From: an uncultured Lentisphaeraceae bacterium
GTDB taxonomy: Bacteria > Verrucomicrobiota > Kiritimatiellia > RFP12 > DVOR01
NCBI GenBank assembly: GCA_949282555.1
Contig: CASDPK010000010.1
Coordinates: 62,001-126,000, forward strand
Length of the DNA stretch: 64,000 nt
Direction: 5' to 3'
Shown here: positions 1 to 64,000 of the stretch, in pieces
Layout: each line of letters opens with the position of its first letter
Numbering within the stretch: position 1 is the stretch's first letter
Made by a program: the position numbers and the translations under genes
Notes under the pieces: generated by a model
What the model was told of the DNA's origin: nothing
The model's database searches: none
What the model saw: the letters and a program-made list of their open reading frames with translations, nothing else

Positions 1-47
1 CCCAAAGAACCTTCCAGTGCCCCCTTTCCTTTCCCAAAGGGATGTGT

Positions 48-53
48 GATACT
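48..53 (+). promoter_or_regulatory. Extended -10 element directly before the GH2 start codon
   Basis: A TG two bases before a GATACT hexamer resembles an extended -10 box. Only six bases separate it from the ATG at 60, so transcription would begin at or next to the start codon, giving a leaderless message. No -35 box is obvious. The spacing matches other genes in this window. Confidence 0.4.
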
Positions 54-59
54 GAGGGC

Positions 60-2537
60 ATGAAAGCGCTTCTCCTCCTGATGGCAGCCGGTGTGGCATG
101 GGCGCTCCATGCCGAGAGCAAGATTTGGAATCGTGGGTGGGAGTTCCGCCGAGGCGACATGCGGACGTGGCAAGCGTGCCATCTTCCGCACTCCTTCAGC
201 GCTCCCTATTTCTTGGGCCCCGATTTCTATGTGGGCGATGGATGGTACCGCAAACGCCTCCGCCCGGAAGAGACCCAATGCGAAAACCTCTTTCTCGACT
301 TTGAGGGGGCCTTCCAGTTCACCGACGTTTGGCTCGATGGCGTCCGCGTGGGCGGCCATCGGAGCGGTTACACCGGCTTTCGCGTGGATCTCACGCCCGC
401 GTTGCGGCGGGGGCAGGCCCAAGAGGTGCTCGTCCGCGTCTCCAACGCCTGGGACGCCCGCACCGCGCCCCGCGCCGGCGAACACATCTTCACGGGCGGC
501 ATCAATCGCGACGTCCGCCTTGTCTCGGAAGGCCCGGTTCACCTCGCCTACCAAAGCCTCACCGTCACCACGCCGGACGTGTCCCGCGAAAAAGCGACCG
601 TGCAAGCCACGGTGACCGTGCGCAACACCTCCGCGGAGCTGCGCACGGTCGCGTGCGACCTCACCTTGGGCGCCCCCACCCTTCGCGGGCAACCCGTCAC
701 CGCCGCCGAAGGCATGCCGTCGTCGGCCACGGTCCGCGTCGCCCTCCCCCCAAAGGGCGAGCGGCAAATCACCCATCGGTTCACGGTGACGGCGCCGCGG
801 TTGTGGTCACCCGAGACGTCGCATCTCTACCCGCTCACCGTCGTTGCCGAGGGTTCCGAAGCCCGGGCGGAGGTCGGCCTCCGCTGGTTCACGTTCACCA
901 AGGAGCGCGGCTTCTTCCTCAATGGCGAACACCTCTTCCTCCTTGGCGCCAATGTCCACCAGGACACCGCCGGCTGGGGTGACGGCGTCACCAACGCCTC
1001 CCACGCCCGCGATGTGCGCCTGATGAAGGAAGCCGGCTTCAACTTCATCCGCGGCTCCCATTATCCGCACGACCCCGCCTTCCTGACCGCCTGCGACCGC
1101 GAAGGAATGCTCTTTTGGAGCGAGGGCGGCGTGTGGGGCATGGGCGGTTGCCGCGCCGAAGACACCCGCTGGAACGCCTCCGCCGTGCCCCACCTGCCCG
1201 AAGACCGCCCCGCCTTCGCCGACTCCGCGGAAACGTTGGTGCGCGAGATGGTGCGCGATGCCCGAAACCACCCTTGCGTCATCGCGTGGAGCGTCTGCAA
1301 TGAGCCCTTCTTCCTGGCTGGGGGCAATGGCGTCCAAGAGGCGTCCAAAGCCCTTGTCCGCCGTCTGCTGGCCGTCGTGCGCGAGGAAGACCCCACCCGT
1401 CCGGCCGCGGTCGGCGGCGCCCAACGCGGCGGATTTGACGCCCTCGGCGCGGAGGTCATCGGATACAACGGCGACGGCGCGCGCCTCTATCGCGATCCGC
1501 CCGGGCCAAGCCTTGTGGCGGAATATGGCTCCGTCATCACCCGCCGCCCGGGCGCCTACGCCCCGGGCTGGGGGGAATTCGCGAACGACCGCCCCGCGTG
1601 GCGCTCCGGGGCGGCCGTCTGGTGCGGTTTTGACCACGGCAGCATTTGGGAAAGCGGCTCGCGGATGGGCATTGTCGATTACTTCCGCCTGCCCAAGCGC
1701 GCGTGGTTCTGGTATCGCAACGCCCTGCGCGGCCTCCCCCCGCCCGAATGGCCGCGGAAGGCCAAGGCCGAGGCGCTCCGCCTCGAGGCCGAGAAAACCG
1801 TCCTCTCCGCCTGCGACGGCACGGACGACACGCTTCTGACCCTCCGCCTCACCGACGCAAAGGGCGCCACGGTGGATGACGTCCGCCCCGTGACCCTCAC
1901 CGTCGCCGAAGGCCCCGGCGAATTCCCGACGGGCCGCACCATCACCTTCGTGCCCGGCTCCGACATCGACCTCATCGAGGGACAGGCCGCCATCGTTTTC
2001 CGTTCCCACTTCGCGGGCGAAGCCCGGCTCGTGGCGACGGCCGAAGGATTGCCCCCCGCCGAGCTGCGCATCGTGACCCAAAAGGGCCCCTGCACCGACC
2101 CGGACGCCGATTTCGTGCCTAGCGTGAGCCGTCAGACGCCCGACCGCCCCTATGCCGGCCGCTACGTCGCCCCCAAGAAGCCGCTGGCCGCCGCGGATCT
2201 CGCCCCCAATCGCCCCTGCCGGGCCTCCACCAACACCGCCGACGCCCCCAAGGCCAACGACGGCGACCCCGCCACCCTTTGGCGTCCCGCCGCGGACGAC
2301 CCCGCCCCCGCATGGACGCTCGACCTCGAGTTCCGCTTCCCCCTTCGCCGCGCGCAACTCAACGCCGAAGGCTCCCCCACCCTTGAAGTCTCCCCCGACG
2401 GCTCCGCCTTCCAACCCGTGCCGCGCGACCCCGACGGAGCCTGGCGCTTCCCCAAAGCACCCATGCGCTACGTGCGCGTGCGCTTCCCCTCCGCCAGCGG
2501 CGCCCTCCTGCGCGACATCGCCCTCTTCAGCGAATGA
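60..2537 (+). CDS. Exported glycoside hydrolase family 2 (beta-galactosidase-like) with C-terminal discoidin-type domain
   Basis: 825-residue secreted retaining beta-glycosidase. A hydrophobic signal peptide (MKALLLLMAAGVAWA) starts at the ATG at 60; the reading frame is open from 42, but that start would bury the signal peptide. GH2 sugar-binding, immunoglobulin-like and TIM-barrel domains follow. The likely acid/base is E415 in WSVCNEPF and the likely nucleophile E488 in VAEYGS. Residues from about 710 to the end look like an F5/8 type C (discoidin) carbohydrate-binding domain. The exact sugar cannot be read from sequence; beta-galactosidase or beta-glucuronidase are both possible. It converges on a sulfatase gene, so the pair may act on sulfated host or plant glycans, which is inference. 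Confidence 0.88.
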   Translation: MKALLLLMAAGVAWALHAESKIWNRGWEFRRGDMRTWQACHLPHSFSAPYFLGPDFYVGDGWYRKRLRPEETQCENLFLDFEGAFQFTDVWLDGVRVGGHRSGYTGFRVDLTPALRRGQAQEVLVRVSNAWDARTAPRAGEHIFTGGINRDVRLVSEGPVHLAYQSLTVTTPDVSREKATVQATVTVRNTSAELRTVACDLTLGAPTLRGQPVTAAEGMPSSATVRVALPPKGERQITHRFTVTAPRLWSPETSHLYPLTVVAEGSEARAEVGLRWFTFTKERGFFLNGEHLFLLGANVHQDTAGWGDGVTNASHARDVRLMKEAGFNFIRGSHYPHDPAFLTACDREGMLFWSEGGVWGMGGCRAEDTRWNASAVPHLPEDRPAFADSAETLVREMVRDARNHPCVIAWSVCNEPFFLAGGNGVQEASKALVRRLLAVVREEDPTRPAAVGGAQRGGFDALGAEVIGYNGDGARLYRDPPGPSLVAEYGSVITRRPGAYAPGWGEFANDRPAWRSGAAVWCGFDHGSIWESGSRMGIVDYFRLPKRAWFWYRNALRGLPPPEWPRKAKAEALRLEAEKTVLSACDGTDDTLLTLRLTDAKGATVDDVRPVTLTVAEGPGEFPTGRTITFVPGSDIDLIEGQAAIVFRSHFAGEARLVATAEGLPPAELRIVTQKGPCTDPDADFVPSVSRQTPDRPYAGRYVAPKKPLAAADLAPNRPCRASTNTADAPKANDGDPATLWRPAADDPAPAWTLDLEFRFPLRRAQLNAEGSPTLEVSPDGSAFQPVPRDPDGAWRFPKAPMRYVRVRFPSASGALLRDIALFSE

Positions 2538-2561
2538 CAACGCCCACGGGGCCCATAAACG

Positions 2562-2598
2562 GGATGCCGTGCATCTCGGGGTGAGATGCACGGCATCC
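2562..2598. repeat. Perfect 16-bp inverted repeat with 5-base loop between convergent genes
   Basis: GGATGCCGTGCATCTC at 2562-2577 is followed by the loop GGGGT and its exact reverse complement at 2583-2598. No T-run follows on either strand, so this is not a classic intrinsic terminator, although it lies between two convergent genes. A GAGATACGG motif follows at 2605-2613. Related words (GGATGCCGTGCATC, GATACGGAG) recur in other gaps of this window, so it probably belongs to a dispersed palindromic repeat family. Confidence 0.8.
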
Positions 2599-2631
2599 GG
2601 AGGAGAGATACGGCGTGGCGCGAAGGCGGGC

Positions 2632-4119
2632 TCAGAGCACGGCGGCGAAGGGATCGCCGAGGGCGGTGAGGCGGGCTTTGAGGGCGGCGCGCTCAGACGC
2701 CACGATGTCGGGCCGTTCGGCGGCGAGGTCGTGGCGTTCGTAGGGATCTTCCTTGAGGTCGAAGAGGGCGGCGCTGAGCGTCTGTTTCTCGTTGTCGTAG
2801 GCGAACACGCTCTTGTAGCGAGTGCCACGAAGGCCGCGACGGCCTGCGGGGAGGCCCTTCGGGAAGGGGCCGGCGGGGATGGGTGAGGTGGGGATGGCGT
2901 CGCCCACGGCGGCCTTCCAAAGGTGGAAATAGATCCGAGGCTCCGTGAGATCGGACGCCGCCTCGCCGAGCAGGTAGGGCGCAAGGTCACGCCCGACCAT
3001 GTGCTCGGGAATGGGTTGCCCGAGAAGGCCCAAAATGGTTGGGGCGAGGTCAAAGGCGTCCACCAGCCCCTTATCGTAACCGGGGGCGATTTTCCCCGGC
3101 CAGCGGATGATGTAGGGGATGCGCATGGATTCCTCGTAGGGATTGTTTTTGGCGAGGAGTCCGTGGGCGCCGAGGCAACACCCGTGGTCGGAGCAGAAGA
3201 TCACCACGGTATCCTCCGCGTGGCCTGTCTCCTCCAGCGCGTCCAAAATACGGCCGAACTGTTCGTCCACACCCTCCACGGCGGCGAGATAATAGGGAAT
3301 CGCGTGGCGGAAGTGTTTGCCCATGGGCGTTTCGGCGGATGGGTAGACTCCTTTGGCAAGGCTCTCCGGCGGGCGGTCTTTGTAACGCTTGAGGTAACGC
3401 TTGGGAACGAGTTCGTAGCCGGTGTGGGGCGGGTTCATGGAGACGACCATGGCGAAGGGGCCCTTCGCCTCCCGAAGATAGGCGATGGCCTTGTCGGCCT
3501 CATGCTCCGGCCCCCATTGCTCCACATACTTGAAGCCGTCACGCGGGGCGTTCGTCTCCCAATACATCGGGCGCAGGTGGTAATCATAAGTGCCGTAAGC
3601 GTACCACCGGTTGAAGCCATGGCGGCGATCCGGCGGGCACCATTCGTTCCATTTCTTTTCGCCTCGGTTGTTGGCGGAGGGAATCCACGGGCGATGGGGG
3701 GCGTCCAAATGCCACTTGCCGATGTAGCACAGATCATAGCCCGCGCGGGAAAGAATGTCCGACCAGCAGTCGATATCCGCCCGAAGTTCGGGGCCAACGG
3801 CCTTTTCGGTGGAGACGCAATTCCCCGTCACGCCGCTCACCCACGGCAGGGCGCCGGACATCAGGATGGCGCGGAAGGGGCTGCACACGGGGTAGTTGCT
3901 CACGCCTTGCGTAAAGGCGCGGGACTCCTTGGCAAAGGCATCCAAACGCGGCGTATGGGCGGCGTCGCACCCCATGAAGCCCATGGATTGCGCCCGCATC
4001 TGGTCGGGAAAGACCAAGACAAGATTGGGCGGACGCTTGCCCCCGGCGGCCCCGAGGCATCCGGCACAGGCACTGAGGCCGCAGACGGAAAGGAAGGTTC
4101 GGCGTGTGATTCGGCTCAT
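2632..4119 (-). CDS. Tat-exported sulfatase (S1 family, arylsulfatase A-like)
   Basis: 495-residue sulfatase of the alkaline phosphatase superfamily that removes sulfate esters from glycans. The start at 4119 has an AGGAG ribosome site and opens a twin-arginine signal (SRITRRTFLSVCGLSACAGC) that ends in a possible lipobox, so the enzyme may be exported folded and perhaps lipid-anchored. C79 in CSPFR fits the C-x-P-x-R motif, the cysteine oxidised to formylglycine by a maturase that is not in this window. A metal-binding PDQ near the N-terminus and SDHG near residue 300 fit the family. It faces the GH2 gene. Substrate is unknown; carbohydrate sulfate is likely from context. Confidence 0.92.
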   Translation of the reverse strand: MSRITRRTFLSVCGLSACAGCLGAAGGKRPPNLVLVFPDQMRAQSMGFMGCDAAHTPRLDAFAKESRAFTQGVSNYPVCSPFRAILMSGALPWVSGVTGNCVSTEKAVGPELRADIDCWSDILSRAGYDLCYIGKWHLDAPHRPWIPSANNRGEKKWNEWCPPDRRHGFNRWYAYGTYDYHLRPMYWETNAPRDGFKYVEQWGPEHEADKAIAYLREAKGPFAMVVSMNPPHTGYELVPKRYLKRYKDRPPESLAKGVYPSAETPMGKHFRHAIPYYLAAVEGVDEQFGRILDALEETGHAEDTVVIFCSDHGCCLGAHGLLAKNNPYEESMRIPYIIRWPGKIAPGYDKGLVDAFDLAPTILGLLGQPIPEHMVGRDLAPYLLGEAASDLTEPRIYFHLWKAAVGDAIPTSPIPAGPFPKGLPAGRRGLRGTRYKSVFAYDNEKQTLSAALFDLKEDPYERHDLAAERPDIVASERAALKARLTALGDPFAAVL

Positions 4120-4197
4120 GGGGGACTCCTGGTTCATTGCCAACGATCAGCGGGGAAACGAGGATTGCTGAAGCACGCAAGTGCGCGGGAACGAACC

Positions 4198-4231
4198 GGC
4201 GGGCGCACGCGCACCCGAGCGTGCGCCCGCC
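4198..4231. repeat. 13-bp perfect hairpin upstream of the sulfatase gene
   Basis: GGCGGGCGCACGC (4198-4210) pairs perfectly with GCGTGCGCCCGCC (4219-4231) around an 8-base loop. It lies 80-110 bases upstream of the sulfatase start. There is no T-tract, so it could be a leader structure, a protein-binding palindrome or an intergenic repeat. The function is not known. Confidence 0.6.
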
Positions 4232-4370
4232 CACAAAGGGGATGTTCCTTTTCCAAAGAGACGAACGCCGGCCCATACAATCTCGCTTCTCCCAAAAGTA
4301 AACCACATCCCAGCAAAAAAAGCGATTCGCTTTGCCGCCCAAGCCCCATCTGGCAAACGCCCACGCCACA

Positions 4371-4405
4371 AAAAAACAAACCCCATGCGAGAGCATGGGG
4401 TTTGC
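4371..4405 (-). terminator. Intrinsic terminator of tRNA-Cys
   Basis: On the minus strand AAACCCCATGC pairs with GCATGGGGTTT around a 4-base loop, followed by a run of T residues. It lies immediately downstream of the tRNA-Cys CCA end. Confidence 0.85.
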
Positions 4406-4409
4406 AAGA

Positions 4410-4483
4410 TGGAGGCGCGAATCGGAGTCGAACCGGTCTAAAAGGATTTGCAGTCCTCTGCCTAGCCGCTTGGCTATCGCGCC
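4410..4483 (-). tRNA. tRNA-Cys (GCA)
   Basis: The cloverleaf folds on the minus strand. The acceptor stem GGCGCGA/TCGCGCC is perfect, the anticodon is GCA within CTGCAAA, and the T-loop reads GGTTCGACTCC. The discriminator base is U, the identity base for cysteine tRNA, and CCA is encoded at 4410-4412. Confidence 0.95.
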
Positions 4484-4498
4484 TTTGTTGTGGGTGGT

Positions 4499-4527
4499 AG
4501 GATATCACAAACCGCCAAGGGGAGCAA
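4499..4527 (-). promoter_or_regulatory. Promoter of tRNA-Cys
   Basis: Minus strand TTGCTC (4522-4527), 17 bases, then TATCCT (4499-4504), with TGA just before the -10. It sits 16 bases upstream of the mature tRNA 5' end. Confidence 0.7.
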
Positions 4528-4575
4528 GCCTTTTTTCACGGAAGCCGAAGGAAGCACGTTGTGCGCCCCCGTAAC

Positions 4576-4605
4576 TTGCCGAAGAGGGGCTGCGTTTGCT
4601 ATGAT
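4576..4605 (+). promoter_or_regulatory. Promoter of tmRNA
   Basis: TTGCCG at 4576-4581 is separated by 18 bases from TATGAT at 4600-4605, which is preceded by TGC to make an extended -10. Transcription would start near 4612, about 13 bases before the mature tmRNA. Confidence 0.7.
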
Positions 4606-4624
4606 TTGGGCGTTTTCCCTTTTT

Positions 4625-4978
4625 GGGGGTGACCAGGTCTCGACAGGGCATGTCGGAACTTCGGTTGCGTGCCGGGGATGATCGTTGGCCCCGTAAAACA
4701 TCGATCAAAACCTAACTGCGAACGATAACTTCGCCTACGCGGCCTAACGAAACGGCCCGTCGCTGAAGCCCCGATGTCTGCTGAGGGTGGAAGCGTCGAC
4801 TAGCAGACCCCGCCGTGGACCGTGCCTTCGGGAACACGTGCCTGTACCTTCATGAGGGTAAGCGCCCGGCCAAGCCTGCCGATCGGCCTGCCGGACGCGA
4901 GACAATAGACCGGCTACGCACGTAGACATCGCTGTGAAGCTGTCTTGGACGCGGGTTCAACTCCCGCCACCTCCACCA
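4625..4978 (+). ncRNA. ssrA: Transfer-messenger RNA (tmRNA)
   Basis: One-piece tmRNA of about 354 nt that rescues stalled ribosomes by acting as alanyl-tRNA and then as a short mRNA. The ends GGGGGTG and CACCTCC form the acceptor stem (one G-U pair), followed by an A discriminator and encoded CCA at 4976-4978. The T-arm reads GCGGGTTCAACTCCCGC. The tag frame opens with resume codon GCG at 4718 after TAACT and ends at the TAA at 4745-4747, coding for ANDNFAYAA. A promoter lies just upstream and a strong terminator just downstream. Confidence 0.95.
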
Positions 4979-4985
4979 ATCCGGA

Positions 4986-5016
4986 CGCGCCCTTGCAAGC
5001 CAAGGGCGCGTTTTTT
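4986..5016 (+). terminator. Intrinsic terminator of tmRNA
   Basis: CGCGCCCTTG pairs perfectly with CAAGGGCGCG around a 5-base loop and is followed by six T residues. It begins 8 bases after the tmRNA CCA end. Confidence 0.92.
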
Positions 5017-5116
5017 GTTTCCCGCCGCGTCGCCGACCAAGCCGCCGGGCGATTGGGCCCATCCGCCGCCCCATGCTTTCTAAAGTATCCACCCCCTCGC
5101 AACCTCGTTTTCTTGA

Positions 5117-5145
5117 TTGACCCGGAAACGGGCTTCCCTTACCAT
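5117..5145 (+). promoter_or_regulatory. Promoter of the first GH109-like gene
   Basis: TTGACC (5117-5122), a 17-base spacer, then TACCAT (5140-5145). The -35 box and the spacer start CCCGGAARCGGG are conserved in the promoter of the downstream paralogue at 6808-6836, so the promoter was duplicated with the gene. Confidence 0.75.
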
Positions 5146-5218
5146 GGCGCCTAGGTTGTCCGTTGAGTGACGGAAGGGCCTGACGATCTGCATTTGAATG
5201 AGACTGGAGTGTAAACCC

Positions 5219-6769
5219 ATGAGTTTTTCCTCTACCCGTCGAGGTTTTCTGAAACTTTCCGGGATGGTGGGCGCCGCCTCGGTGGTGGCCCCGCTGAGCG
5301 CCAAGCTCCCCGAGCGGAAGCATCCGCATGTGGGCGGTCTGGCCTGCAAGCCGTTGGAAACGGTGAAGGTGGGCGTGATTGGCTTGGGCATGCGCGGCCC
5401 CGGCGCGGTGTATCGCCTCTCGGCCATCCCCGGCGTGCGCGTGGTGGCGCTTTGCGACCTCTTTGAGAACCGTGTGCAGGGCCCGACCAAGTGGCTCACC
5501 GACCGTGGATTCGCGGCGCCGAAGGGCTACTATGGCTCCACCGAGGCGTGGAAGAAGCTGGTGGAAGATCCGGAAGTGAACTTGGTTTACGTCACCAGCT
5601 CTTGGCAGATGCACGTGCCGATGGTGAAGTATGCCCTGACCTGCGGCAAGCACGTGGCCTGCGAAGTGCCGATGGTCTTCACCGTCCAGGAATCCTGGGA
5701 GATCGTCGAGCTGGCCGAGAAGCAGCGTTGCCACTGCATGTTGCTGGAGAACTGCTGCTACGGCGAGAGTGAGTTGCTGGCGCTGAACATGGTGCGCAAC
5801 GGCGTGCTCGGAACGTTGGTTCACGGTGAGGGCGCCTACATCCACGATTTGCGCGGCTTGCAGTTCGCCAACCATTCGTACGAGAACTATTGGCGTCTGA
5901 AGTGGAACGCCCAGCACACGGGCAATCCCTACCCCACCCACGGCTTGGGCCCCATCTGCCAGTACATGGACATTGGCCGCGGCGACCAGATGCGCGTGCT
6001 CACCTGCATGAACTCGGGCGGCTTCGGCTTCCAGGAATACGTGAAGGCCAACAAGGATCGCCTCGAGAAGCTGAAAGCCTCCCTCCCCGAAGAGAAGCGT
6101 TATGGCATGACCAACCAGCAGGCGCTCACCGGGCCTTGGGTGCAGGGCGACATGTCCACCGCCATCATCAAGACCGTGAAGGGTCGCACCATCATGGTGC
6201 AGCACGACACCACGAGCCCCCGCCCCTACTCCCGCATCAACCTCATCAGCGGCACCAAGGGCATCCTCAAGGATTATCCTTTGCAGGTGGCGCTGGAGCC
6301 GAACGCCCACGGCTGGCTGGGGGGTGCGCAGATGAACGAGTTGCGCGCGAAGTACCGTCACCCGCTGTGGCGTGAGTCCGGCGAAATCGCCAAGAAGATG
6401 GGCGGCCATGGCGGCATGGACTTCCTCATGGATCTCCGCCTGTGCTACTGCCTCCAGAACGGCCTGCCGCTCGACATCAACGTCTACGAATCCTGCCAGT
6501 GGTCGGTGCTCGCCAACCTCCGCCAAGAACGACGGCGCCCCCGTGGAAGTGCCCGACTTCACCCGCGGCGCGTGGCAGGAGCTCAAGCCCTTGGGCATCG
6601 AGACGGTGAAGCTGGATCTCGACGCGGACAAGGCCAAGGCTGGCAAGCAGCTCAACGTCTGAGTTCTGCCGCCCCATTCGCCCATGGCGTCCACTCGGGC
6701 CCATGGGCGGATATCCCCAGGGGACCCCGGCAGAGACAATGTGTCGCCGGAGGTCCCCTTGTTCTCTGA
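5219..6769 (+). CDS. Tat-exported Gfo/Idh/MocA family protein, GH109 (NAD-dependent glycosidase) type; 3' end frameshifted
   Basis: NAD-binding protein of the Gfo/Idh/MocA fold. The motifs HTGNPYPTHGLGPICQYM, MLLENCCYG and DTTSPRPYSRINLISGTKG are those of GH109, whose founder is an alpha-N-acetylgalactosaminidase using NAD. The start at 5219 follows GGAG and opens a Tat signal (STRRGFLK); a Rossmann motif GVIGLGMRG follows near residue 58. The family-like C-terminus (VPDFTRGAWQELKPLG ... QLNV, stop at 6660-6662) lies in another frame. The frame appears to break at 6515-6525, where two bases seem missing, and the shifted frame runs on to 6769 through the terminator hairpin. This is either an assembly error or a real truncation. 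Substrate specificity is unknown; plain oxidoreductase activity is also possible. Confidence 0.85.
   Translation: MSFSSTRRGFLKLSGMVGAASVVAPLSAKLPERKHPHVGGLACKPLETVKVGVIGLGMRGPGAVYRLSAIPGVRVVALCDLFENRVQGPTKWLTDRGFAAPKGYYGSTEAWKKLVEDPEVNLVYVTSSWQMHVPMVKYALTCGKHVACEVPMVFTVQESWEIVELAEKQRCHCMLLENCCYGESELLALNMVRNGVLGTLVHGEGAYIHDLRGLQFANHSYENYWRLKWNAQHTGNPYPTHGLGPICQYMDIGRGDQMRVLTCMNSGGFGFQEYVKANKDRLEKLKASLPEEKRYGMTNQQALTGPWVQGDMSTAIIKTVKGRTIMVQHDTTSPRPYSRINLISGTKGILKDYPLQVALEPNAHGWLGGAQMNELRAKYRHPLWRESGEIAKKMGGHGGMDFLMDLRLCYCLQNGLPLDINVYESCQWSVLANLRQERRRPRGSARLHPRRVAGAQALGHRDGEAGSRRGQGQGWQAAQRLSSAAPFAHGVHSGPWADIPRGPRQRQCVAGGPLVL
6679..6709 (+). repeat. Hairpin downstream of the first GH109-like gene
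   Basis: CGCCCATGG at 6679-6687 pairs with CCATGGGCG at 6701-6709. It directly precedes a second, terminator-like hairpin. A role in stabilising or ending the upstream message is possible. Confidence 0.5.
6719..6763 (+). terminator. Terminator-like hairpin between the GH109 paralogues
   Basis: AGGGGACC and CCGGC on the left pair with GCCGG and GGTCCCCT on the right, with one bulged A, followed by a T-containing tail. The frameshifted extension of the upstream gene reads across it, which argues that the true stop is at 6660-6662. Confidence 0.65.
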
Positions 6770-6807
6770 GCCTTGCAATGTCCAAAATCGCGAAAATAGC
6801 CGCAGTA

Positions 6808-6836
6808 TTGACCCGGAAGCGGGGTTCTTCTATTAT
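6808..6836 (+). promoter_or_regulatory. Promoter of the second GH109-like gene
   Basis: TTGACC (6808-6813), a 17-base spacer, then TATTAT (6831-6836). It is closely related to the promoter of the upstream paralogue. Confidence 0.8.
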
Positions 6837-6904
6837 ATGGACAGATTCCCGTCAGGTGACGGGTGAGGCTTCCAGAGCATACTAATAAGACAGGAGGATG
6901 ACGA

Positions 6905-8329
6905 ATGAGTTTCTTTTCTACCCGCCGTGGTTTTTTGAAGGCTTCGGGAATGGTGGGTGCCGCATCAATGATGGGGGCCGTGGGCTGTAAGGTGCCGGGA
7001 CGAAAGAACCCGCACGTGGGCGGTTTGGCCTGCAAACCGTTGGAGACGGTGAAGGTGGGCGTGATTGGTTTGGGCATGCGCGGCCCCGGCGCGGTGTATC
7101 GCCTCTCCGCCATTCCCGGTGTGCGTGTGGTCGCGCTTTCCGATCTCTTTGAGAGCCGCGTGAAGGGGCCGACCAAGTGGCTCACGGAGCGTGGGTTCGC
7201 CGCACCGAAGGGTTATTATGGCTCCACCGACGAATGGAAGAAGTTGGTGGAAGATCCGGAAGTGAATTTGGTCTACGTGGCCAGCCCGTGGCAGATGCAC
7301 GTGCCGATGGTGAAGTATGCCTTGACCTGCGGCAAGCACGTGGCCTGCGAAGTGCCGATGGTCTTCACCGTGGAGGATTGCTGGGACATCATCGATTTGG
7401 CCGAGAAGCAGCGCTGCCATTGCATGTTGCTGGAGAACTGCTGCTATGGCGAAAGCGAGATGCTCGCCCTCAATTTGGTGCGCAACGAGATCCTCGGCAC
7501 GTTGGTGCACGGCGAGGGCGCCTATATCCACGACTTGCGCGGCTGGAATTTCCGTGAAGGCTCCTACGAGGGCTTTTGGCGTTTGAAGTGGAACACCGAG
7601 CACACGGGCAACCCCTACGCCACGCATGGCTTGGGCCCCATCTGCCAGTACATGAACGTGGGCCGCGGCGACCAAATGAAGGTGCTCACGGCCATGAATT
7701 CGGGTTGCTTCGGCTTCCCGGAATATGTGAAGGCCCACAAGACCGAAATCGAAACGCTGGCTGAAAAGTCGAAGGGCAACAAGTACGGCATGACCGATCG
7801 CCGTGCGTTGCTCGGGCCGTGGGCGCAGGGCGACATGTCCACCGCCCTCATCAAGACCGTGATGGGGCGCACCATCATGGTGCAGCACGACACCACGAGC
7901 CCCCGCCCCTACTCCCGCATCAACCTCATCAGCGGCACCAAGGGCATCCTCAAGGATTATCCCCTTCAGATCGCGCTGGATCCGAAGTATCAGGCACCCC
8001 ATTTGGGTTGGGCGAATCAGACGCAGATGAACGAGATCCTGGCGAAGTATCGTCACCCGCTGTGGCGCGAATCCGGCGAAATCGCCAAGAAGATGGGCGG
8101 CCACGGCGGTATGGACTTCCTCATGGATCTCCGCCTGTGCTACTGCCTCCAGAACGGCCTGCCGCTCGACATCAACGTCTACGAATCCTGCCAGTGGTCG
8201 GTGCTCGCCACGCGGACAAGGCGCAGGCCGGCCAGCAGCTCAATGTCTGAACCCTGCCGTAACCCTTTTCACTTCAACACCTCATCAGGAGACAACGAAC
8301 GATGTCCAAGTGCACCTGTTCCGAACTGA
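6905..8329 (+). CDS. Second Tat-exported GH109-type Gfo/Idh/MocA protein; 3' deletion and frameshift
   Basis: Tandem paralogue of the preceding gene with the same architecture: Tat signal (STRRGFLK) with a possible lipobox (GAVGC), Rossmann motif GVIGLGMRG and the GH109 motif HTGNPYATHGLGPICQYM. The start at 6905 has an AGGAGG ribosome site. The last 155 or so bases before the break are nearly identical to the first copy, suggesting recent gene conversion. At 8210/8211 the sequence jumps to the terminal segment (ADKAQAGQQLNV in another frame, stop at 8248-8250), missing about 107 bases present in the first copy. The open frame then drifts into the next gene, overlapping its start by 28 bases. 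The catalytic fold should be intact, but the C-terminal strand is lost. Confidence 0.85.
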   Translation: MSFFSTRRGFLKASGMVGAASMMGAVGCKVPGRKNPHVGGLACKPLETVKVGVIGLGMRGPGAVYRLSAIPGVRVVALSDLFESRVKGPTKWLTERGFAAPKGYYGSTDEWKKLVEDPEVNLVYVASPWQMHVPMVKYALTCGKHVACEVPMVFTVEDCWDIIDLAEKQRCHCMLLENCCYGESEMLALNLVRNEILGTLVHGEGAYIHDLRGWNFREGSYEGFWRLKWNTEHTGNPYATHGLGPICQYMNVGRGDQMKVLTAMNSGCFGFPEYVKAHKTEIETLAEKSKGNKYGMTDRRALLGPWAQGDMSTALIKTVMGRTIMVQHDTTSPRPYSRINLISGTKGILKDYPLQIALDPKYQAPHLGWANQTQMNEILAKYRHPLWRESGEIAKKMGGHGGMDFLMDLRLCYCLQNGLPLDINVYESCQWSVLATRTRRRPASSSMSEPCRNPFHFNTSSGDNERCPSAPVPN

Positions 8330-9690
8330 AGTTCACCCCACCCTTTGACCCCGGTTTCAAGCCGGCCTTCCTGAAGCTCCGCGCCATCCGCGAAGCGGCC
8401 AAGGCCGACCCCGCCGGAACCGTCGTCATCGCCATCGAGCGTGACAATGGCGCCGTGGCCCGCTACGAGCTGCCCTATCCCAAGAAGGCGCTTGACTGCA
8501 ATGGTTTCCCCCGTTTCGTCGAGCGCCTCGTCAAGTTCATGCTGTGGTCCGCCGGCGGCTACAAGATTTACATTGACGCCCCCGAGGCCGTCGTCGCCAA
8601 AATCAAGGCCGATTACACCGAGACCGGTGCGCGCGCCTTCGACTGGGGTTTCTTCAAGACCGTCTACGGCCGCCCCATCGAGATCGTCGAGGTCCCCGCC
8701 GCGGAGATCCCCCAGGGCCACGACCTCTCCATCTCCCTCGGCGGCAACATGAACGGCAACCGCATCGGCTTTGACCTCGGCGGTTCCGACTTCAAGCTCA
8801 CCGCCATGGTCAACGGCGAGAGCGTTTGGCAGAAGGAAATCCCCTGGGATCCCTACAACGCCACCGATGCCGCCTATCACTACGACCGCATCAAGGCCGG
8901 CTTCGAGGAAACCCGCGCCCACCTCCCCGGCGGCAAGGTCGATGCCATCGGCGGCTCCTCCGCCGGCGTCATCGTGGACAACGAGCTCCGTCATGCCGGC
9001 CTCATCAAGGGCATCAAGGACCCCGAGGAATACCGCAAGGCCCAGCTCCTCTTCAAGCGCCTCAAGGCCGATTACGGCGTGCCGATGGAGGTGGCCAACG
9101 ATGGCGACGTCTCCGCGCTCGTGGGCCGGCTTGCCCTCAACAAGAAGGGCATCATCGGCTTGGCCATGGGCACCTCCGAAGCCGTCGGCTACATCGACAA
9201 CTCCGAGAAGGGCGTCCTCACCGGCCGCATCTCCGAGCTGGCCTTCGCCCCTGTGGATCTCAACTGCGAGGCCGCGGCAGACCCGTGGTCGGGGGATATC
9301 GGCGTTGGAGCGCTCTACTTCTCCCAGCAGGCCGTGAACAAACTCGGCCTCGCCGCCGGGTTCCCCTTCAAGGAAGAGACCCTCCCTCTGCGCCTCAAGG
9401 AAGTGCAGAAGGCCATGGAGGCCGACGACCCCACCGCCGTGAAGATCTACGAAGCCATCGGCATTTACTTGGGCTACACGCTCCCGTGGTACGCCGAGTT
9501 CTACGACTACACCTCCCTCATGCTCTTGGGCCGCGTTTCCTCCGGCAAGGGCGGCGATCTGATCCTCAAGACCGCCAAGCAGGTGCTCGCCGCGGAATTC
9601 CCCGAGTACAAGATCGACATCTTCATGCCCGATGAGCAGGTGCGCCGCCTCGGCCAGTCCGCCGCCGCCGCCTCGCTTCCCGAGTGCTAA
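8302..9690 (+). CDS. ROK-like sugar kinase with an N-terminal extension
   Basis: 462 residues, longer than the roughly 300 of usual ROK kinases. The ROK-like part begins near residue 156 with the phosphate-binding motif GFDLGGSDFK; NDGD near residues 266-269 would carry the catalytic Asp, and GLAMGTSEAVGY follows. The CxCGxxGCxE zinc motif typical of ROK proteins is not visible. The first 150 residues match nothing I recognise. The start has an AGGAG site. The upstream paralogue frame overlaps the start only because of its frameshift. Position between two glycan-active proteins and a sugar porter suggests it phosphorylates the imported sugar, for example a hexosamine; this is inference. Confidence 0.75.
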   Translation: MSKCTCSELKFTPPFDPGFKPAFLKLRAIREAAKADPAGTVVIAIERDNGAVARYELPYPKKALDCNGFPRFVERLVKFMLWSAGGYKIYIDAPEAVVAKIKADYTETGARAFDWGFFKTVYGRPIEIVEVPAAEIPQGHDLSISLGGNMNGNRIGFDLGGSDFKLTAMVNGESVWQKEIPWDPYNATDAAYHYDRIKAGFEETRAHLPGGKVDAIGGSSAGVIVDNELRHAGLIKGIKDPEEYRKAQLLFKRLKADYGVPMEVANDGDVSALVGRLALNKKGIIGLAMGTSEAVGYIDNSEKGVLTGRISELAFAPVDLNCEAAADPWSGDIGVGALYFSQQAVNKLGLAAGFPFKEETLPLRLKEVQKAMEADDPTAVKIYEAIGIYLGYTLPWYAEFYDYTSLMLLGRVSSGKGGDLILKTAKQVLAAEFPEYKIDIFMPDEQVRRLGQSAAAASLPEC

Positions 9691-9698
9691 CCTCCTCC

Positions 9699-9730
9699 CC
9701 GCGCGCCGTGGGCACCACCCCGGCGCGCGG
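9699..9730 (+). promoter_or_regulatory. GC-rich hairpin between kinase and sugar porter
   Basis: CCGCGCGCCG (9699-9708) pairs with CGGCGCGCGG (9721-9730) in the 86-base gap between the genes. Without a strong T-run it may be a partial terminator or mRNA-stabilising structure that sets different expression levels of kinase and transporter. Confidence 0.5.
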
Positions 9731-9776
9731 CCGTTTCCCCTATCTCTTTTTCAGCCCCAAACAACGGAGTCCCGGA

Positions 9777-11720
9777 ATGACGACCGGCTTCTACAACAAA
9801 TATCTTCTCTTTATTGCCGGCCTTGGCGGTCTGCTTTACGGCATCGACGTCGGCGTCATCGCTGGCGCACTTCCTTACCTCCAAGCCACCACCAACTATA
9901 GCCCAGCCCAACTTTCCAGTGTTGTGGCCGCCGTGTTGCTCGGTTCAGTGCTTTCCTCTCTCTTCGCCGGTTCTCTCGCTGAGTGGATGGGGCGTAAATG
10001 GCTCATGATCCTTTCGGGCGTTTGCTTTGTACTCAGCGTTCCCGTCATCTGTCTGCCCTCAGGCTTTGCATGGTTGGTGACGGGCCGTATCCTCCAAGGT
10101 GCAGCCGCCGGTTTTATCGGCGTGGTGGTGCCGCTCTACCTTGCGGAATGTCTCACCCCGGATAAACGCGGCTTCGGCACGGGGATGTTCCAGTTCATGC
10201 TCACCATCGGCCTTGTCTTTGCCGCCCTCGTTGGGCTCGGGTTCTCCATGCATGTGGACGCCGTGAAGGCCGCAGGTGGCAACGTGTTCGGTGCCATGGA
10301 ATTCGCATGGAAGGCCATTTTCTGGGCGTGTGCGGTGCCCGGCGTCATCTTTACCGCAGGAGCCTTTGCGATCTCCGAATCCCCTCGTTGGCTTTTCGGC
10401 AAGGGTAAAAAGGAGCTCGCCCTCGCAGCTCTCACCCGCTCTCGTGGCCCTGAGCAGGCCAAGCTTGAACTCGCCGAAATGGACAAGGCTCCCACCGAGA
10501 ACACCCCGACCGCCGAGGCCGACAAGCCGAAGGATTCCCTCCTTCAGAAAAAGTATATCGTGCCTTTTGTCCTTGCCGTCATCATCCTCGCCTGCAATCA
10601 GGCCACCGGTGTGAACTCCGTGCTCGCTTACATCGTAGACGTGCTCCGCCAAGCCGGTCTCGACGGCGCCATCGCCAACTGGGGCGATCTCGTGGTCAAA
10701 ATCCTCAACATGGTGATGACCATTTTCGCCATGCTCTTGGTTGACCGTAAAGGTCGTAAGTTCCTGCTCACCATCGGCACGTCCGGCATCATTCTCGGCC
10801 TCCTCGGCGTGGCTGTCCTCTTCTTCAACACCGAACGTAAGATGGAGGATTACACCGCCAAACTCACTCCCGCCCTCTCCTCTTACACCAAGGAGATTGA
10901 GGAAGTCGTCACCAAGGCCGGCGCCGAAGTGAAAGACGAAAAAGGCAACCTCGTCAAGGAAAAGAACTCGTACGACTTCTATGCGGTTCTCGAGCCCAAA
11001 GTCCTCTCCGCTCTCATCGGAAAGAAACTCCCCGCGGAAGGAGCCCAGGTCAAGTTCGTCTATAAGCAAGATGGCGAAATGGGCATGAAGACGGTCGTTA
11101 TCAAGCCCTTCGTGCCCGTTGAAGCTGCCCCCATCGACCCGCAACTGACGGGTATTGCCGCCGCCAAAGCCAAGGCCGAGGCCCTCAAAGTCGCGACCGA
11201 GGCCACCGCCAAGAAGCTGAAGGCATGGACGGCCGACCTCACCGTGAAGGTCGCCGCTCAGCAGCGTGAAGCCAAATGGTGGGACAAGTTGATGAACAAA
11301 GTCTTTGGTCGCGAACTCCCCGAAGGGAAGAAAGACTTCACCCTCGAGAGCTTCGAAGTTGGCCCCTTGCCCAGCGCCTCCAACGGCTGGCTGGTGACCT
11401 TCTTCTTCGCGCTCTTCATCGCCTCGTTTGCCATCGGCCCCGGAGTATGCGTGTGGTTGGCGCTCTCCGAACTCATGCCCAACCGCATCCGCGCCGTTGG
11501 CATGTCCGTGGCTCTGCTCATCAACCAAGGCGTCTCCACCGTCATTGCGGGCACCTTCCTGCCTGTTGTGGCCAATTGGGGATACTCCACGATCTTCTTC
11601 TTCTGCGCGGGTTGCACCGTAATCTACTGGATCACGGCTGTCTTCTTCCTGCCTGAGACGAAGGGCCGCACGTTGGAAGAGATTGAGGCCCACTTCGAAG
11701 GAAAGAAACGCCTGAGCTAA
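9777..11720 (+). CDS. Sugar porter family MFS transporter with about 186-residue insertion between TM9 and TM10
   Basis: Inner-membrane proton-sugar symporter-like protein, 647 residues against about 450-500 for the family. Sugar porter signatures are clear: GRILQGAAAGF with PLYLAE after TM4, and PETKGRTLEEIEAHF after TM12. Twelve membrane segments can be counted. Between TM9 and TM10, residues about 353-538 form a hydrophilic, lysine- and alanine-rich insert (starting TERKMEDYTAKL) that should face the periplasm. The start at 9777 follows CGGAG; a longer frame from 9684 overlaps the kinase and has no ribosome site. It probably imports the sugar released by the GH109-type proteins and phosphorylated by the ROK-like kinase. 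Confidence 0.9.
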   Translation: MTTGFYNKYLLFIAGLGGLLYGIDVGVIAGALPYLQATTNYSPAQLSSVVAAVLLGSVLSSLFAGSLAEWMGRKWLMILSGVCFVLSVPVICLPSGFAWLVTGRILQGAAAGFIGVVVPLYLAECLTPDKRGFGTGMFQFMLTIGLVFAALVGLGFSMHVDAVKAAGGNVFGAMEFAWKAIFWACAVPGVIFTAGAFAISESPRWLFGKGKKELALAALTRSRGPEQAKLELAEMDKAPTENTPTAEADKPKDSLLQKKYIVPFVLAVIILACNQATGVNSVLAYIVDVLRQAGLDGAIANWGDLVVKILNMVMTIFAMLLVDRKGRKFLLTIGTSGIILGLLGVAVLFFNTERKMEDYTAKLTPALSSYTKEIEEVVTKAGAEVKDEKGNLVKEKNSYDFYAVLEPKVLSALIGKKLPAEGAQVKFVYKQDGEMGMKTVVIKPFVPVEAAPIDPQLTGIAAAKAKAEALKVATEATAKKLKAWTADLTVKVAAQQREAKWWDKLMNKVFGRELPEGKKDFTLESFEVGPLPSASNGWLVTFFFALFIASFAIGPGVCVWLALSELMPNRIRAVGMSVALLINQGVSTVIAGTFLPVVANWGYSTIFFFCAGCTVIYWITAVFFLPETKGRTLEEIEAHFEGKKRLS

Positions 11721-11745
11721 GACACGTCTCCGCGTGTTTCCGCTT

Positions 11746-11780
11746 GCCCTAGGTTCTCAAGAACCCGGGGCTTTTGTTTT
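11746..11780 (+). terminator. Intrinsic terminator of the sugar cassette
   Basis: GCCCTAGGTTCT pairs with AGAACCCGGGGC (two G-U type pairs) and is followed by TTTTGTTTT. It ends the GH109-ROK-porter cluster. Confidence 0.8.
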
Positions 11781-11907
11781 CTGGGGAAACATGCACCGCT
11801 TCCGCTAGGTGCCGACCGAATCTTCACAAATGTGAGTACAGTTGTGTACAACAATGTGGTTTAGGAAGCAGATAGCATTCGAGCCTTTCCCCCTTGGAGG
11901 GAAATTT

Positions 11908-11916
11908 TGCTATCAT
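11908..11916 (+). promoter_or_regulatory. Extended -10 promoter of the OmpA gene
   Basis: TGCTATCAT, preceded by TT, matches the TGnTATAAT extended -10 consensus. No clear -35 box is present. The start codon is 55 bases downstream. Confidence 0.6.
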
Positions 11917-11971
11917 GGTGGGGTTGAGAGGATTTTGGCAATAACAAGCCACAAACGCAAAGGAAACACAG

Positions 11972-13114
11972 ATGAAACAGGTTTGGACGTTGGCCGCCGC
12001 GTTGAGCGTGGCGGGTGCCGTGGTGGCGCAGGAGCCCCAGAAGACCAAAGGGCCGGTGGTCACGGCCCGGGATGATGCGCCCGTTGCGGTCACCGAAGAG
12101 GATAAGGGCGAAGGCCGGTGGTACGCCGAATTGGGCGTGGGCGGAGCCCGTCTCCATCGTGCGGCGCGTCCGGCCCCCGGCAGCAATCTGCGCGGTGTTC
12201 AGCCCTACGTCATTCTGCGCCTTGGTCACGATTTCGCCGACAGCCCGTGGTCCGCGGAAATCTCGGGAATGTTGGGCCGCACGAACACAAAGGGCGGCAA
12301 GGGAAGCAGCTCGCTCTTCGGCGTGGGGGGTGAAGCCCTCTATCATTTCGACCGTTACGCGCGTTTTGACCCCTTCTTGGCCGCGGGTCTTGGCGTCTAT
12401 GGCGGCGGTCATGGGCCCGTGTGGCAGAACGGCGATGACACGAACCTCTTTGTTCAGGCCGGCGTCGGCGCCAACTGGCATCTGAGCGAAAACCTTTCGT
12501 TGCGCGGAGACTTGCGCTATCACGTGGCCTTGGAGCATTCGTATATGGCCTTCACGTCGGCCGACATTGGGCTGACCTACACGTTTGGCGACGGCGAGGA
12601 AGCCTCTGCCGAGGTGTTGATGCCCGTGGGCCCGTTGGAACCCGGCGCGCAGGCGTATGACGATGCCTCGAAGCACACGGCCATCCTCAAGGATGTCACG
12701 CCCATCGGCTCGGAAGACAAGATGATGCTGGAACTCCGCGTGCAATACGCCAAGGATACCGCCCTCATTGAGCCCTCCAACTATCCTGCGCTTGATGAGC
12801 TCACCCGCATCATCCGTGCCGCCATCGCCGCCAACCCCAACGTCTATGTGACGATCGATGGCCACGCGGACCGCCAGCATGGTTCTGACCATGCCTACAA
12901 CCAGCGCCTTTCCGAGGACCGTGCCAAGAGCGTGCTCACCTACATCTCCGCCAACGGCGTGCCCGCCAACAAGATGAAGGCCGCCGGCCACTCCTTCGAC
13001 CAGCCCAAGGATCCCGTGGATCTGGACAAGGGAACGCCCTCCAACCGCCGCACCGAAGTGGTGATCCATGGCGTGGACGAGGCGACCCGCGCAAAGATTC
13101 GCGCCGGCAAGTAA
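11972..13114 (+). CDS. OmpA-family outer-membrane protein
   Basis: 380-residue protein with a signal peptide (MKQVWTLAAALSVAGAVVAQ), an N-terminal beta-barrel-like region (about residues 45-205, with alternating aromatic and hydrophobic strands) and a C-terminal OmpA domain (about residues 245-375) that binds peptidoglycan. The OmpA motif is visible in VTIDGHADRQHGSDHAYNQR and LSEDRAKSV, ending in SNRRTEVVIHG. It would tether the outer membrane to the cell wall. AGGAAA precedes the start at 11972. A UUCG-loop terminator ends the unit, so it is probably monocistronic. Confidence 0.9.
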   Translation: MKQVWTLAAALSVAGAVVAQEPQKTKGPVVTARDDAPVAVTEEDKGEGRWYAELGVGGARLHRAARPAPGSNLRGVQPYVILRLGHDFADSPWSAEISGMLGRTNTKGGKGSSSLFGVGGEALYHFDRYARFDPFLAAGLGVYGGGHGPVWQNGDDTNLFVQAGVGANWHLSENLSLRGDLRYHVALEHSYMAFTSADIGLTYTFGDGEEASAEVLMPVGPLEPGAQAYDDASKHTAILKDVTPIGSEDKMMLELRVQYAKDTALIEPSNYPALDELTRIIRAAIAANPNVYVTIDGHADRQHGSDHAYNQRLSEDRAKSVLTYISANGVPANKMKAAGHSFDQPKDPVDLDKGTPSNRRTEVVIHGVDEATRAKIRAGK

Positions 13115-13124
13115 TGGACACAAG

Positions 13125-13163
13125 CTCCCGGCAAGGCGCTTCGGCGCCTCCGGGGGTTTCTGT
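13125..13163 (+). terminator. Intrinsic terminator with UUCG tetraloop
   Basis: AGGCGC-TTCG-GCGCCT forms the inner stem, extended by CCCGG/CCGGG, followed by GGTTTCTGTT. It lies 11 bases after the OmpA gene stop. Confidence 0.8.
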
Positions 13164-13222
13164 TCGTTGCGGAGCGTTCCACAAACCGTCACGACCCCAC
13201 ACTCCGCCAACCGCTATCGCAT

Positions 13223-14335
13223 ATGGGCACACTCCAACGTTACATCCTCCGTTCGTTTCTTGTGGCCGCAGGGCTCACGGGATTGGTGCTTACGTTCGTG
13301 CTCTCGGTGGGGTTTCTGTTTCAGGTCTTCCAGTTCGTGATGAAGGGGGCGAGTGCGGGGTTGATTCTCCAATATCTCGCCGCCTCGCTCCCGGAAGTGT
13401 TGGGGTTCACGGTGCCGTTGGCGCTCATGGTGGCCTCGCTGCTCGTCTTCGGGCGAATGTCCACGGATAGCGAGATCGCTGCGATGAAGGCCTGCGGCGT
13501 GAGTTTCCTCACGATCATGCGGGGGCCGCTGATCGTGGGGATTTTGTGTTCGGTGCTGGGGTTTTATCTCCAGAATTACGCGATGCCCCGTGGGCATTAT
13601 GTGCGCCGAACCATCGCAAACCGTTTGGCGCTTGATGCCGGGGTGCAACTGATTGAGCCCGGGCGTTTCATCAGCGAGATCGACAACGTCACCGTCTTTT
13701 GCGACCGCAAAGTGGACATGAAGGACGCGGACGGAAAGGGATACACCGTCCTTTACAATCTGTTGGCGATCGACCGACGGGATGGCTTCCTCCGGGAAAT
13801 CCAAGCCGACCGCGCCGATATGCGCGCCGAAGGGAGCGACTTGATTTTTACGCTCCATCAGGGCACCGTCTCCCCGCCGGACAAAGGGGTGCAGGGGACG
13901 GCCTCCTTTGAGGAATTCGCCTACGTGTGCCAAGATGTCGTTTCACGGTCCCGAAAGTATCTGAAGAAACCCAAGGATTTCGACTTCGGCGAGTTGCTGG
14001 CGGCCGAACGGGAGGCGACGCACGGGGATTTGTCGAGCAAAGCCGCGCGGAAGTGGCAATCGCGATTGCGTTTCCTCCTCAACTACCGCGCAGTGTGGGC
14101 GCTTTCGGCGTTTTGCTTCGTGCTCGTGGGCGTTCCCTTGGGGTGCCAAAGCCAGCGCAAGGAATCCTCGCGCGGGATGGCGCTCGGCATCGCCATCGGC
14201 ATCGCGTTTTTCCTCTTCATCATGCTCTCTCAGGCTCTGGCCGACAAACCGGCGGCCTTCGCATGGGTGCTGGTTTGGACGCCAGTGATTCTCTGCGTGG
14301 GCGTTGCCTGCCATCTTATTCCCAAACACCAATAA
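13223..14335 (+). CDS. LptF/LptG family lipopolysaccharide export permease
   Basis: 370-residue inner-membrane permease of the YjgP/YjgQ family, part of the LptBFG machine that extracts lipopolysaccharide from the inner membrane. Three hydrophobic segments occur within the first 115 residues (LRSFLVAAGLTGLVLTFVLS and following), then a periplasmic beta-jellyroll region (about 120-270) and three C-terminal membrane segments (from about 285). The family landmark FTVPLALMVASLLVFGRMSTDSE is split here as FTVPLALMVASLLVFGRMS and the conserved EI(A)AMKACGVS. LptF and LptG cannot be told apart from sequence alone. It ends 12 bases before lpxA, so the two are probably co-transcribed. Confidence 0.88.
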   Translation: MGTLQRYILRSFLVAAGLTGLVLTFVLSVGFLFQVFQFVMKGASAGLILQYLAASLPEVLGFTVPLALMVASLLVFGRMSTDSEIAAMKACGVSFLTIMRGPLIVGILCSVLGFYLQNYAMPRGHYVRRTIANRLALDAGVQLIEPGRFISEIDNVTVFCDRKVDMKDADGKGYTVLYNLLAIDRRDGFLREIQADRADMRAEGSDLIFTLHQGTVSPPDKGVQGTASFEEFAYVCQDVVSRSRKYLKKPKDFDFGELLAAEREATHGDLSSKAARKWQSRLRFLLNYRAVWALSAFCFVLVGVPLGCQSQRKESSRGMALGIAIGIAFFLFIMLSQALADKPAAFAWVLVWTPVILCVGVACHLIPKHQ

Positions 14336-14347
14336 AAGGAGTCCTTC

Positions 14348-15130
14348 ATGGCCATCCATCCGCTTGCGTTCGTCTGTGAAGGTGCCCAGATCCACCCCGA
14401 GGCCGAGATTGGTCCTTTTGCGTATGTCGGCCCGAATGCCGTGATTGGCCGGGGCGTCAAGCTCCACCATCACGCCACCGTAGAGGGCCACACCACCCTG
14501 GGCGAAGAATGCGAGATCTTCCCGCAGGCCTGCGTCGGCACGAAGACGCAAGATCTGAAATGGCGCCCCGGCAACATCACCTGTGTGGAGGTCGGCCCCC
14601 GCACTGTCATCCGCGAATGTGCCACCATCCACCAAGGCACGGCTGACGGTTCCAAAACGGTGATCGGTTCCGATTGCCTGATCATGGCCTATTGCCACGT
14701 TGCCCACGGATGCGTGCTGGGTGACCACGTCATCATGTCCAACGGCGTCCAGATCGCCGGCGAATGCGTCATTGAGCACAACGCCGTCATTGGCGGCACC
14801 ACCGCCATTCTCCAGTTCACCCATGTCGGAGCCTTCGCGATGGTCGGCGGCGGCACTCAGCTCCGCAAGGATGCGCCGCCCTACATGGTGACGATGGGTG
14901 TGGAAAACCTCGTGGTGCGCGGCCTCAACTCCGTGGCCATCCGCCGCCATCCCGACGCTTTCAGCCCGGAAGCCTTCGGTGCGCTCAAAGATGCCTATCA
15001 ATTCCTCTACTCCGAGGGTCTGCCCCGCTCTGCAGCCCTTGAGCGAATTGCCAAGGAATTGCCCCAGTGCCCCGAAATCCGCCACCTGCTGGATTTCTAC
15101 GCCAATGCCTCCAAGCATGGCGTCGTTTGA
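14348..15130 (+). CDS. lpxA: UDP-N-acetylglucosamine acyltransferase (LpxA)
   Basis: 260-residue cytosolic enzyme for the first step of lipid A synthesis, transfer of a 3-hydroxyacyl chain from ACP to UDP-GlcNAc. Left-handed beta-helix hexapeptide repeats fill residues 10-185 and a helical C-terminal domain follows. H120 in AYCHVAHGC aligns with the catalytic His125 of the E. coli enzyme, and H117 with His122. AAAAGGAG precedes the start. It follows an LptF/G permease by 12 bases and is followed by a terminator. Other lipid A genes are not in the window. Confidence 0.94.
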   Translation: MAIHPLAFVCEGAQIHPEAEIGPFAYVGPNAVIGRGVKLHHHATVEGHTTLGEECEIFPQACVGTKTQDLKWRPGNITCVEVGPRTVIRECATIHQGTADGSKTVIGSDCLIMAYCHVAHGCVLGDHVIMSNGVQIAGECVIEHNAVIGGTTAILQFTHVGAFAMVGGGTQLRKDAPPYMVTMGVENLVVRGLNSVAIRRHPDAFSPEAFGALKDAYQFLYSEGLPRSAALERIAKELPQCPEIRHLLDFYANASKHGVV

Positions 15131-15158
15131 CGCCACCGCGCCACATCCGCTTCCGCGA

Positions 15159-15190
15159 CCCCGGGACATTTCTCCCGGGGCCTTTGTTTT
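15159..15190 (+). terminator. Intrinsic terminator of lptF/G-lpxA
   Basis: CCCCGGGA pairs with TCTCCCGGGG around a short loop, followed by CCTTTGTTTT. Confidence 0.85.
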
Positions 15191-15232
15191 CGGGGCCAGC
15201 GTCATCGCTCCGGACAGAATCCCGCCCCATTT

Positions 15233-15241
15233 TGATAAAGT
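15233..15241 (+). promoter_or_regulatory. Extended -10 six bases before the bioF start codon
   Basis: TGATAAAGT fits TGnTAnnnT. Only AATGGC separates it from the ATG at 15248, so the transcript start would coincide with the start codon. Confidence 0.5.
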
Positions 15242-15247
15242 AATGGC

Positions 15248-16377
15248 ATGGATTTTGAGCAAAGACTGGCGGAAGCGTTGGCGGCATTGGATGCCCGCGG
15301 GTGCCTACGGACCTTACCCAAAGAGGAAGATTCCCGTGGGCTGGTGAATCTTTCGAGCAACGACTACCTCGGCCTGCTGGAGGACGTTTCCCTGCGGGAA
15401 GCGTTTTATGCGTCCCTCTCCGGAGCGGATCGGCAGCTCAGCGCCGCCAGTTCGCGCCTGCTCACAGGCAACACCCCCGCCGCGGAAGCCTTGGAGGCCG
15501 ACCTTGCCGCCGCCTACGGCGCGGAATCGGCGCTTGTCTTCGGCTCCGGTTACCACGCGAACACCGGAATCCTCCCGGCCTTGGCGGGGCCGCGCACATT
15601 GGTGCTGGCCGATCGCCTCAGCCATGCGAGCATGATTGACGGCATCCGTGCCTCAGGCTGCAAGTTCTTCCGTTATCGACACAACGACCTCGCACACGCG
15701 CGCCAATTGTTGGAACGGATGGCGGCGGACTTTGACGATGTCGTTGTCATGACCGAAAGCGTCTTCTCCATGGACGGAGACCGCACCGACCTCGCGCAGT
15801 TCGTGGCCCTCAAACGGGATTTCCCGAACGTCGTGCTCTATTTGGACGAAGCGCACGGCGTCGGCGTCTTCGGAGAGACCGGGCTCGGCTGTGCCCACGC
15901 CGCAGGCCTTCATCGCGACATCGACTTGCTCGTGGGAACCCTCGGCAAGGCCCTCTGTTCCACGGGTGCCTACCTCATTTGCTCCCGCGTGGTTCGCGAC
16001 ACGCTGGTGAATCGGATGCGCCCCTTCATCTTCACCACCGCGCTCCCTCCCGTGAACTTGGCCTGGACGCGCCACGTGCTGCACGCGCTCCCCGACATGG
16101 GAGAGCGCCGGGCGCGTCTTCGCTCCATGGGGCAACGGCTCAGCGAAGCCATCCGCGCGAAGGGGATTGACTGCCCAAGCGATTCCCAAATCGTGCCCTA
16201 CGTCATCGGCTCCGCCACAGCCGCCGCGGAGGCCGCCGCGCGCTTCCGCAAAGCCGGTTTCCACGTCTTGCCCATCCGCCCCCCGACCGTGCCGGAAGGC
16301 ACCGCACGCCTGCGGTTCTCCCTCACGGCAAGCCTCCGCGAAGACGATTTCGCACGATTGCTGGAAGAGGTCGCACG

Positions 16378-16381
<4 letters not shown>
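15248..16381 (+). CDS. bioF: 8-amino-7-oxononanoate synthase (BioF-type alpha-oxoamine synthase)
   Basis: 377-residue PLP enzyme that condenses pimeloyl-ACP/CoA with alanine in biotin synthesis. Landmarks are SSNDYLGL near residue 37, GSGYHANTG near 98, DEAHGVGVFGE near 200, the PLP lysine K234 in GTLGKALCSTGAY and the BioF-like tail RPPTVPEGTARLRFSL. The related Kbl and serine palmitoyltransferases share the fold, but the tail favours BioF. No ribosome site precedes the ATG; an extended -10 lies six bases upstream, suggesting a leaderless message. Its stop overlaps the GTG start of the recD2-like gene (GTGA), so the two are coupled. No other biotin gene is near. Confidence 0.85.
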
Positions 16382-18568
<2,187 letters not shown>

Positions 18569-18582
<14 letters not shown>

Positions 18583-18620
18583 GAGGCTCCGCATCCCAAT
18601 GGCCGAGGCTCCGTATGTCG
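18569..18620. repeat. Intergenic repeat with GAGGCTCCG words
   Basis: Two copies of GAGGCTCCG (at 18583 and 18605) lie after the recD2-like gene. The stretch ATCCCAACC-NN-AGAGGCTCCG is shared with the gap at 43.1 kb, and CTCCGTAT is the reverse complement of the GATACGGAG core seen in four other gaps. The copy begins inside the last codons of the upstream gene. Confidence 0.55.
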
Positions 18621-18657
18621 GATTCCTTGGCATCGGATTCCGCCCAGCTGGCAGGGA

Positions 18658-18666
18658 TGGTATAAT
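18658..18666 (+). promoter_or_regulatory. Extended -10 promoter with perfect TATAAT
   Basis: TGGTATAAT followed by GGGCGC. The initiating region would be near 18673, giving a leader of about 27 bases with a GGAG ribosome site before the ATG at 18700. Confidence 0.7.
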
Positions 18667-18699
18667 GGGCGCTTTCCGAAATCGCATGGAGAACGACCG

Positions 18700-19167
18700 A
18701 TGATTATCAGCAAACTCGCGCTCACCCTGACCGAAGACGACATCAACTCCGGCCTTGCGGCCGCGTTTGCCAAGATGGCCGAGACGCAGGGCGAAGCCCT
18801 CAAGAAGGTGAAAGACCCGAAAGTGGCGCTGAAGGATGGCACCCTCATCTTCAAGTGCAAGGCCTCGATGGGCTTCCTCCCGGTGCCGGTGGAAGCGCAA
18901 ATCCGCCTCTCGCCCGCACAGGACGGCACGGCGCTGGACATCACGCTGGCGAAGGTGTCGCTGGCCATGATGGGCGGTGACGCGATTGCCGGGCAATTGA
19001 TGGGGCAACTGGCGACGGCCGTGGCCGGGAAGCCCGGGCTCTCCGTGGCCGGCAACACGCTGACGGTGGCCCTGCGGACGTTGGCCGATCTTCGCGGCAT
19101 CGTCCTTGGCGGGCGGTTGAACGATATCGCCATCGTCAACGGCACGCTGGCGCTCGACTTCTCGTAA
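18700..19167 (+). CDS. Conserved-looking small protein of unknown function
   Basis: 155 residues, not recognised. It starts MIISKLALTLTEDDINSG with a GGAG ribosome site eight bases upstream and has its own TATAAT promoter, so it is very likely expressed. There is no signal peptide or obvious membrane segment. The pattern is alternating beta strands and amphipathic helices (VALKDGTLIFKCKASMGFLP, then LRTLADLRGIVLGG). The rhythm of beta-strand pairs around LKDG and a final strand IAIVNGTLALDFS is loosely like lipid-binding LmeA/DUF2993-type proteins, but that is only an impression. It ends 14 bases before the dGTPase-like gene. Confidence 0.75.
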   Translation: MIISKLALTLTEDDINSGLAAAFAKMAETQGEALKKVKDPKVALKDGTLIFKCKASMGFLPVPVEAQIRLSPAQDGTALDITLAKVSLAMMGGDAIAGQLMGQLATAVAGKPGLSVAGNTLTVALRTLADLRGIVLGGRLNDIAIVNGTLALDFS

Positions 19168-19181
19168 CCGTCGGCCCCGGC

Positions 19182-20474
19182 ATGGACACCTTGGATTGGG
19201 AGCGCCTGCTCTGCGCGAAGCGTCCCGGCTTGAATGCCGAGGGCGGCGTGGTGTTGCAAACGCGTGCGGAGCAGGCGCCGCGCACCCCGGCGGAGGCCGA
19301 CGTCCAGCGCGTCGTCTTCTCGGCTCCCTTCCGCCGTCTCGAAGGCAAAACGCAGGTGCACCCCTTCGCGCGGGTGGACTATGTGCACAATCGTTTGACG
19401 CATTCGTTGGAGGTGGCGGAGACGGGTGCGGGGCTGGCGCAGGCCGTCATGCGGCGGATGGCCCTTCCTGAGGCATGGCAACGTGCGGCGACGCTTCACG
19501 TGCGCGCCGCCTGCTTGGGCCACGACATCGGCAACCCTCCCTATGGGCACACGGGGGAATATGCCATCCGATTTTGGGCGGAACGCCGAATGGACGAGCT
19601 GCGCGCGTTGTTGCGTGAGGATGGCGCCTCTTCCGAGAACGCATTGGAAGATCTCCGGAAGTTTGACGGAAACGCCCAAACCTTCCGTCTGCTCGCCAAT
19701 CCCGCGCCGCGGGACAGCGCTTACTTCCGCCTCACCTGCGCCAGCCTCGGTGCGTTGGTGAAATATCCCTACCGGGCGTGTGACACCGCAAAAGCGAAGT
19801 TTTCCTGCTTTGCCTCCGAGGAGCCGTGTTTCGACGCCGTGATGGAGGCATTGGGCCTCCGCGTCGCCCCCGGCGTTTGGGAGCGTCATCCGCTTTCCTA
19901 CCTCTTGGAAATCGCCGACGATCTCTGCTATTGCGTGACGGACTGCGAGGATGCCGTGACCTTGGGCATCCTCGACGAGGCGACCGTTCGGGAATGGTTC
20001 TTGGAGCTTTTCGGGGCCGAGGCCGAACGTGACGCCGCGCGTGCGCTCTCCATCCCACATCTGCGGGCCAAAGTCATCGGGCACTTGATGGAAGGATTCG
20101 CCGAGGAGCTCGTCTCCGCCTTCCGTGCCCCCGCGACCCTGCCAAGGCTTGAGGCCACCTCGCCCACCTGGGCACGCCTCAAGAAGCTGAAGAGCAGCTA
20201 CAGCATCGTCTTCGACGATCAGGCAAAAATCCGCAACGACCTTCAAGCGCAGGTCATCATCGGCCGCACGCTCGACTGCTTTCTCCAAACGCTCCAGCAC
20301 ATCCGCGATCCGGAGCTTTCCTATGGCGACGCGCTGTTCGTGAAGTACACCTTTGGGGAAGACTTTGTGCGGCAACATCGCCATCGCCCCTACGCATGGT
20401 GGCTCTATGCCATGCTTGATTTCGTCACAGGCATGACCGACGCCTATCTCCAGCGCTTCGCCCGGATTCTCTGA
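19182..20474 (+). CDS. dgt: Deoxyguanosinetriphosphate triphosphohydrolase-like HD protein
   Basis: 430-residue HD-domain enzyme that cleaves dGTP (or other dNTPs) to the nucleoside and triphosphate, shaping nucleotide pools. Family motifs are clear: FRRLEGKTQVHP, HNRLTHSLEVAETG (first metal His), LGHDIGNPPYGHTGE at residues 112-126 (the HD pair), YLLEIADDLCYCVTDCEDAV and YSIVFDDQAKIR. It starts 14 bases after the small unknown gene and shares its promoter. No ribosome site is evident. Confidence 0.9.
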   Translation: MDTLDWERLLCAKRPGLNAEGGVVLQTRAEQAPRTPAEADVQRVVFSAPFRRLEGKTQVHPFARVDYVHNRLTHSLEVAETGAGLAQAVMRRMALPEAWQRAATLHVRAACLGHDIGNPPYGHTGEYAIRFWAERRMDELRALLREDGASSENALEDLRKFDGNAQTFRLLANPAPRDSAYFRLTCASLGALVKYPYRACDTAKAKFSCFASEEPCFDAVMEALGLRVAPGVWERHPLSYLLEIADDLCYCVTDCEDAVTLGILDEATVREWFLELFGAEAERDAARALSIPHLRAKVIGHLMEGFAEELVSAFRAPATLPRLEATSPTWARLKKLKSSYSIVFDDQAKIRNDLQAQVIIGRTLDCFLQTLQHIRDPELSYGDALFVKYTFGEDFVRQHRHRPYAWWLYAMLDFVTGMTDAYLQRFARIL

Positions 20475-20512
20475 TCCGCCCCGTTCGCGCCCAAGGGGAA
20501 GACGCCGTCTTG

Positions 20513-20521
20513 TGCTATACT
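20513..20521 (+). promoter_or_regulatory. Extended -10 promoter of thrC
   Basis: TGCTATACT at 20513-20521, 29 bases upstream of the thrC start, which also has a GGAGG ribosome site (AACAAGGAGGAACG). Confidence 0.65.
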
Positions 20522-20550
20522 GAGACCTTCCGAACAAGGAGGAACGCGCA

Positions 20551-21972
20551 ATGGAATACATCTCCACCCGTGGGCTCGCACCCCGCACCGACAGCCTGCA
20601 CGCACTGCTTCATGGGCTCGCCCCCGATGGCGGCCTGTATGTGCCGGCCGAGCCGTTGGCGCCGCTGACGCCGGGCGAGGACTTCCGCGCCACGATGGAA
20701 GCCTTGCTGGAACGGTTCTTTGGGGAAATCCCGGAGCCCGTCCGCAAAGACGCGGTGGCGAAGTCGCTCGCGCGGTTCCGTGCGCCGGAGGTCGTGCCGC
20801 TCAAAGAGGGCGGCGGCGTTTCGTTCCTCGAGCTTTTCCATGGCCCGACGTATGCGTTCAAGGATGTGGCGCTGACCTTGCTGCCGCACTTGATGGCCTA
20901 TGCGGCCCAAGCCGCCGGCGTGGGCCGTGTGTGCGTGCTCACCGCCACGAGCGGCGACACCGGCAGTGCCGCCATGCAGGGCTTCGCGGACGTCCCGGAC
21001 ACCTCCGTGCTCGTCTTCTATCCCAAAGTCGGCACCTCCGAGATTCAGCGGCGCCAGATGGTGTGCTGTCCCGGTGGCAACGTTTCGGCGTGCGCCATCA
21101 AGGGGAACTTCGACGACGCCCAGGCCGCCGTCAAGGCCGCCTTTGCCGATGCGGCGTTGGCGGCTCGGGCCAAAGCGGCCGGATGCCTGCTCTCCTCGGC
21201 CAACAGCATCAACATCGGCCGGTTGTTCCCGCAGATTTGCTATTACCTTGACTGCGCCCGCCGGATCGGCGGCCCCTTCGACGTGGTGGTGCCCACGGGG
21301 AACTTCGGCAACATTTTGGCCGCGCACTATGCTTGGCAGCTCGGGGCGCCCATTGGCCGCCTTGCCGTCGCCTCCAATGCCAACCGCGTGGTCTGCGACT
21401 TCGTTCGCACGGGACGTTATGATGCGCACCGCGAATTCCGCATCACCAATTCGCCCTCAATGGATATCCTTGTCTCCTCCAACGTGGAGCGTCTGCTTTG
21501 GCTCCTCACCAAGGGCAACGACGTGGAGGTGCGCACGTGGGAATCCCAGCTCAAAGCCGAGGGCGCCTTCCAAATCGGCGGCTATGCCCTGCACGATCTC
21601 AAGGAGCGTTTCGCCGCCGGATGGGCCACGCCCGAAGAGACGGAAACGGCCATCGCCGACCTTTGGCGTGAATCCCGCTATTTGGCCGATCCGCACACCG
21701 CAATCGGGTGGAAGGTCGCCCGCGAATTGCCGCCCACCGGCCGCCCGACAGTCGTCGCGGCCACCGCCTCGCCGTGGAAATTCCCCGTGACAATGCTCCG
21801 TGCCCTCACCGGGAAGACCGTGGCAGACGAGTTCGCGGCCGCCGGAGAGCTCGCGGCCATCACCGGGCAAATGCCGGCGCTCGCGGATCTGCGTTCGGCC
21901 CCGATCCTGCACGAAGCCGTCACCGCACGTGATGCCGTGCCGGAGGCCATCTGCCGAACCTTTGGATTCTGA
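20551..21972 (+). CDS. thrC: Threonine synthase
   Basis: 473-residue PLP enzyme converting O-phosphohomoserine to threonine. The N-terminal STRG and GLAPDGGLYVP motifs are typical. The PLP lysine is K104 in HGPTYAFKDVAL. TATSGDTGSAAMQGF is the phosphate-cup motif, and the VVPTGNFGNILAAHYA glycine-rich loop follows near residue 248. The length suits the yeast/E. coli-like class rather than the short class. It has its own promoter and a strong ribosome site and appears monocistronic. Confidence 0.95.
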   Translation: MEYISTRGLAPRTDSLHALLHGLAPDGGLYVPAEPLAPLTPGEDFRATMEALLERFFGEIPEPVRKDAVAKSLARFRAPEVVPLKEGGGVSFLELFHGPTYAFKDVALTLLPHLMAYAAQAAGVGRVCVLTATSGDTGSAAMQGFADVPDTSVLVFYPKVGTSEIQRRQMVCCPGGNVSACAIKGNFDDAQAAVKAAFADAALAARAKAAGCLLSSANSINIGRLFPQICYYLDCARRIGGPFDVVVPTGNFGNILAAHYAWQLGAPIGRLAVASNANRVVCDFVRTGRYDAHREFRITNSPSMDILVSSNVERLLWLLTKGNDVEVRTWESQLKAEGAFQIGGYALHDLKERFAAGWATPEETETAIADLWRESRYLADPHTAIGWKVARELPPTGRPTVVAATASPWKFPVTMLRALTGKTVADEFAAAGELAAITGQMPALADLRSAPILHEAVTARDAVPEAICRTFGF

Positions 21973-22043
21973 CGAGGGGACATTCCCCGGAGAGACCCGC
22001 AGGGCCCCAGCCTTACGGTCCGCCCGGGCCGTGAGGCGTTGTT

Positions 22044-24590
22044 ATGATCCTTCACCTGAGACGCGAAGGCGACCGGCTCTCCCTCTGGGGGGAGTCCTTC
22101 GGGCGGCGTGTCTCCGCACAGGAACTGCGCCCGTCGCTCCGATTCCTTTTCGTCGGTTGGCGAGACGTTGTGCTGGAAGGGCGAGGCGTCCTTCAAGTGC
22201 TCCGCGGGGTCGCCCGGGGCCAAACCTCCCCTTTGCTGGTCTATGACGCCTCGGTGCGAACTGCGGCGGCGGCATTGACCGTTGTCCTTCGCCTCATCGC
22301 GGCAGGACGAGTGGTGCCGACACTTCAAGAAAACGAAGCGCGTTGGCGGCTGACGGTGTTGCCCGAGGAATATGACCCCGCATTGGCGAATGCGTTGGCC
22401 GATCTTTGGATGCGCACCTGTGCGAGCACCACGCTCACGCGAGCCCAAGCCGCAAAGGCAAAGTTTTATACCGCCGACGACGCTTGGCTGGCCGCCCTGC
22501 GCGCACCCAATGCGCACGTCTCCCCCACAAGTCCCGAGCTGGCCTCCGCCCTAAGCAACTGGGCCGCGCCCCTTTTTGAGGGTGGCCGTGCCGCACTTCC
22601 GCTTGTTCCACGCCACACCGAGGAGGGATGGTATTTGGACTATGGGGAGGCAGGCGCTTCCGCCTCAACGGCGGTGTTGCGCCTCCTCGGCCAAGCCATC
22701 GCGGTGGCGCCTCTGTTGGCGATGCCCCAACCATGGGACAAGGAAACGTTCGCGCGTTTCCTGCGCGAGGCGGTGCCGGCATTGCGGGCGGCGGCCTTTG
22801 TGGTGACGTTGCCATCGGCCTTGGAGGCTTCCGTTCCGGAGGTTCGGGAAACGGCACTGAGCCTCGATGGCGAACACGTGCGCGTGGCCCGAACGGTGTG
22901 CCTTGCGGGGACGGAACTCTCCGAGGCGGAGGCGCAAGCCATCCTCGATGCGGGGGAGCCCTTGGCCTTCATCCATGGGGAATGGCGTTATGTGGATTTG
23001 GAGGCGCTGCGGCGGGCATTGGAGGCCCTTGGCCCGGCGGAAGTGTCGCGGCACCGCGCGTTGCCCCTGCTGATGGCGGGAGCCCTGCGCATCGCCCCCG
23101 ATGCTCAGGACGTCCGCGACTTCCTGCGTGAGATGACATCGCCCCCCTCGGGAGACCTCCCGTTGAGAACGGTTCTGCGCCCCTACCAGGCGCAAGGCGT
23201 CTGCTGGCTCATGCAAGCCGCCGCGCATGGCCTTGGGGTGTGCCTGGCCGACGACATGGGCCTGGGCAAAACGCTCCAGACCATCGCCTTTCTGCTCTCG
23301 CGTCCCGGCCCTGCGTTGGTGGTGGCCCCGCTCACGGTGTTGCCGGTGTGGGAACGCGAATTGGCGCGTTGGGCGCCCAATCTCCATGTGTATCGGCACG
23401 ACGGCCCCCAGCGTATGCTTGACGCCGGCTTTGCCAAATTGGCACAGGAGGCCGATGTCACGCTCACGGCCTATGGCTACCTTTGGCGGGACTACGTGAG
23501 CCTGCGCCGGGTTGACTGGGCCACGTTGGTGCTCGACGAAGCGCAACAGATCAAGAATCCCGGCACGCGGCAATCGCAAGCGGCGCGGTCATTGGGCGCG
23601 GAGTTCCGCCTCGCACTCACGGGCACACCCATCGAAAACCGTCTCGACGATCTGTGGAGTCTCTTGGATTTCCTCAATCCCGGATTGTTCGGCCCTCGGA
23701 AGGACTTTGCCACGACCTATGCGGACCCCGTCCGACTTCGTCGCGCCGTGTCTCACTTTCTCCTGCGCCGTCTGAAACGCGATCCCGGCATCCTTGCCGA
23801 GTTGCCGCCCAAGATCGTGCAGGAGCATTATGCCCCGCTCACGGACTTGCAAGCCGCGGCCTACGACCTCGCGCTGGCGGAATATGCCCGCGACGCGCGG
23901 AATCATCCTTCGGGCGAACGCGCCGGTGCTGTGCTGGTGTTGCTCACCCGCCTCAAACAAATCTGCGATGGCCTTATCGAGCCTCCGTCCCTCGCGGACG
24001 GACAAAGCCACGAGGAGACGCAACCCGAGCGCGCTGTACCCGTCTCCGGGAAGCTGTTGGTTCTGTTGCCCTTGCTGGATGACATCCTCGCCGGCGGGGA
24101 AAGCGTATTGGTGTTCACCCAATTCGTGACGATGGGCGAATGGGTGAAACGTGTCTTGGAAGAGCGTTTGGGGCGACCGGTTCCCTTTGTTCACGGTGGT
24201 CTCACGGCGTCCCAGCGAAAAGAAGCCATCGGGAGTTTCTCCGAAGATCCCCGCCCCGGGGTGCTCATCCTTTCGTTGAGAACAGGCGCTTTTGGCCTTA
24301 CGCTTACCAAAGCCAACCACGTGATCCATCTCGACCGCTGGTGGAATCCGGCCGTTGAGGAGCAAGCCACCGACCGCGTCCACCGTATCGGCCAGCGGCG
24401 CACGGTGGTGGTGCATCATCTGCTCTGTCGCGGAACGTTGGAAGACCGCATCGACCGTCTCTTGCGCGAGAAGCGCGACTTGGCCGAACGCATCGTCGCC
24501 CCCACCCCGGCGGCGCTCCTCGCCCGTCTGCCATCCGACACGCTGATGGGCCTCCTCCGCCGCGAGGGAACGACCGAACGCCCCCACTGA
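22044..24590 (+). CDS. SNF2/RapA-family ATPase (DEAD-like helicase)
   Basis: 848 residues. An N-terminal region of about 380 residues without recognisable motifs precedes a complete Snf2 motor: LRPYQAQGVCWL (motif Q region), ADDMGLGKTLQTIAF with Walker A lysine K409, VLDEAQQIKN near 498, LTGTPIENRLDDLWSL, then the C-terminal lobe with VFTQFVTMGEW, LRTGAFGLTLTKANHV and RVHRIGQRRTVVVHHL. Such proteins translocate on double-stranded DNA and remodel bound proteins or recycle RNA polymerase. No restriction or defence genes are adjacent, so a housekeeping role is more likely than a defence role. Confidence 0.9.
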   Translation: MILHLRREGDRLSLWGESFGRRVSAQELRPSLRFLFVGWRDVVLEGRGVLQVLRGVARGQTSPLLVYDASVRTAAAALTVVLRLIAAGRVVPTLQENEARWRLTVLPEEYDPALANALADLWMRTCASTTLTRAQAAKAKFYTADDAWLAALRAPNAHVSPTSPELASALSNWAAPLFEGGRAALPLVPRHTEEGWYLDYGEAGASASTAVLRLLGQAIAVAPLLAMPQPWDKETFARFLREAVPALRAAAFVVTLPSALEASVPEVRETALSLDGEHVRVARTVCLAGTELSEAEAQAILDAGEPLAFIHGEWRYVDLEALRRALEALGPAEVSRHRALPLLMAGALRIAPDAQDVRDFLREMTSPPSGDLPLRTVLRPYQAQGVCWLMQAAAHGLGVCLADDMGLGKTLQTIAFLLSRPGPALVVAPLTVLPVWERELARWAPNLHVYRHDGPQRMLDAGFAKLAQEADVTLTAYGYLWRDYVSLRRVDWATLVLDEAQQIKNPGTRQSQAARSLGAEFRLALTGTPIENRLDDLWSLLDFLNPGLFGPRKDFATTYADPVRLRRAVSHFLLRRLKRDPGILAELPPKIVQEHYAPLTDLQAAAYDLALAEYARDARNHPSGERAGAVLVLLTRLKQICDGLIEPPSLADGQSHEETQPERAVPVSGKLLVLLPLLDDILAGGESVLVFTQFVTMGEWVKRVLEERLGRPVPFVHGGLTASQRKEAIGSFSEDPRPGVLILSLRTGAFGLTLTKANHVIHLDRWWNPAVEEQATDRVHRIGQRRTVVVHHLLCRGTLEDRIDRLLREKRDLAERIVAPTPAALLARLPSDTLMGLLRREGTTERPH

Positions 24591-24635
24591 GCCCGAAGCG
24601 ACCCTGCCCCGCCATGGGCCAAAACCACGCGCCAC

Positions 24636-26372
24636 TCACACCATCCCGGCGGCCTGCAACAACGCCTTATACCTGCCGCCTCGCGCCACCAGTTCCTCGT
24701 GCGTTCCCTGCTCGACGATGCGCCCCGCCTCAAGATAGCAGATGAGCGTGGCATGGCGGATGGTGGTGAGCCGATGCGCGATAATGAGGGTGGTGCGCCC
24801 CTTGGAAAGACGCCCCAAGGCCTCCTGCACCGCCGCCTCGGCGAAGGTATCCAGCGCACTGGTGGCCTCATCAAGAATCAAAATGGACGGGTTCTTCAAG
24901 AACACGCGCGCAATGGCGATGCGCTGGGCTTGACCGCCCGAAAGCATCAAGCCATGCTCACCCACAGGCGTGGCCAACCCCTCCGGCAATCCGCGGACGA
25001 AATCCGCGAGATTCGCCAGCGCCAGCGCCTCAAAGAGTTCCTCGTCGGAAGCCCCTGGCCGCCCCAACTGGAGATTGTCGCGGATGGTGCCATCAAACAG
25101 GAACGGGCGCTGAGCCACGATGCCGATCGCCTCACGCAACGAACGCTTGGGGATATCGGCCGTGTCGCGCCCATCCAGCAGAATGTGCCCCTCGGTTGGC
25201 TCATAAAATCGGGGAATCAGCGCGGCAATCGTGCTCTTCCCTGCCCCGCTGGGGCCCACCAAGGCACAGACGCTCCCCGCCGGGAGGTCAAGCGAAGGGA
25301 GGTCAAGCACATCGCGCGTCGTCCCCGGATAGCGGAAACGGAGACCGCGGAAAGCCAAAGCGCCGTGCACCTCTCCCAAAGGCTCCCCATCGGCGGCGGG
25401 ATCGGCCTCGGGCGGCTGAGAGACGAATTCCCGGAAGCGGCAATAGCCCACGAGCCCCTGTTGATACATATCCAGCCCATTGACAATGCGTCGCATGGGC
25501 GTGGTGACGTAGCGCGAGTACATGAAAAACGCGAAGACCTGCGGCAAGGTGGCGGCGTCATTGACCACCATCCATGCGCCCAAGGCAATGTACATCAGCG
25601 AATAGCCCTCCAACAGCATCTGCGTGCCGGCAAACAAGGGCGCATACAGCACATAAACCTTCTCGAAGGAACGGCGGAAACGGGAATTGACCCGGCGGAA
25701 GGCCTGACGTTCGCGGCGCTCGCGGACAAAACTCTTGATCTCGCGAATCCCCTGCACCACATTCTCCACATGCGAGGCAAGGGTGGAGACCTCCTGGCGA
25801 TTCTCGCGCCACACCCGATGGATGCGCTTTTGGAAGGCCCCCGCGAACACAAGGATGAACGGCACCGGCAGCAAGGTGAAAAGCGCCAACGTCGGATTCA
25901 CCCAAAACATCACCGCAAAGGCCCCCGTCAGCATCAACGTCACTTCCGAGAGATCTTCCAACAGGTGATGGGCCGTTTCACCCACCAACATCAGGTCAGA
26001 CGTGATGCGGCTGAGCACCTCGCCCGTCTTGGTGCGATCGAAAAACGCGAACGGCAACCGCTGGATATGGTCGAAGAAGGCCGTCCGCATCGCCGCCTCC
26101 ACCCGAATCCCCAGCCAGTGCCCGAAAAGAATGTAGCACCACTCCAGCCCCGCGGCCACCACCGTCAGCCCCGCAAACGCCAGCGCCGCCCACCCCGTCG
26201 CGCGAAGGTTCCCCTCGGGAAGGTAGACTTGAAAGACCCGAAGCGCCGTAAACGGAATCGCCACCTGCACCGCCGCGTGCAGCGCAATCGCCGAAAGATC
26301 AAGCGCCAACAATCCCCTCTGGGCGCGATAATAACCGCACAGCGTGCGGAAGCCGGAAAACAACGCAGACAT
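24636..26372 (-). CDS. ABC transporter, fused membrane and ATPase domains (MsbA-like lipid exporter)
   Basis: 578-residue half-transporter. Six membrane segments lie in residues 15-300. The ATPase domain has Walker A GPSGAGKST at about 372-380, the Q-loop AQRPFLFDGT, signature LSGGQAQRIAIAR near 476, Walker B ILILDEATSALD near 496 and the H-loop AHRLTT. The start at 26372 (MSALFSGFRTLCGYY) is chosen because the frame upstream of it overlaps the LptE-like gene. It is the last gene of an operon with a BamD-like and an LptE-like protein, so it probably flips lipid A or another envelope lipid. Substrate is inferred only. Confidence 0.88.
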   Translation of the reverse strand: MSALFSGFRTLCGYYRAQRGLLALDLSAIALHAAVQVAIPFTALRVFQVYLPEGNLRATGWAALAFAGLTVVAAGLEWCYILFGHWLGIRVEAAMRTAFFDHIQRLPFAFFDRTKTGEVLSRITSDLMLVGETAHHLLEDLSEVTLMLTGAFAVMFWVNPTLALFTLLPVPFILVFAGAFQKRIHRVWRENRQEVSTLASHVENVVQGIREIKSFVRERRERQAFRRVNSRFRRSFEKVYVLYAPLFAGTQMLLEGYSLMYIALGAWMVVNDAATLPQVFAFFMYSRYVTTPMRRIVNGLDMYQQGLVGYCRFREFVSQPPEADPAADGEPLGEVHGALAFRGLRFRYPGTTRDVLDLPSLDLPAGSVCALVGPSGAGKSTIAALIPRFYEPTEGHILLDGRDTADIPKRSLREAIGIVAQRPFLFDGTIRDNLQLGRPGASDEELFEALALANLADFVRGLPEGLATPVGEHGLMLSGGQAQRIAIARVFLKNPSILILDEATSALDTFAEAAVQEALGRLSKGRTTLIIAHRLTTIRHATLICYLEAGRIVEQGTHEELVARGGRYKALLQAAGMV

Positions 26373-26394
26373 GGCAAGACCCGAAAGCGCCGCC

Positions 26395-27012
26395 TCACTC
26401 CGCGGCGGGGAGGGCGACCGCCTCGGCCTCAGGCGGAAGCGTCGCTTCCTTCGGCTCGGCCGCCGGGGTTTCGGCAGGAAGATCGGGGAGATCCGCCTCG
26501 AGGGCCTGAAGCGCCTCCACGAGCACCTTGGCCAACTGACGGGAGACGCGCGGGAGCGCATCCGTCACACCGGTCTGATAATCGTTGCGGGTCATCATGG
26601 TGTCGGTGGCGGAGAAGGTCTTGCCGTTGATCAGCGTTTCGCCCGTCACCGCATCGAACACATAGAGCCGCACCTTCAGCGTCAAGCGATACTCGTCCGG
26701 CACGATGATGTTGTTGCGGTCGTAACTGACGGCGTCGCTGCTCGGGCTGCTCATGATGCCCTGCACGCGAAGTCGCGCCGTTGCGTAATCGGTCGGCCGG
26801 AACGTTCCATCCTCGATCAGCGCATCCAAAAACTGTTGCGTGGCGATGGCGCCCACCTTCGGATATTCCGAGCGGTTCTCAAACGCCGCGACATGGACAC
26901 TCCGCAACGCTTCCGGCACGGAGGAGCCGCGCGTGTATCCCTTGCACCCCGCAAAGAGCGCAAGGATGGCGAAGACAGAAACGAACGAGGCAACGGCGGA
27001 CAACGGCTTCAT
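26395..27012 (-). CDS. LptE-like outer-membrane lipoprotein
   Basis: 205-residue lipoprotein. The signal peptide ends in the lipobox LFAGC, giving a lipidated Cys near residue 23. The pattern after it (GYTRGSSVPEALRSVHVAAF, then ENRSEYP) matches LptE-type proteins, which plug the LptD pore during lipopolysaccharide insertion; C-terminal residues are rich in P, A and E. Its ATG overlaps the stop of the BamD-like gene (ATGA), and it lies 22 bases before the ABC exporter. LptD itself is not in the window. Confidence 0.75.
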   Translation of the reverse strand: MKPLSAVASFVSVFAILALFAGCKGYTRGSSVPEALRSVHVAAFENRSEYPKVGAIATQQFLDALIEDGTFRPTDYATARLRVQGIMSSPSSDAVSYDRNNIIVPDEYRLTLKVRLYVFDAVTGETLINGKTFSATDTMMTRNDYQTGVTDALPRVSRQLAKVLVEALQALEADLPDLPAETPAAEPKEATLPPEAEAVALPAAE

Positions 27013-28049
27013 TTTGACTCCTTGGGGGCTGTGCCGGGTTCGGCGGCGGGCGTGTTCCGGGCCAACGAAAGCTCAGCAAGGCGGGCCCGAACGGCCGGAG
27101 CCTGCGGGGCATCCGGGAACTCACGCAAGAAGGCCTGATAGGCCAACTGGGCGGCTTCGGCGGAATAGGCCGCGGGATTGTCGTAAAACACTGCCTGAGC
27201 ATACGATTTGGCCCGGCGCATCTCGTAGATTTCCCGCCGCCAAGTATCGAACAGCGCCACATCGGGGTGTCCCGGACGGAACGTGCGGGCCCCAGCAATC
27301 AATCCTTCCAAATGCCGCAAGCGGCCCACGTCATTGGCCCACGTGTTCGCCTGATTGCGGCACGCCTGGCAATAGGCACGCACCGCCTCATCGGTTTTCG
27401 CGCAGTTGGGCCAGTCCACCAAAATACGGTCGCACACGGTGATGGCGCTGGCATATTCCCCTTGCTGGGCATACAACAGTGCAATGCGCAACAACAACTC
27501 CGGCACGCGCGGCCAACGCGGGGCGAAGTGGATGATCCGCTCGTAATTCTCACGCAAGGCCTTGCGCGAGGTTGTGCTAAAGGTGCGCCCCTGCTCCCGC
27601 GCCGTCAAAAGGTCGGCCTGCGCCACCGCGTCCTTCAACACCGGCTCCAGCACAAAACGTCCATTGAAGTGCGCCAACAGGTAAATATCCGCATCGTAGG
27701 CCTTTTGGGCCTCCCCCAGCGACGACCAAATCCGCGCCAAGGCCAATTGCGCCGTGAGGGCCTCCGGCGTGGCGTGCCACTCATGCACCAAATCGTCATA
27801 GGCCTCCGCGGCCTTCTCGGGTTTCCCCTCGCGCTCCAGCGCGGCGGCATAGGCCAACTGCTCGGCGGGGGTGTCCTTCTTCGGGCTGTGCCACAACCAC
27901 GAAGGCTCCTTGAGCTCCACCTCCATCGGGTCCTCAATGAAGCGCAATTCCGCGGGGGTCTTCCCCATCCGGGAATAATCTTGATACTGCGCCTGCGCCA
28001 ATACCGCGCAGAACGCCGCCGACACCGCAAGGACCGCTCTGAAGTTCAT
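27009..28049 (-). CDS. BamD-like tetratricopeptide outer-membrane assembly protein
   Basis: 346 residues. The signal peptide MNFRAVLAVSAAFCAVLAQAQ starts at 28049. Several TPR-like helical pairs follow (EQLAYAAALEREGKPEKAAE, LLLRIALLYAQQGEYASAI, YQAFLREFPDAP), as in BamD/YfiO family proteins that help insert beta-barrels. There is no lipobox Cys directly after the signal peptide, unlike classical BamD, so it may be periplasmic. A perfect TATAAT lies seven bases before the ATG, suggesting a leaderless mRNA. It is the first gene of the operon with the LptE-like and ABC genes. Confidence 0.7.
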   Translation of the reverse strand: MNFRAVLAVSAAFCAVLAQAQYQDYSRMGKTPAELRFIEDPMEVELKEPSWLWHSPKKDTPAEQLAYAAALEREGKPEKAAEAYDDLVHEWHATPEALTAQLALARIWSSLGEAQKAYDADIYLLAHFNGRFVLEPVLKDAVAQADLLTAREQGRTFSTTSRKALRENYERIIHFAPRWPRVPELLLRIALLYAQQGEYASAITVCDRILVDWPNCAKTDEAVRAYCQACRNQANTWANDVGRLRHLEGLIAGARTFRPGHPDVALFDTWRREIYEMRRAKSYAQAVFYDNPAAYSAEAAQLAYQAFLREFPDAPQAPAVRARLAELSLARNTPAAEPGTAPKESK

Positions 28050-28056
28050 GCGCCGC

Positions 28057-28065
28057 ATTATAGCA
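28057..28065 (-). promoter_or_regulatory. Extended -10 promoter with perfect TATAAT, seven bases before the ATG
   Basis: Minus strand TTTGCTATAATGCGGCGC then ATG. The extended -10 TGCTATAAT ends at 28057 and the start codon begins at 28049. An alternative upstream ATG at 28058 overlaps the -10 and cannot be in the transcript. Confidence 0.75.
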
Positions 28066-28110
28066 AAGCCCCCGGGGAAATTCCGTGACCTGCACCGGAG
28101 GCCACACAAA

Positions 28111-28146
28111 GACGCCCCGTACCTCGCATGGAGATACGGAGCGTCT
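28111..28146. repeat. Imperfect palindrome with GATACGGAG core
   Basis: GACGCCCCGTACCTC (28111-28125) faces GGAGATACGGAGCGTC (about 28131-28146); only two positions differ, and both allow G-U pairing. It sits between the PNP gene and the promoter of the next operon, and is a member of the dispersed intergenic repeat family. Confidence 0.7.
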
Positions 28147-28168
28147 CGGCCTCGAATGCCCTGCACCG

Positions 28169-28966
28169 TCAGATGGCGCAGACGAAGGCCCGAACCAGGG
28201 CGGCCATGCGGGGCTTGGCGGCCGCGCTTTCGGCAAGCACCTCCTCATGGCTGAGGGGCGTTCCGCCAAGCCCTGCGGCAAGGTTGGTGATACAACTGAG
28301 GGCCGCCACCCGCATTCCGCAAGCATGGGCCAACACCGCCTCCGGCACCGTGCTCATGCCCACGGCATCGCCGCCCAGCGCACGAAGGGCGCGCACCTCG
28401 GTGGGCGTTTCGTACGAGGGGCCAACCGAGAAGGCGTACACCCCGCGGCGGACGCGCTCCCCGCCCAAACGGAGAAGCGTCTCCGCAAGTTGTGGATCGT
28501 AGACATGCGTCATGTCGGGGAAACGCGGGCCCCATTCGGGGCGGTGTGGGCCACGCAGGGGATTCACCCCGGAAAGATTGAGATGATCCTCCACCACCAT
28601 CAAGTCTCCGGGGAGAAACGCCGGATTCAACCCTCCGGCGGCGTTGGTCAAGAGCACCGTCCGCACGCCAAGGCACCGGAGAAGCTCGACGGGATAGACC
28701 ACCTGCTCCAGCCCACAACCTTCGTAATAGTGGCGGCGGCCACTGAAAGCGACCACCCGCCGCCCACCCAGCATCATGAGCAACAGTTCCCCGTGGTGTC
28801 CTTCCACCGTGCTGGCGCCGTATCCCGCGAGTTCGGCATAGGGCACGCGCGCCAACACCGCCTCCGGATTGAGGACATCCCCCCAGCCCGAACCCAACAC
28901 CAGCCCACAATCCGGCAGGACTTCCCGAAAGATGGTGGGGAGCGCATCCGCAACGGCTTCCAACAT
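28169..28966 (-). CDS. Purine nucleoside phosphorylase (inosine/guanosine type)
   Basis: 265-residue trimeric-type PNP that phosphorolyses purine nucleosides for salvage. Landmarks are VLGSGWGDV near the N-terminus, VEGHHGELLL with the phosphate-binding His, FSGRRHYYEG, LTNAAGGLNP, the purine-site segment SVGPSYETPTEVRALRALGG and DAVGMSTVPEAVLA. Its start codon shares one base with the stop codon of the L,D-transpeptidase gene (TAATG), so the two are translationally coupled. Confidence 0.92.
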   Translation of the reverse strand: MLEAVADALPTIFREVLPDCGLVLGSGWGDVLNPEAVLARVPYAELAGYGASTVEGHHGELLLMMLGGRRVVAFSGRRHYYEGCGLEQVVYPVELLRCLGVRTVLLTNAAGGLNPAFLPGDLMVVEDHLNLSGVNPLRGPHRPEWGPRFPDMTHVYDPQLAETLLRLGGERVRRGVYAFSVGPSYETPTEVRALRALGGDAVGMSTVPEAVLAHACGMRVAALSCITNLAAGLGGTPLSHEEVLAESAAAKPRMAALVRAFVCAI

Positions 28967-30261
28967 TATGCCGCCTCCTTCTGCTCTGGCGCTTGGGCAG
29001 GCTCCGGGGTGGACTCTTGCTCAGGCTCTGCGGCGGCCGGAATCTCCTCCGCCGCCTTTTCTTTCGCCTTCTGTTCCGGCTCCGCGGGTTTCTCCGCCGG
29101 GGCGGGGGTGGCCTCCCGCGCAGGGGTGGCGGCCGCGGGCGCGACCGGCGGACGATACTCCTTAAGCGAACGCACGATGGCAACGGGCGTGCCGGGACGG
29201 ATCAACTCAAAGAGCTTTTCGGCGTTCCAGTTCGTCAGGCGGAAGCATCCGCGCGATTCGGGGCGGCCCACGGTGTTCGGGCGCGGCGTTCCATGAATGC
29301 CGTAGCCCGGGAGCGAAAGCCCAATCCAGCGGCTTCCCACGGGGTTGCGCGGCCCCGCAGGAACCACCATCTTGCCCACGCTGGGGTCCTGCCCATAATT
29401 CGCGGGGTCATAGGTGTAGTTCGGCGCGGGGGCCATGTTCTTGACCGTCACCTCGCCGGTTTTGGGGAGATGAGCCTTGTTGCGGGCGATGGAACACGGG
29501 AAGCGCAACCGCATCACCCCCTGCGCGTCGAACCCTGCCAACACGCAATCCTCAAGGGCGATGACAATGGTTGCGGGGCGCTCCAGCGCAGCCATGCGCA
29601 CGTTGGGCACCATGAGCACCGTTCCCACCGCCAAATCCTCCGGCCAATTGATGATGGCGGGATTGAGACGGCGCAACGTACGCTCAGAGGTGTGGAATCG
29701 TTCGGCCAGGCACGCCCCGAGCGTCTCGTATCCCATCAGCGAAAGGCGGGCCCGCTCCGCCCACGTGGGCGGCATGGGGCCGGTGACAAGGGCGACATCC
29801 GCCTCCGTGACCGTGTAGCGGATGAGCGGCTCGGGCATTTCGGCGATGCGGCCATAGAGCGCCACATCCACCCATTGCGTCGGGCGCAACCCTTCGGAAC
29901 GCTGCCAAGCGCGCATCGCCTCACGGGAGGCCTGCCCCCAAACGCCGTCAATCACGCCTCCGGAGAAATTGTGGCGATCCAAAAAGATCTGCAACATCAA
30001 CACTTCAAGGTCATATGCCTTCGGTGGGGCCGTCACGTGGCCGCAATTCGGAACCGGATCGGTCATCGGCTCCTCTTCCACGGATTCCGCCACCGGCGTC
30101 TCCGGATCGTCGACAGGCGTTTCCTCCGCCGCCGGGGCCGGTTCGACCACTTCCTCAATGACCACCCGGAAGGGTGCCTCCTCTTGGGGAGGCATCGGCA
30201 CAGGCTCGGTGGCCCAAAGGCACAAAGGCATCAGCAACATCGGTAGGCAACGCTTCATCAT
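28966..30261 (-). CDS. L,D-transpeptidase with peptidoglycan-binding and LysM-like domains
   Basis: 431-residue cell-wall enzyme that makes 3-3 cross-links or attaches proteins to peptidoglycan. A signal peptide (MMKRCLPMLLMPLCLWA) is followed by an acidic linker, a peptidoglycan-binding domain (FSGGVIDGVWGQASREAMRA, about residues 85-130), a LysM-like segment (about 150-215) and a YkuD catalytic domain with GIHGTPRPNTVGRPESRG and the catalytic Cys in ESRGCFRLTN near residue 340. The usual SHGCVR reads SRGCFR here. The last 60 residues are a P/A/E/K-rich tail. It is co-transcribed with PNP. Confidence 0.88.
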   Translation of the reverse strand: MMKRCLPMLLMPLCLWATEPVPMPPQEEAPFRVVIEEVVEPAPAAEETPVDDPETPVAESVEEEPMTDPVPNCGHVTAPPKAYDLEVLMLQIFLDRHNFSGGVIDGVWGQASREAMRAWQRSEGLRPTQWVDVALYGRIAEMPEPLIRYTVTEADVALVTGPMPPTWAERARLSLMGYETLGACLAERFHTSERTLRRLNPAIINWPEDLAVGTVLMVPNVRMAALERPATIVIALEDCVLAGFDAQGVMRLRFPCSIARNKAHLPKTGEVTVKNMAPAPNYTYDPANYGQDPSVGKMVVPAGPRNPVGSRWIGLSLPGYGIHGTPRPNTVGRPESRGCFRLTNWNAEKLFELIRPGTPVAIVRSLKEYRPPVAPAAATPAREATPAPAEKPAEPEQKAKEKAAEEIPAAAEPEQESTPEPAQAPEQKEAA

Positions 30262-30282
30262 GATCGGATTCCTTTTGGGCGC

Positions 30283-30291
30283 ATTATAGCA
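30283..30291 (-). promoter_or_regulatory. Extended -10 promoter of the L,D-transpeptidase gene
   Basis: Minus strand TTTGCTATAATGCGCCC, a perfect TGnTATAAT. The likely start falls about 13 bases before the AAAGGA ribosome site and ATG at 30261. Confidence 0.75.
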
Positions 30292-30349
30292 AAGGCGCTT
30301 CCGAACCCTGCGGAAGGAGCAAATGGATTAGGTGGGACTAAGAAAAGGC

Positions 30350-30378
30350 TTGACCTGGGCAATTGTATTTGATACAGT
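30350..30378 (+). promoter_or_regulatory. Promoter of pflB
   Basis: TTGACC (30350-30355), a 17-base spacer, then TACAGT (30373-30378). The leader to the ATG at 30451 is about 65 bases. Confidence 0.75.
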
Positions 30379-30450
30379 TCTGTCATTTTCTCGGTCGGTT
30401 TAGCGGGCTTCCGCGGAGGCCGGGATATCACCGCAAACGAGGAGCACCTC

Positions 30451-32688
30451 ATGTTCCAGTACCCTGCGTTTAAGTCCGGCAAATGGCAGGACAGTATCGA
30501 TGTCCGTGACTTCATCCAGACCAACTACACGCCCTACGAAGGCGATGCCTCCTTCTTGGTGGGGCCCACCGAGCGCACGAAAAAGGTGAACGCCGAATAT
30601 GAGCGCCTCCATAAGGAGGAGTTCGACAAGGGCGGCGTGCTCGATGTGGATGTGGAGAACGCCTCCAGCTTGCTCAATCACAAGCCCGGCTACCTTGACA
30701 AGGAAAATGAGCTGATCGTCGGCCTTCAGACCGACGCGCCGCTCAAGCGCTCCGTGAACCCCTTCGGCGGCATGCGCATGGCCGAACAGGCCGCTGAAGC
30801 CTATGGTTACCATCTGAGCGAGAAGCTGAAGACGCAGTTCACTTACCGCACCACCCACAATGACGGCGTCTTCCGCGCCTACACCAAAGATATGCGCGCC
30901 CTGCGTTCGGCGCACGTGCTCACCGGCCTGCCCGACGCCTACGGCCGCGGCCGCATCATTGGCGACTATCGCCGTGTGGCGCTCTATGGCGTGGATCGGC
31001 TGATTGAAGAGAAGCAGAAAGATCTCGATTGCATCGGCACCGGCCCCGAAGACGTGATGACCGATGAGCTCGTCCGCCTCCGCGAGGATGTGTGGCGCCA
31101 GATCGACTACCTTGGCCGCCTGAAGAAGATGGCCGAGATGTATGGTTGCGACATTTCCAAACCCGCGACCACGGCCCGCGAGGCCATTCAGGCCGTCTAC
31201 TTCGGTTACTTGGCCGCCATCAAGGAACAGAACGGCGCCGCCATGAGTTTGGGCCGCACCGCGACCTTCCTTGACATCTACATTGAGCGCGACCTCGCCG
31301 CCGGCGTCCTCACCGAAGAGACCGCCCAGGAGCTTATCGACGACTACGTGCTACATCTGCGCATGAACCGTCAGCTCCGCACGCCCGAGTACAACGACAT
31401 CTTCGCCGGCGACCCCACGTGGACCACCGAATCCCTCGGCGGCATGGGGCTGGATGGCCGCACGCTGGTGACCAAGACCACCTTCCGCGTGCTCCACACG
31501 TTGGAGAACCTCGGCCCCGCGCCCGAGCCGAACATGACCGTGCTTTGGGCCCAGAAGTTGCCGCAGGGCTGGAAGGATTACTGCGCCCACGTCTCCATCG
31601 TCACCGACTCCGTGCAGTACGAGAACGACGACCTCATGCGCGAGCGCTTCGGCGATGATTACGCCATCGCCTGCTGCGTCTCCGCCATGACCATCGGCAA
31701 GGATATGCAGTTCTTCGGCGCCCGTTGCAACCTCCCCAAGGTGCTCCTGATGGCCCTCAACGGCGGCCGTGAGGAAATCAAGGGCAAGCAGGTGGGCCCC
31801 GTCAGCGATCTCCCCGCCGAGGGTGTGCTGAACTACGACGACGTGATGGCCCGCTACAAGAAGCTTCTCTCTTGGCTCGCGCACCAGTACGTGAACACCA
31901 TGAACGTGATTCACTACATGCACGACAAGTACGCCTACGAGAAGATCCAGATGGCCCTGCACGATACGCATCTGGCCCACCGCTGGATGGCGTTCGGTTG
32001 CGCCGGCCTCTCCGTGGCCGCCGACTCCCTGAGCGCCATCAAGTACGCCAAGGTCACCCCCATCCGCAATGAGAATGGCCTCACCGTTGACTTCAAGGTG
32101 GAAGGCGACTTCCCGAAGTTCGGAAACGATGATGACCGCGTGGATGCCATCGCCAAGGAACTCGCCGAGTTCTTCTATGCCGAACTCCGCAAGACCCCGT
32201 GCTATCGCGGTGCGGAGCATACGCTCTCGTTGCTCACCATCACCTCCAACGTGATGTACGGCCGCAACACCGGCGCCACCCCCGATGGCCGCAAGGCGGG
32301 CGAAGCATTCGCTCCCGGCGCGAACCCCATGCACGGACGCGACGCCTCCGGCGCGACCTTCTCGCTCAACTCCGTCGCCAAGCTCAATTACGACGCTTGC
32401 CGCGACGGCATCTCCAACACCTTCACCATCAACCCGATGGCGTTGGGCAAGGGAGAGGCTGAGCAGGTCCAGAAGCTGACCCGCCTGATGGATGGTTACT
32501 TTGTGCAGGGTGCGCACCACCTGAACGTCAACGTCTTCAACACCGATCTGTTGCGCGACGCCCAGGCCCATCCGGACAAGTATCCGAACCTCACCATCCG
32601 CGTCTCCGGCTACGCCGTGCGCTTCATCAACCTGAGCAAGAAGCACCAGGACGAGGTCATCGCCCGTACCTGCCACAGCTGCCTGTAA
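30451..32688 (+). CDS. pflB: Pyruvate formate-lyase (formate C-acetyltransferase)
   Basis: 745-residue glycyl-radical enzyme that splits pyruvate with CoA into acetyl-CoA and formate under anaerobiosis. The catalytic cysteine pair is C408-C409 in [12 protein letters not shown], and the radical glycine is G720 in RVSGYAVRF, 26 residues from the end. [15 protein letters not shown] fits PflB rather than glycerol dehydratase or choline lyase. The start has GAGGAG seven bases upstream. The activating radical-SAM enzyme is not in this window. It is monocistronic between a clear promoter and terminator and is probably highly expressed. Confidence 0.96.
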
Positions 32689-32710
32689 GGTCTTTCCCGA
32701 GATGGGAAAC

Positions 32711-32744
32711 AAAGAGCCTCCGCGAAAGCGGGGGCTCTTTTCTT
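32711..32744 (+). terminator. Intrinsic terminator of pflB
   Basis: AAAGAGCCTCCGC pairs with GCGGGGGCTCTTT around a GAAA tetraloop, followed by TTCTTCT. Confidence 0.9.
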
Positions 32745-32794
32745 CTCTTCCCTGGCCTTTACCCTCCGTTCGCTTAAAACGACGCTCCTGCGTT

Positions 32795-32803
32795 TGCTAA
32801 AAT
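32795..32803 (+). promoter_or_regulatory. Extended -10 promoter ten bases before the yicC start
   Basis: TGCTAAAAT preceded by TT and followed by GGGGGGCGCT and the ATG at 32814. The predicted leader is only about 3-4 bases. Confidence 0.6.
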
Positions 32804-32813
32804 GGGGGGCGCT

Positions 32814-33677
32814 ATGGTGAAGTCAATGACAGGATTCGGGCGGGGAAGTGCCTCAGGCGCCACCCATGCCATCACAGTGGAGATCGCCACCGTCAACCGC
32901 AAGCAATTCGACGCGACGCTTTGGATGCCGCGCGAATGGATGGGGTTTGAGGCCCGACTGCTCAATTTGTTGCGCGAGGGAATCGCGCGTGGGGCGGTGA
33001 AGTGTTCGGTGACGGTGAAGCCGCTTTCCGATGCCGCGGCCATGCCCGAACTGCGGGAGCGTTTCCGTCGGCTCCGCGCGACGGCGGAAGCCCTAGGACT
33101 TCAGGGAGGCGGCACGCTTTCCGATCTTGTCGCACTGAGCGCCGCCGGGGACGAGGCCGCGCCCGAACCAACGGAGGCCCTTTGGGAAGTGCTCGAAGCG
33201 GCGACGCGGAAGGCGCTGGAGGGACTCCGCGCCATGCGGTTGCACGAAGGCGAGCGCATCGCGAAAGACCTTCGCGAGCGGTTGGAAAAGCTCCGCGCCA
33301 TGCATGCGGAAATCGCGGAACTTGCCCCGACCCTCCCGGCCCAATGGCGGGATACGCTACGCAAGCGCATCGAGGATTTGCTTCCGGACGGGCGGACGCT
33401 CGATGAGGGTGTTTTGGAGCGCGAAGTCGCGCTCTTCGCGGAACGGGTGGACATCGCCGAAGAACTGACGCGCCTCTCCGCCCATTTCGCCCATGCCGAG
33501 ACCCTCCTCTCCGGGGATGCCCCCTGTGGCCGCGCACTCGATTTTCTCTGTCAGGAATTCTTCCGGGAAATCAACACCACCGGCTCGAAGTGTGGCAATG
33601 GTGCGATTGCCCGCAAGGTCATTGACTTCAAAACATTGCTTGAAACCGTTCGGGAACAGGTGCAAAACCTTGAGTGA
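32814..33677 (+). CDS. yicC: YicC family endoribonuclease
   Basis: 287-residue member of the YicC/YloC family, recently linked to endoribonuclease activity. The hallmark start MVKSMTGFGRG is at 32814; a nominal ATG at 32802 overlaps the -10 box. The C-terminal DUF1732-like part contains EEVDIAEELTRLSAHF-like residues (ERVDIAEELTRLSAHF) and REINTTGSKC, both conserved. It is the first gene of an overlapping operon with a small ORF and murC-murB. In many bacteria gmk follows; here it does not. Confidence 0.92.
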   Translation: MVKSMTGFGRGSASGATHAITVEIATVNRKQFDATLWMPREWMGFEARLLNLLREGIARGAVKCSVTVKPLSDAAAMPELRERFRRLRATAEALGLQGGGTLSDLVALSAAGDEAAPEPTEALWEVLEAATRKALEGLRAMRLHEGERIAKDLRERLEKLRAMHAEIAELAPTLPAQWRDTLRKRIEDLLPDGRTLDEGVLEREVALFAERVDIAEELTRLSAHFAHAETLLSGDAPCGRALDFLCQEFFREINTTGSKCGNGAIARKVIDFKTLLETVREQVQNLE

Positions 33678-34014
33678 ACCCACTGTCATTTTGCGGGAAC
33701 TTACCCCCGGCGATCTGCTGGCCGAGGGCTTTTTCCTGCGCCTCAACGCCGATGCCCTGCGGCACGCGCCCGTGATTTATCTTGTGCGCAACGCCGGCGA
33801 GGCCAATGGCGTGCCGCTCCCCATGGCCTTCGCCAATCCATGCTTGGTGGATCTCGCCCCGGCCTTCCGCATCCGGGGCGCACGGATTCGGCCCGAGGCG
33901 TTGGAAGCGACATTGGAGCGGGCGCGGGAATGCTGCGCCCAAGGGAAGGGGCCATTCCTGATCGAGTGCCTGATGGATTTGCATCACGCAAGAAACGAAG
34001 GGGAAAACCGATGA
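33670..34014 (+). CDS. Small ORF resembling the C-terminal tail of thiamine-diphosphate enzymes
   Basis: 114 residues from a TTG start whose first eight bases overlap the yicC stop; its own stop overlaps the murC-murB start (ATGA). Such double overlap supports a real, translationally coupled gene. The core VIYLVRNAGEAN, then LVDLAPAFRIRGARIRPEA and GPFLIECLMD resembles the end of the TPP-binding domain of acetolactate synthase- and dehydrogenase-E1-like enzymes, but the TPP-binding GDG...N motif is missing. It cannot be a complete enzyme. Possible readings are a degraded remnant, a regulatory subunit or chance resemblance. Function is unknown. Confidence 0.6.
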   Translation: MSEPTVILRELTPGDLLAEGFFLRLNADALRHAPVIYLVRNAGEANGVPLPMAFANPCLVDLAPAFRIRGARIRPEALEATLERARECCAQGKGPFLIECLMDLHHARNEGENR

Positions 34015-36350
34015 ACGCCTCCGAATTGCCCAACCTCTTCACCCGCACGCCAGGACGCGTGCACATCATGGGCATTTGCGGCGTTGGCGCGGCCGGCGTC
34101 GCATGGATGTTGCACTTGCGCGGCTGGAAGGTCTCCGGATGCGATCGCCACATCCCGCCCACGCTCGGGGCCTTCTTTGCGAAGAACGGCATCGCCGTGT
34201 GGCAAGATCATGCACCCGCCCATCTGAAAGACTGCGATGCCTTGGTTTACAGCGCCGCGGTAAGCCCCAACGAACCGGAATTGGCCCTGGCCCGCGCCGG
34301 CGGCCTCACGGTGCTCTCCCGAGGCGAATGTTTGGCGGGCTGGGTCAGCGGCCTGCGCTCCGTTTCGGTGTGCGGCACCCATGGCAAAACGACCACCAGT
34401 TGCTTTCTCACGCGCCTCCTGCAATGTATCGGGCAAAAGCCGCTTTGGTGCCTGGGAGGCTACACGTCACGTCTGCTCACGAATGCCGGCCCGCGCCATA
34501 ACGATCTGACCGGTTCCATCGCGTCCGATCAGCTTGCCGTGGCCGAGGCGGATGAAAGCGATGGCACCTTGGCGTGTGAGCACCCCGCCGTCACCGTCAT
34601 CACCAATATCGATTTGGATCATCTCGACCACTTCCGCAATGGCGAGGAAATCGAACGTTGCTTCGCCACCGTGGTCGAGAACACACGTGAAGCCGTCGCC
34701 GTCTGTGCCGATGCGCCCCGCGCGATGCGCGTGGCCGCCCGTTTCCGCGGCCCGGTGCTTTCCTACGGCTTTTCCGAGGAAGCGGCGCTTCGTGCCGAAA
34801 TCATACGCCGCGACGCCCAGGGTTCCACATTCATTCTTTGGCAGGGGAACGACCGAATCGCCGACATCTCCCTGCCCGTCCCCGGAGACCACAACGTCCT
34901 CAACGCGCTTGGGGCCTTGGCAGCCGCACGTCTGCTCGGATTTGACGTGAAAGTCTTGGCCGAAACGCTCAGCCAAGCGTGCGACGAGCTCCCCAAACGG
35001 CGCTTCCAATGGATGACGCCACGCGATGCCGCCGTGCGCGTGGTGATGGACTACGCCCACCACCCCACCGAAATCCAAGCCATGCTTTCCATGGCACGGC
35101 TTCAGAACCCCAAGCGCCTCCGCGTCGTCTTCCAACCGCACCGATATTCGCGCACGCTTCGACTGATGGATCAATTCGTCGGGGCATTCGAAGGCGTCCA
35201 AGAGCTTATCCTTCTGCCGGTTTATGCCGCAAGTGAGCACCCTGTCCCCGGCGGCACGAGCCACGATCTCTATGCCGAACTTCGGCGCAACAACCCCATC
35301 CGCCCCTTGCTCCTCGCCCGCGACGTGGGGGAAACGGTGGGATATCTCCGGCGAACCGCCCGAGCCGGAGACCTGATCCTCGTGGTCGGGGCGGGCGATG
35401 TGGAGCGAATCGCCCACGAATTGAAAGAAGGCCCCACCCTTCCGCTCTCGGAGAACCGGCCCCTCCAAACCCTTTCGAAGTTGCTTCCCGAAGAAGCCCA
35501 GTTGGAGCCCAACGCCTCCTTGGCGCCCTATTCGTTCTATCGGGTGGGCGGATGTGCCGAGTTGATTGCCGCCCCACGCGACGTTCCGGCGCTTTCCGCG
35601 CTTCGTCTCGTCTGCAAAACCCATGGCATCCCCGTCCGCTTCCACGGATGCGGCTCCAACACATGGTTCTCCGACTTCGGCCTTCCCGGCGTGCTGTGTG
35701 TCCTTTCCTCGCCTGTCTTTTCCGGCTATCGCCGAGAGGGGGAAGAGGTGGAGATCGGCGCAGGCATGGTTGGGGCCGAGTTGTTGGCCCGACTGGAGCG
35801 CGACGGTCTCTCCGGGCTGGAATTCATGCAGGGCATTCCCGGCACCATCGGTGGATGGACGCGCATGAATGCCGGCGCCCACGGACACGCATTTTGGGAA
35901 CGGGTCACACGAATCCGCGCCATCACCGACGATGGACAGTTGCGCCACCTCCCGGCCCAAGCGGTTACGGCGGGTTACCGTTCCGTGATCGGCCTTTCGG
36001 GCTTGGCAATCATCGGCGTGACCCTCCGCCTGACCGCCGCCACGCCGGAACACATCAAATCCGCCCGCCACACTGCGGCCGCGGCGCGTGCCGATTTCGC
36101 CGGTTTGCGCTGTTGCGGATCACTCTTCCGCAATCCGGAAGGGCAAAAGGCCGGAATGATGCTGGATGCCCTCGGCGCGAAAACGTGGCGAATCGGAGGC
36201 GCCTTTGTCGCACCGCACCATGCCAACGTCATCGCCGCAGGGGAAAGCTGCACCGCCTCCGACCTCCTCGCGCTGACACTGCGCCTCCAAGGAGCCTGTC
36301 GAGAGGCTTATGGCATCGTGCCCGAACCAGAGGTGCAAGGCTTCGCGTAA
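34011..36350 (+). CDS. Fused MurC-MurB: UDP-MurNAc--L-alanine ligase and UDP-GlcNAc-enolpyruvate reductase
   Basis: 779-residue bifunctional cytosolic enzyme of peptidoglycan precursor synthesis. Residues 1-480 are MurC: GICGVGAAGVAWML (UDP site), ATP loop VCGTHGKTTTS at about 122-129, ITNIDLDHLDHF and MDYAHHPTEIQAML. From about 490 comes MurB: a FAD-binding segment with HGCGSNTWFSD and GIPGTIGGW, the proton-donor Ser in CCGSLFRNPEG near residue 704 and the terminal Glu in PEPEVQGF. Both halves look catalytically intact. MurB acts before MurC, so the fusion joins consecutive steps in reverse order. Start 34011 has AGGGGA and overlaps the upstream small ORF; a longer frame from 33840 lies within that ORF. 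Confidence 0.94.
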   Translation: MNASELPNLFTRTPGRVHIMGICGVGAAGVAWMLHLRGWKVSGCDRHIPPTLGAFFAKNGIAVWQDHAPAHLKDCDALVYSAAVSPNEPELALARAGGLTVLSRGECLAGWVSGLRSVSVCGTHGKTTTSCFLTRLLQCIGQKPLWCLGGYTSRLLTNAGPRHNDLTGSIASDQLAVAEADESDGTLACEHPAVTVITNIDLDHLDHFRNGEEIERCFATVVENTREAVAVCADAPRAMRVAARFRGPVLSYGFSEEAALRAEIIRRDAQGSTFILWQGNDRIADISLPVPGDHNVLNALGALAAARLLGFDVKVLAETLSQACDELPKRRFQWMTPRDAAVRVVMDYAHHPTEIQAMLSMARLQNPKRLRVVFQPHRYSRTLRLMDQFVGAFEGVQELILLPVYAASEHPVPGGTSHDLYAELRRNNPIRPLLLARDVGETVGYLRRTARAGDLILVVGAGDVERIAHELKEGPTLPLSENRPLQTLSKLLPEEAQLEPNASLAPYSFYRVGGCAELIAAPRDVPALSALRLVCKTHGIPVRFHGCGSNTWFSDFGLPGVLCVLSSPVFSGYRREGEEVEIGAGMVGAELLARLERDGLSGLEFMQGIPGTIGGWTRMNAGAHGHAFWERVTRIRAITDDGQLRHLPAQAVTAGYRSVIGLSGLAIIGVTLRLTAATPEHIKSARHTAAAARADFAGLRCCGSLFRNPEGQKAGMMLDALGAKTWRIGGAFVAPHHANVIAAGESCTASDLLALTLRLQGACREAYGIVPEPEVQGFA

Positions 36351-36354
36351 CGCC

Positions 36355-36936
36355 TCACGGGCACCACGTCTCAATGCCTTCCAAGCGGTGCGTCTTTCGC
36401 CAAGCGTGAAAGGCCTCCGGCGATCGTACGCCATCCCGCAACACTGCCATATAGATTTCCAGCCCGGGAATGTGCGGATGTTCGGGAAGCGTCGCCTTCA
36501 AGGCAAGAATGGCCCGCCGTGTCTCAGGCGTGAGCACGGCACGCAAACGCTCATCCCGGCGCTCAAAAAAGCCCCTCCACGGAGAATGTTCCGGCAGTTG
36601 GATCATATCCAGCTGCCAAGAGGCTCCTTCGGCGTCATCCACCCACGCGTGCCATTCAAGGCAGGCATCCGCGGACATGGAAAGGTCAAGGAACTCCAAG
36701 CGGCGCGGCCGTATCGTTGCCATCACCTGAAAACCAAGCGAAGAATCAAGCGCCCGAGTATAGCAGTGAAGATCGATGTCGCGATGCGTCATGAGCAATC
36801 CCGTGGCCAACGACCCCACAAGGCTGACCTGTGCTCCGACGGATTCCCACGCTTCCACCACACGTGACGCCCGAAGAAGGGCTCGTGCCCTCACTTGCGC
36901 CACCTCTGCTTGAGCCTCCCAATCCGGTTCCGCCAT
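36355..36936 (-). CDS. Nucleotidyltransferase-fold protein encoded directly behind tRNA genes
   Basis: 193 residues with a Pol beta/MNT-type nucleotidyltransferase motif: GSLATGLLMTHRDIDLHCY (G-S followed by D-x-D), plus a possible third acidic residue in WQLDMIQL. The start at 36936 has AAGGGGA; a TTG seven codons upstream (36957) is less likely. Its start lies 31 bases after the 3' end of tRNA-Glu on the same strand and no terminator intervenes, so it is likely read from the tRNA promoter. Such enzymes adenylylate or nucleotidylate proteins, RNAs or drugs. The substrate is unknown; a link to tRNA is speculative. Confidence 0.75.
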   Translation of the reverse strand: MAEPDWEAQAEVAQVRARALLRASRVVEAWESVGAQVSLVGSLATGLLMTHRDIDLHCYTRALDSSLGFQVMATIRPRRLEFLDLSMSADACLEWHAWVDDAEGASWQLDMIQLPEHSPWRGFFERRDERLRAVLTPETRRAILALKATLPEHPHIPGLEIYMAVLRDGVRSPEAFHAWRKTHRLEGIETWCP

Positions 36937-36967
36937 ATCCCCTTCCGCCCCATTCAATTTTTGAGCG

Positions 36968-37042
36968 TGGCACCCCCAAGGAGAGTCGAACTCCTCTTAC
37001 AGGCATGAAAAGCCCGTGTCCTAACCGATAGACGATGGGGGC
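36968..37042 (-). tRNA. tRNA-Glu (UUC), copy 2
   Basis: The anticodon loop TTTTCAT gives UUC. The acceptor is GCCCCCA with TGGGGGT (one terminal G-U pair), the discriminator is G and CCA is encoded at 36968-36970. Confidence 0.93.
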
Positions 37043-37054
37043 TCGCGGAGATCA

Positions 37055-37130
37055 TGGTGGCAAGGGTCGGGATCGAACCGACGACACGCGAATTTTCAGT
37101 CCGCTGCTCTACCAACTGAGCTACCTCGCC
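37055..37130 (-). tRNA. tRNA-Phe (GAA), copy 2
   Basis: The anticodon loop CTGAAAA gives GAA. The acceptor GGCGAGG pairs with CCTTGCC with a G-U pair, the discriminator is A, and CCA is encoded at 37055-37057. Confidence 0.93.
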
Positions 37131-37157
37131 AACACCTGGCTTCATGACCCTCAAAAG

Positions 37158-37232
37158 TGGCACCCCCAAGGAGAGTCGAACTCCTCTTACAGGCATGAAA
37201 AGCCCGTGTCCTAACCGATAGACGATGGGGGC
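37158..37232 (-). tRNA. tRNA-Glu (UUC), copy 1
   Basis: Identical in sequence to the second copy at 36968-37042, with encoded CCA. Confidence 0.93.
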
Positions 37233-37244
37233 GTCTGTGTATCA

Positions 37245-37320
37245 TGGTGGCAAGGGTCGGGATCGAACCGACGACACGCGAATTTTCAGTCCGCTGCTCT
37301 ACCAACTGAGCTACCTCGCC
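37245..37320 (-). tRNA. tRNA-Phe (GAA), copy 1
   Basis: Identical in sequence to the second copy at 37055-37130, with encoded CCA. It is the first gene of the Phe-Glu-Phe-Glu transcript. Confidence 0.93.
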
Positions 37321-37346
37321 AAGAGGGTGTCATGAAAACGGGGCGC

Positions 37347-37375
37347 ATTTTATCAAATACCGAAACGCCATTCAA
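37347..37375 (-). promoter_or_regulatory. Promoter of the tRNA-Phe/Glu operon
   Basis: Minus strand TTGAAT (37370-37375), 17 bases, then TAAAAT (37347-37352) preceded by TGA; GCGCCCC follows. It is the only promoter seen for the four tRNAs and the nucleotidyltransferase gene. Confidence 0.75.
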
Positions 37376-37512
37376 GAAAAATCGCTCTGGAATTTGCGAA
37401 GGCTCGTGATTCCCCTTCGAAACGCCAAATGAGGCCAAGGCCCCAAGCCGAAATCTTCAAGGCAAACCTAGGGGGGCCGTCAAGATCCACTTTTTGCATG
37501 AGGCAAGCGTAA

Positions 37513-37540
37513 ACAAAAACCCGTGAGCAAGCTCACGGGC
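37513..37540 (-). terminator. Intrinsic terminator of tRNA-Tyr
   Basis: Minus strand CCCGTGAGC-TT-GCTCACGGG followed by TTTTTGTTT, just downstream of the tRNA-Tyr CCA end. Confidence 0.88.
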
Positions 37541-37546
37541 AAGAGA

Positions 37547-37631
37547 TGGTGGTGGGTCTACGATTCGAACGTAGGAAGGCAAAGCCAGCGGATTTACAGT
37601 CCGCCCCAGTTGGCCACTTTGGTAACCCACC
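37547..37631 (-). tRNA. tRNA-Tyr (GUA)
   Basis: 85-nt class II tRNA with a long variable arm. The anticodon loop CTGTAAA gives GUA. The acceptor GGTGGGT pairs perfectly with ACCCACC, the discriminator is A and CCA is encoded at 37547-37549. Confidence 0.94.
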
Positions 37632-37650
37632 AAGTTGGAAAACGGCGTGC

Positions 37651-37679
37651 ATTGTACCAAAACATCACACACCATGCAA
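37651..37679 (-). promoter_or_regulatory. Promoter of tRNA-Tyr
   Basis: Minus strand TTGCAT (37674-37679), 17 bases, then TACAAT (37651-37656) preceded by TGG, an extended -10. Confidence 0.78.
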
Positions 37680-37737
37680 GCCTTTTTATGCATCGCCATT
37701 TCCGGCCCGCTCCGAATGGGGGAAGGACCCGTCCTAT

Positions 37738-37766
37738 TTGACGCTGTACGGGCAAAACCGTATAAT
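37738..37766 (+). promoter_or_regulatory. Promoter of the phosphofructokinase gene
   Basis: TTGACG (37738-37743), 17 bases, TATAAT (37761-37766): the closest match to the sigma-70 consensus in the window. The leader is about 48 bases. Confidence 0.85.
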
Positions 37767-37820
37767 GAGATGTCAACTTCACCCCCATTTTGGGCGCAAG
37801 GCAAAAGAGAGGCAAAGGTT

Positions 37821-39188
37821 ATGGCATCGTTGTTTGAGCGCATCTTCGAGGACCCCTCCAAGTTTACGTTTCTGACCGAGAACCTCGGTGAGTGCACCAT
37901 CGATTCCCCCATCCGCAACACAACGTTCGCCGAACCGGAGGATATGTACTCCCTGTTGAGCGTCCGTGCGGGCTACGTTCACGAATTCGTGAAGAAGTAC
38001 GGAACGGTGCCGAAACTGGAGAGCGCCGGCCCCCACCGGAAGATTTTCCATGACCCCAAGACCACCCGTGCGGCCATCGTCACCGCCGGCGGCCTCTGCC
38101 CCGGCTTGAACAACGTGATCAAGGGCCTCGTGGAAGTGTTGGCGTTTGACTACGGCATCAAGACGATTTACGGCTTCCGCTATGGTTATGCCGGGCTGAT
38201 CCCCTCCTATGGCTACGAGCCCATGTTGCTGACGCCGGACGTGGTGGATACCATCCACGAGAATGGCGGCACCATGTTGGGCTCCTCCCGCGGACAGCAG
38301 GACACCGTGAAGATGGTCGACACCCTCGAGCGGATGGGCATCAGCGTGCTTTTCGCCATCGGCGGCGACGGCTCGCTCCGTTGCGCCCGCGATGTGTCCG
38401 ACGAATGCCGTCGGCGCGGCCTCAACATCTCCGTGGTCGGCATCCCCAAAACCATCGACAACGACCTTCACTTCGTCGGCCGCACCTTCGGTTTTGAAAC
38501 GGCCGTGGCGGCGGCGGTTCCCGCCATCCGCTCCGCCCACTCCGAAGCGCTCGGCGCCTATCACGGCATTGGCTTGGTGAAATTGATGGGGCGCGACTCC
38601 GGCTTCATCGCCGCCTACGCCGCCCTCGCCAACCCTGTGGTCAATTTCTGCCTCATCCCCGAATCGCCCTTCGCCGTGGATGGCGAAAACGGCCTGCTCG
38701 CCGCGTTGGAGCGCCGCTTCAAGTCCGGCAAGAGTCACGCCGTCATCGTTGTGGCGGAAGGCGCCGGCCAAGAACTGATGGAGGGCGAGGTGCGGAAGGA
38801 CGCCTCCGGAAACATCCTGAAGAAGGATATCGGCGAATACCTGAAGACGCGCATCACGGATCACTTCAAGGCCAAGCAGGAAGATGTCACCGTCAAGTAC
38901 ATCGACCCGTCCTACACCATCCGCAGCTGCCCGGCCGATGCCTCCGACGCCGTGCTCTGCTATCGTCTCGCCCGCATGGCCGTCCATGCCGCCATGGCCG
39001 GACGCACGAACTGCGTGGTGGGCCGCCTGAACGACGATTATTCCCTCGTGCCCATCCCGCTCGCCACCATCGAGCGCCGGAAGGTCGAGCTGACCTCCAA
39101 CCTTTGGGCCTCCGTCCTCGACGCCACGGGACAGGAATACTACTTCGACCCCGCGAAAAACGCCGTCGGAAGCATCTACACGCCCTGA
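37821..39188 (+). CDS. 6-phosphofructokinase, plant/trypanosome-like ATP-type
   Basis: 455-residue glycolytic enzyme phosphorylating fructose 6-phosphate. The start at 37821 follows GAGAGGCAAAGG; the frame upstream crosses the promoter and a tRNA gene. GGLCPGLNNVIKG binds the nucleotide. IGGDGSLRCA at about residue 180 has Gly where pyrophosphate-dependent enzymes carry Asp (GGDDS), which favours ATP. GIPKTIDNDL at about 207-216 carries the catalytic Asp, with Lys in place of the Gly of E. coli PfkA. This combination is typical of the long ATP-dependent plant and trypanosomatid clade. It sits between a near-consensus promoter and a strong terminator. Confidence 0.92.
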   Translation: MASLFERIFEDPSKFTFLTENLGECTIDSPIRNTTFAEPEDMYSLLSVRAGYVHEFVKKYGTVPKLESAGPHRKIFHDPKTTRAAIVTAGGLCPGLNNVIKGLVEVLAFDYGIKTIYGFRYGYAGLIPSYGYEPMLLTPDVVDTIHENGGTMLGSSRGQQDTVKMVDTLERMGISVLFAIGGDGSLRCARDVSDECRRRGLNISVVGIPKTIDNDLHFVGRTFGFETAVAAAVPAIRSAHSEALGAYHGIGLVKLMGRDSGFIAAYAALANPVVNFCLIPESPFAVDGENGLLAALERRFKSGKSHAVIVVAEGAGQELMEGEVRKDASGNILKKDIGEYLKTRITDHFKAKQEDVTVKYIDPSYTIRSCPADASDAVLCYRLARMAVHAAMAGRTNCVVGRLNDDYSLVPIPLATIERRKVELTSNLWASVLDATGQEYYFDPAKNAVGSIYTP

Positions 39189-39212
39189 GTGCGTTTCCCA
39201 TCGCAAAAACAA

Positions 39213-39245
39213 GCGCACGGACTCCGGTCCGTGCGCCGTTTTTTT
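39213..39245 (+). terminator. Intrinsic terminator of the phosphofructokinase gene
   Basis: GCGCACGGAC pairs with GTCCGTGCGC, followed by a seven-T run. It lies between convergent genes. Confidence 0.92.
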
Positions 39246-39263
39246 GGCTGTCGCTTCAACCGA

Positions 39264-41552
39264 TCACTGCGCCGAAAGGTTCAGGCAGTGAAGCGTTCCG
39301 CCGAGATCGGCGACAAAGAGGCGATCTCCGCAGACCAACGGCGTGCCCAACAACGGCGCACCGGTAACGTAACGCCACAGCTCCTTGCCCGTGGCGAGGT
39401 CAATGGCGTAAAGCGTTCCATCATTCGCCGCGGCAAAGACCGTGTTTCCCGAACGGACGGCGGAGCCCTGAATGGGACGCTGAGGCTTGTGTGAATAGGG
39501 CGCCGTGTAGGTAAGCCCCTCGCCAACGGGAAGCCGCCAGACCTCCTTCAACGTCTCGCGATCCAGCGCAAGCACGCCCGCATCAACGGTGGTGAGCACG
39601 ATGAGCCGCTCCGTGATGAGAGGCTGCCCGCCATTCTCCACGCTGGTGCCAAGCTCCTTTTTCGCCAAAATCTTGCCGGTTCGGGCCTCCAGCCGATAGA
39701 GCGTCTGCCGCGCCGGCACCCACACGCTTTTGCCGTCGGGATCTGGCGCGGCCACCGAACCGCGGAAGCGGAAATCCGGCCCCGATTGGGCCCAAAGATA
39801 CTTTCCGGTCTTTGCGTCGGAAGCGTAGAGCGCATTCCAGTGCGACCCAAGAATGATGGCCCCGTCGGCAAGGGTGGGACGATCGGGCGTGCCTTCCCGA
39901 AGCCGCCAACCGCCCCCTTGCCAACGCTTCGCACCGGTGGCAGGATCGAAGGCGGTGAGGCTCTGCCCCGCGCCGGCATAGAGCGTGCCGCCCTCCAGCG
40001 TCACGCCGCTCACGATTCCGGGAAGGGCGGCGTTCGGCAACTTGGATTCCCACAGCAACGTGCCATCCTGCGCCTTGAAGGCGTAAACCCAACCTTCGGC
40101 ATCCTGGGCAAAGACGCGCCCCTCGGCGGCGGCGATGGCATTCTTCACCGAATTGCGGGTCTTCGCCTTCCAAAGGCGCTTCCCGGAGACCGCATCAAAG
40201 GCCGCCACGCCGCCCTCGCCGCAAAAGTTCTCGTCCACCGTGCCCACGAAAACGCGCCCACCCTCGGCCACCGGAGAGGAGAAGAGAATCTCTCCCTTGG
40301 CGGAGGAGGCCCACACAAGCCGTTGGGAAGGCGCAGGCACCGGCTGGGACAGTGTCGTCCCATCGGCAAAACGGGCCGTGAGGGTGAGGTTTTGCGCGGC
40401 CTTGCCCAGCGGAAGCGTCCACCCCCAAGCGGAGCTGCGCTCCAAAGGACGATCCCCGACAGAAAGTCCCGTCGCTACGGCGGAGGTCTTATAGGCATTG
40501 GCATGGAGCGTGCCGCTGGCCGAGACATTGAGCGCGAGGCTGCCGGGAACAGGGGCATAGCGCAATTCCGAGGAGGGATTGCCCTGTGCGTCGGTTCGGA
40601 TGAGACGGAACGCCGACGCCGCGGAATCAATGCCGCCCTTCTCCGGGGCGGAAGTGCCGTAGGTCAGCACCTTGCCTTGACGGCGCACAAGGCTGATATG
40701 CCAATGGCCATAGAGCCACGCCTTCAGATTGTGCGCGACGAGATCCACCCCGCCATAGACAAACCGATCTCCCTGGAAGAGCAGATCGTGGCAGGCGGCG
40801 ACCACCGGCGTCCCCTTGGGGATTGCCGCGAGGTCATTGGCCAACCACCGCGCCACCTCATCCGTGGAGTAAGAGGGGCGGTAGTCCCCGCCGGGCATCG
40901 GCAACACGACGTAATGGGTGCCACCCGCATTGAAGGAATACCACGTGGGGCCGTAAAGGCTCTCAAAGAGCGCCTCGCCGGTCTTCCCGCGCACAAGATC
41001 GTGATTGCCAATCGACCAAAAGACCGGCACCCCCATGGTTTCGGAATTGACGAGGGTGATATGTTCGCGAAGCCCGCGCTCGTAGCAAATGTCGCCGGTG
41101 TGAATGATGAAGGCGGCCCGCTCGCTGGCGGCGAGATCCCGCAATTCTTGGGCCATGTCCTTGTGGTGCGATTCCACGCCGCCGGTGAGTTCGGTGTCGG
41201 TGATCTGAATGAAGCGGTGCGGGCCCTTGGCCGAGGGTTCCCACGGCGTCAGCGCAAAATCATACGCCGCCGTCTCTGCGGACAATGGAATGTAATGGCG
41301 CGCCACCCGCGTTCCGTTCGGCACCGACAGCATCACGAAGCGCGCCTTCGGATGGCTCGCCGGAAGCGTGAAACGCCCCTCCGCATCGGTCTTGATCACT
41401 TCCAGTCCATCCGACACCGCCGCCCCCGCCACGCCGGGTTCGCCGGGATCGCGCGTTCCATTCCGGTTCTTGTCCATGAAAACCGTTCCCGAAACCGCCG
41501 CGAACGAGACCCCTGTGCACAGCAGCAGGGACGACATCAAGAACATTCGCAT
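39264..41552 (-). CDS. Exported calcineurin-like phosphoesterase fused to a PQQ-type beta-propeller
   Basis: 762-residue secreted protein in four parts. A signal peptide (MRMFLMSSLLLCTGVSFA) is followed by a SdrD-B-like beta-sandwich (VSGTVFMDKNRNGTRDPGEP), then a metallophosphoesterase domain (about residues 105-300) with metal motifs HTGDICYERG, WSIGNHDLVRG, ACHDLLFQG and LYGHWHIS. An extra beta domain follows, and from about residue 400 to the end comes a PQQ/BamB-like propeller with repeats such as VYAFKAQDGTLLWESKL and LYAIDLATGKELWRY. The substrate is unknown; a phosphodiester or phosphorylated glycan is possible. The ribosome site is AAAGGA; it is monocistronic. Confidence 0.88.
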   Translation of the reverse strand: MRMFLMSSLLLCTGVSFAAVSGTVFMDKNRNGTRDPGEPGVAGAAVSDGLEVIKTDAEGRFTLPASHPKARFVMLSVPNGTRVARHYIPLSAETAAYDFALTPWEPSAKGPHRFIQITDTELTGGVESHHKDMAQELRDLAASERAAFIIHTGDICYERGLREHITLVNSETMGVPVFWSIGNHDLVRGKTGEALFESLYGPTWYSFNAGGTHYVVLPMPGGDYRPSYSTDEVARWLANDLAAIPKGTPVVAACHDLLFQGDRFVYGGVDLVAHNLKAWLYGHWHISLVRRQGKVLTYGTSAPEKGGIDSAASAFRLIRTDAQGNPSSELRYAPVPGSLALNVSASGTLHANAYKTSAVATGLSVGDRPLERSSAWGWTLPLGKAAQNLTLTARFADGTTLSQPVPAPSQRLVWASSAKGEILFSSPVAEGGRVFVGTVDENFCGEGGVAAFDAVSGKRLWKAKTRNSVKNAIAAAEGRVFAQDAEGWVYAFKAQDGTLLWESKLPNAALPGIVSGVTLEGGTLYAGAGQSLTAFDPATGAKRWQGGGWRLREGTPDRPTLADGAIILGSHWNALYASDAKTGKYLWAQSGPDFRFRGSVAAPDPDGKSVWVPARQTLYRLEARTGKILAKKELGTSVENGGQPLITERLIVLTTVDAGVLALDRETLKEVWRLPVGEGLTYTAPYSHKPQRPIQGSAVRSGNTVFAAANDGTLYAIDLATGKELWRYVTGAPLLGTPLVCGDRLFVADLGGTLHCLNLSAQ

Positions 41553-41770
41553 AAAACCGTATCCTTTCGTTCAAGTTTCCGTATACGGGATTAAAGCACG
41601 TCACTCCCCAACCCGCAATCTCTTTTCCGGATTTCCCACCGCCTCTGCCTACTCCAGAACGCACCCCCGGCGAACCGCCTCGCTACCGCAAAAAGGACCT
41701 TTCGGAAAAGGCCTCGCCGCCTCCGGCAACCGTTGCCGCGCAAGAACGGCGCGCCCCAACCATGCGGTTA

Positions 41771-41779
41771 TGATAGACT
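41771..41779 (+). promoter_or_regulatory. Extended -10 nine bases before the MscS-like start
   Basis: TGATAGACT, followed by GTGGGCGCT and the ATG at 41789. The same GTTATGATAGACT string precedes the GH92 gene at 59475. Confidence 0.6.
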
Positions 41780-41788
41780 GTGGGCGCT

Positions 41789-43063
41789 ATGTGGAAAGAG
41801 ATGATTGCTTGGTTGTTATCGGTGCGCGCCACATTGATGGCGTCCGTTGAGAATCCTTGGTTGTTGGGCCTCTTGCAGTTGCTACTGGTGGCGATCGGAA
41901 CCCTCGCTTCCTACGCGGTCATCTGCCTCCTTTACCGCATCGTGAAGGGGCGGTTGCTGAAAACCCCGCAACGGGAAAGCGTGAAAACGATTCTCTTGGG
42001 CACACGCCTTATCCCGCGGATCTTGCAGGTGGTGCCGCTCATCGTCGCCGGCATTCTCACGTGGACGCTCTTTCAGGCAAGCCCGTTGAGGACGGCACTC
42101 TTGGCGCTCAATCGGGCCTACTTCGTCTTCATCTGCGCCAACGTCTTTTCCTCGGTCATGAACCTTACCTACCGCCTGACCAACTGGCGGCGCGGCGTTT
42201 CGGCATCCCCGCAGAAAGGCATCTTCCAAGTCCTCTCCCTCATGGGCTACGCCTTCGCGGCGGTGGCCATCGTCGCCACGCTTTCGGGCCGCGACCCCAC
42301 CTACATCCTCTCGGGCATGACCGCGCTTTCGGCCGTGCTGATGTTGATCTTCAAAGACTCCATTCTCGGGCTGACCGCCGGCGTGACGCTTTCCGGGAAC
42401 GGGCTGGTGCGTATCGGCGACTGGATCGAAGTGCCCGGGGCCAACGCCGATGGCACCGTGATCGACATCGCCCTCACCACCGTGCGCGTGCAGAATTGGG
42501 ACAACACCATCATCACCATCCCGGCCTATGACCTCGTCGCCAAGCCCTTCAAGAATTGGCGCGGCATGAGTGACAGCGGCGGACGCCGCATCAAGCGCTC
42601 CATCCTCATCGACCTCGACTCCGTGCGGTTCGCCAGCGAGGAAATGCTGGAACGGTGGAAAGAAATCGACCTCATCCGCGATTACATCGCAGGGAAAATC
42701 CGCGAAGTCCGCGCCTACAACACCGCACATCCCTCCTCCAAAATCGCCGTGGCCAACGCCCGCAAACTCACCAACATCGGCACCTTCCGTGCCTACTGCT
42801 TGGCCTACCTCCGCGCCAATCCCTGCATCCATCAGGGCATGACCATCATCGTACGCCAGCTTCAGCCCAACGAACGCGGCCTCCCGCTGGAAATCTACTG
42901 CTTCACCAACGACACCGCATGGGCCAACTACGAAGCCATCCAAAGCGATCTCTTCGACCATCTGCTGGCCATCATGCCCGAGTTCGGCCTGTCGGGCTTC
43001 CAACTGGCCTCCGCCTCCGCCATGCGCCAAAGCCTCGCCGCCCTCCCCTCGTCCGAGACATAA
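41789..43063 (+). CDS. MscS-family mechanosensitive ion channel
   Basis: 424-residue inner-membrane channel that opens on membrane tension to release solutes. Four to five hydrophobic segments precede the MscS pore and beta domain, where GLTAGVTLSGNGLVRIGDWI and TVIDIALTTVRVQNWDNTII are the family core. The C-terminal cytoplasmic part (QLQPNERGLPLEIYCFTND) resembles the YbdG/MscM-like branch, which has an insertion relative to MscS. The ATG at 41789 is chosen; a GTG at 41780 lies inside the initiating region. There is no ribosome site, which fits a nearly leaderless transcript. Confidence 0.9.
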   Translation: MWKEMIAWLLSVRATLMASVENPWLLGLLQLLLVAIGTLASYAVICLLYRIVKGRLLKTPQRESVKTILLGTRLIPRILQVVPLIVAGILTWTLFQASPLRTALLALNRAYFVFICANVFSSVMNLTYRLTNWRRGVSASPQKGIFQVLSLMGYAFAAVAIVATLSGRDPTYILSGMTALSAVLMLIFKDSILGLTAGVTLSGNGLVRIGDWIEVPGANADGTVIDIALTTVRVQNWDNTIITIPAYDLVAKPFKNWRGMSDSGGRRIKRSILIDLDSVRFASEEMLERWKEIDLIRDYIAGKIREVRAYNTAHPSSKIAVANARKLTNIGTFRAYCLAYLRANPCIHQGMTIIVRQLQPNERGLPLEIYCFTNDTAWANYEAIQSDLFDHLLAIMPEFGLSGFQLASASAMRQSLAALPSSET

Positions 43064-43080
43064 CACGCCCTACCTCCAAA

Positions 43081-43142
43081 CGGGATGCCGTGCATCCCAA
43101 CCCCAGAGGCTCCGATCTCACCCCAAGATACGGAGCTTCTCA
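43081..43142. repeat. Intergenic repeat: GGGATGCCGTGCATCCC palindrome and GATACGGAG hairpin
   Basis: GGGATGCCGTGCATCCC (43082-43098) is itself palindromic and shares GGATGCCGTGCATC with the repeat at 2562. It is followed by GAGGCTCCGATCTC and, after ACCCCAA, GATACGGAGCTTCTC, which together form an imperfect hairpin. It shares ATCCCAACC-NN-AGAGGCTCCG with the gap at 18.6 kb. Confidence 0.7.
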
Positions 43143-43266
43143 TTGTTTCTTCCCTCTGGAAAACAGAAAAAACCGGCGCGAAGGCCCCATAACCGCCACG
43201 GCCCCAAACGCACTCCTCCGGGCGCTCGCGCCTAGATGCGACGCCAACGCACGTATCGCCCAGATT

Positions 43267-43275
43267 TGCTACACT
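43267..43275 (+). promoter_or_regulatory. Extended -10 promoter of the candidate structured RNA
   Basis: TGCTACACT, preceded by TT. No good -35 box is seen. It would start a transcript near 43282. Confidence 0.5.
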
Positions 43276-43281
43276 CTTGGA

Positions 43282-43407
43282 CACGCTATGGGAGAGCCAT
43301 AGCATCCCACTTTGCTTCACGCAAAACAAAGTTGTTCACGGGAAATTAGGACCTTCCAAGGAATGAACGACGGTTTTGGGTCGAAGCACGCGTCAGCGTG
43401 CTTTTTC
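43282..43407 (+). ncRNA. Candidate structured small RNA or riboswitch-like leader
   Basis: About 125 bases run from an extended -10 to an intrinsic terminator with no convincing ORF. They contain three further helices: GCTATGG/CCATAGC (43285-43291 with 43297-43303), ACTTTG/CAAAGT (43309-43314 with 43327-43332; an alternative TTTGC/GCAAA lies inside) and TTGTTCA/TGAACGA (43332-43338 with 43364-43370). The last encloses GGGAAATTAGGACCTTCC, which can pair further. It does not match RNase P, SRP, 6S or a riboswitch that I recognise. It lies just upstream of the GtrA gene, so it could be an independent small RNA or a terminating leader that controls that gene. Confidence 0.5.
43384..43406 (+). terminator. 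Intrinsic terminator ending the candidate RNA
   Basis: AAGCACGC-GTCA-GCGTGCTT followed by TTT. The stem is perfect. It lies before, not after, a protein gene, which is why a small RNA or attenuator is suspected. Confidence 0.85.
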
Positions 43408-43473
43408 CTTGTCGTATTCATTCCGGGCCGTCCTAAGCCTCCCGTGAGTATGAAAGGAAGGCACGCTTTATTT

Positions 43474-43902
43474 ATGGCATGGCCAAATGGATGGGCGCCG
43501 AGGGCGCTGATGGTGGAGTTCCTGCGCTACGTTGTCGTGGGAGGGGTGGCGTTTGTCGCGGATTTCGGCACGTTGGTGGCGTGCCAGGAGTTACTTTTCT
43601 CGTCATTGGATTGGGGTATTTATGCCGCCACAGCCACCGGGTTTGGCGTTGGGCTTGCGGTGAATTATGCACTCTCGCTCCTGTTTGTCTTCACGCAACC
43701 GAAGGATCGTGGGAAGGGGCGCAGTGTGGGAGCCTTCGTCGTCTTTGGGATAGTGGGGCTGTTGGGATTGCTGTGGACGGAGCTCGGAATGTGGCTGGGC
43801 ATTGAGATCCTCGAGTGGAATTACATGCTTGTGAAAGTATTCGTGACGGGTGCGGTGCTCGTGTGGAACTATCTAGGGCGAAAAATCCTTATCTTCCGTT
43901 GA
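43474..43902 (+). CDS. GtrA family membrane protein
   Basis: 142-residue inner-membrane protein with four membrane segments ([19 protein letters not shown], then [37 protein letters not shown], and [20 protein letters not shown]). GtrA proteins are thought to flip or move polyprenyl-linked sugars for surface glycan modification. The ending [12 protein letters not shown] is typical. The start at 43474 has GGAAGG about 12 bases upstream; an in-frame ATG at 43450 lacks a ribosome site. It opens a three-gene block with a FAD oxidoreductase and a polytopic protein. Confidence 0.85.
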
Positions 43903-43912
43903 AAGGAACCAA

Positions 43913-45439
43913 ATGAAAACAGCGATTGTGATTGGGGCAGGCCCCGCCGGATTGACGGCCGCCTATGAACTCCTCACCAAAGGGAATGATTGGCGCGTCA
44001 TTGTGCTGGAGGCCAGCGGTGAGATTGGTGGCATCGCCCGTACGGTCGTGCATGAGGGTTGTCGCATTGATATCGGTGGACACCGCTTTTTCTCCAAGAA
44101 CACGGAAGTGAACGCCCTGTGGGCCAAGCTTATGCCCACGCAAGGCGCCCCGGCATGGGACGATCTCAAGTTAAACCGCGCCAAGCCCTATGCCGACGGC
44201 GGGCCCAACCCTGAGCGCGAAGACCGTGTGATGCTCCTGCGCGACCGCGTGAGCCGTATCTTCTATCTGCGCCATTTTTTCGATTATCCCATTGCTCTCA
44301 AACCCTCCACCTTCCTGAACATGGGCCTGTGGCGGACGTGGAAGGCTGGGTGGAGTTACCTCCATGCGGCCCTCTTCAAACGCGAAGAGAGGAGCCTTGA
44401 AGACTTCTACATCAACCGTTTCGGGCGCGTGCTCTATTCAATGTTCTTTGAGGATTACACCGAAAAACTCTGGGGAATCCATCCCTCCAAGATTTCCCCC
44501 GAGTGGGGCGCCCAGCGCGTGAAAGGGCTCTCCCTCCTCAAAGCCGTGCTCAACGTGCTCAAACCCAAAGGGGCCAAGCGCGAAACCTCACTGATCGAAT
44601 CCTTCCTCTACCCCAAAAAGGGCCCTGGGCAACTGTGGGAACACTTGGCTGACGAGATCCGTGCGCTTGGCGGCGAGGTACGCCTCCACGCCAAGGCCCT
44701 CCGCCTCGAACGTGTGGGCGAGGCCATCGCCGCCGTCCACCTTGAAAACGGCGAACGCCTCCCCTGCGACGCACTCTTCTCCTCCATGCCCATCAAGGAC
44801 CTCGTGGAAGCCCTTCCGGGCACACCCGCCAACGTCCGCGATGTCGCCTCCGCCCTTCCCTACCGCGACTTCGTCACCGTTGGCCTTCTCGTCGATCGCC
44901 TCGCCCTCCGCAACCAAACCAAGATCCCCACACTCAACGGCCTCATCCCCGACACGTGGATTTACATTCAAGAGCGCGACGTCCGCCTCGGCCGCCTGCA
45001 AATCTTCAACAACTGGTCCCCCTACATGATCGACGATCCCGAACATCACGTTTGGATCGGGCTCGAATACTTCTGCACGGAAGGCGACGCCCTATGGTCC
45101 ATGCCCGAAGCGGAGTTCATTGCCTTTGCCGCCAATGAGCTGCGCAAGACCGGACTCCTCGCCCAAGACACCCCCATTCTCAACAGCGTCCGCCTCCGCG
45201 TACAGAAAGCCTATCCCGCCTACTTCGGTGCCTACGCCCGCTTCGGCGAAATCCGCGCATGGCTCGACACCATCCCGAACCTTTGGTGCATCGGCCGCAA
45301 CGGCCAGCACCGCTACAATAATATGGACCACTCCATGCTCTGCGGCATGGAGGCCGTCCGCTCCCTGCTCAACGGCACCCCAAAAGCCGCCGTCTGGTCC
45401 GTCAACACCGAGGAGGAATATCATGAGAGTACTCGTTAA
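43913..45439 (+). CDS. FAD-dependent oxidoreductase (amine oxidase / UDP-galactopyranose mutase-like)
   Basis: 508-residue flavoprotein. The N-terminal dinucleotide motif [16 protein letters not shown] is followed by the FAD ribose motif [14 protein letters not shown] and a second motif [10 protein letters not shown]. The C-terminal FAD segment [20 protein letters not shown] is typical of amine-oxidase-fold enzymes that often sit in surface polysaccharide clusters next to GtrA and glycosyltransferases. Whether it acts as a sugar mutase, a desaturase or another oxidase cannot be decided. AAAGGAA precedes the start, and the end overlaps the next gene by 17 bases. Confidence 0.88.
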
Positions 45440-47039
45440 ATGGGCGCTAAGGCACCTCCGCCGAGCGACTGAGACGTATGCAGACCTCCTCCGGGAAGGA
45501 TCTCTGTCACCATGGTTGGGGTGGTGTGCGATTGTGGGTGCGGTGGGCTATGCCTCTCTTGTGGTCGCGCTGGCCGCCAACCTCGAGAGTTGTCGCCCAT
45601 TTTCGGCCGTCTCCCTTTTCCCGCTCTTCTATGTGGGCTTGGCCGCCCTTTGGCGGAAAATGGCACAGAGGGACATCACGTGGCTAGTGGCACGTAAGCA
45701 TGACACATGGTCTCCTCGAGGTGTTGCACTGGGTGTAATTCTCTTCTACACGCTTTTATTGATCACCTTGGGGACATTTTCCTCGACCGATACCCTCAAC
45801 CAATGGGAACAAGTGCAGACAGCCCACTTCAACGACTGGCACCCCGTCATCCACACCATCATGCTCTGGTTGGTCGCACAAGTATGGGAATCAACCTTCT
45901 TTGTCGTTTGGGTGCAATGCCTTTGCTTTGCGGCTCTGTGTGGATGGCTTTACGCCACATTATGTCGCTATGGGTACCGACCGTGGATCCGCAAAGGCAT
46001 CCTCCTTTTTATCGTCCTTTCACCACCCACCACCGACTTGATGCGGGTGCTGTGGAAGGACACAGCCTTTGCCTTGACCGCCATGGGGCTCTCCATCATT
46101 CTTCTGCATGTGGGGCACAGTGCGGGACGGTGGCTCTTTGAGCGCACATGGAACTGGGTGCTCTTTGTGGCACTCCTCTTCCTGACCTCCTTCTTCCGCC
46201 ACAATGGCATCTTTCTGACGGTGCCGCTCCTGATTCTGTTGCCTTTCGTTTCAACAATAAAAGGGGAGAAGAAGCCAACATTCCGCCTATTGGCTCTGTC
46301 TCTGGTCTGTGGCCTTCTCCTGATCGGTTATCCATGCCTCCGAGCCTCGCTCATCCGAACAGGACACATTGAACAGAACAAGTCCCAAGTGTTCATCGAA
46401 TCCGTCGGGCTTCCACTTTCCATGATGGCGGAGGTCTACGTAACAAAGCCTGAGAAGGCACCCCCTGAATTAACGAAACTCTGCCAAGCTCTAGCATCTC
46501 GGGAGCTTTGGGAGAGACACTACCACGGGGATTTCAACTCCGTTAAGTTTAATTTTAAGGACACAGGGGTAAAACTCCAACGTGCCATCACTCCAGCGGA
46601 CTTTGCCCGACTCATGGGAAAAACTTTTGTCGCCGCGCCTTCTACATGCCTCCGCGCATTCCTACGCGTGACTTCTGTGGCGTGGTCACCCAGTTTCAAC
46701 GGGTTCGGACAAAACGGAATACCGGGAATTAGGGGACGGATCGCCTATCTCTTACGAGGCACTGTTGGAACACCTCCTGTTGGATGGCTTTTCTACGCCC
46801 CTGGCCTCTATGTTCTCTTATGGATTCTCTTTGGTATCTATGGCTGGATACGCTATGGATTCGGGCGCACCGTTTATTGCCTCCCTTTCCTGTCTTACGC
46901 CGGCGGAACCGCACTGTTACTGACAGGATGGGACTGGCGTTTCTTCTTCGTCCTTGGCCTTTGCATCTTCCCGACGTTGCTTGGGCTGGTGGATCCAAGA
47001 ATTGGAATGGCAGAATATCACGCACCCAAAGAGCCTTGA
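45423..47039 (+). CDS. Polytopic membrane protein, possible glycosyltransferase or flippase partner
   Basis: 538 residues with roughly ten to twelve membrane segments and a soluble region at about 310-430. It starts at 45423 inside the preceding gene. A conserved-looking motif near membrane segment 5 ([20 protein letters not shown]) recalls the DUF6020-type or GT-C-like membrane proteins found in polysaccharide loci, but I cannot name a family with confidence. Codon and base use are more AT-rich than neighbours (TTA, CTA and ATA codons appear), suggesting recent acquisition. It ends 9 bases before the stop of a convergent gene. Confidence 0.8.
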
Positions 47040-47048
47040 CGGCATCCG

Positions 47049-48125
47049 TCATTTCGCCATCGTAAGGCGGCGGCGGATCAAAAGCACCGCAATCAGCAAA
47101 AGCGTGGCCGCGACCATTTGGACAAAGGGTTGAGGTTTCGGGCCGAGCCAGTGGGGGACGCCTTGCACAAGGATGCCCGCGGCCGTCCGGAACACGGGGA
47201 AAAAGGCTTCGTGGCAGAGATAGGCAAGGAGCGCGTGTTGCCCGAAAAGCGTGACAATGCCCGGGCCGCGGCACCACCCAAGCACATCCGTCAGCATATA
47301 GAGCGCGGCAAGCGCCAACACGCCCCACCCCATGGCCTGTGCCGTGAAACTGACGGTAAAGATTCGCTTGACCGCGGGCTCCCACGGCCCCAACAGGAGC
47401 CCCCCGCCCAGAAGCACCACCCCGAGCAACGCCAACGCGCCCACCTTCCGCCACGCGGAGAGCCCCGAACGCAAAAGCAACGTGCAGTGCATCCCGCACA
47501 GCGTCATGGCGCCAAACATGAGCGTGGTGAGCGTCCAGCCATAGCCATCATGGTTGGAGGGGAAGACCCAGTGTTCAACCTGAATCGCCGCATTTCCCGC
47601 CGGCGTGTAATCCCCGTACGTCGCCAAAATCACGCCATACGTTCCGGCCAACACGAACGGCAACGCCACGCGCACCCATTGCCAAGGGATAAGGATGGCC
47701 AATGCGGCGATAAGGTAACCTGCGGCAATCGCTTGGAGGGTGTTGTTGTAAAAGACAATCCGGTTCGGATCGAGCGACAGCAAGTTCCCCTGCGTCACCA
47801 TGCCCAACACCCACAGCAGGGCCACACGTCCAAGGACATGCCGCCAGAAGGCCCACCCCGCCCGGCCCTCTCTCAACCGCCGCGGCAACGCAAAGGGAAC
47901 CGCCGCCCCACACATGAAGATGAAGAGCGGCATGATGAGATCCCACAGCGTCAACCCCTCCCACGCCACATGGGTGAGCTGTCCGCACACCCACTGCGGG
48001 AGCCCCCAAACGCGATGGGCCGCCCAAAGCAGGGGCCCCACGACGGTGAGCAACAACATGTCAAGCCCACGCAGGAGGTCTAGGGAGCGGAGGCGCTGTG
48101 CAGGAACGGGAGAGGTTGAAGACAT
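47049..48125 (-). CDS. DUF5009-type membrane acyltransferase (heparan-alpha-glucosaminide N-acetyltransferase-like)
   Basis: 358-residue inner-membrane protein with about ten membrane segments. The N-terminal RLRSLDLLRGLDMLLL and DLIMPLFIFMCGAAVPFAL motifs are the hallmark of the DUF5009/NagX family related to the lysosomal enzyme that transfers acetyl groups across a membrane to terminal glucosamine. A conserved His near the middle (MFGAMTLCGMHCTLLL) may be relevant. It is last in a four-gene operon, 9 bases after the mannose-1-phosphate guanylyltransferase gene. Acetylation of a sugar or amino sugar is the likely role; the substrate is not known. Confidence 0.85.
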   Translation of the reverse strand: MSSTSPVPAQRLRSLDLLRGLDMLLLTVVGPLLWAAHRVWGLPQWVCGQLTHVAWEGLTLWDLIMPLFIFMCGAAVPFALPRRLREGRAGWAFWRHVLGRVALLWVLGMVTQGNLLSLDPNRIVFYNNTLQAIAAGYLIAALAILIPWQWVRVALPFVLAGTYGVILATYGDYTPAGNAAIQVEHWVFPSNHDGYGWTLTTLMFGAMTLCGMHCTLLLRSGLSAWRKVGALALLGVVLLGGGLLLGPWEPAVKRIFTVSFTAQAMGWGVLALAALYMLTDVLGWCRGPGIVTLFGQHALLAYLCHEAFFPVFRTAAGILVQGVPHWLGPKPQPFVQMVAATLLLIAVLLIRRRLTMAK

Positions 48126-48134
48126 GGGGGATCC

Positions 48135-49175
48135 TTAGCGAAGGGTTTCAGGGAGCGTGGCGACCAACGCCTTGAGGCGGTCGGCCGCGGTTTTGGCGCA
48201 GACAAGGGTCACCTTCTCGGAGTGGACGACGATCACGTCTTCCACGCCCAACAGTGCCGTGGCCCGTTCCGTCGATTCCGCCGCCACGATGCACCCATGC
48301 GCGTCCAACGCGAAGGTGGGTGCCAGCGCCACATTTCCCTCGGCATCGGCGGGGAATTGACGGGCAAGCGCGGGCAACGCGCCCACATCGTCCCACCCAA
48401 AATCCCCACGCGCCACCACCAAGTTGTCGCTCTTTTCCATGATGGCATAATCCACGGAAAGCTTGGGCAACGTCAAATACAGCGTTGCCATGTGCTCCGG
48501 GTGTTCGATGAGTGGCTCCCACTGCGGCGCATGGCGGCGGAAAGCCTCGGCCATGACCTCGGCCCGCCAAATGAACATTCCGGCGTTCCACACGAAGGCC
48601 CCGGTCTCCAGATAGGCCTTGGCCGTGGCGAGGTCAGGCTTCTCAACGAACCGCCGCACCCGACGCAAAGGCGTGCTCTCCGGCCCCTCCAAGGGCTCCC
48701 CGCACTCAATGTAACCGTAGCCGGTGGCGGGGAAGGTCGGCGCAATCCCCAGCGTGGCAATGACGGGCTCACGCGCGGCGACGGCACAGGCATCGGCCAA
48801 CGCCGCGCGGAAGGCTGGCACATCCCCAATGATGGGGTCTGCGGGCAGAATGGCAACCACGCCCTGTGGGTCCTTCGCCATCACGGTTCCGCAAGCCAGG
48901 GCCACGGCGGCGGCGGTGTCCCGCCCCATCGGTTCACCCAACAAGTTCTCCTCGGGAAGACCGGGAAGCGCGGCCCGCGTGGCCGGCAGGAGATCGGCGG
49001 AGGTGATCACATGGATGCGCTCCTGCGGCACAAGCCCCTCCAGCCGATCAACCGCGTGCGCCAAAAGGGATTTGCCTCCAAACAGCGTGACGAACTGCTT
49101 GGGGCGGGAAAAGGTCGAGAGCGGCCAAAAGCGCTCACCACGGCCACCGGCAAGGATAAAAGCGTAAACATTCAT
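48135..49175 (-). CDS. manC: Mannose-1-phosphate guanylyltransferase
   Basis: 346-residue cytosolic enzyme making GDP-mannose from mannose 1-phosphate and GTP. The nucleotide-binding signature FILAGGRGERFWPLS and PKQF start the protein; FVEKPDLATAKAYLETG and WNAGMFIWR are family motifs. It lacks the C-terminal phosphomannose isomerase domain of long ManC proteins. ATG at 49175 is preferred over a GTG six bases upstream. It starts 16 bases after queA. GDP-mannose would feed glycan synthesis, in line with the neighbouring GtrA block on the other strand. Confidence 0.93.
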   Translation of the reverse strand: MNVYAFILAGGRGERFWPLSTFSRPKQFVTLFGGKSLLAHAVDRLEGLVPQERIHVITSADLLPATRAALPGLPEENLLGEPMGRDTAAAVALACGTVMAKDPQGVVAILPADPIIGDVPAFRAALADACAVAAREPVIATLGIAPTFPATGYGYIECGEPLEGPESTPLRRVRRFVEKPDLATAKAYLETGAFVWNAGMFIWRAEVMAEAFRRHAPQWEPLIEHPEHMATLYLTLPKLSVDYAIMEKSDNLVVARGDFGWDDVGALPALARQFPADAEGNVALAPTFALDAHGCIVAAESTERATALLGVEDVIVVHSEKVTLVCAKTAADRLKALVATLPETLR

Positions 49176-49191
49176 GGGCACAAACCAAGGA

Positions 49192-50268
49192 TCACAGAAT
49201 CAACATGCAGTCGCCATAGGAGAAGAAACGGTAGCGTTCGCGCACCGCCTCCTGATAGGCCGCCAAAATCCGTTCACGACCGGCCAAAGCCGAAACCATC
49301 ATGATGAGCGTCGATTGCGGCAAATGGAAATTGGTCAGCATCGCATCCACGGCAAGGAAACGGTAAGGCGGATAGATGAACGCCGTACTGCTGCCCTGCG
49401 TGGCGACGACCTCACCGCCATTGGCGGCGGCCACCGTTTCCAACGTGCGCACCGAGGTGGAGCCCACCGCAATCACGCGGCCGCCGGCGGCACGTGTCTC
49501 ACGAATGAGCCGCGCGGTGCTTTCGGGGACCTCATAGTGCTCGGCATCCATGCGGTGCTCCTCCACACGTTCGGCCTTCACGGGCTTAAAGGTCCCCGGC
49601 CCCACATGGAGCGTCACAAACGCCCGGCGCACGCCCTTGGCTTCCAGCGCGGCGAAGATGGCCTCGGTGAAATGGAGCCCGGCCGTGGGCGCCGCCACGG
49701 CCCCAACCGCACGCGCATAGATGGTTTGATACCGCTCACGATCCAATCGGGCCAGCGCGGGGTCATCCGCATTGCGGTGGATATAGGGCGGCACGGGGGT
49801 GAGGCCATAACGTTCGAGCACCGCCATCAACGGTTCGGAGGCGTGAAAGCGCACGTTGGAATTGCCCTCTTCGTCTTTGTCGAGCACTTCCGCCCGCAAC
49901 ACGCCCTCGGCACAAAGGATCACGTGTCCCGCACGCACCCTCCGGCCACTGCCACACATGCAGCGCCACACCGAAACGAAGTCCCCCGCCTCCGAACGCT
50001 CCGGCTCCCGGCAATCGGTCAGCAGCAACTCCGCGGCGCCTTGCGTATCCTCCCAAACGCCGCGGATGCGGGCAGGGAACACGCGCGTGTCATTGAGCAC
50101 CAGCAAGTCCCCGGGACGGAGATAGTCCACGATGTCGGCAATGTGGCGATGTTCGACCCCCGTTTTCGCGCGATCCAGCACCATCATGCGGGAAGTCCCG
50201 CGCACTTCCGGAGGCGTTTGGGCAATGAGCTCTTCGGGCAAAGCGTAATCAAAATCAGCGGTGAGCAT
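49192..50268 (-). CDS. queA: S-adenosylmethionine:tRNA ribosyltransferase-isomerase
   Basis: 358-residue enzyme that adds the ribosyl part of SAM to preQ1-modified tRNA to form epoxyqueuosine. [57 protein letters not shown] and [14 protein letters not shown] are QueA motifs. The start at 50268 overlaps the end of the upstream membrane/TPR gene by 14 bases; the open frame extending to 50541 is antisense to nothing conserved and lies inside that gene. Queuosine is placed in tRNA-Tyr, Asp, Asn and His; a tRNA-Tyr lies elsewhere in this window. No tgt or queG is nearby. Confidence 0.96.
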
Positions 50269-52993
50269 GGGATTCCTTATCAATAAGAGCCTTCCGGGCA
50301 CGTGCGACGGTTTCCAGATAACGCGCGGCAACAGCCTCTCCCGATTCCGCGCGCAGTTTTTCGGCAAAGCGCCGAGAGGCTTCCGGATGAAGCGGAAGGT
50401 AAGCCAAGCAAAGAAGAACGTCGCGTTCCGCACCCTCGGGTTGGGCCGGGTTGGCAAGCAGAATCGACCACAGCAACGGTTGCCACGGATCGGAAGCCAC
50501 CCAAGCGCGCGCGGTTTCCAGAGCATCCGCCGGATGCTCACGCGTCAAGGCCTCCAACGTCCGCGCACGGAGCCGCTCGGCCAACGCGGGGAAGTTCGCC
50601 AACCGTTCCGCCACGTTGAAACCCGAAACGAACGCAACGGCGGAATCGATCTGTCCCTCCTTGAGAAGTCCATTGACATAGAAACGCGCGTAGGCAAAGC
50701 GACCATCGCGCAAGAAAAAGGCCAGCACCTTGTCCCCAATGCGCCGTCCGGGCAGACGTCCTTTCCCCTGATACATCAGCGCAAGGGCGTCACGCTCCTT
50801 CAGCGACTCCCGATGTTTGGCGAACAGCGCCTCGGAACGTTCCGTCCACGGATACACACACAGCAACGCCTCCAGCAAATCCGCATCCGACGTCGCCTTG
50901 TCCAGCCATGCGTAGGCCTCCGCCTCCGGGAAAGACAGCAACGCAAGGAGGCGCTCTTGGCGGTTGAGCAAGGCAGGGTTCTCCCGCGCAAGCGTCAGAA
51001 TCTCCGCGAGGACGTCCCCATAATCGCCATGGCTCAACGCCCACAGACGCCGCGCAGAATCGAACGCCGGCGTCCGCACATGCCCATGACGCTCCTCGAA
51101 CGCCCGCGCACGGGAAGGCAAAGGTTTCCGAAGCCAAGGGAAACGCTCCAACAGCAGCAATGCGGGCGAAGGTTGCGTGGCCTCTTGCGGCAACGCCCCC
51201 AACGCATCCAACCCCAACGCCGCGGCAGGATTCTTCGGATTGAGCGCCAACGCGCGGCGCAACAACGCGATCGCCTCCTCCGAGGGGAGCGAAGCGGCCC
51301 GATTCACCAACGCCCGCGCGGCCTCAGCACGAAGCTCCAGGATCGTCCGCTTGCCAAGGGGAGTGCGGCCATACGTCGTCTTCTCCAGCGCCGCCGCCAC
51401 CTCCCCGAAGGTTTCCGACACGGCGTCCGGCACGGCTCCCGAGAGGAAGGCGTCGGCCGTCGCGGGGGCATAGGCCAGATAAAGCCGCAACGCCTCCGGC
51501 CCCACCTTTTCCAACACGGCCGGGACGGGATCTCCGGAAAGCCGTGCGGCGAACCTCTCCGGCAACTCGCGCAAGACTCCGGCACGTCCCTGAACGGGAC
51601 AAATGGCCTTCCCCGTGGCCGCACGGCGCAACAGAAGCCCGGTCGCCTCGGCCGATGGCGACCACCACACCTCAGCGGTCTCCGACAGCGCGGCATCCGT
51701 CTTCGCCCAAAGCCCCTTCAACGCACACTGGGCCACCCTACCCGCACCATCCGCCACATTGACGATGACCCACGCGCCCGCCAACAAAAGCGATGGCACC
51801 GCCACAAAAGCCGCGGCCACCGTATGCGCCTTCCCAAGCGCCCAATGCGTGTGGACATCCAACCAATTGCGGGCCCACGAACCGACCGTCAGCCCAAAGA
51901 CCAAAACCGCGACCACCACGCCCACCGTGTCGAGCGCCGAAGGCTCCGCCATCCCATCCCACAACTCCGCAGGCCAACGGAACGCACCCACCACCATCAG
52001 CGCCACCGCCGCGACCTGTCCCACCAACGGCACGCCGAAGCGGAGGTACGCCGCAGGGAAGCACCCGAGCAAAAAAGCCGCGCCCAACGCGAACAGGGCC
52101 AACGGCGCGGCACCCTCAAACGACAGGAAGAGCCGTGTGAGCTCCGGCAAGGCCGATTGCATCCATTGCCCCCAAAGCGCCAAAGCCCCCACCTCCGTGT
52201 CCGCGCCGAACATCCCCTGCCACAACCACACGGAAAGCACCGAAAGCGCCACCCCTCCGATCACGCCCACCACAATCCATGGGACGTATGCCAGCCGATC
52301 TTCCGTTTCACGGTCAATCAACGGCCCTCCGGCGAGGATGATCCCCAAAACCGCCACCGGCAACAACGACGGAGCCGTCGTCCCGAGGAACGCCGAAAAG
52401 CCGAAGACGGCCCCCATCAGCAAGCGAGGGAACAACGCCGGCGGTTGGGGCCCCTCCAAAAACCGTGTGGCGGCCCGCCAACGGCATCCCATCGCAAAGG
52501 TCAGCAACGCCACGCCAAGCACCGCCGAGAGGGCTCCCGGCAAAGGCCGTGTGCCCAACGCCCACACCGGCAACGCCACCGCCCCCACGATCGCCGCGCC
52601 CACACCGGAAAGCATGGCCGTGGCAAAAATGTCCGCGCGCACGCGGGGCAATTCCCCCTCTCGGATTCCCGTGAGATCCAAACAGGAAAAGCGCACGCCC
52701 GCCACCGTGGCCCGGAAAAGGCCCGTCACCGTCAAGGCCCCGAGAAGCGCGGCAAAGACCGTCAGCGCCGCCCCCAGCCGCTCCGGTCCCGCCAATGCCG
52801 CCAACATCCCGCCCAACACCGCGTCCAGCGGATACTGCATGGCCACCGGGACGCGGCCGGGGAACGCCAGGGCGGTCATAAACTCCGCCGAAGCCCCGGG
52901 AATCGGCACAAAAGAGGCCGTCAGAAGGTAAAAAAGCAACGCCGCCGCGAAGACCCCGGCGGTCCAAACCCAGCACGTTCGGTTTTTCGGCAT
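50255..52993 (-). CDS. Large membrane protein with C-terminal TPR-like region, unknown function
   Basis: 912 residues. The start at 52993 ([20 protein letters not shown]) has a GGGGAAG ribosome site. Residues 1-420 hold about eleven membrane segments; the first loop ([20 protein letters not shown], then YPLDAVLGG) resembles DUF2723-type membrane proteins, where a periplasmic acidic loop precedes PPGYP. Residues from about 490 are helical with repeat-like stretches ([20 protein letters not shown]), consistent with tetratricopeptide repeats. The architecture suggests a membrane glycosyltransferase-like or assembly protein, but no catalytic motif was recognised. It is the first gene of the queA-manC-DUF5009 operon. 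Confidence 0.8.
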
Positions 52994-53023
52994 ATCCGCT
53001 TCCCCTGTAATTCTGTGGGGCAA

Positions 53024-53032
53024 ATTGTACCA
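53024..53032 (-). promoter_or_regulatory. Extended -10 promoter of the membrane/TPR-queA-manC operon
   Basis: Minus strand TGGTACAAT, giving a leader of about 25 bases to the ATG at 52993. It is divergent from the clpC promoter, 62 bases away. Confidence 0.6.
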
Positions 53033-53093
53033 TACCGCGCCAATGCCGTTCTTCCATTCCAAGCCTTCGGAGACAGCATTGCCCCACGAAATA

Positions 53094-53102
53094 TGGTAGA
53101 CT
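53094..53102 (+). promoter_or_regulatory. Extended -10 promoter of clpC
   Basis: TGGTAGACT followed by GCCCCCG; the leader to the ATG at 53141 carries a perfect AGGAGGTGA ribosome site. No CtsR-like or CIRCE operator was seen in the gap. Confidence 0.6.
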
Positions 53103-53140
53103 GCCCCCGTTTTGTCCATATAAGATCAAAGGAGGTGAGT

Positions 53141-55747
53141 ATGGACCATCCCAATTTGGAAGGCTTTTCCCCAAACGCCGTGCGTGTGTTGCGGCAAGCG
53201 CAGGTGGAGGCGCAGAAGCTCCAGCACGACCACGTGGGAACGGAGCACATGGTGCTGGCGTTCATGTCGGTGGAGTGCTCGGCCCAACGTGCGCTGAGAA
53301 CGTTCGGCACGTCGGAATACGATTTGCGGGCCCGCATTGAGGCTCAGACAACCGTCGGAGGCGTGGCGGAAGCCGGGGCCCCCGAAAGTTTGCCATGGTC
53401 GCCGCGCGCCCTGAAAGTGTGCGATGCGGCGCGTTTGGTCGCGGAATCCCGCGGAATGGCAAGCGTCAACACCATGGCGTTGCTCTTCGCCGCCGTTTCC
53501 GAAGGCGGCGGTTTGGGGGCGTTGGTGCTTACTCAGCTGAACGTGACGACCGAGACGTTGGAGCGGTTCATGCCGCAGCGCGACGCGACCGAGGAGCCGC
53601 CGCAGGGCTTTCCCCCTCCGCCCGAGGGAGACGGCCATGCCCTCCCGCAACAAGACCCCACGCCTCTCCAAGCCAAAACCAAAACCCCGGCGTTGGACAC
53701 CTTCGGGCGCGACCTCACGGCGTTGGCCGCAAAGGATCGCTTGGACCCCGTGATCGGACGCGACGCCGAGCTTCGCCGCCTGATCCAGATCCTCTGCCGC
53801 CGCAGCAAAAACAACGCCGTGCTCATCGGTGAGGCCGGCGTGGGCAAAACGGCGGTCGTCGAGGGGCTTGCCCAAGCGATCGCCGAAGGCGCCGTGCCGG
53901 AAGCCATGCTCGGCAAGCGCGTGATCTCGCTGGACATGGCGTTGCTCGTGGCGGGCACGCAGTATCGCGGCCAGTTTGAGGAACGCCTGAAGCGCGTGAT
54001 CGACGAAGTGTCGCGCAGCGGCAACGTCATCCTCTTCTTGGACGAGCTGCACACCATCGTGGGTGCGGGCGATTCCGAAGGCGCCATGGACGCGGCCAAC
54101 ATCATCAAGCCCGCGTTGGCGCGCGGCGAATTCCAGTGCATCGGCGCCACCACCCTCAACGAATACCGCAAGGGCATCGAAAAGGACGCCGCCTTGGAAC
54201 GCCGTTTCCAGACCGTCATGGTGGAAGAGCCCACGACGGAGCAGGCCATCGCCATCCTCAAAGGCGTGGCCCCCAAGTATGCCGAACACCATGGCGTGAC
54301 CTACACCCCCGCCGCGCTCGAGGCCGCCGTCCGACTGACGGCCCGTTACCAGCCCGCCCGCCAGTTGCCGGACAAGGCGATTGACGCCATCGACGAGACC
54401 GGGTCACAACTCCGCCTCGCCGCCGCCATGCGTCCGGCCGCGCTTCGCCGGCTGGAACGGGAGGCCAAGGACCTGCGCCGCATGAAGGAAGCCGCCGTCG
54501 CGCGTGACGATTTCGACTCCGCCGCCAAACTGCGCGGACGTGAGACCGAAGCCAACGAACGCTTCGAAGCCGAGCTTGCCAAATGGCAGGGCCGCCAGCG
54601 GGCCAAGCCCATCACCGTGACGGCCGAGGCCATCGCCCGCACCGTCGCGACCATGACGGGCGTGCCCGTGAACCAAATGACCGAAGGAGACCGCCAGCGG
54701 ATGATGGCCTTGGAAGAAGAGCTGGATGGCCATGTGATCGGCCAAAAGGATGCCGTGGCCGCCGTGACCCGCGCCCTGCGCCGTGCCCGCGCCGGCATGA
54801 AAGACCCCGCGCGCCCGATTGGCTCGTTTCTCTTCCTCGGCCCCAGCGGCGTGGGAAAGACCCTGCTTGCGAAAGAGCTGGCGCGTGCGCTCTTCGGCGA
54901 TGCCAAGGCGCTGATTCAGCTGGATATGTCCGAATACATGGAGAAGCACACCGTCAGCCGCTTGGTCGGCTCTCCGCCCGGCTATGTCGGGCACGAGGAA
55001 GGCGGCCAGCTGACGGAACGTGTGCGGCGGAGGCCGTACTCCGTGGTGCTGTTCGACGAGATCGAAAAGGCCCACCCAGACGTCACCAACATCCTTCTCC
55101 AGCTTTTGGAGGAAGGGTGCCTCACGGATGGCCTCGGCCGCCGGGTGGACTTCCGGAACACCGTCGTGATTCTGACGTCCAACATCGGGTGCGATTTCGC
55201 AGGCGAGGCGCCGACGGTCGGCTTCCTGCCCGGAGAGGCCGCCAAGGGTGTGCTCATGGCGCATGACGCGCTCCGCGCCAAAATCCTCGCGGAAGTCCGC
55301 AAAGCCCTCAAGCCCGAACTCCTCAACCGCTTCGACGAGGTGGTCGTCTTCCATTCCCTCGACCGTGAGGCCGTGGGGAAGATTCTCTCGTTGGAACTGG
55401 AAGGCGTGCGCAAGCGTCTCGCCGCCGCGGGGGTTCACTTCGAGCTCGATGCCGCCGCCACCGCGTTGTTGCTGGAACAGGGATTCCGCCCGGAACAGGG
55501 GGCGCGTCCGCTCCGCCGCGCGGTGGAACGCATGGTCGAAGACCCCTTGGCCGATTGCCTCCTGCGGGATGGCCCCACAAAAGCCACCCTCCTGCTCACG
55601 CCCGCGGCAGAGCCTCTGCCGAACGGCGAGCGGACGCTGGTCGCGACGCCCAAGGCCGCGCCGACCCCCACGCGGAAAGTCGCCCGGAAGTCGCCCCCGC
55701 GGACGCGCCGCACCACGCGCGTGGCACACGACCACGGGAAGGAATAA
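53141..55747 (+). CDS. clpC: ClpC-type AAA+ unfoldase of the Clp protease
   Basis: 868-residue ATPase that unfolds proteins for ClpP. An N-terminal double Clp domain (residues 1-145) is followed by a linker of about 35 residues, AAA1 with Walker [12 protein letters not shown] near residue 230, a middle domain with a UVR motif ([20 protein letters not shown] near 445), which marks ClpC rather than ClpB, and AAA2 with Walker [12 protein letters not shown] near 567. The tripeptide VGF in [10 protein letters not shown] is a likely ClpP-binding loop. The end is a basic tail ([11 protein letters not shown]). ATG at 53141 has a perfect ribosome site; the frame stays open far upstream by chance. Confidence 0.95.
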
Positions 55748-55774
55748 CCCCTCGGGAAGCACATTCCCTCTCAC

Positions 55775-55814
55775 CGGAGGCGGGGCGCTGTTTGGCGTCC
55801 CGCCTCCGTGTTTT
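55775..55814 (+). terminator. Intrinsic terminator of clpC
   Basis: CGGAGGCGGG (55775-55784) pairs with CCCGCCTCCG (55799-55808), followed by TGTTTT. Confidence 0.8.
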
Positions 55815-55851
55815 CACCCTCCGCCCGCGGCCCTCCTCTGTGCCCCGAAAC

Positions 55852-55907
55852 GAGGTACGGAGGGGGAAGCATCCGGATACGAAGGGGTGCGGGTCGAGAT
55901 ACGGAGG
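55852..55907. repeat. Three spaced direct repeats of a GAGATACGGAGG-like word
   Basis: GAGGTACGGAGG (55852), GGATACGAAGG (55875) and GAGATACGGAGG (55896) lie about 22 bases apart in the 335-base gap after clpC. They share the GATACGGAG core of the intergenic repeat family. The rest of the gap, apart from two terminators, shows no gene; a minus-strand frame across it has no coding character. Confidence 0.65.
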
Positions 55908-56027
55908 AGTGCGAAATGAGGCCCTCTCGCTCTTGAATTGTTCCCCGCAGCAGGCAATGCCGCCGCCCATGCCCCACAACCCATGAGCGCCTTGCCCGGC
56001 GTCCGTCTCCTCTTGGCGGATACGCAC

Positions 56028-56057
56028 AAAAAACGCCCGGCGAACCGCCGGGCGTTT
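56028..56057 (-). terminator. Intrinsic terminator of the GH31 gene
   Basis: Minus strand AAACGCCCGGCGG pairs with CGCCGGGCGTT around a short loop and ends in TTTTTTG. Confidence 0.88.
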
Positions 56058-56082
56058 GTGCATTTCGACGTTGCGAAAGGGC

Positions 56083-59000
56083 TTACAGTCTTCCGGAACC
56101 GGCGCGGAAGAGGCGCAGATCCGTCCAAACGCCCGTATCGGCCGCATCGGCGCCATCCTCACCCGTGAGCGTGAAGCGAAGTTGCTTCGCGCCGAAGGGG
56201 ATATTCACGTCGATCAGCTGCTTCACGTCTTGCGGCTTCATGCCCACGCGGGAGAAGATCTCCTTGCCATCGGCAAAGATGCGGAAGGTGACGTTCCCCT
56301 TGTTGGCGTTTCCGGTGGCCATGCCGGCGTGACCTTTGACCTTCTCCCACGTGCCGTCGAGATCAAGCGTCCATTCGGCGCCGACCTTGTCCTTCCGGCA
56401 GTTGGGATAATCTGTCCCCTCAACGGAGATGGTGTCCTTGCCGATCGGCTGGGTCTCATCGGGCAAAGGCTTGGCCTTGAGGTCCTGCTTCACGTCGATT
56501 TCCGCGGCGGAGCCGAAGTCGGCGCCGTTCTGGGCGGAGGTGAAGGTGATGCGCAGGTAACGGCCCCACGTGGCGGGGAAGGCGACCTCGCGGGTCTCCA
56601 CCTTGGTGAACTTGGCGAATTCGCCTTCGGCGACCTGCTCAAACTTCCCGGGGAAGCGGGCGACCTCGACCTTGTAGCCCTTGATCACGCCATTGCCGAG
56701 GTTGGCACGCGGCAGATAGGTGATTCCGTTGACGGCGTAGAGTCCGCCCAAATCCACGTCAATCGTGTAGGGGAACTTGGTGGGCCGCTTGCCGTCCTTC
56801 CCGTAATAGGAATGCCACATGGTCTCATCGGTGCCGTCAAAGGCATTCTTGGCAGGGGAGTCATTCGCCCAGGAATTCGCGGTCACGACGAAGTCGGCCT
56901 TGTCCAGCTCATCCGTCACTTCAGGCACGGGATACGCCGGCGTTTCCTTGATGGACGAGAAGGGCTCGGTAAGAATCGCAAGGCGAACCGTGTCACCCGT
57001 GGGGAAGGAGGCAAGCTTGATCCGTAGCGTGCCGAACTTCTCCTCCGGATTGTAATACCAAGCCTGGCGGCTATTCGCGTAGGTCTCCGCCGCCTTCTCG
57101 CCCTCCAGCGCGAGAATCTCTTGCCCGACCATGCCATCCTCATCGCGGAAGACGACCGCACGGGGCTTCGCACGGGTGTGCACCACCAGCTCGTAGGCGC
57201 GGGTGCCCGGCATTCCCTCGTAGTAACCCACGGCACCGTTGATGGTCACGTTGATGACGCCGCCACGCTCGTCGGAGACGGCCTGCATCGTGAAGGTCTG
57301 CTGAGAATAAGCGCCAATCCGATGATCCTTGGTGGAGCCGTCGTCCTCATACAACGTGAAGTTGGAGGGCACACCGGAGGCATCGGGATAGAGGTCAAGC
57401 GTGAGCGGATCATACGGCTTGTCGCCGAGGACAAGCATCTCGGGATACATGGGAACGATCGCCCCGGCCCGGACAAAGACAGGGATATCCTCAAGCGTGA
57501 TGGGCACCGCCGGGAGCGTCACGGGGCCACGGGTGCGGCGGCCATCGCGGTAATCGACCCAAAGCCCTTCGGGGAGGTAGACATCCTTCTTCCAGCCCTT
57601 GTTGAGCTTCATCGCGTTGTAAACGGGAGCGATGAGGAAATCGTCGCCGAGCATGAACTGATACTTCGTCTCATCGCCCCACGTGTGGCGATCGTTGGGA
57701 TAGTTGTAGACGAGCGGACGCACGATCGGGGTTCCGCGGGCATACGCCTCGGCCATGTAGCTGTAGACATAGGGCACCATGCGGTTCTTGTGGAGCAGGG
57801 CCTTCCGGTTGAGGCTGAGGTACGGCTCGGGATAGCTCCAAGGCCCCTTGTTGATGTGGCTCCAACCGTTCATCACGTAGATGGCGGTGGTCCAGCACTT
57901 CCACTGGAGATCGCGCAAGAAGGTCTCATTGCTTCCGCCAAAGATGCCGTCCACATCGGTGGTGGCATAGGCCTGGCCGCTCATGGAAGAACCGGTGAGC
58001 GTGGGAATATGGTAACGGATGAGATCCCAAGAGCCGTACTGGTCACCCGTCCAGCAAATGCCATAACGCTGCGTTCCCGCCCAGCCCTGGACGGTCCAGA
58101 CGAAGGCGCGGGCATTGGCGTTCCCTTCGATGCCTTCGGCCGCGACCTTGTTGCACTCCAAGGCGTGCTGATAGGCGGGGCCCGACCACGCCACGTCGAT
58201 CTTCTGCACGCGGCTGCCGGCCGAAGCCACCTCCCACTTGATGCGATCAAGCGCGCCTTCCGTCCAAAGCCCGGTGTGGAATCCGAGGTCGGCGAGGGCA
58301 TCCACCGTGTAACCCAACTGCATATGTCCGCAACCGTAACCGTCATTCACAAGGAGCCAGCCGCCCGGCATCGCGTTCTCGCGATACTTCTTGGCCACCT
58401 TCACCGCATCAACGGGGGTGATCTCCTTGTACGAACCATCCTCATTCTGAGCGGGATCGCGCGTCTCCTTGTCACGGGTGATGTAAGCATCCGCATCGCC
58501 GAGCTGAAGCCCCCACATGGGGATCAAGTTGGGGCGGCCCGTGAACTGGGTGTAGAGGTTCAGCGTCTTCCCAAAATCCCAACCCACGAAGTAGAAGGCA
58601 TCGAAACGGTTTTCCTTGTGCGTCGTGCGCACCACGTCACCGGTGAAGTCATACTCACCGGGCGCGAAGGTGTGGCGCAACACGCCATAGCCGGTGTTCG
58701 TCATGTACCACGGCGCAGGGTTCGGATGTCCCCCCTCGCCCCAGTTGCCATCGGCGCGAATCTCAATCTTGCGGCCCTTGTGGGAGAAATCGCCGTTCTG
58801 CTGTCCGCCGCCGTAGAAATACTCATCAGGCGTGGTCTTGAGCGACTGCGTGGTGCCCTTTTCGGCATCCAAATCGAGCGGGGCCGCCTCGGCCCAAATG
58901 GGTGACCCGTCCGTTCCCGCGAGCGAGAACGTGGCGTCTGCCTTGTTCACCGTGAGCGTGAGCACCGACGTCGAGAACGTGTACGTGCCGGCCTCGCGGT

Positions 59001-59358
59001 TGTCGGCGAAGACCACGCGCGTTTTGTCCTCAGGCACTCCCACCAAGATCTGCGCCTTGTTCGGATCGTTCTTGGGGTCGGAGAAGTCGGCGGAGATATA
59101 GGTCTTTTCCTTGCCGTCCTTGTCCTTCACGGGATTTCCCGCGCGGTCACGCACCGGCTCAAGCTTCTGAGGGGCGGCAAGAATGCGGAAGACCTGCGGC
59201 GTGTAAAACTGGACACGCAATGTGATGCCGTTCTCAGTGATGAGATCAAAGCTCTTGGAGGTTCCGCTCTGCGGCACCATTTTCAGCACTTTTCCGGGAA
59301 CGACGGCAGATGCGCCGGCAGCGGCGAACGCCATCAATCCGAGTAACCAGTGTTTCAT
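56083..59358 (-). CDS. Exported glycoside hydrolase family 31 with discoidin and NPCBM-like modules
   Basis: 1091-residue secreted alpha-glycosidase (alpha-glucosidase, xylosidase or galactosidase cannot be decided). A signal peptide (MKHWLLGLMAFAAAGASA) is followed by the GH31 N-terminal beta domain, a TIM barrel with nucleophile Asp in KIDVAWSGPAYQ near residue 390 and acid/base Asp in WTGDQYGSWD near 440, and the proximal domain to about 800. The canonical WxDMNE is replaced by KIDVAW, which marks a divergent GH31 branch. Residues about 830-975 form an F5/8 type C domain (AFDGTDETMWHSYY) and the end an NPCBM-like domain (VEGTDYPNCR ... DLRLF). It is divergent from a GH92 gene; start 59358 has GGAAGGA. 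Confidence 0.93.
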   Translation of the reverse strand: MKHWLLGLMAFAAAGASAVVPGKVLKMVPQSGTSKSFDLITENGITLRVQFYTPQVFRILAAPQKLEPVRDRAGNPVKDKDGKEKTYISADFSDPKNDPNKAQILVGVPEDKTRVVFADNREAGTYTFSTSVLTLTVNKADATFSLAGTDGSPIWAEAAPLDLDAEKGTTQSLKTTPDEYFYGGGQQNGDFSHKGRKIEIRADGNWGEGGHPNPAPWYMTNTGYGVLRHTFAPGEYDFTGDVVRTTHKENRFDAFYFVGWDFGKTLNLYTQFTGRPNLIPMWGLQLGDADAYITRDKETRDPAQNEDGSYKEITPVDAVKVAKKYRENAMPGGWLLVNDGYGCGHMQLGYTVDALADLGFHTGLWTEGALDRIKWEVASAGSRVQKIDVAWSGPAYQHALECNKVAAEGIEGNANARAFVWTVQGWAGTQRYGICWTGDQYGSWDLIRYHIPTLTGSSMSGQAYATTDVDGIFGGSNETFLRDLQWKCWTTAIYVMNGWSHINKGPWSYPEPYLSLNRKALLHKNRMVPYVYSYMAEAYARGTPIVRPLVYNYPNDRHTWGDETKYQFMLGDDFLIAPVYNAMKLNKGWKKDVYLPEGLWVDYRDGRRTRGPVTLPAVPITLEDIPVFVRAGAIVPMYPEMLVLGDKPYDPLTLDLYPDASGVPSNFTLYEDDGSTKDHRIGAYSQQTFTMQAVSDERGGVINVTINGAVGYYEGMPGTRAYELVVHTRAKPRAVVFRDEDGMVGQEILALEGEKAAETYANSRQAWYYNPEEKFGTLRIKLASFPTGDTVRLAILTEPFSSIKETPAYPVPEVTDELDKADFVVTANSWANDSPAKNAFDGTDETMWHSYYGKDGKRPTKFPYTIDVDLGGLYAVNGITYLPRANLGNGVIKGYKVEVARFPGKFEQVAEGEFAKFTKVETREVAFPATWGRYLRITFTSAQNGADFGSAAEIDVKQDLKAKPLPDETQPIGKDTISVEGTDYPNCRKDKVGAEWTLDLDGTWEKVKGHAGMATGNANKGNVTFRIFADGKEIFSRVGMKPQDVKQLIDVNIPFGAKQLRFTLTGEDGADAADTGVWTDLRLFRAGSGRL

Positions 59359-59398
59359 TGGAATGTCCTTCCTTTACCTTGGCCTGATTGCCGCGAAT

Positions 59399-59407
59399 AC
59401 TATAGCA
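59399..59407 (-). promoter_or_regulatory. Extended -10 promoter of the GH31 gene
   Basis: Minus strand TGCTATAGT, giving a leader of about 35 bases with a GGAAGGA ribosome site. The divergent GH92 promoter is 72 bases away, so a shared regulator could bind between them. Confidence 0.6.
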
Positions 59408-59478
59408 TAGTCCTCAACCCACGGGGAGCCAGCATCCGGGCGGAAACAGTGTCAAGTTGCGAGACAATGAGCACGTTA

Positions 59479-59487
59479 TGATAGACT
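59479..59487 (+). promoter_or_regulatory. Extended -10 promoter of the GH92 gene
   Basis: TGATAGACT within GTTATGATAGACT, the same string as before the MscS-like gene. Confidence 0.6.
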
Positions 59488-59524
59488 ACGAGAAGTGGTC
59501 ACTTGCACAAAAGGTCAGGAACGT

Positions 59525-61882
59525 ATGAAACGCTTCACGTTTTTCGTGGGACAAGCCCTCAAATCCATTGGGAGCGTGAGTGCCTTGATGGGGCTCCTTC
59601 CCGTTCTGCACGCCCAAAGAACCCCGGCGGATTACGTCAACCCCATCATTGGCGCATCCACCTCAACCCAAGTCGCGCGCTCATCCCACGGCTTGGGCAA
59701 AACCTTCCCCGGCGCCTGCACCCCCTTTGGACTGGTGCAACTCAGCCCCGACACCAAGACCGGTGGTGACAATGGCCCCGGTTATTCTTGGCACCATACC
59801 ACCATCGAAGGCTTCAGCTTCACGCATATGAGCGGCATCGGCTGGTATGGCGACTTGGGCAACTTCCTTGTGATGCCCACCACCGGGCCATTGAGGACCT
59901 ACAAAGGCACGGAGACGCATCCGGACGAAGGTTACCGTTCACGCTATCGCCACGAAACGGAGATAGCACAGGCCGGCTACTACGCCGTCACGTTGGATGA
60001 TTACGGCATCCGCACCGAACTCACCGCAGCGCCGCACGCCGGAATCCTGCGCTTCACCTATCCCGCCTCGGAGACCTCGCGCATCCAAATCGATTTGGCC
60101 CGCCGCATCGGTGGCTCGTCCGACCGCCAATATGTGGAACGCATCGACGACCGCACCATCCGCGGATGGATGCGTTGCACCCCTGCCTGCGGAGGATGGG
60201 GCAATGGTGCCGGGAAAGTGAGCTACACCGTCTACTTCTATTGCCAATTCGACCGCCCTCTGTCGCGTTATGGCGTTTGGAGCGCGGACATTCCCGACGG
60301 CATGAGCCGCAAGAACGACGCAAACGACAACCCTGCCTATGCCGCTTGCGTCAAAGCCGCGCGCCTACATCCCTCCTGCGACCGCATGGAGGGCGAACAC
60401 TTGGGCTTCTACGCCGAGTTTCCCACCCGTCAAGACGAGCAAGTCCTAATGAAGTGCGGGATCTCCTTCACCAGCCTTGAGGGCGCCGAACGGAATCTGA
60501 AGCACGACATTCCCCACTGGGACTTCGACCGTGTCCGACAAGAGGCCCACACACAATGGGACAAGGCCCTCTCCACCATTCGCGTGGAAGGCGGAGCACG
60601 CGAAAAGACCATTTTCTACACAGCCCTCTATCACACAATGATCGACCCGCGCTGTGCCGCCGATGTGGACGGCAGTTATTTTGGGGCAGACGACAAGGTT
60701 CACACCTCCGCCGATCTCGGATTCACCTACCGCACACTCTTCAGTGGGTGGGATGTGTTCCGCAGCCAATTCCCTCTGCAAACCCTCATCAATCCGCGCA
60801 TGGTCGATGACACCATCAATTCCCTGATGCAAATCGCCCGCCTCAGTGGCAAAGGTTACTATCCCCGCTGGGAATTGCTGAACGCCTACACCGGCTGCAT
60901 GTTGGGCAATCCGGCCATCAGCGTGTTGGCCGACGCATACATCAAAGGCATCCGGGGATACGACGCCGAAGAAGCCTTGAAATACGCCCTCCTCACCCAA
61001 GAACGTTCAGGCAATGGCGACCGCGGCTACACGCCCGGCAGCCTCTCCAAAACCTTGGAATACGCCTATACCGATTGGTGCCTCGCCCGCCTGCTCGAAG
61101 CGTTGGGCCATCCCCAGGAGGAAGTGGAACGCCACGATCGACGTGCCCAAGCCTACCGCAACGTCTGGTGCGACAGCGTGCACTGGTTCCGCACCCGCTT
61201 GGCCGATGGCACTTGGATGCCGTGGCGCGGACGTACCGTCCAAAATCAGGGCACCACAGAGAGCAATCCCTATCAGCAAGGCTGGTTCGTCCCACACGAC
61301 ATCGAGGGGTTGAAGCGTCTCATGGGCGGCCAACACGCCTTCGATGCCGAGATGGACGCCTTCTTCGCCAAAGTCCCCAAAGATTTCCTCTGGAATGACT
61401 GGTACAACCATCCCAACGAACCCAACCACCACGTGCCCTTCCTCTTCAACTACACCTCAACCCCTTGGAAGACCCAATACTGGACCCGCGCGATCTGCGA
61501 CCGCGCCTACGGGACGGACGTTGCGGGGCTCTGCGGCAACGAAGACGTCGGGCAAATGTCGGCTTGGTACGTTCTCGCCGCGATGGGCATCCATCCGATA
61601 TGTCCCGGCAATCCCCGCTACGAAATTACCTCCCCCGTATTCGATGAAGTGGAGATTAAACTGGATTCCAATTACTACACGGGCAAGACCTTTAAAATCA
61701 TCGCCCATCGCAACTCCCCGCAAAACGTCTATATCCAAACCCTCCGACTGAACGGACGCCCCCTCAACCGTCTGTGGATCTCCCACAAGGAAATCACCGC
61801 CGGGGGCGTCTTGGAGATGGACATGGGTGCGCACCCCCCACTTACCCAACCCAAACAAACGACACAAGAAGTCCTCCCCTGA
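59525..61882 (+). CDS. Glycoside hydrolase family 92 (alpha-mannosidase)
   Basis: 785-residue calcium-dependent exo-alpha-mannosidase family member, likely exported: the start at 59525 opens MKRFTFFVGQALKSIGSVSALMG, a signal-like segment. GKTFPGACTPFGLVQLSPDT and FSFTHMSGIGWYGD in the N-terminal domain, NQGTTESNPYQQGWFVPHD near residue 575 and the catalytic region GNEDVGQMSAWYVLAAMG near 673 are GH92 signatures. GH92 enzymes trim N-glycans and mannans. With the divergent GH31 gene it forms a likely glycan-degradation pair. Base composition is slightly less GC-rich than neighbours. Confidence 0.94.
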   Translation: MKRFTFFVGQALKSIGSVSALMGLLPVLHAQRTPADYVNPIIGASTSTQVARSSHGLGKTFPGACTPFGLVQLSPDTKTGGDNGPGYSWHHTTIEGFSFTHMSGIGWYGDLGNFLVMPTTGPLRTYKGTETHPDEGYRSRYRHETEIAQAGYYAVTLDDYGIRTELTAAPHAGILRFTYPASETSRIQIDLARRIGGSSDRQYVERIDDRTIRGWMRCTPACGGWGNGAGKVSYTVYFYCQFDRPLSRYGVWSADIPDGMSRKNDANDNPAYAACVKAARLHPSCDRMEGEHLGFYAEFPTRQDEQVLMKCGISFTSLEGAERNLKHDIPHWDFDRVRQEAHTQWDKALSTIRVEGGAREKTIFYTALYHTMIDPRCAADVDGSYFGADDKVHTSADLGFTYRTLFSGWDVFRSQFPLQTLINPRMVDDTINSLMQIARLSGKGYYPRWELLNAYTGCMLGNPAISVLADAYIKGIRGYDAEEALKYALLTQERSGNGDRGYTPGSLSKTLEYAYTDWCLARLLEALGHPQEEVERHDRRAQAYRNVWCDSVHWFRTRLADGTWMPWRGRTVQNQGTTESNPYQQGWFVPHDIEGLKRLMGGQHAFDAEMDAFFAKVPKDFLWNDWYNHPNEPNHHVPFLFNYTSTPWKTQYWTRAICDRAYGTDVAGLCGNEDVGQMSAWYVLAAMGIHPICPGNPRYEITSPVFDEVEIKLDSNYYTGKTFKIIAHRNSPQNVYIQTLRLNGRPLNRLWISHKEITAGGVLEMDMGAHPPLTQPKQTTQEVLP

Positions 61883-61953
61883 ACGAAACCGAACGCTACC
61901 CCCAAGCCCCCCTGCATGTGCAAGTCCCCCTTGCACCTCCCGGTCCCCAGCAC

Positions 61954-62349
61954 ATGGTTTCCATGGGTACCGCATGGAAGTATTTTTGGACGCGCTGGAC
62001 CTTCTCCGGTCGCGCCTCACGCTCTGAGTATTGGTGGGCACAATTGACACTCACCCTCGTCAACTGCGGGCTCTCCTTCGTTCTCGGGTTCTTGGTTGCT
62101 GCCATGGAGGTGGACGCACCCGTCAGCGATGCGCTCGCAGACCTCTTCGGATTGATTTGGCTCCTTGCCACACTCGTCCCTGGGATCTGCCTCCAGGTAC
62201 GTCGTCTGCACGACACCAATCACTCAGGCTTGTGGTGTTGGCTTACAATCCTTCCCGTCATTGGGTGGATTGTGCTCTTTGTCTTGATCTGCACGCGCAG
62301 TGACCCCACGGCCAATCGTTATGGACCTATGCCCAATACGGAGGCCTAA
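61954..62349 (+). CDS. DUF805 family membrane protein
   Basis: 131-residue inner-membrane protein with three to four membrane segments. WKYFWTRWTFSGRASRSEYW and the RRLHDTNHSGLW motif are diagnostic of DUF805. ATG at 61954 is used; the frame is open from 61774 inside the GH92 gene and the stretch between (rich in P) could be an alternative N-terminus from a GTG near 61916. The family function is unknown. It ends before a hairpin shared with the convergent pgpA operon. Confidence 0.85.
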   Translation: MVSMGTAWKYFWTRWTFSGRASRSEYWWAQLTLTLVNCGLSFVLGFLVAAMEVDAPVSDALADLFGLIWLLATLVPGICLQVRRLHDTNHSGLWCWLTILPVIGWIVLFVLICTRSDPTANRYGPMPNTEA

Positions 62350-62363
62350 CCCTTCGACATCAC

Positions 62364-62394
62364 TACGGCGTGTTCCCGTTCGGCACACGCCGTA
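62364..62394. terminator. Hairpin between convergent genes, possible bidirectional terminator
   Basis: TACGGCGTGT (62364-62373) pairs perfectly with ACACGCCGTA (62385-62394) around an 11-base loop. T-runs are weak on both sides. Confidence 0.6.
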
Positions 62395-62428
62395 ATATTC
62401 TTGGGCTTGGTGGCAAAGAGGGAAGGCG

Positions 62429-62956
62429 TCAGCCGAGGAAATGCCACAAGGCCCAATTGGCGGCGAGGGCATAAAGCTGGGAAGCGAAATCGTCCGCGAC
62501 GATCCCCCACCCCTCCGGAAGATATTGGATCTGCCGCGCCGGGGGAAGTTTGAGCACATCAAGCACGCGGATGACGACAAACGTGGCAGGAATCAACCAC
62601 AGCGCCTGCGTCAGCGGAAGCCCAATGGTCGCAATGGGATAAAGCATCCACTCATCGGCCGTGATGCGCCCGTCATCTTTCTTCTTGAGCGTACGCTCAG
62701 ACATCGTGCAGATGGGCACCGCCAGCAGCGTCAGCGCCAAACACGCCGGCACCTGCGCCCAAAGCGGAAGCCACGCGGCAAAGGCGCACGCAAGCGCCAC
62801 GCCCGGCAATGACCCAAACGTCCCCGGTGCGCAGGGCGCCACAAGGCCCAATCCGAAACCCGTTCCAAGCCAGACACAAAGCCGTTGCGAAAAAGAGGCG
62901 CCCAGGGTTGCCTCCGGGCGCTGTCCTTCATAGGGGTCTTTCCCTTTCCAACCCAT
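62429..62956 (-). CDS. pgpA: Phosphatidylglycerophosphatase A
   Basis: 175-residue inner-membrane phosphatase that makes phosphatidylglycerol. CAPGTFGSLPGVAL is the family N-terminal motif; acidic motifs DDGRITADEW and GWGIVADDFASQ fit the PgpA catalytic core. Four hydrophobic segments are visible. It follows an unknown 142-residue protein by 10 bases and is the last gene of a three-gene operon. Confidence 0.92.
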   Translation of the reverse strand: MGWKGKDPYEGQRPEATLGASFSQRLCVWLGTGFGLGLVAPCAPGTFGSLPGVALACAFAAWLPLWAQVPACLALTLLAVPICTMSERTLKKKDDGRITADEWMLYPIATIGLPLTQALWLIPATFVVIRVLDVLKLPPARQIQYLPEGWGIVADDFASQLYALAANWALWHFLG

Positions 62957-62966
62957 GTTGGAATCC

Positions 62967-63395
62967 TCACTGCCCCTTCGTCATGCGATAGAACGTGAGG
63001 AAGGAACGAATCACGTCATCCTTCGTCACGTCGTCAATCGTATACCGCTCATCCACCGGGCGAAGCGGCTCGTCGTGACTGGTCGCGCGGGAATTCGTGC
63101 GCACCACACGCACGCTGGCGCGCGGCAAGATGCCATCGTTGACGAACTGCCGGGTCACGGAGTAGCAAATCTCCTCCACGTTGGCGTCACGGTAGACCGT
63201 GAGAATCGTGGAGGCCGGCGCCTCGCGCACCGTGGCGGTGCGGCCCAGCCGGCGCATTTCCTCGGCCACCTCCGTCAACGCCGGCGTGACCACCTCACGC
63301 AGGAACTTGGCGAAACGCGCATTCTCCCGCTCGGCGCGGGAGGCCTGCGAATCGCTCAGGAAGATATCCTCAAGCTCCAGCTTCCAGTCACCCAT
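62967..63395 (-). CDS. Unknown 142-residue protein between a repeat protein and pgpA
   Basis: Not recognised. It is soluble, charged, without signal peptide or membrane segment, starting MGDWKLELEDIFLSDSQASR. An N-terminal helix-rich half is followed by beta-strand-like stretches (STILTVYRDANVEEICYSV, ASVRVVRTNSRA) and a C-terminal helix (DDVIRSFLTFYRMTKGQ). It starts 3 bases after the upstream gene stop and ends 10 bases before pgpA, so it is almost certainly translated within that operon. Confidence 0.8.
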   Translation of the reverse strand: MGDWKLELEDIFLSDSQASRAERENARFAKFLREVVTPALTEVAEEMRRLGRTATVREAPASTILTVYRDANVEEICYSVTRQFVNDGILPRASVRVVRTNSRATSHDEPLRPVDERYTIDDVTKDDVIRSFLTFYRMTKGQ

Positions 63396-63398
63396 GGC

Positions 63399-63944
63399 TT
63401 ATTCCGCGGAGAGCATCGTGTTGATAATGGGGAAGAAGGGCACCGGGCCGCCCTTGATCACGTTGATCAGGCCGATCTGGTAGCCATAGATCATCTCGGT
63501 GGAGTTGATGAGGCCCACCTGCACGCCGCGCATGTCGCTGGTGCTGTTCACGAGCCCGATCTGGAGGCCCTTGGCCATCAAGGAATCGTTCCACAGGCCA
63601 ATCTGCGCGCCCGTGAGGTTGGTGGCATGGTTCGCGCCAATCGCGATTTGGAGCGCACCGGCGCGATCCAACACCTTGTTGCGCACCAAGGCCAACTGGA
63701 GGCCATAGGCATTGACGGCCTCGCCGCCGATGGAAAGATCCAAGCCTGTGAGGTTCTGGCAGGTTCCCCAAACCCCAAGGCGCAGGCCGATGATGTCAAT
63801 CGTCTCATCCCCCTGCAACGCGAAGCAGACGGGCGAAACGGTACGCGTCTCGACACGCTCAGGCTGCTCCCCGGCGGCCTCTTGGGCAAACGCCCCGGCG
63901 ACCAAAGTAACGCAGGCGAAAAGGGCCACGGTCAGTTTCTTCAT
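63399..63944 (-). CDS. Exported GxQxGLxN repeat protein (LA_2272-type surface repeat)
   Basis: 181 residues. ATG at 63944 has AGGATG upstream and opens a signal peptide (MKKLTVALFACVTLVAGAFA). The rest is built from repeats of about 18-20 residues, such as AYGLQLALVRNK, KGLQIGLVNSTS, RGVQVGLINSTE and YGYQIGLINVIK, matching the surface repeat described in LA_2272-type proteins of Leptospira and gut bacteria. It probably folds as a beta-structured repeat at the cell surface or in the periplasm. It is the first gene of the operon with an unknown protein and pgpA. Confidence 0.82.
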   Translation of the reverse strand: MKKLTVALFACVTLVAGAFAQEAAGEQPERVETRTVSPVCFALQGDETIDIIGLRLGVWGTCQNLTGLDLSIGGEAVNAYGLQLALVRNKVLDRAGALQIAIGANHATNLTGAQIGLWNDSLMAKGLQIGLVNSTSDMRGVQVGLINSTEMIYGYQIGLINVIKGGPVPFFPIINTMLSAE

Positions 63945-64000
63945 AGCATCCTCACTGGTGATTCCGTATGCTTGCACGGGAGCCTCTGCTCACGTTTGCT

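Follow-up and report, generated by a model that had tools for sequence, protein, structure and literature searches.

The locus lies on the forward strand of the window, the whole 64,000-nucleotide stretch of DNA that was analysed, and all its features are on the + strand. It is bounded 5' by a mechanosensitive-channel gene ending at 43063 and 3' by a GtrA-family gene of 142 aa (43474-43902; PF04138, E 1.5e-18), the ATG of which fits the start of the domain and which is predicted to be controlled by the leader RNA described here. The GtrA gene is followed by a flavin-containing amine oxidoreductase-like gene (43913-45439; PF01593, E 5e-25), probably in the same operon, and then by a DUF6020 gene. 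Elsewhere in the window, on the minus strand, a pair of tRNA genes is present twice in tandem, at a 190-nt period and with equal model scores (36971-37130 and 37161-37320).

An extended -10 promoter box, TTTGC TACACT, is present in the non-coding sequence upstream of GtrA, with its hexamer TACACT at 43270-43275. A TAnnnT box ending 3-4 nt 5' of the RNA start was found in 36 of 37 homologous copies from the genus, and TAnnTTTG was found upstream of 19 of 26 copies in the Bacteroidota, where 1.6 were expected and the downstream control gave 1/26. We infer that transcription starts at about 43280-43283, at hairpin H1. The original prediction had placed a structured RNA at 43267-43407; its non-coding nature, its extended -10 and its folding above chance (z -3.0, with 1 of 200 shuffles as good) were borne out, but its 3' end was wrong, as the RNA runs to 43473. 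The hairpin at 43383-43404 that had been read as a perfect intrinsic terminator is the apical hairpin P5, which in homologues often has no U-run behind it, and the real U-run, UUUAUUU, is at 43467-43473 and adjoins the start codon. The leader (43280-43473) therefore fills the sequence from the -10 box to the GtrA start codon at 43474 and is longer than first reported. Its pairing partners are conserved in homologues down to 43466, then come the U-run and the GtrA ATG. For the full leader (43278-43473) the folding energy is -78.7 kcal/mol (z -5.8), and none of 200 shuffles was equally good.

A BLASTN search of 59 relatives with 43240-43420 as the query gave one clear and several weak matches, several of them with more than one per genome, and in the aligned matches the conserved blocks ran beyond the supposed terminator to the U-run and start codon. 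A covariance model built from five genus copies (R1) matched the window leader at 43280-43450 (E 8e-20) and, at E<=1, had matches in 16 of 17 genus genomes, with up to 40 per genome; R1 matches were also present in 106 of 162 genomes of the order. Copy number in the genus at this threshold differs sharply, with 0, 1 and 4 copies in genomes G014, G002 and G013 as opposed to up to 40 elsewhere, which offers a natural comparison in looking for a partner gene. A search of GTDB genomes with the core pattern found it in Kiritimatiellota and Bacteroidota; among the latter, Arachidicoccus ginsenosidivorans Gsoil 809 is a cultured carrier. The core model R2, built from both phyla, matched the window leader at 43332-43451 and recovered 58 carriers among 337 genomes from the phylum of the window and 14 among 296 sampled Bacteroidota (about 5%). 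There are four copies in the window genome and one to six in each of seven Bacteroidota carriers, and in one genome two copies lie 1.1 kb apart (L092; G005:C4:117145 and 118282). The family is thus sporadic over two phyla.

The leader begins with hairpin H1 (GCUAUGG-GAGAG-CCAUAGC, 43285-43303), the sequence of which is kept within the genus, and a small hairpin H2 (UUUGC...GCAAA, 43311-43325), counterparts of which were seen by eye in the Bacteroidota. The remainder forms one long hairpin, P1-P5, which is conserved, as are its two internal loops. The 5' strand of P1 (43335-43343) pairs with 43440-43448, that of P2 (43346-43352) with 43430-43436, and that of P3 (43360-43366) with 43418-43424; P5 closes the apex at about 43384-43391 and 43396-43403. 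Between P1 and P2, junction J1/2 (AA, 43344-43345), invariant in 96 of 96 copies, faces junction J2/1 (GCC, 43437-43439), the two C of which are kept in 94 and 95 of 96 copies; this pair of unpaired junctions and a second, ACUUUC/GGG, are nearly invariant. The purine-rich internal segment that had been noted within a helix is the 5' side of P2 together with conserved junctions, and its partners are further downstream, beyond 43407. An additional pairing, AP, joins GUUGUUCA (43331-43338) to UGAACGAC (43364-43371), and may be either a pseudoknot with P1 or an alternative early hairpin. When the window copy was folded as growing prefixes AP appeared first, followed by AP with P5, and then by P1-P5.

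Support for these helices comes from covariation, which is overwhelming, and from swap tests, in which partner strands were exchanged within a phylum and the statistics ignore phylogeny. When 26 copies from the two phyla were aligned by MAFFT, blind to structure, 94.9% of cells in P1, P2 and P5 were paired, against 74.2% when shuffled and 33-42% when slid by one to three columns, and double-change cells numbered 126 against 36 shuffled. With 100 copies there were 584 double-change cells against 153 shuffled, in an alignment fitted to the model. P2 is 99-100% paired, with compensatory changes. AP, P1, P2 and P3 each pair best with their own partner strand; values for P3 gave p 1.1e-15, and those for AP were -17.0 for own and -12.1 for swapped partners in Verrucomicrobiota and -13.2 and -7.5 in Bacteroidota (p 1.5e-15).

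The switch strand b+X (43396-43421), which is the 3' side of P5 and the bases following it, can pair either upstream, with strand a (43384-43391, the 5' side of P5 and predicted antiterminator arm) and P4, or downstream, with strand Y+c (43446-43466), the predicted terminator 3' arm, which holds the Shine-Dalgarno-like AAGGAAGG (43454-43461). Of 96 non-redundant copies, 85 have a U-run behind the core, at a distance that is nearly always 10-23 nt, and the other 11 have no clear U-run. As the U-run and downstream arm are outside model R2, their conservation is independent support. The c arm before the U-run paired better with its own P5 3' strand (-20.4 kcal/mol in Verrucomicrobiota, -16.3 in Bacteroidota) than with strands swapped within phylum (-14.9 and -10.8; p 2e-14, phylogeny ignored), and a control with shuffled strands showed no clear effect (p 0.08). 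In 78 of 85 copies, where 0.22 were expected, no part of the leader paired better with the c arm than the P5 3' strand.

For the 85 non-redundant copies with a clear U-run, the mean helix energies of b+X were -31.1 kcal/mol upstream (P4-P5) and -31.4 downstream (-23.8 and -24.9 in the Bacteroidota), and the two are correlated (r 0.64); in the window copy b+X with Y+c gives -30.2 kcal/mol. The switch strand's partners coevolve in both phyla. These calculations show two predicted helices around the U-run and gene start that are mutually exclusive, coevolving and nearly isoenergetic, which is, computationally, the terminator/antiterminator arrangement of a transcription-attenuation riboswitch. 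That the terminator helix forms as a simple pseudoknot while P1-P3 stays intact is a reading we set aside as sterically unlikely. In full-leader energies the P1-P5 fold is favoured in 93% of copies, by about 10 kcal/mol, so the OFF state would need kinetic help or a factor; the window copy is near balance (-78.7 against -76.4, a gap of 2.3 kcal/mol).

The leader lies in the 5' UTR before genes, as is the case for attenuation riboswitches: among the 68 Verrucomicrobiota copies for which a downstream ORF was called, 50 have a start codon no more than 14 nt after the first U, and in most Kiritimatiellota copies the Shine-Dalgarno is inside the downstream arm. Only 10 of 43 copies keep the gene frame open across the leader, so the leader is not coding, and a coding explanation was rejected as the long TTG ORF over it is not conserved. 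Most of the downstream genes encode restriction-modification, glycan or PEP-CTERM/secreted proteins. In raw counts over 75 downstream proteins, recurrent types were Mrr/ISP helicase-nucleases, EcoRI-type and type I methylases and Dcm-type enzymes, along with glycosyltransferases, acyltransferases and GtrA, and 10 of the 75 have a PEP-CTERM motif. Another copy in the window genome (L106) precedes a DNA cytosine methyltransferase (PF00145, E 2e-87), and behind four Bacteroidales copies the next protein reads, by its sequence, like a type III methylase. Restriction helicases of one Mrr/ISP-type family stand behind differing leaders in several genus genomes (L087, L110, L111, L120 and L238). Six copies before PEP-CTERM genes (L085, L094, L097, L098, L112 and L115) share a second conserved stretch, about GCGCACACGGGCGCGTGTCTGTGGCGC...CCGAAGGGG, in the first 150 nt after the U-run, between it and the likely true MKK... 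start; its reading frame varies among copies, and it may therefore be a second leader element.

Rfam 15 covariance models gave no match in the window, either at gathering or at E<=10, other than two chance hits, and at four Bacteroidota loci, with cut-offs as permissive as E<=5-10, there were only unrelated sub-threshold hits and none to the element. No description was found in the literature, where supplements of large motif surveys (e.g. PMC8040213) were outside the search and an unnamed earlier listing is possible. The prediction of an undescribed structured RNA was supported by homologues with compensatory changes, found by covariance model in both phyla, and by the comparison with Rfam. 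The RNA class is real and apparently undescribed, and would work like the transcription-attenuating riboswitches. With these it shares a conserved domain resembling an aptamer, behind which antiterminator and terminator helices exclude each other ahead of a U-run, and a ribosome site in the terminator arm. It differs in belonging to no Rfam class, in reaching 40 copies per genome of about 2 Mb, in its defence and surface targets, and in an RNA that begins at the transcription start with fixed spacing.

We consider it likely, from the modelled folds, that this is a cis-acting, multi-copy leader RNA working as a terminator/antiterminator switch. Transcription would start at H1, and the AP hairpin and then P5 would form first. 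A signal bound by the conserved P1/P2/P3 junctions would stabilise the P1-P5 fold, keeping P5 closed and part of Y engaged in P1, which would allow read-through and leave the ribosome site free (ON). If there is no signal Y+c would take b+X, causing termination and hiding the ribosome site (OFF); in Kiritimatiellota it is the terminator helix that would also conceal the Shine-Dalgarno. Of all the steps in this model, the direction of switching is the least certain.

What the signal might be is where the readings diverge. A strict small-molecule riboswitch, in which a signalling compound would bind in a pocket made by the P1/P2/P3 junctions and so drive the same strand exchange, is quite possible: the nearly invariant unpaired junctions, the platform layout and the sporadic spread over two phyla would all suit it, but the targets belong to no metabolic pathway. 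The c-di-GMP riboswitch (GEMM) likewise has many copies and surface-related targets, and for H1 there is what we take to be a faint likeness to it (CACG...GGG..A.ACC); cmscan found no hit to the GEMM consensus in the window, and GGDEF was absent from all 17 genus genomes while control genomes were positive, which makes c-di-GMP sensing unlikely in the genus. A c-di-AMP synthase is present, which is uninformative as this enzyme is near universal. Since the targets are restriction-modification, surface glycans and exported proteins, a global cue or a protein fits better than a pathway metabolite. An attenuator in which a dedicated RNA-binding protein stabilises one fold and so governs a surface and defence regulon is a possibility that we hold tentatively; unrelated targets and up to 40 copies suggest one trans factor, and conserved internal loops are typical protein sites, against which a candidate protein was not found and the RNA is sporadic in distant Bacteroidota.

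It is unlikely that the leader is an antitermination element like put or EAR, which would act on RNA polymerase and let it run past terminators further down, even though its RNA starts at the promoter and glycan operons are among its targets, as they are for EAR (epsC) and ops. The epsC/EAR RNA (RF01735) is a leader before exopolysaccharide genes and a proposed elongation modifier (PMC2864571). It gave no cmscan hit in the window or at the four Bacteroidota loci, occurs in Bacillales and is not known to have a bistable terminator arm; the present leader also precedes restriction-modification and PEP-CTERM genes. JUMPstart/ops, LoaP and UpxY leaders are likewise 5' elements of surface-polysaccharide operons, but they need a NusG paralogue. 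No such paralogue was found in the genus, where 15 of 17 genomes have one PF02357 gene each and none was detected in two incomplete assemblies, and an RfaH-, UpxY- or LoaP-dependent leader is therefore ruled out there. A conserved terminator arm inside the element, as predicted here, is not known from put or EAR. EAR/epsC, JUMPstart and GEMM are thus nearest by role only.

The original prediction had left a choice between a free small RNA and a ligand- or protein-dependent attenuator before the GtrA-led glycan block. The promoter and U-run do bound the RNA closely, as they would if a small RNA were transcribed and terminated here on its own, but the attenuator is favoured because the 3' end is fused to start codons and a strand-exchange arm is conserved ahead of the U-run, and with copies standing before many different genes a free small RNA is improbable. 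In some Bacteroidota copies the next gene is far off or unclear, so some of these could be free RNAs. A miniature mobile element spread with its promoter would account for many copies at unrelated genes, but is very improbable given that the copies are strongly diverged with compensatory changes and mostly have neither target-site duplications nor recent identical relatives, that the exact core pattern had no match in IMG/VR (a method that would miss diverged copies), and that sampled copies had no BLAST match in plasmids or phages (a method blind to such copies).

Returning to the terminator/antiterminator switch, it may be, although we put this forward with reserve, that the leader is a new class of riboswitch sensing a global signal, perhaps a stress cue or a nucleotide second messenger that has yet to be recognised. 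In Kiritimatiellota and some Bacteroidota the leader would then bring restriction-modification, surface glycans and exported PEP-CTERM proteins together in a single regulon. A 1.9-Mb genome carries as many as 40 copies, and hardly any regulatory RNAs are known from these phyla. The family appears to place phage defence and the make-up of the cell surface under a common RNA control. Its two helices are nearly equal in energy in both phyla, which makes it a natural model for studying strand exchange, and which signal the leader reads is a concrete, testable question.
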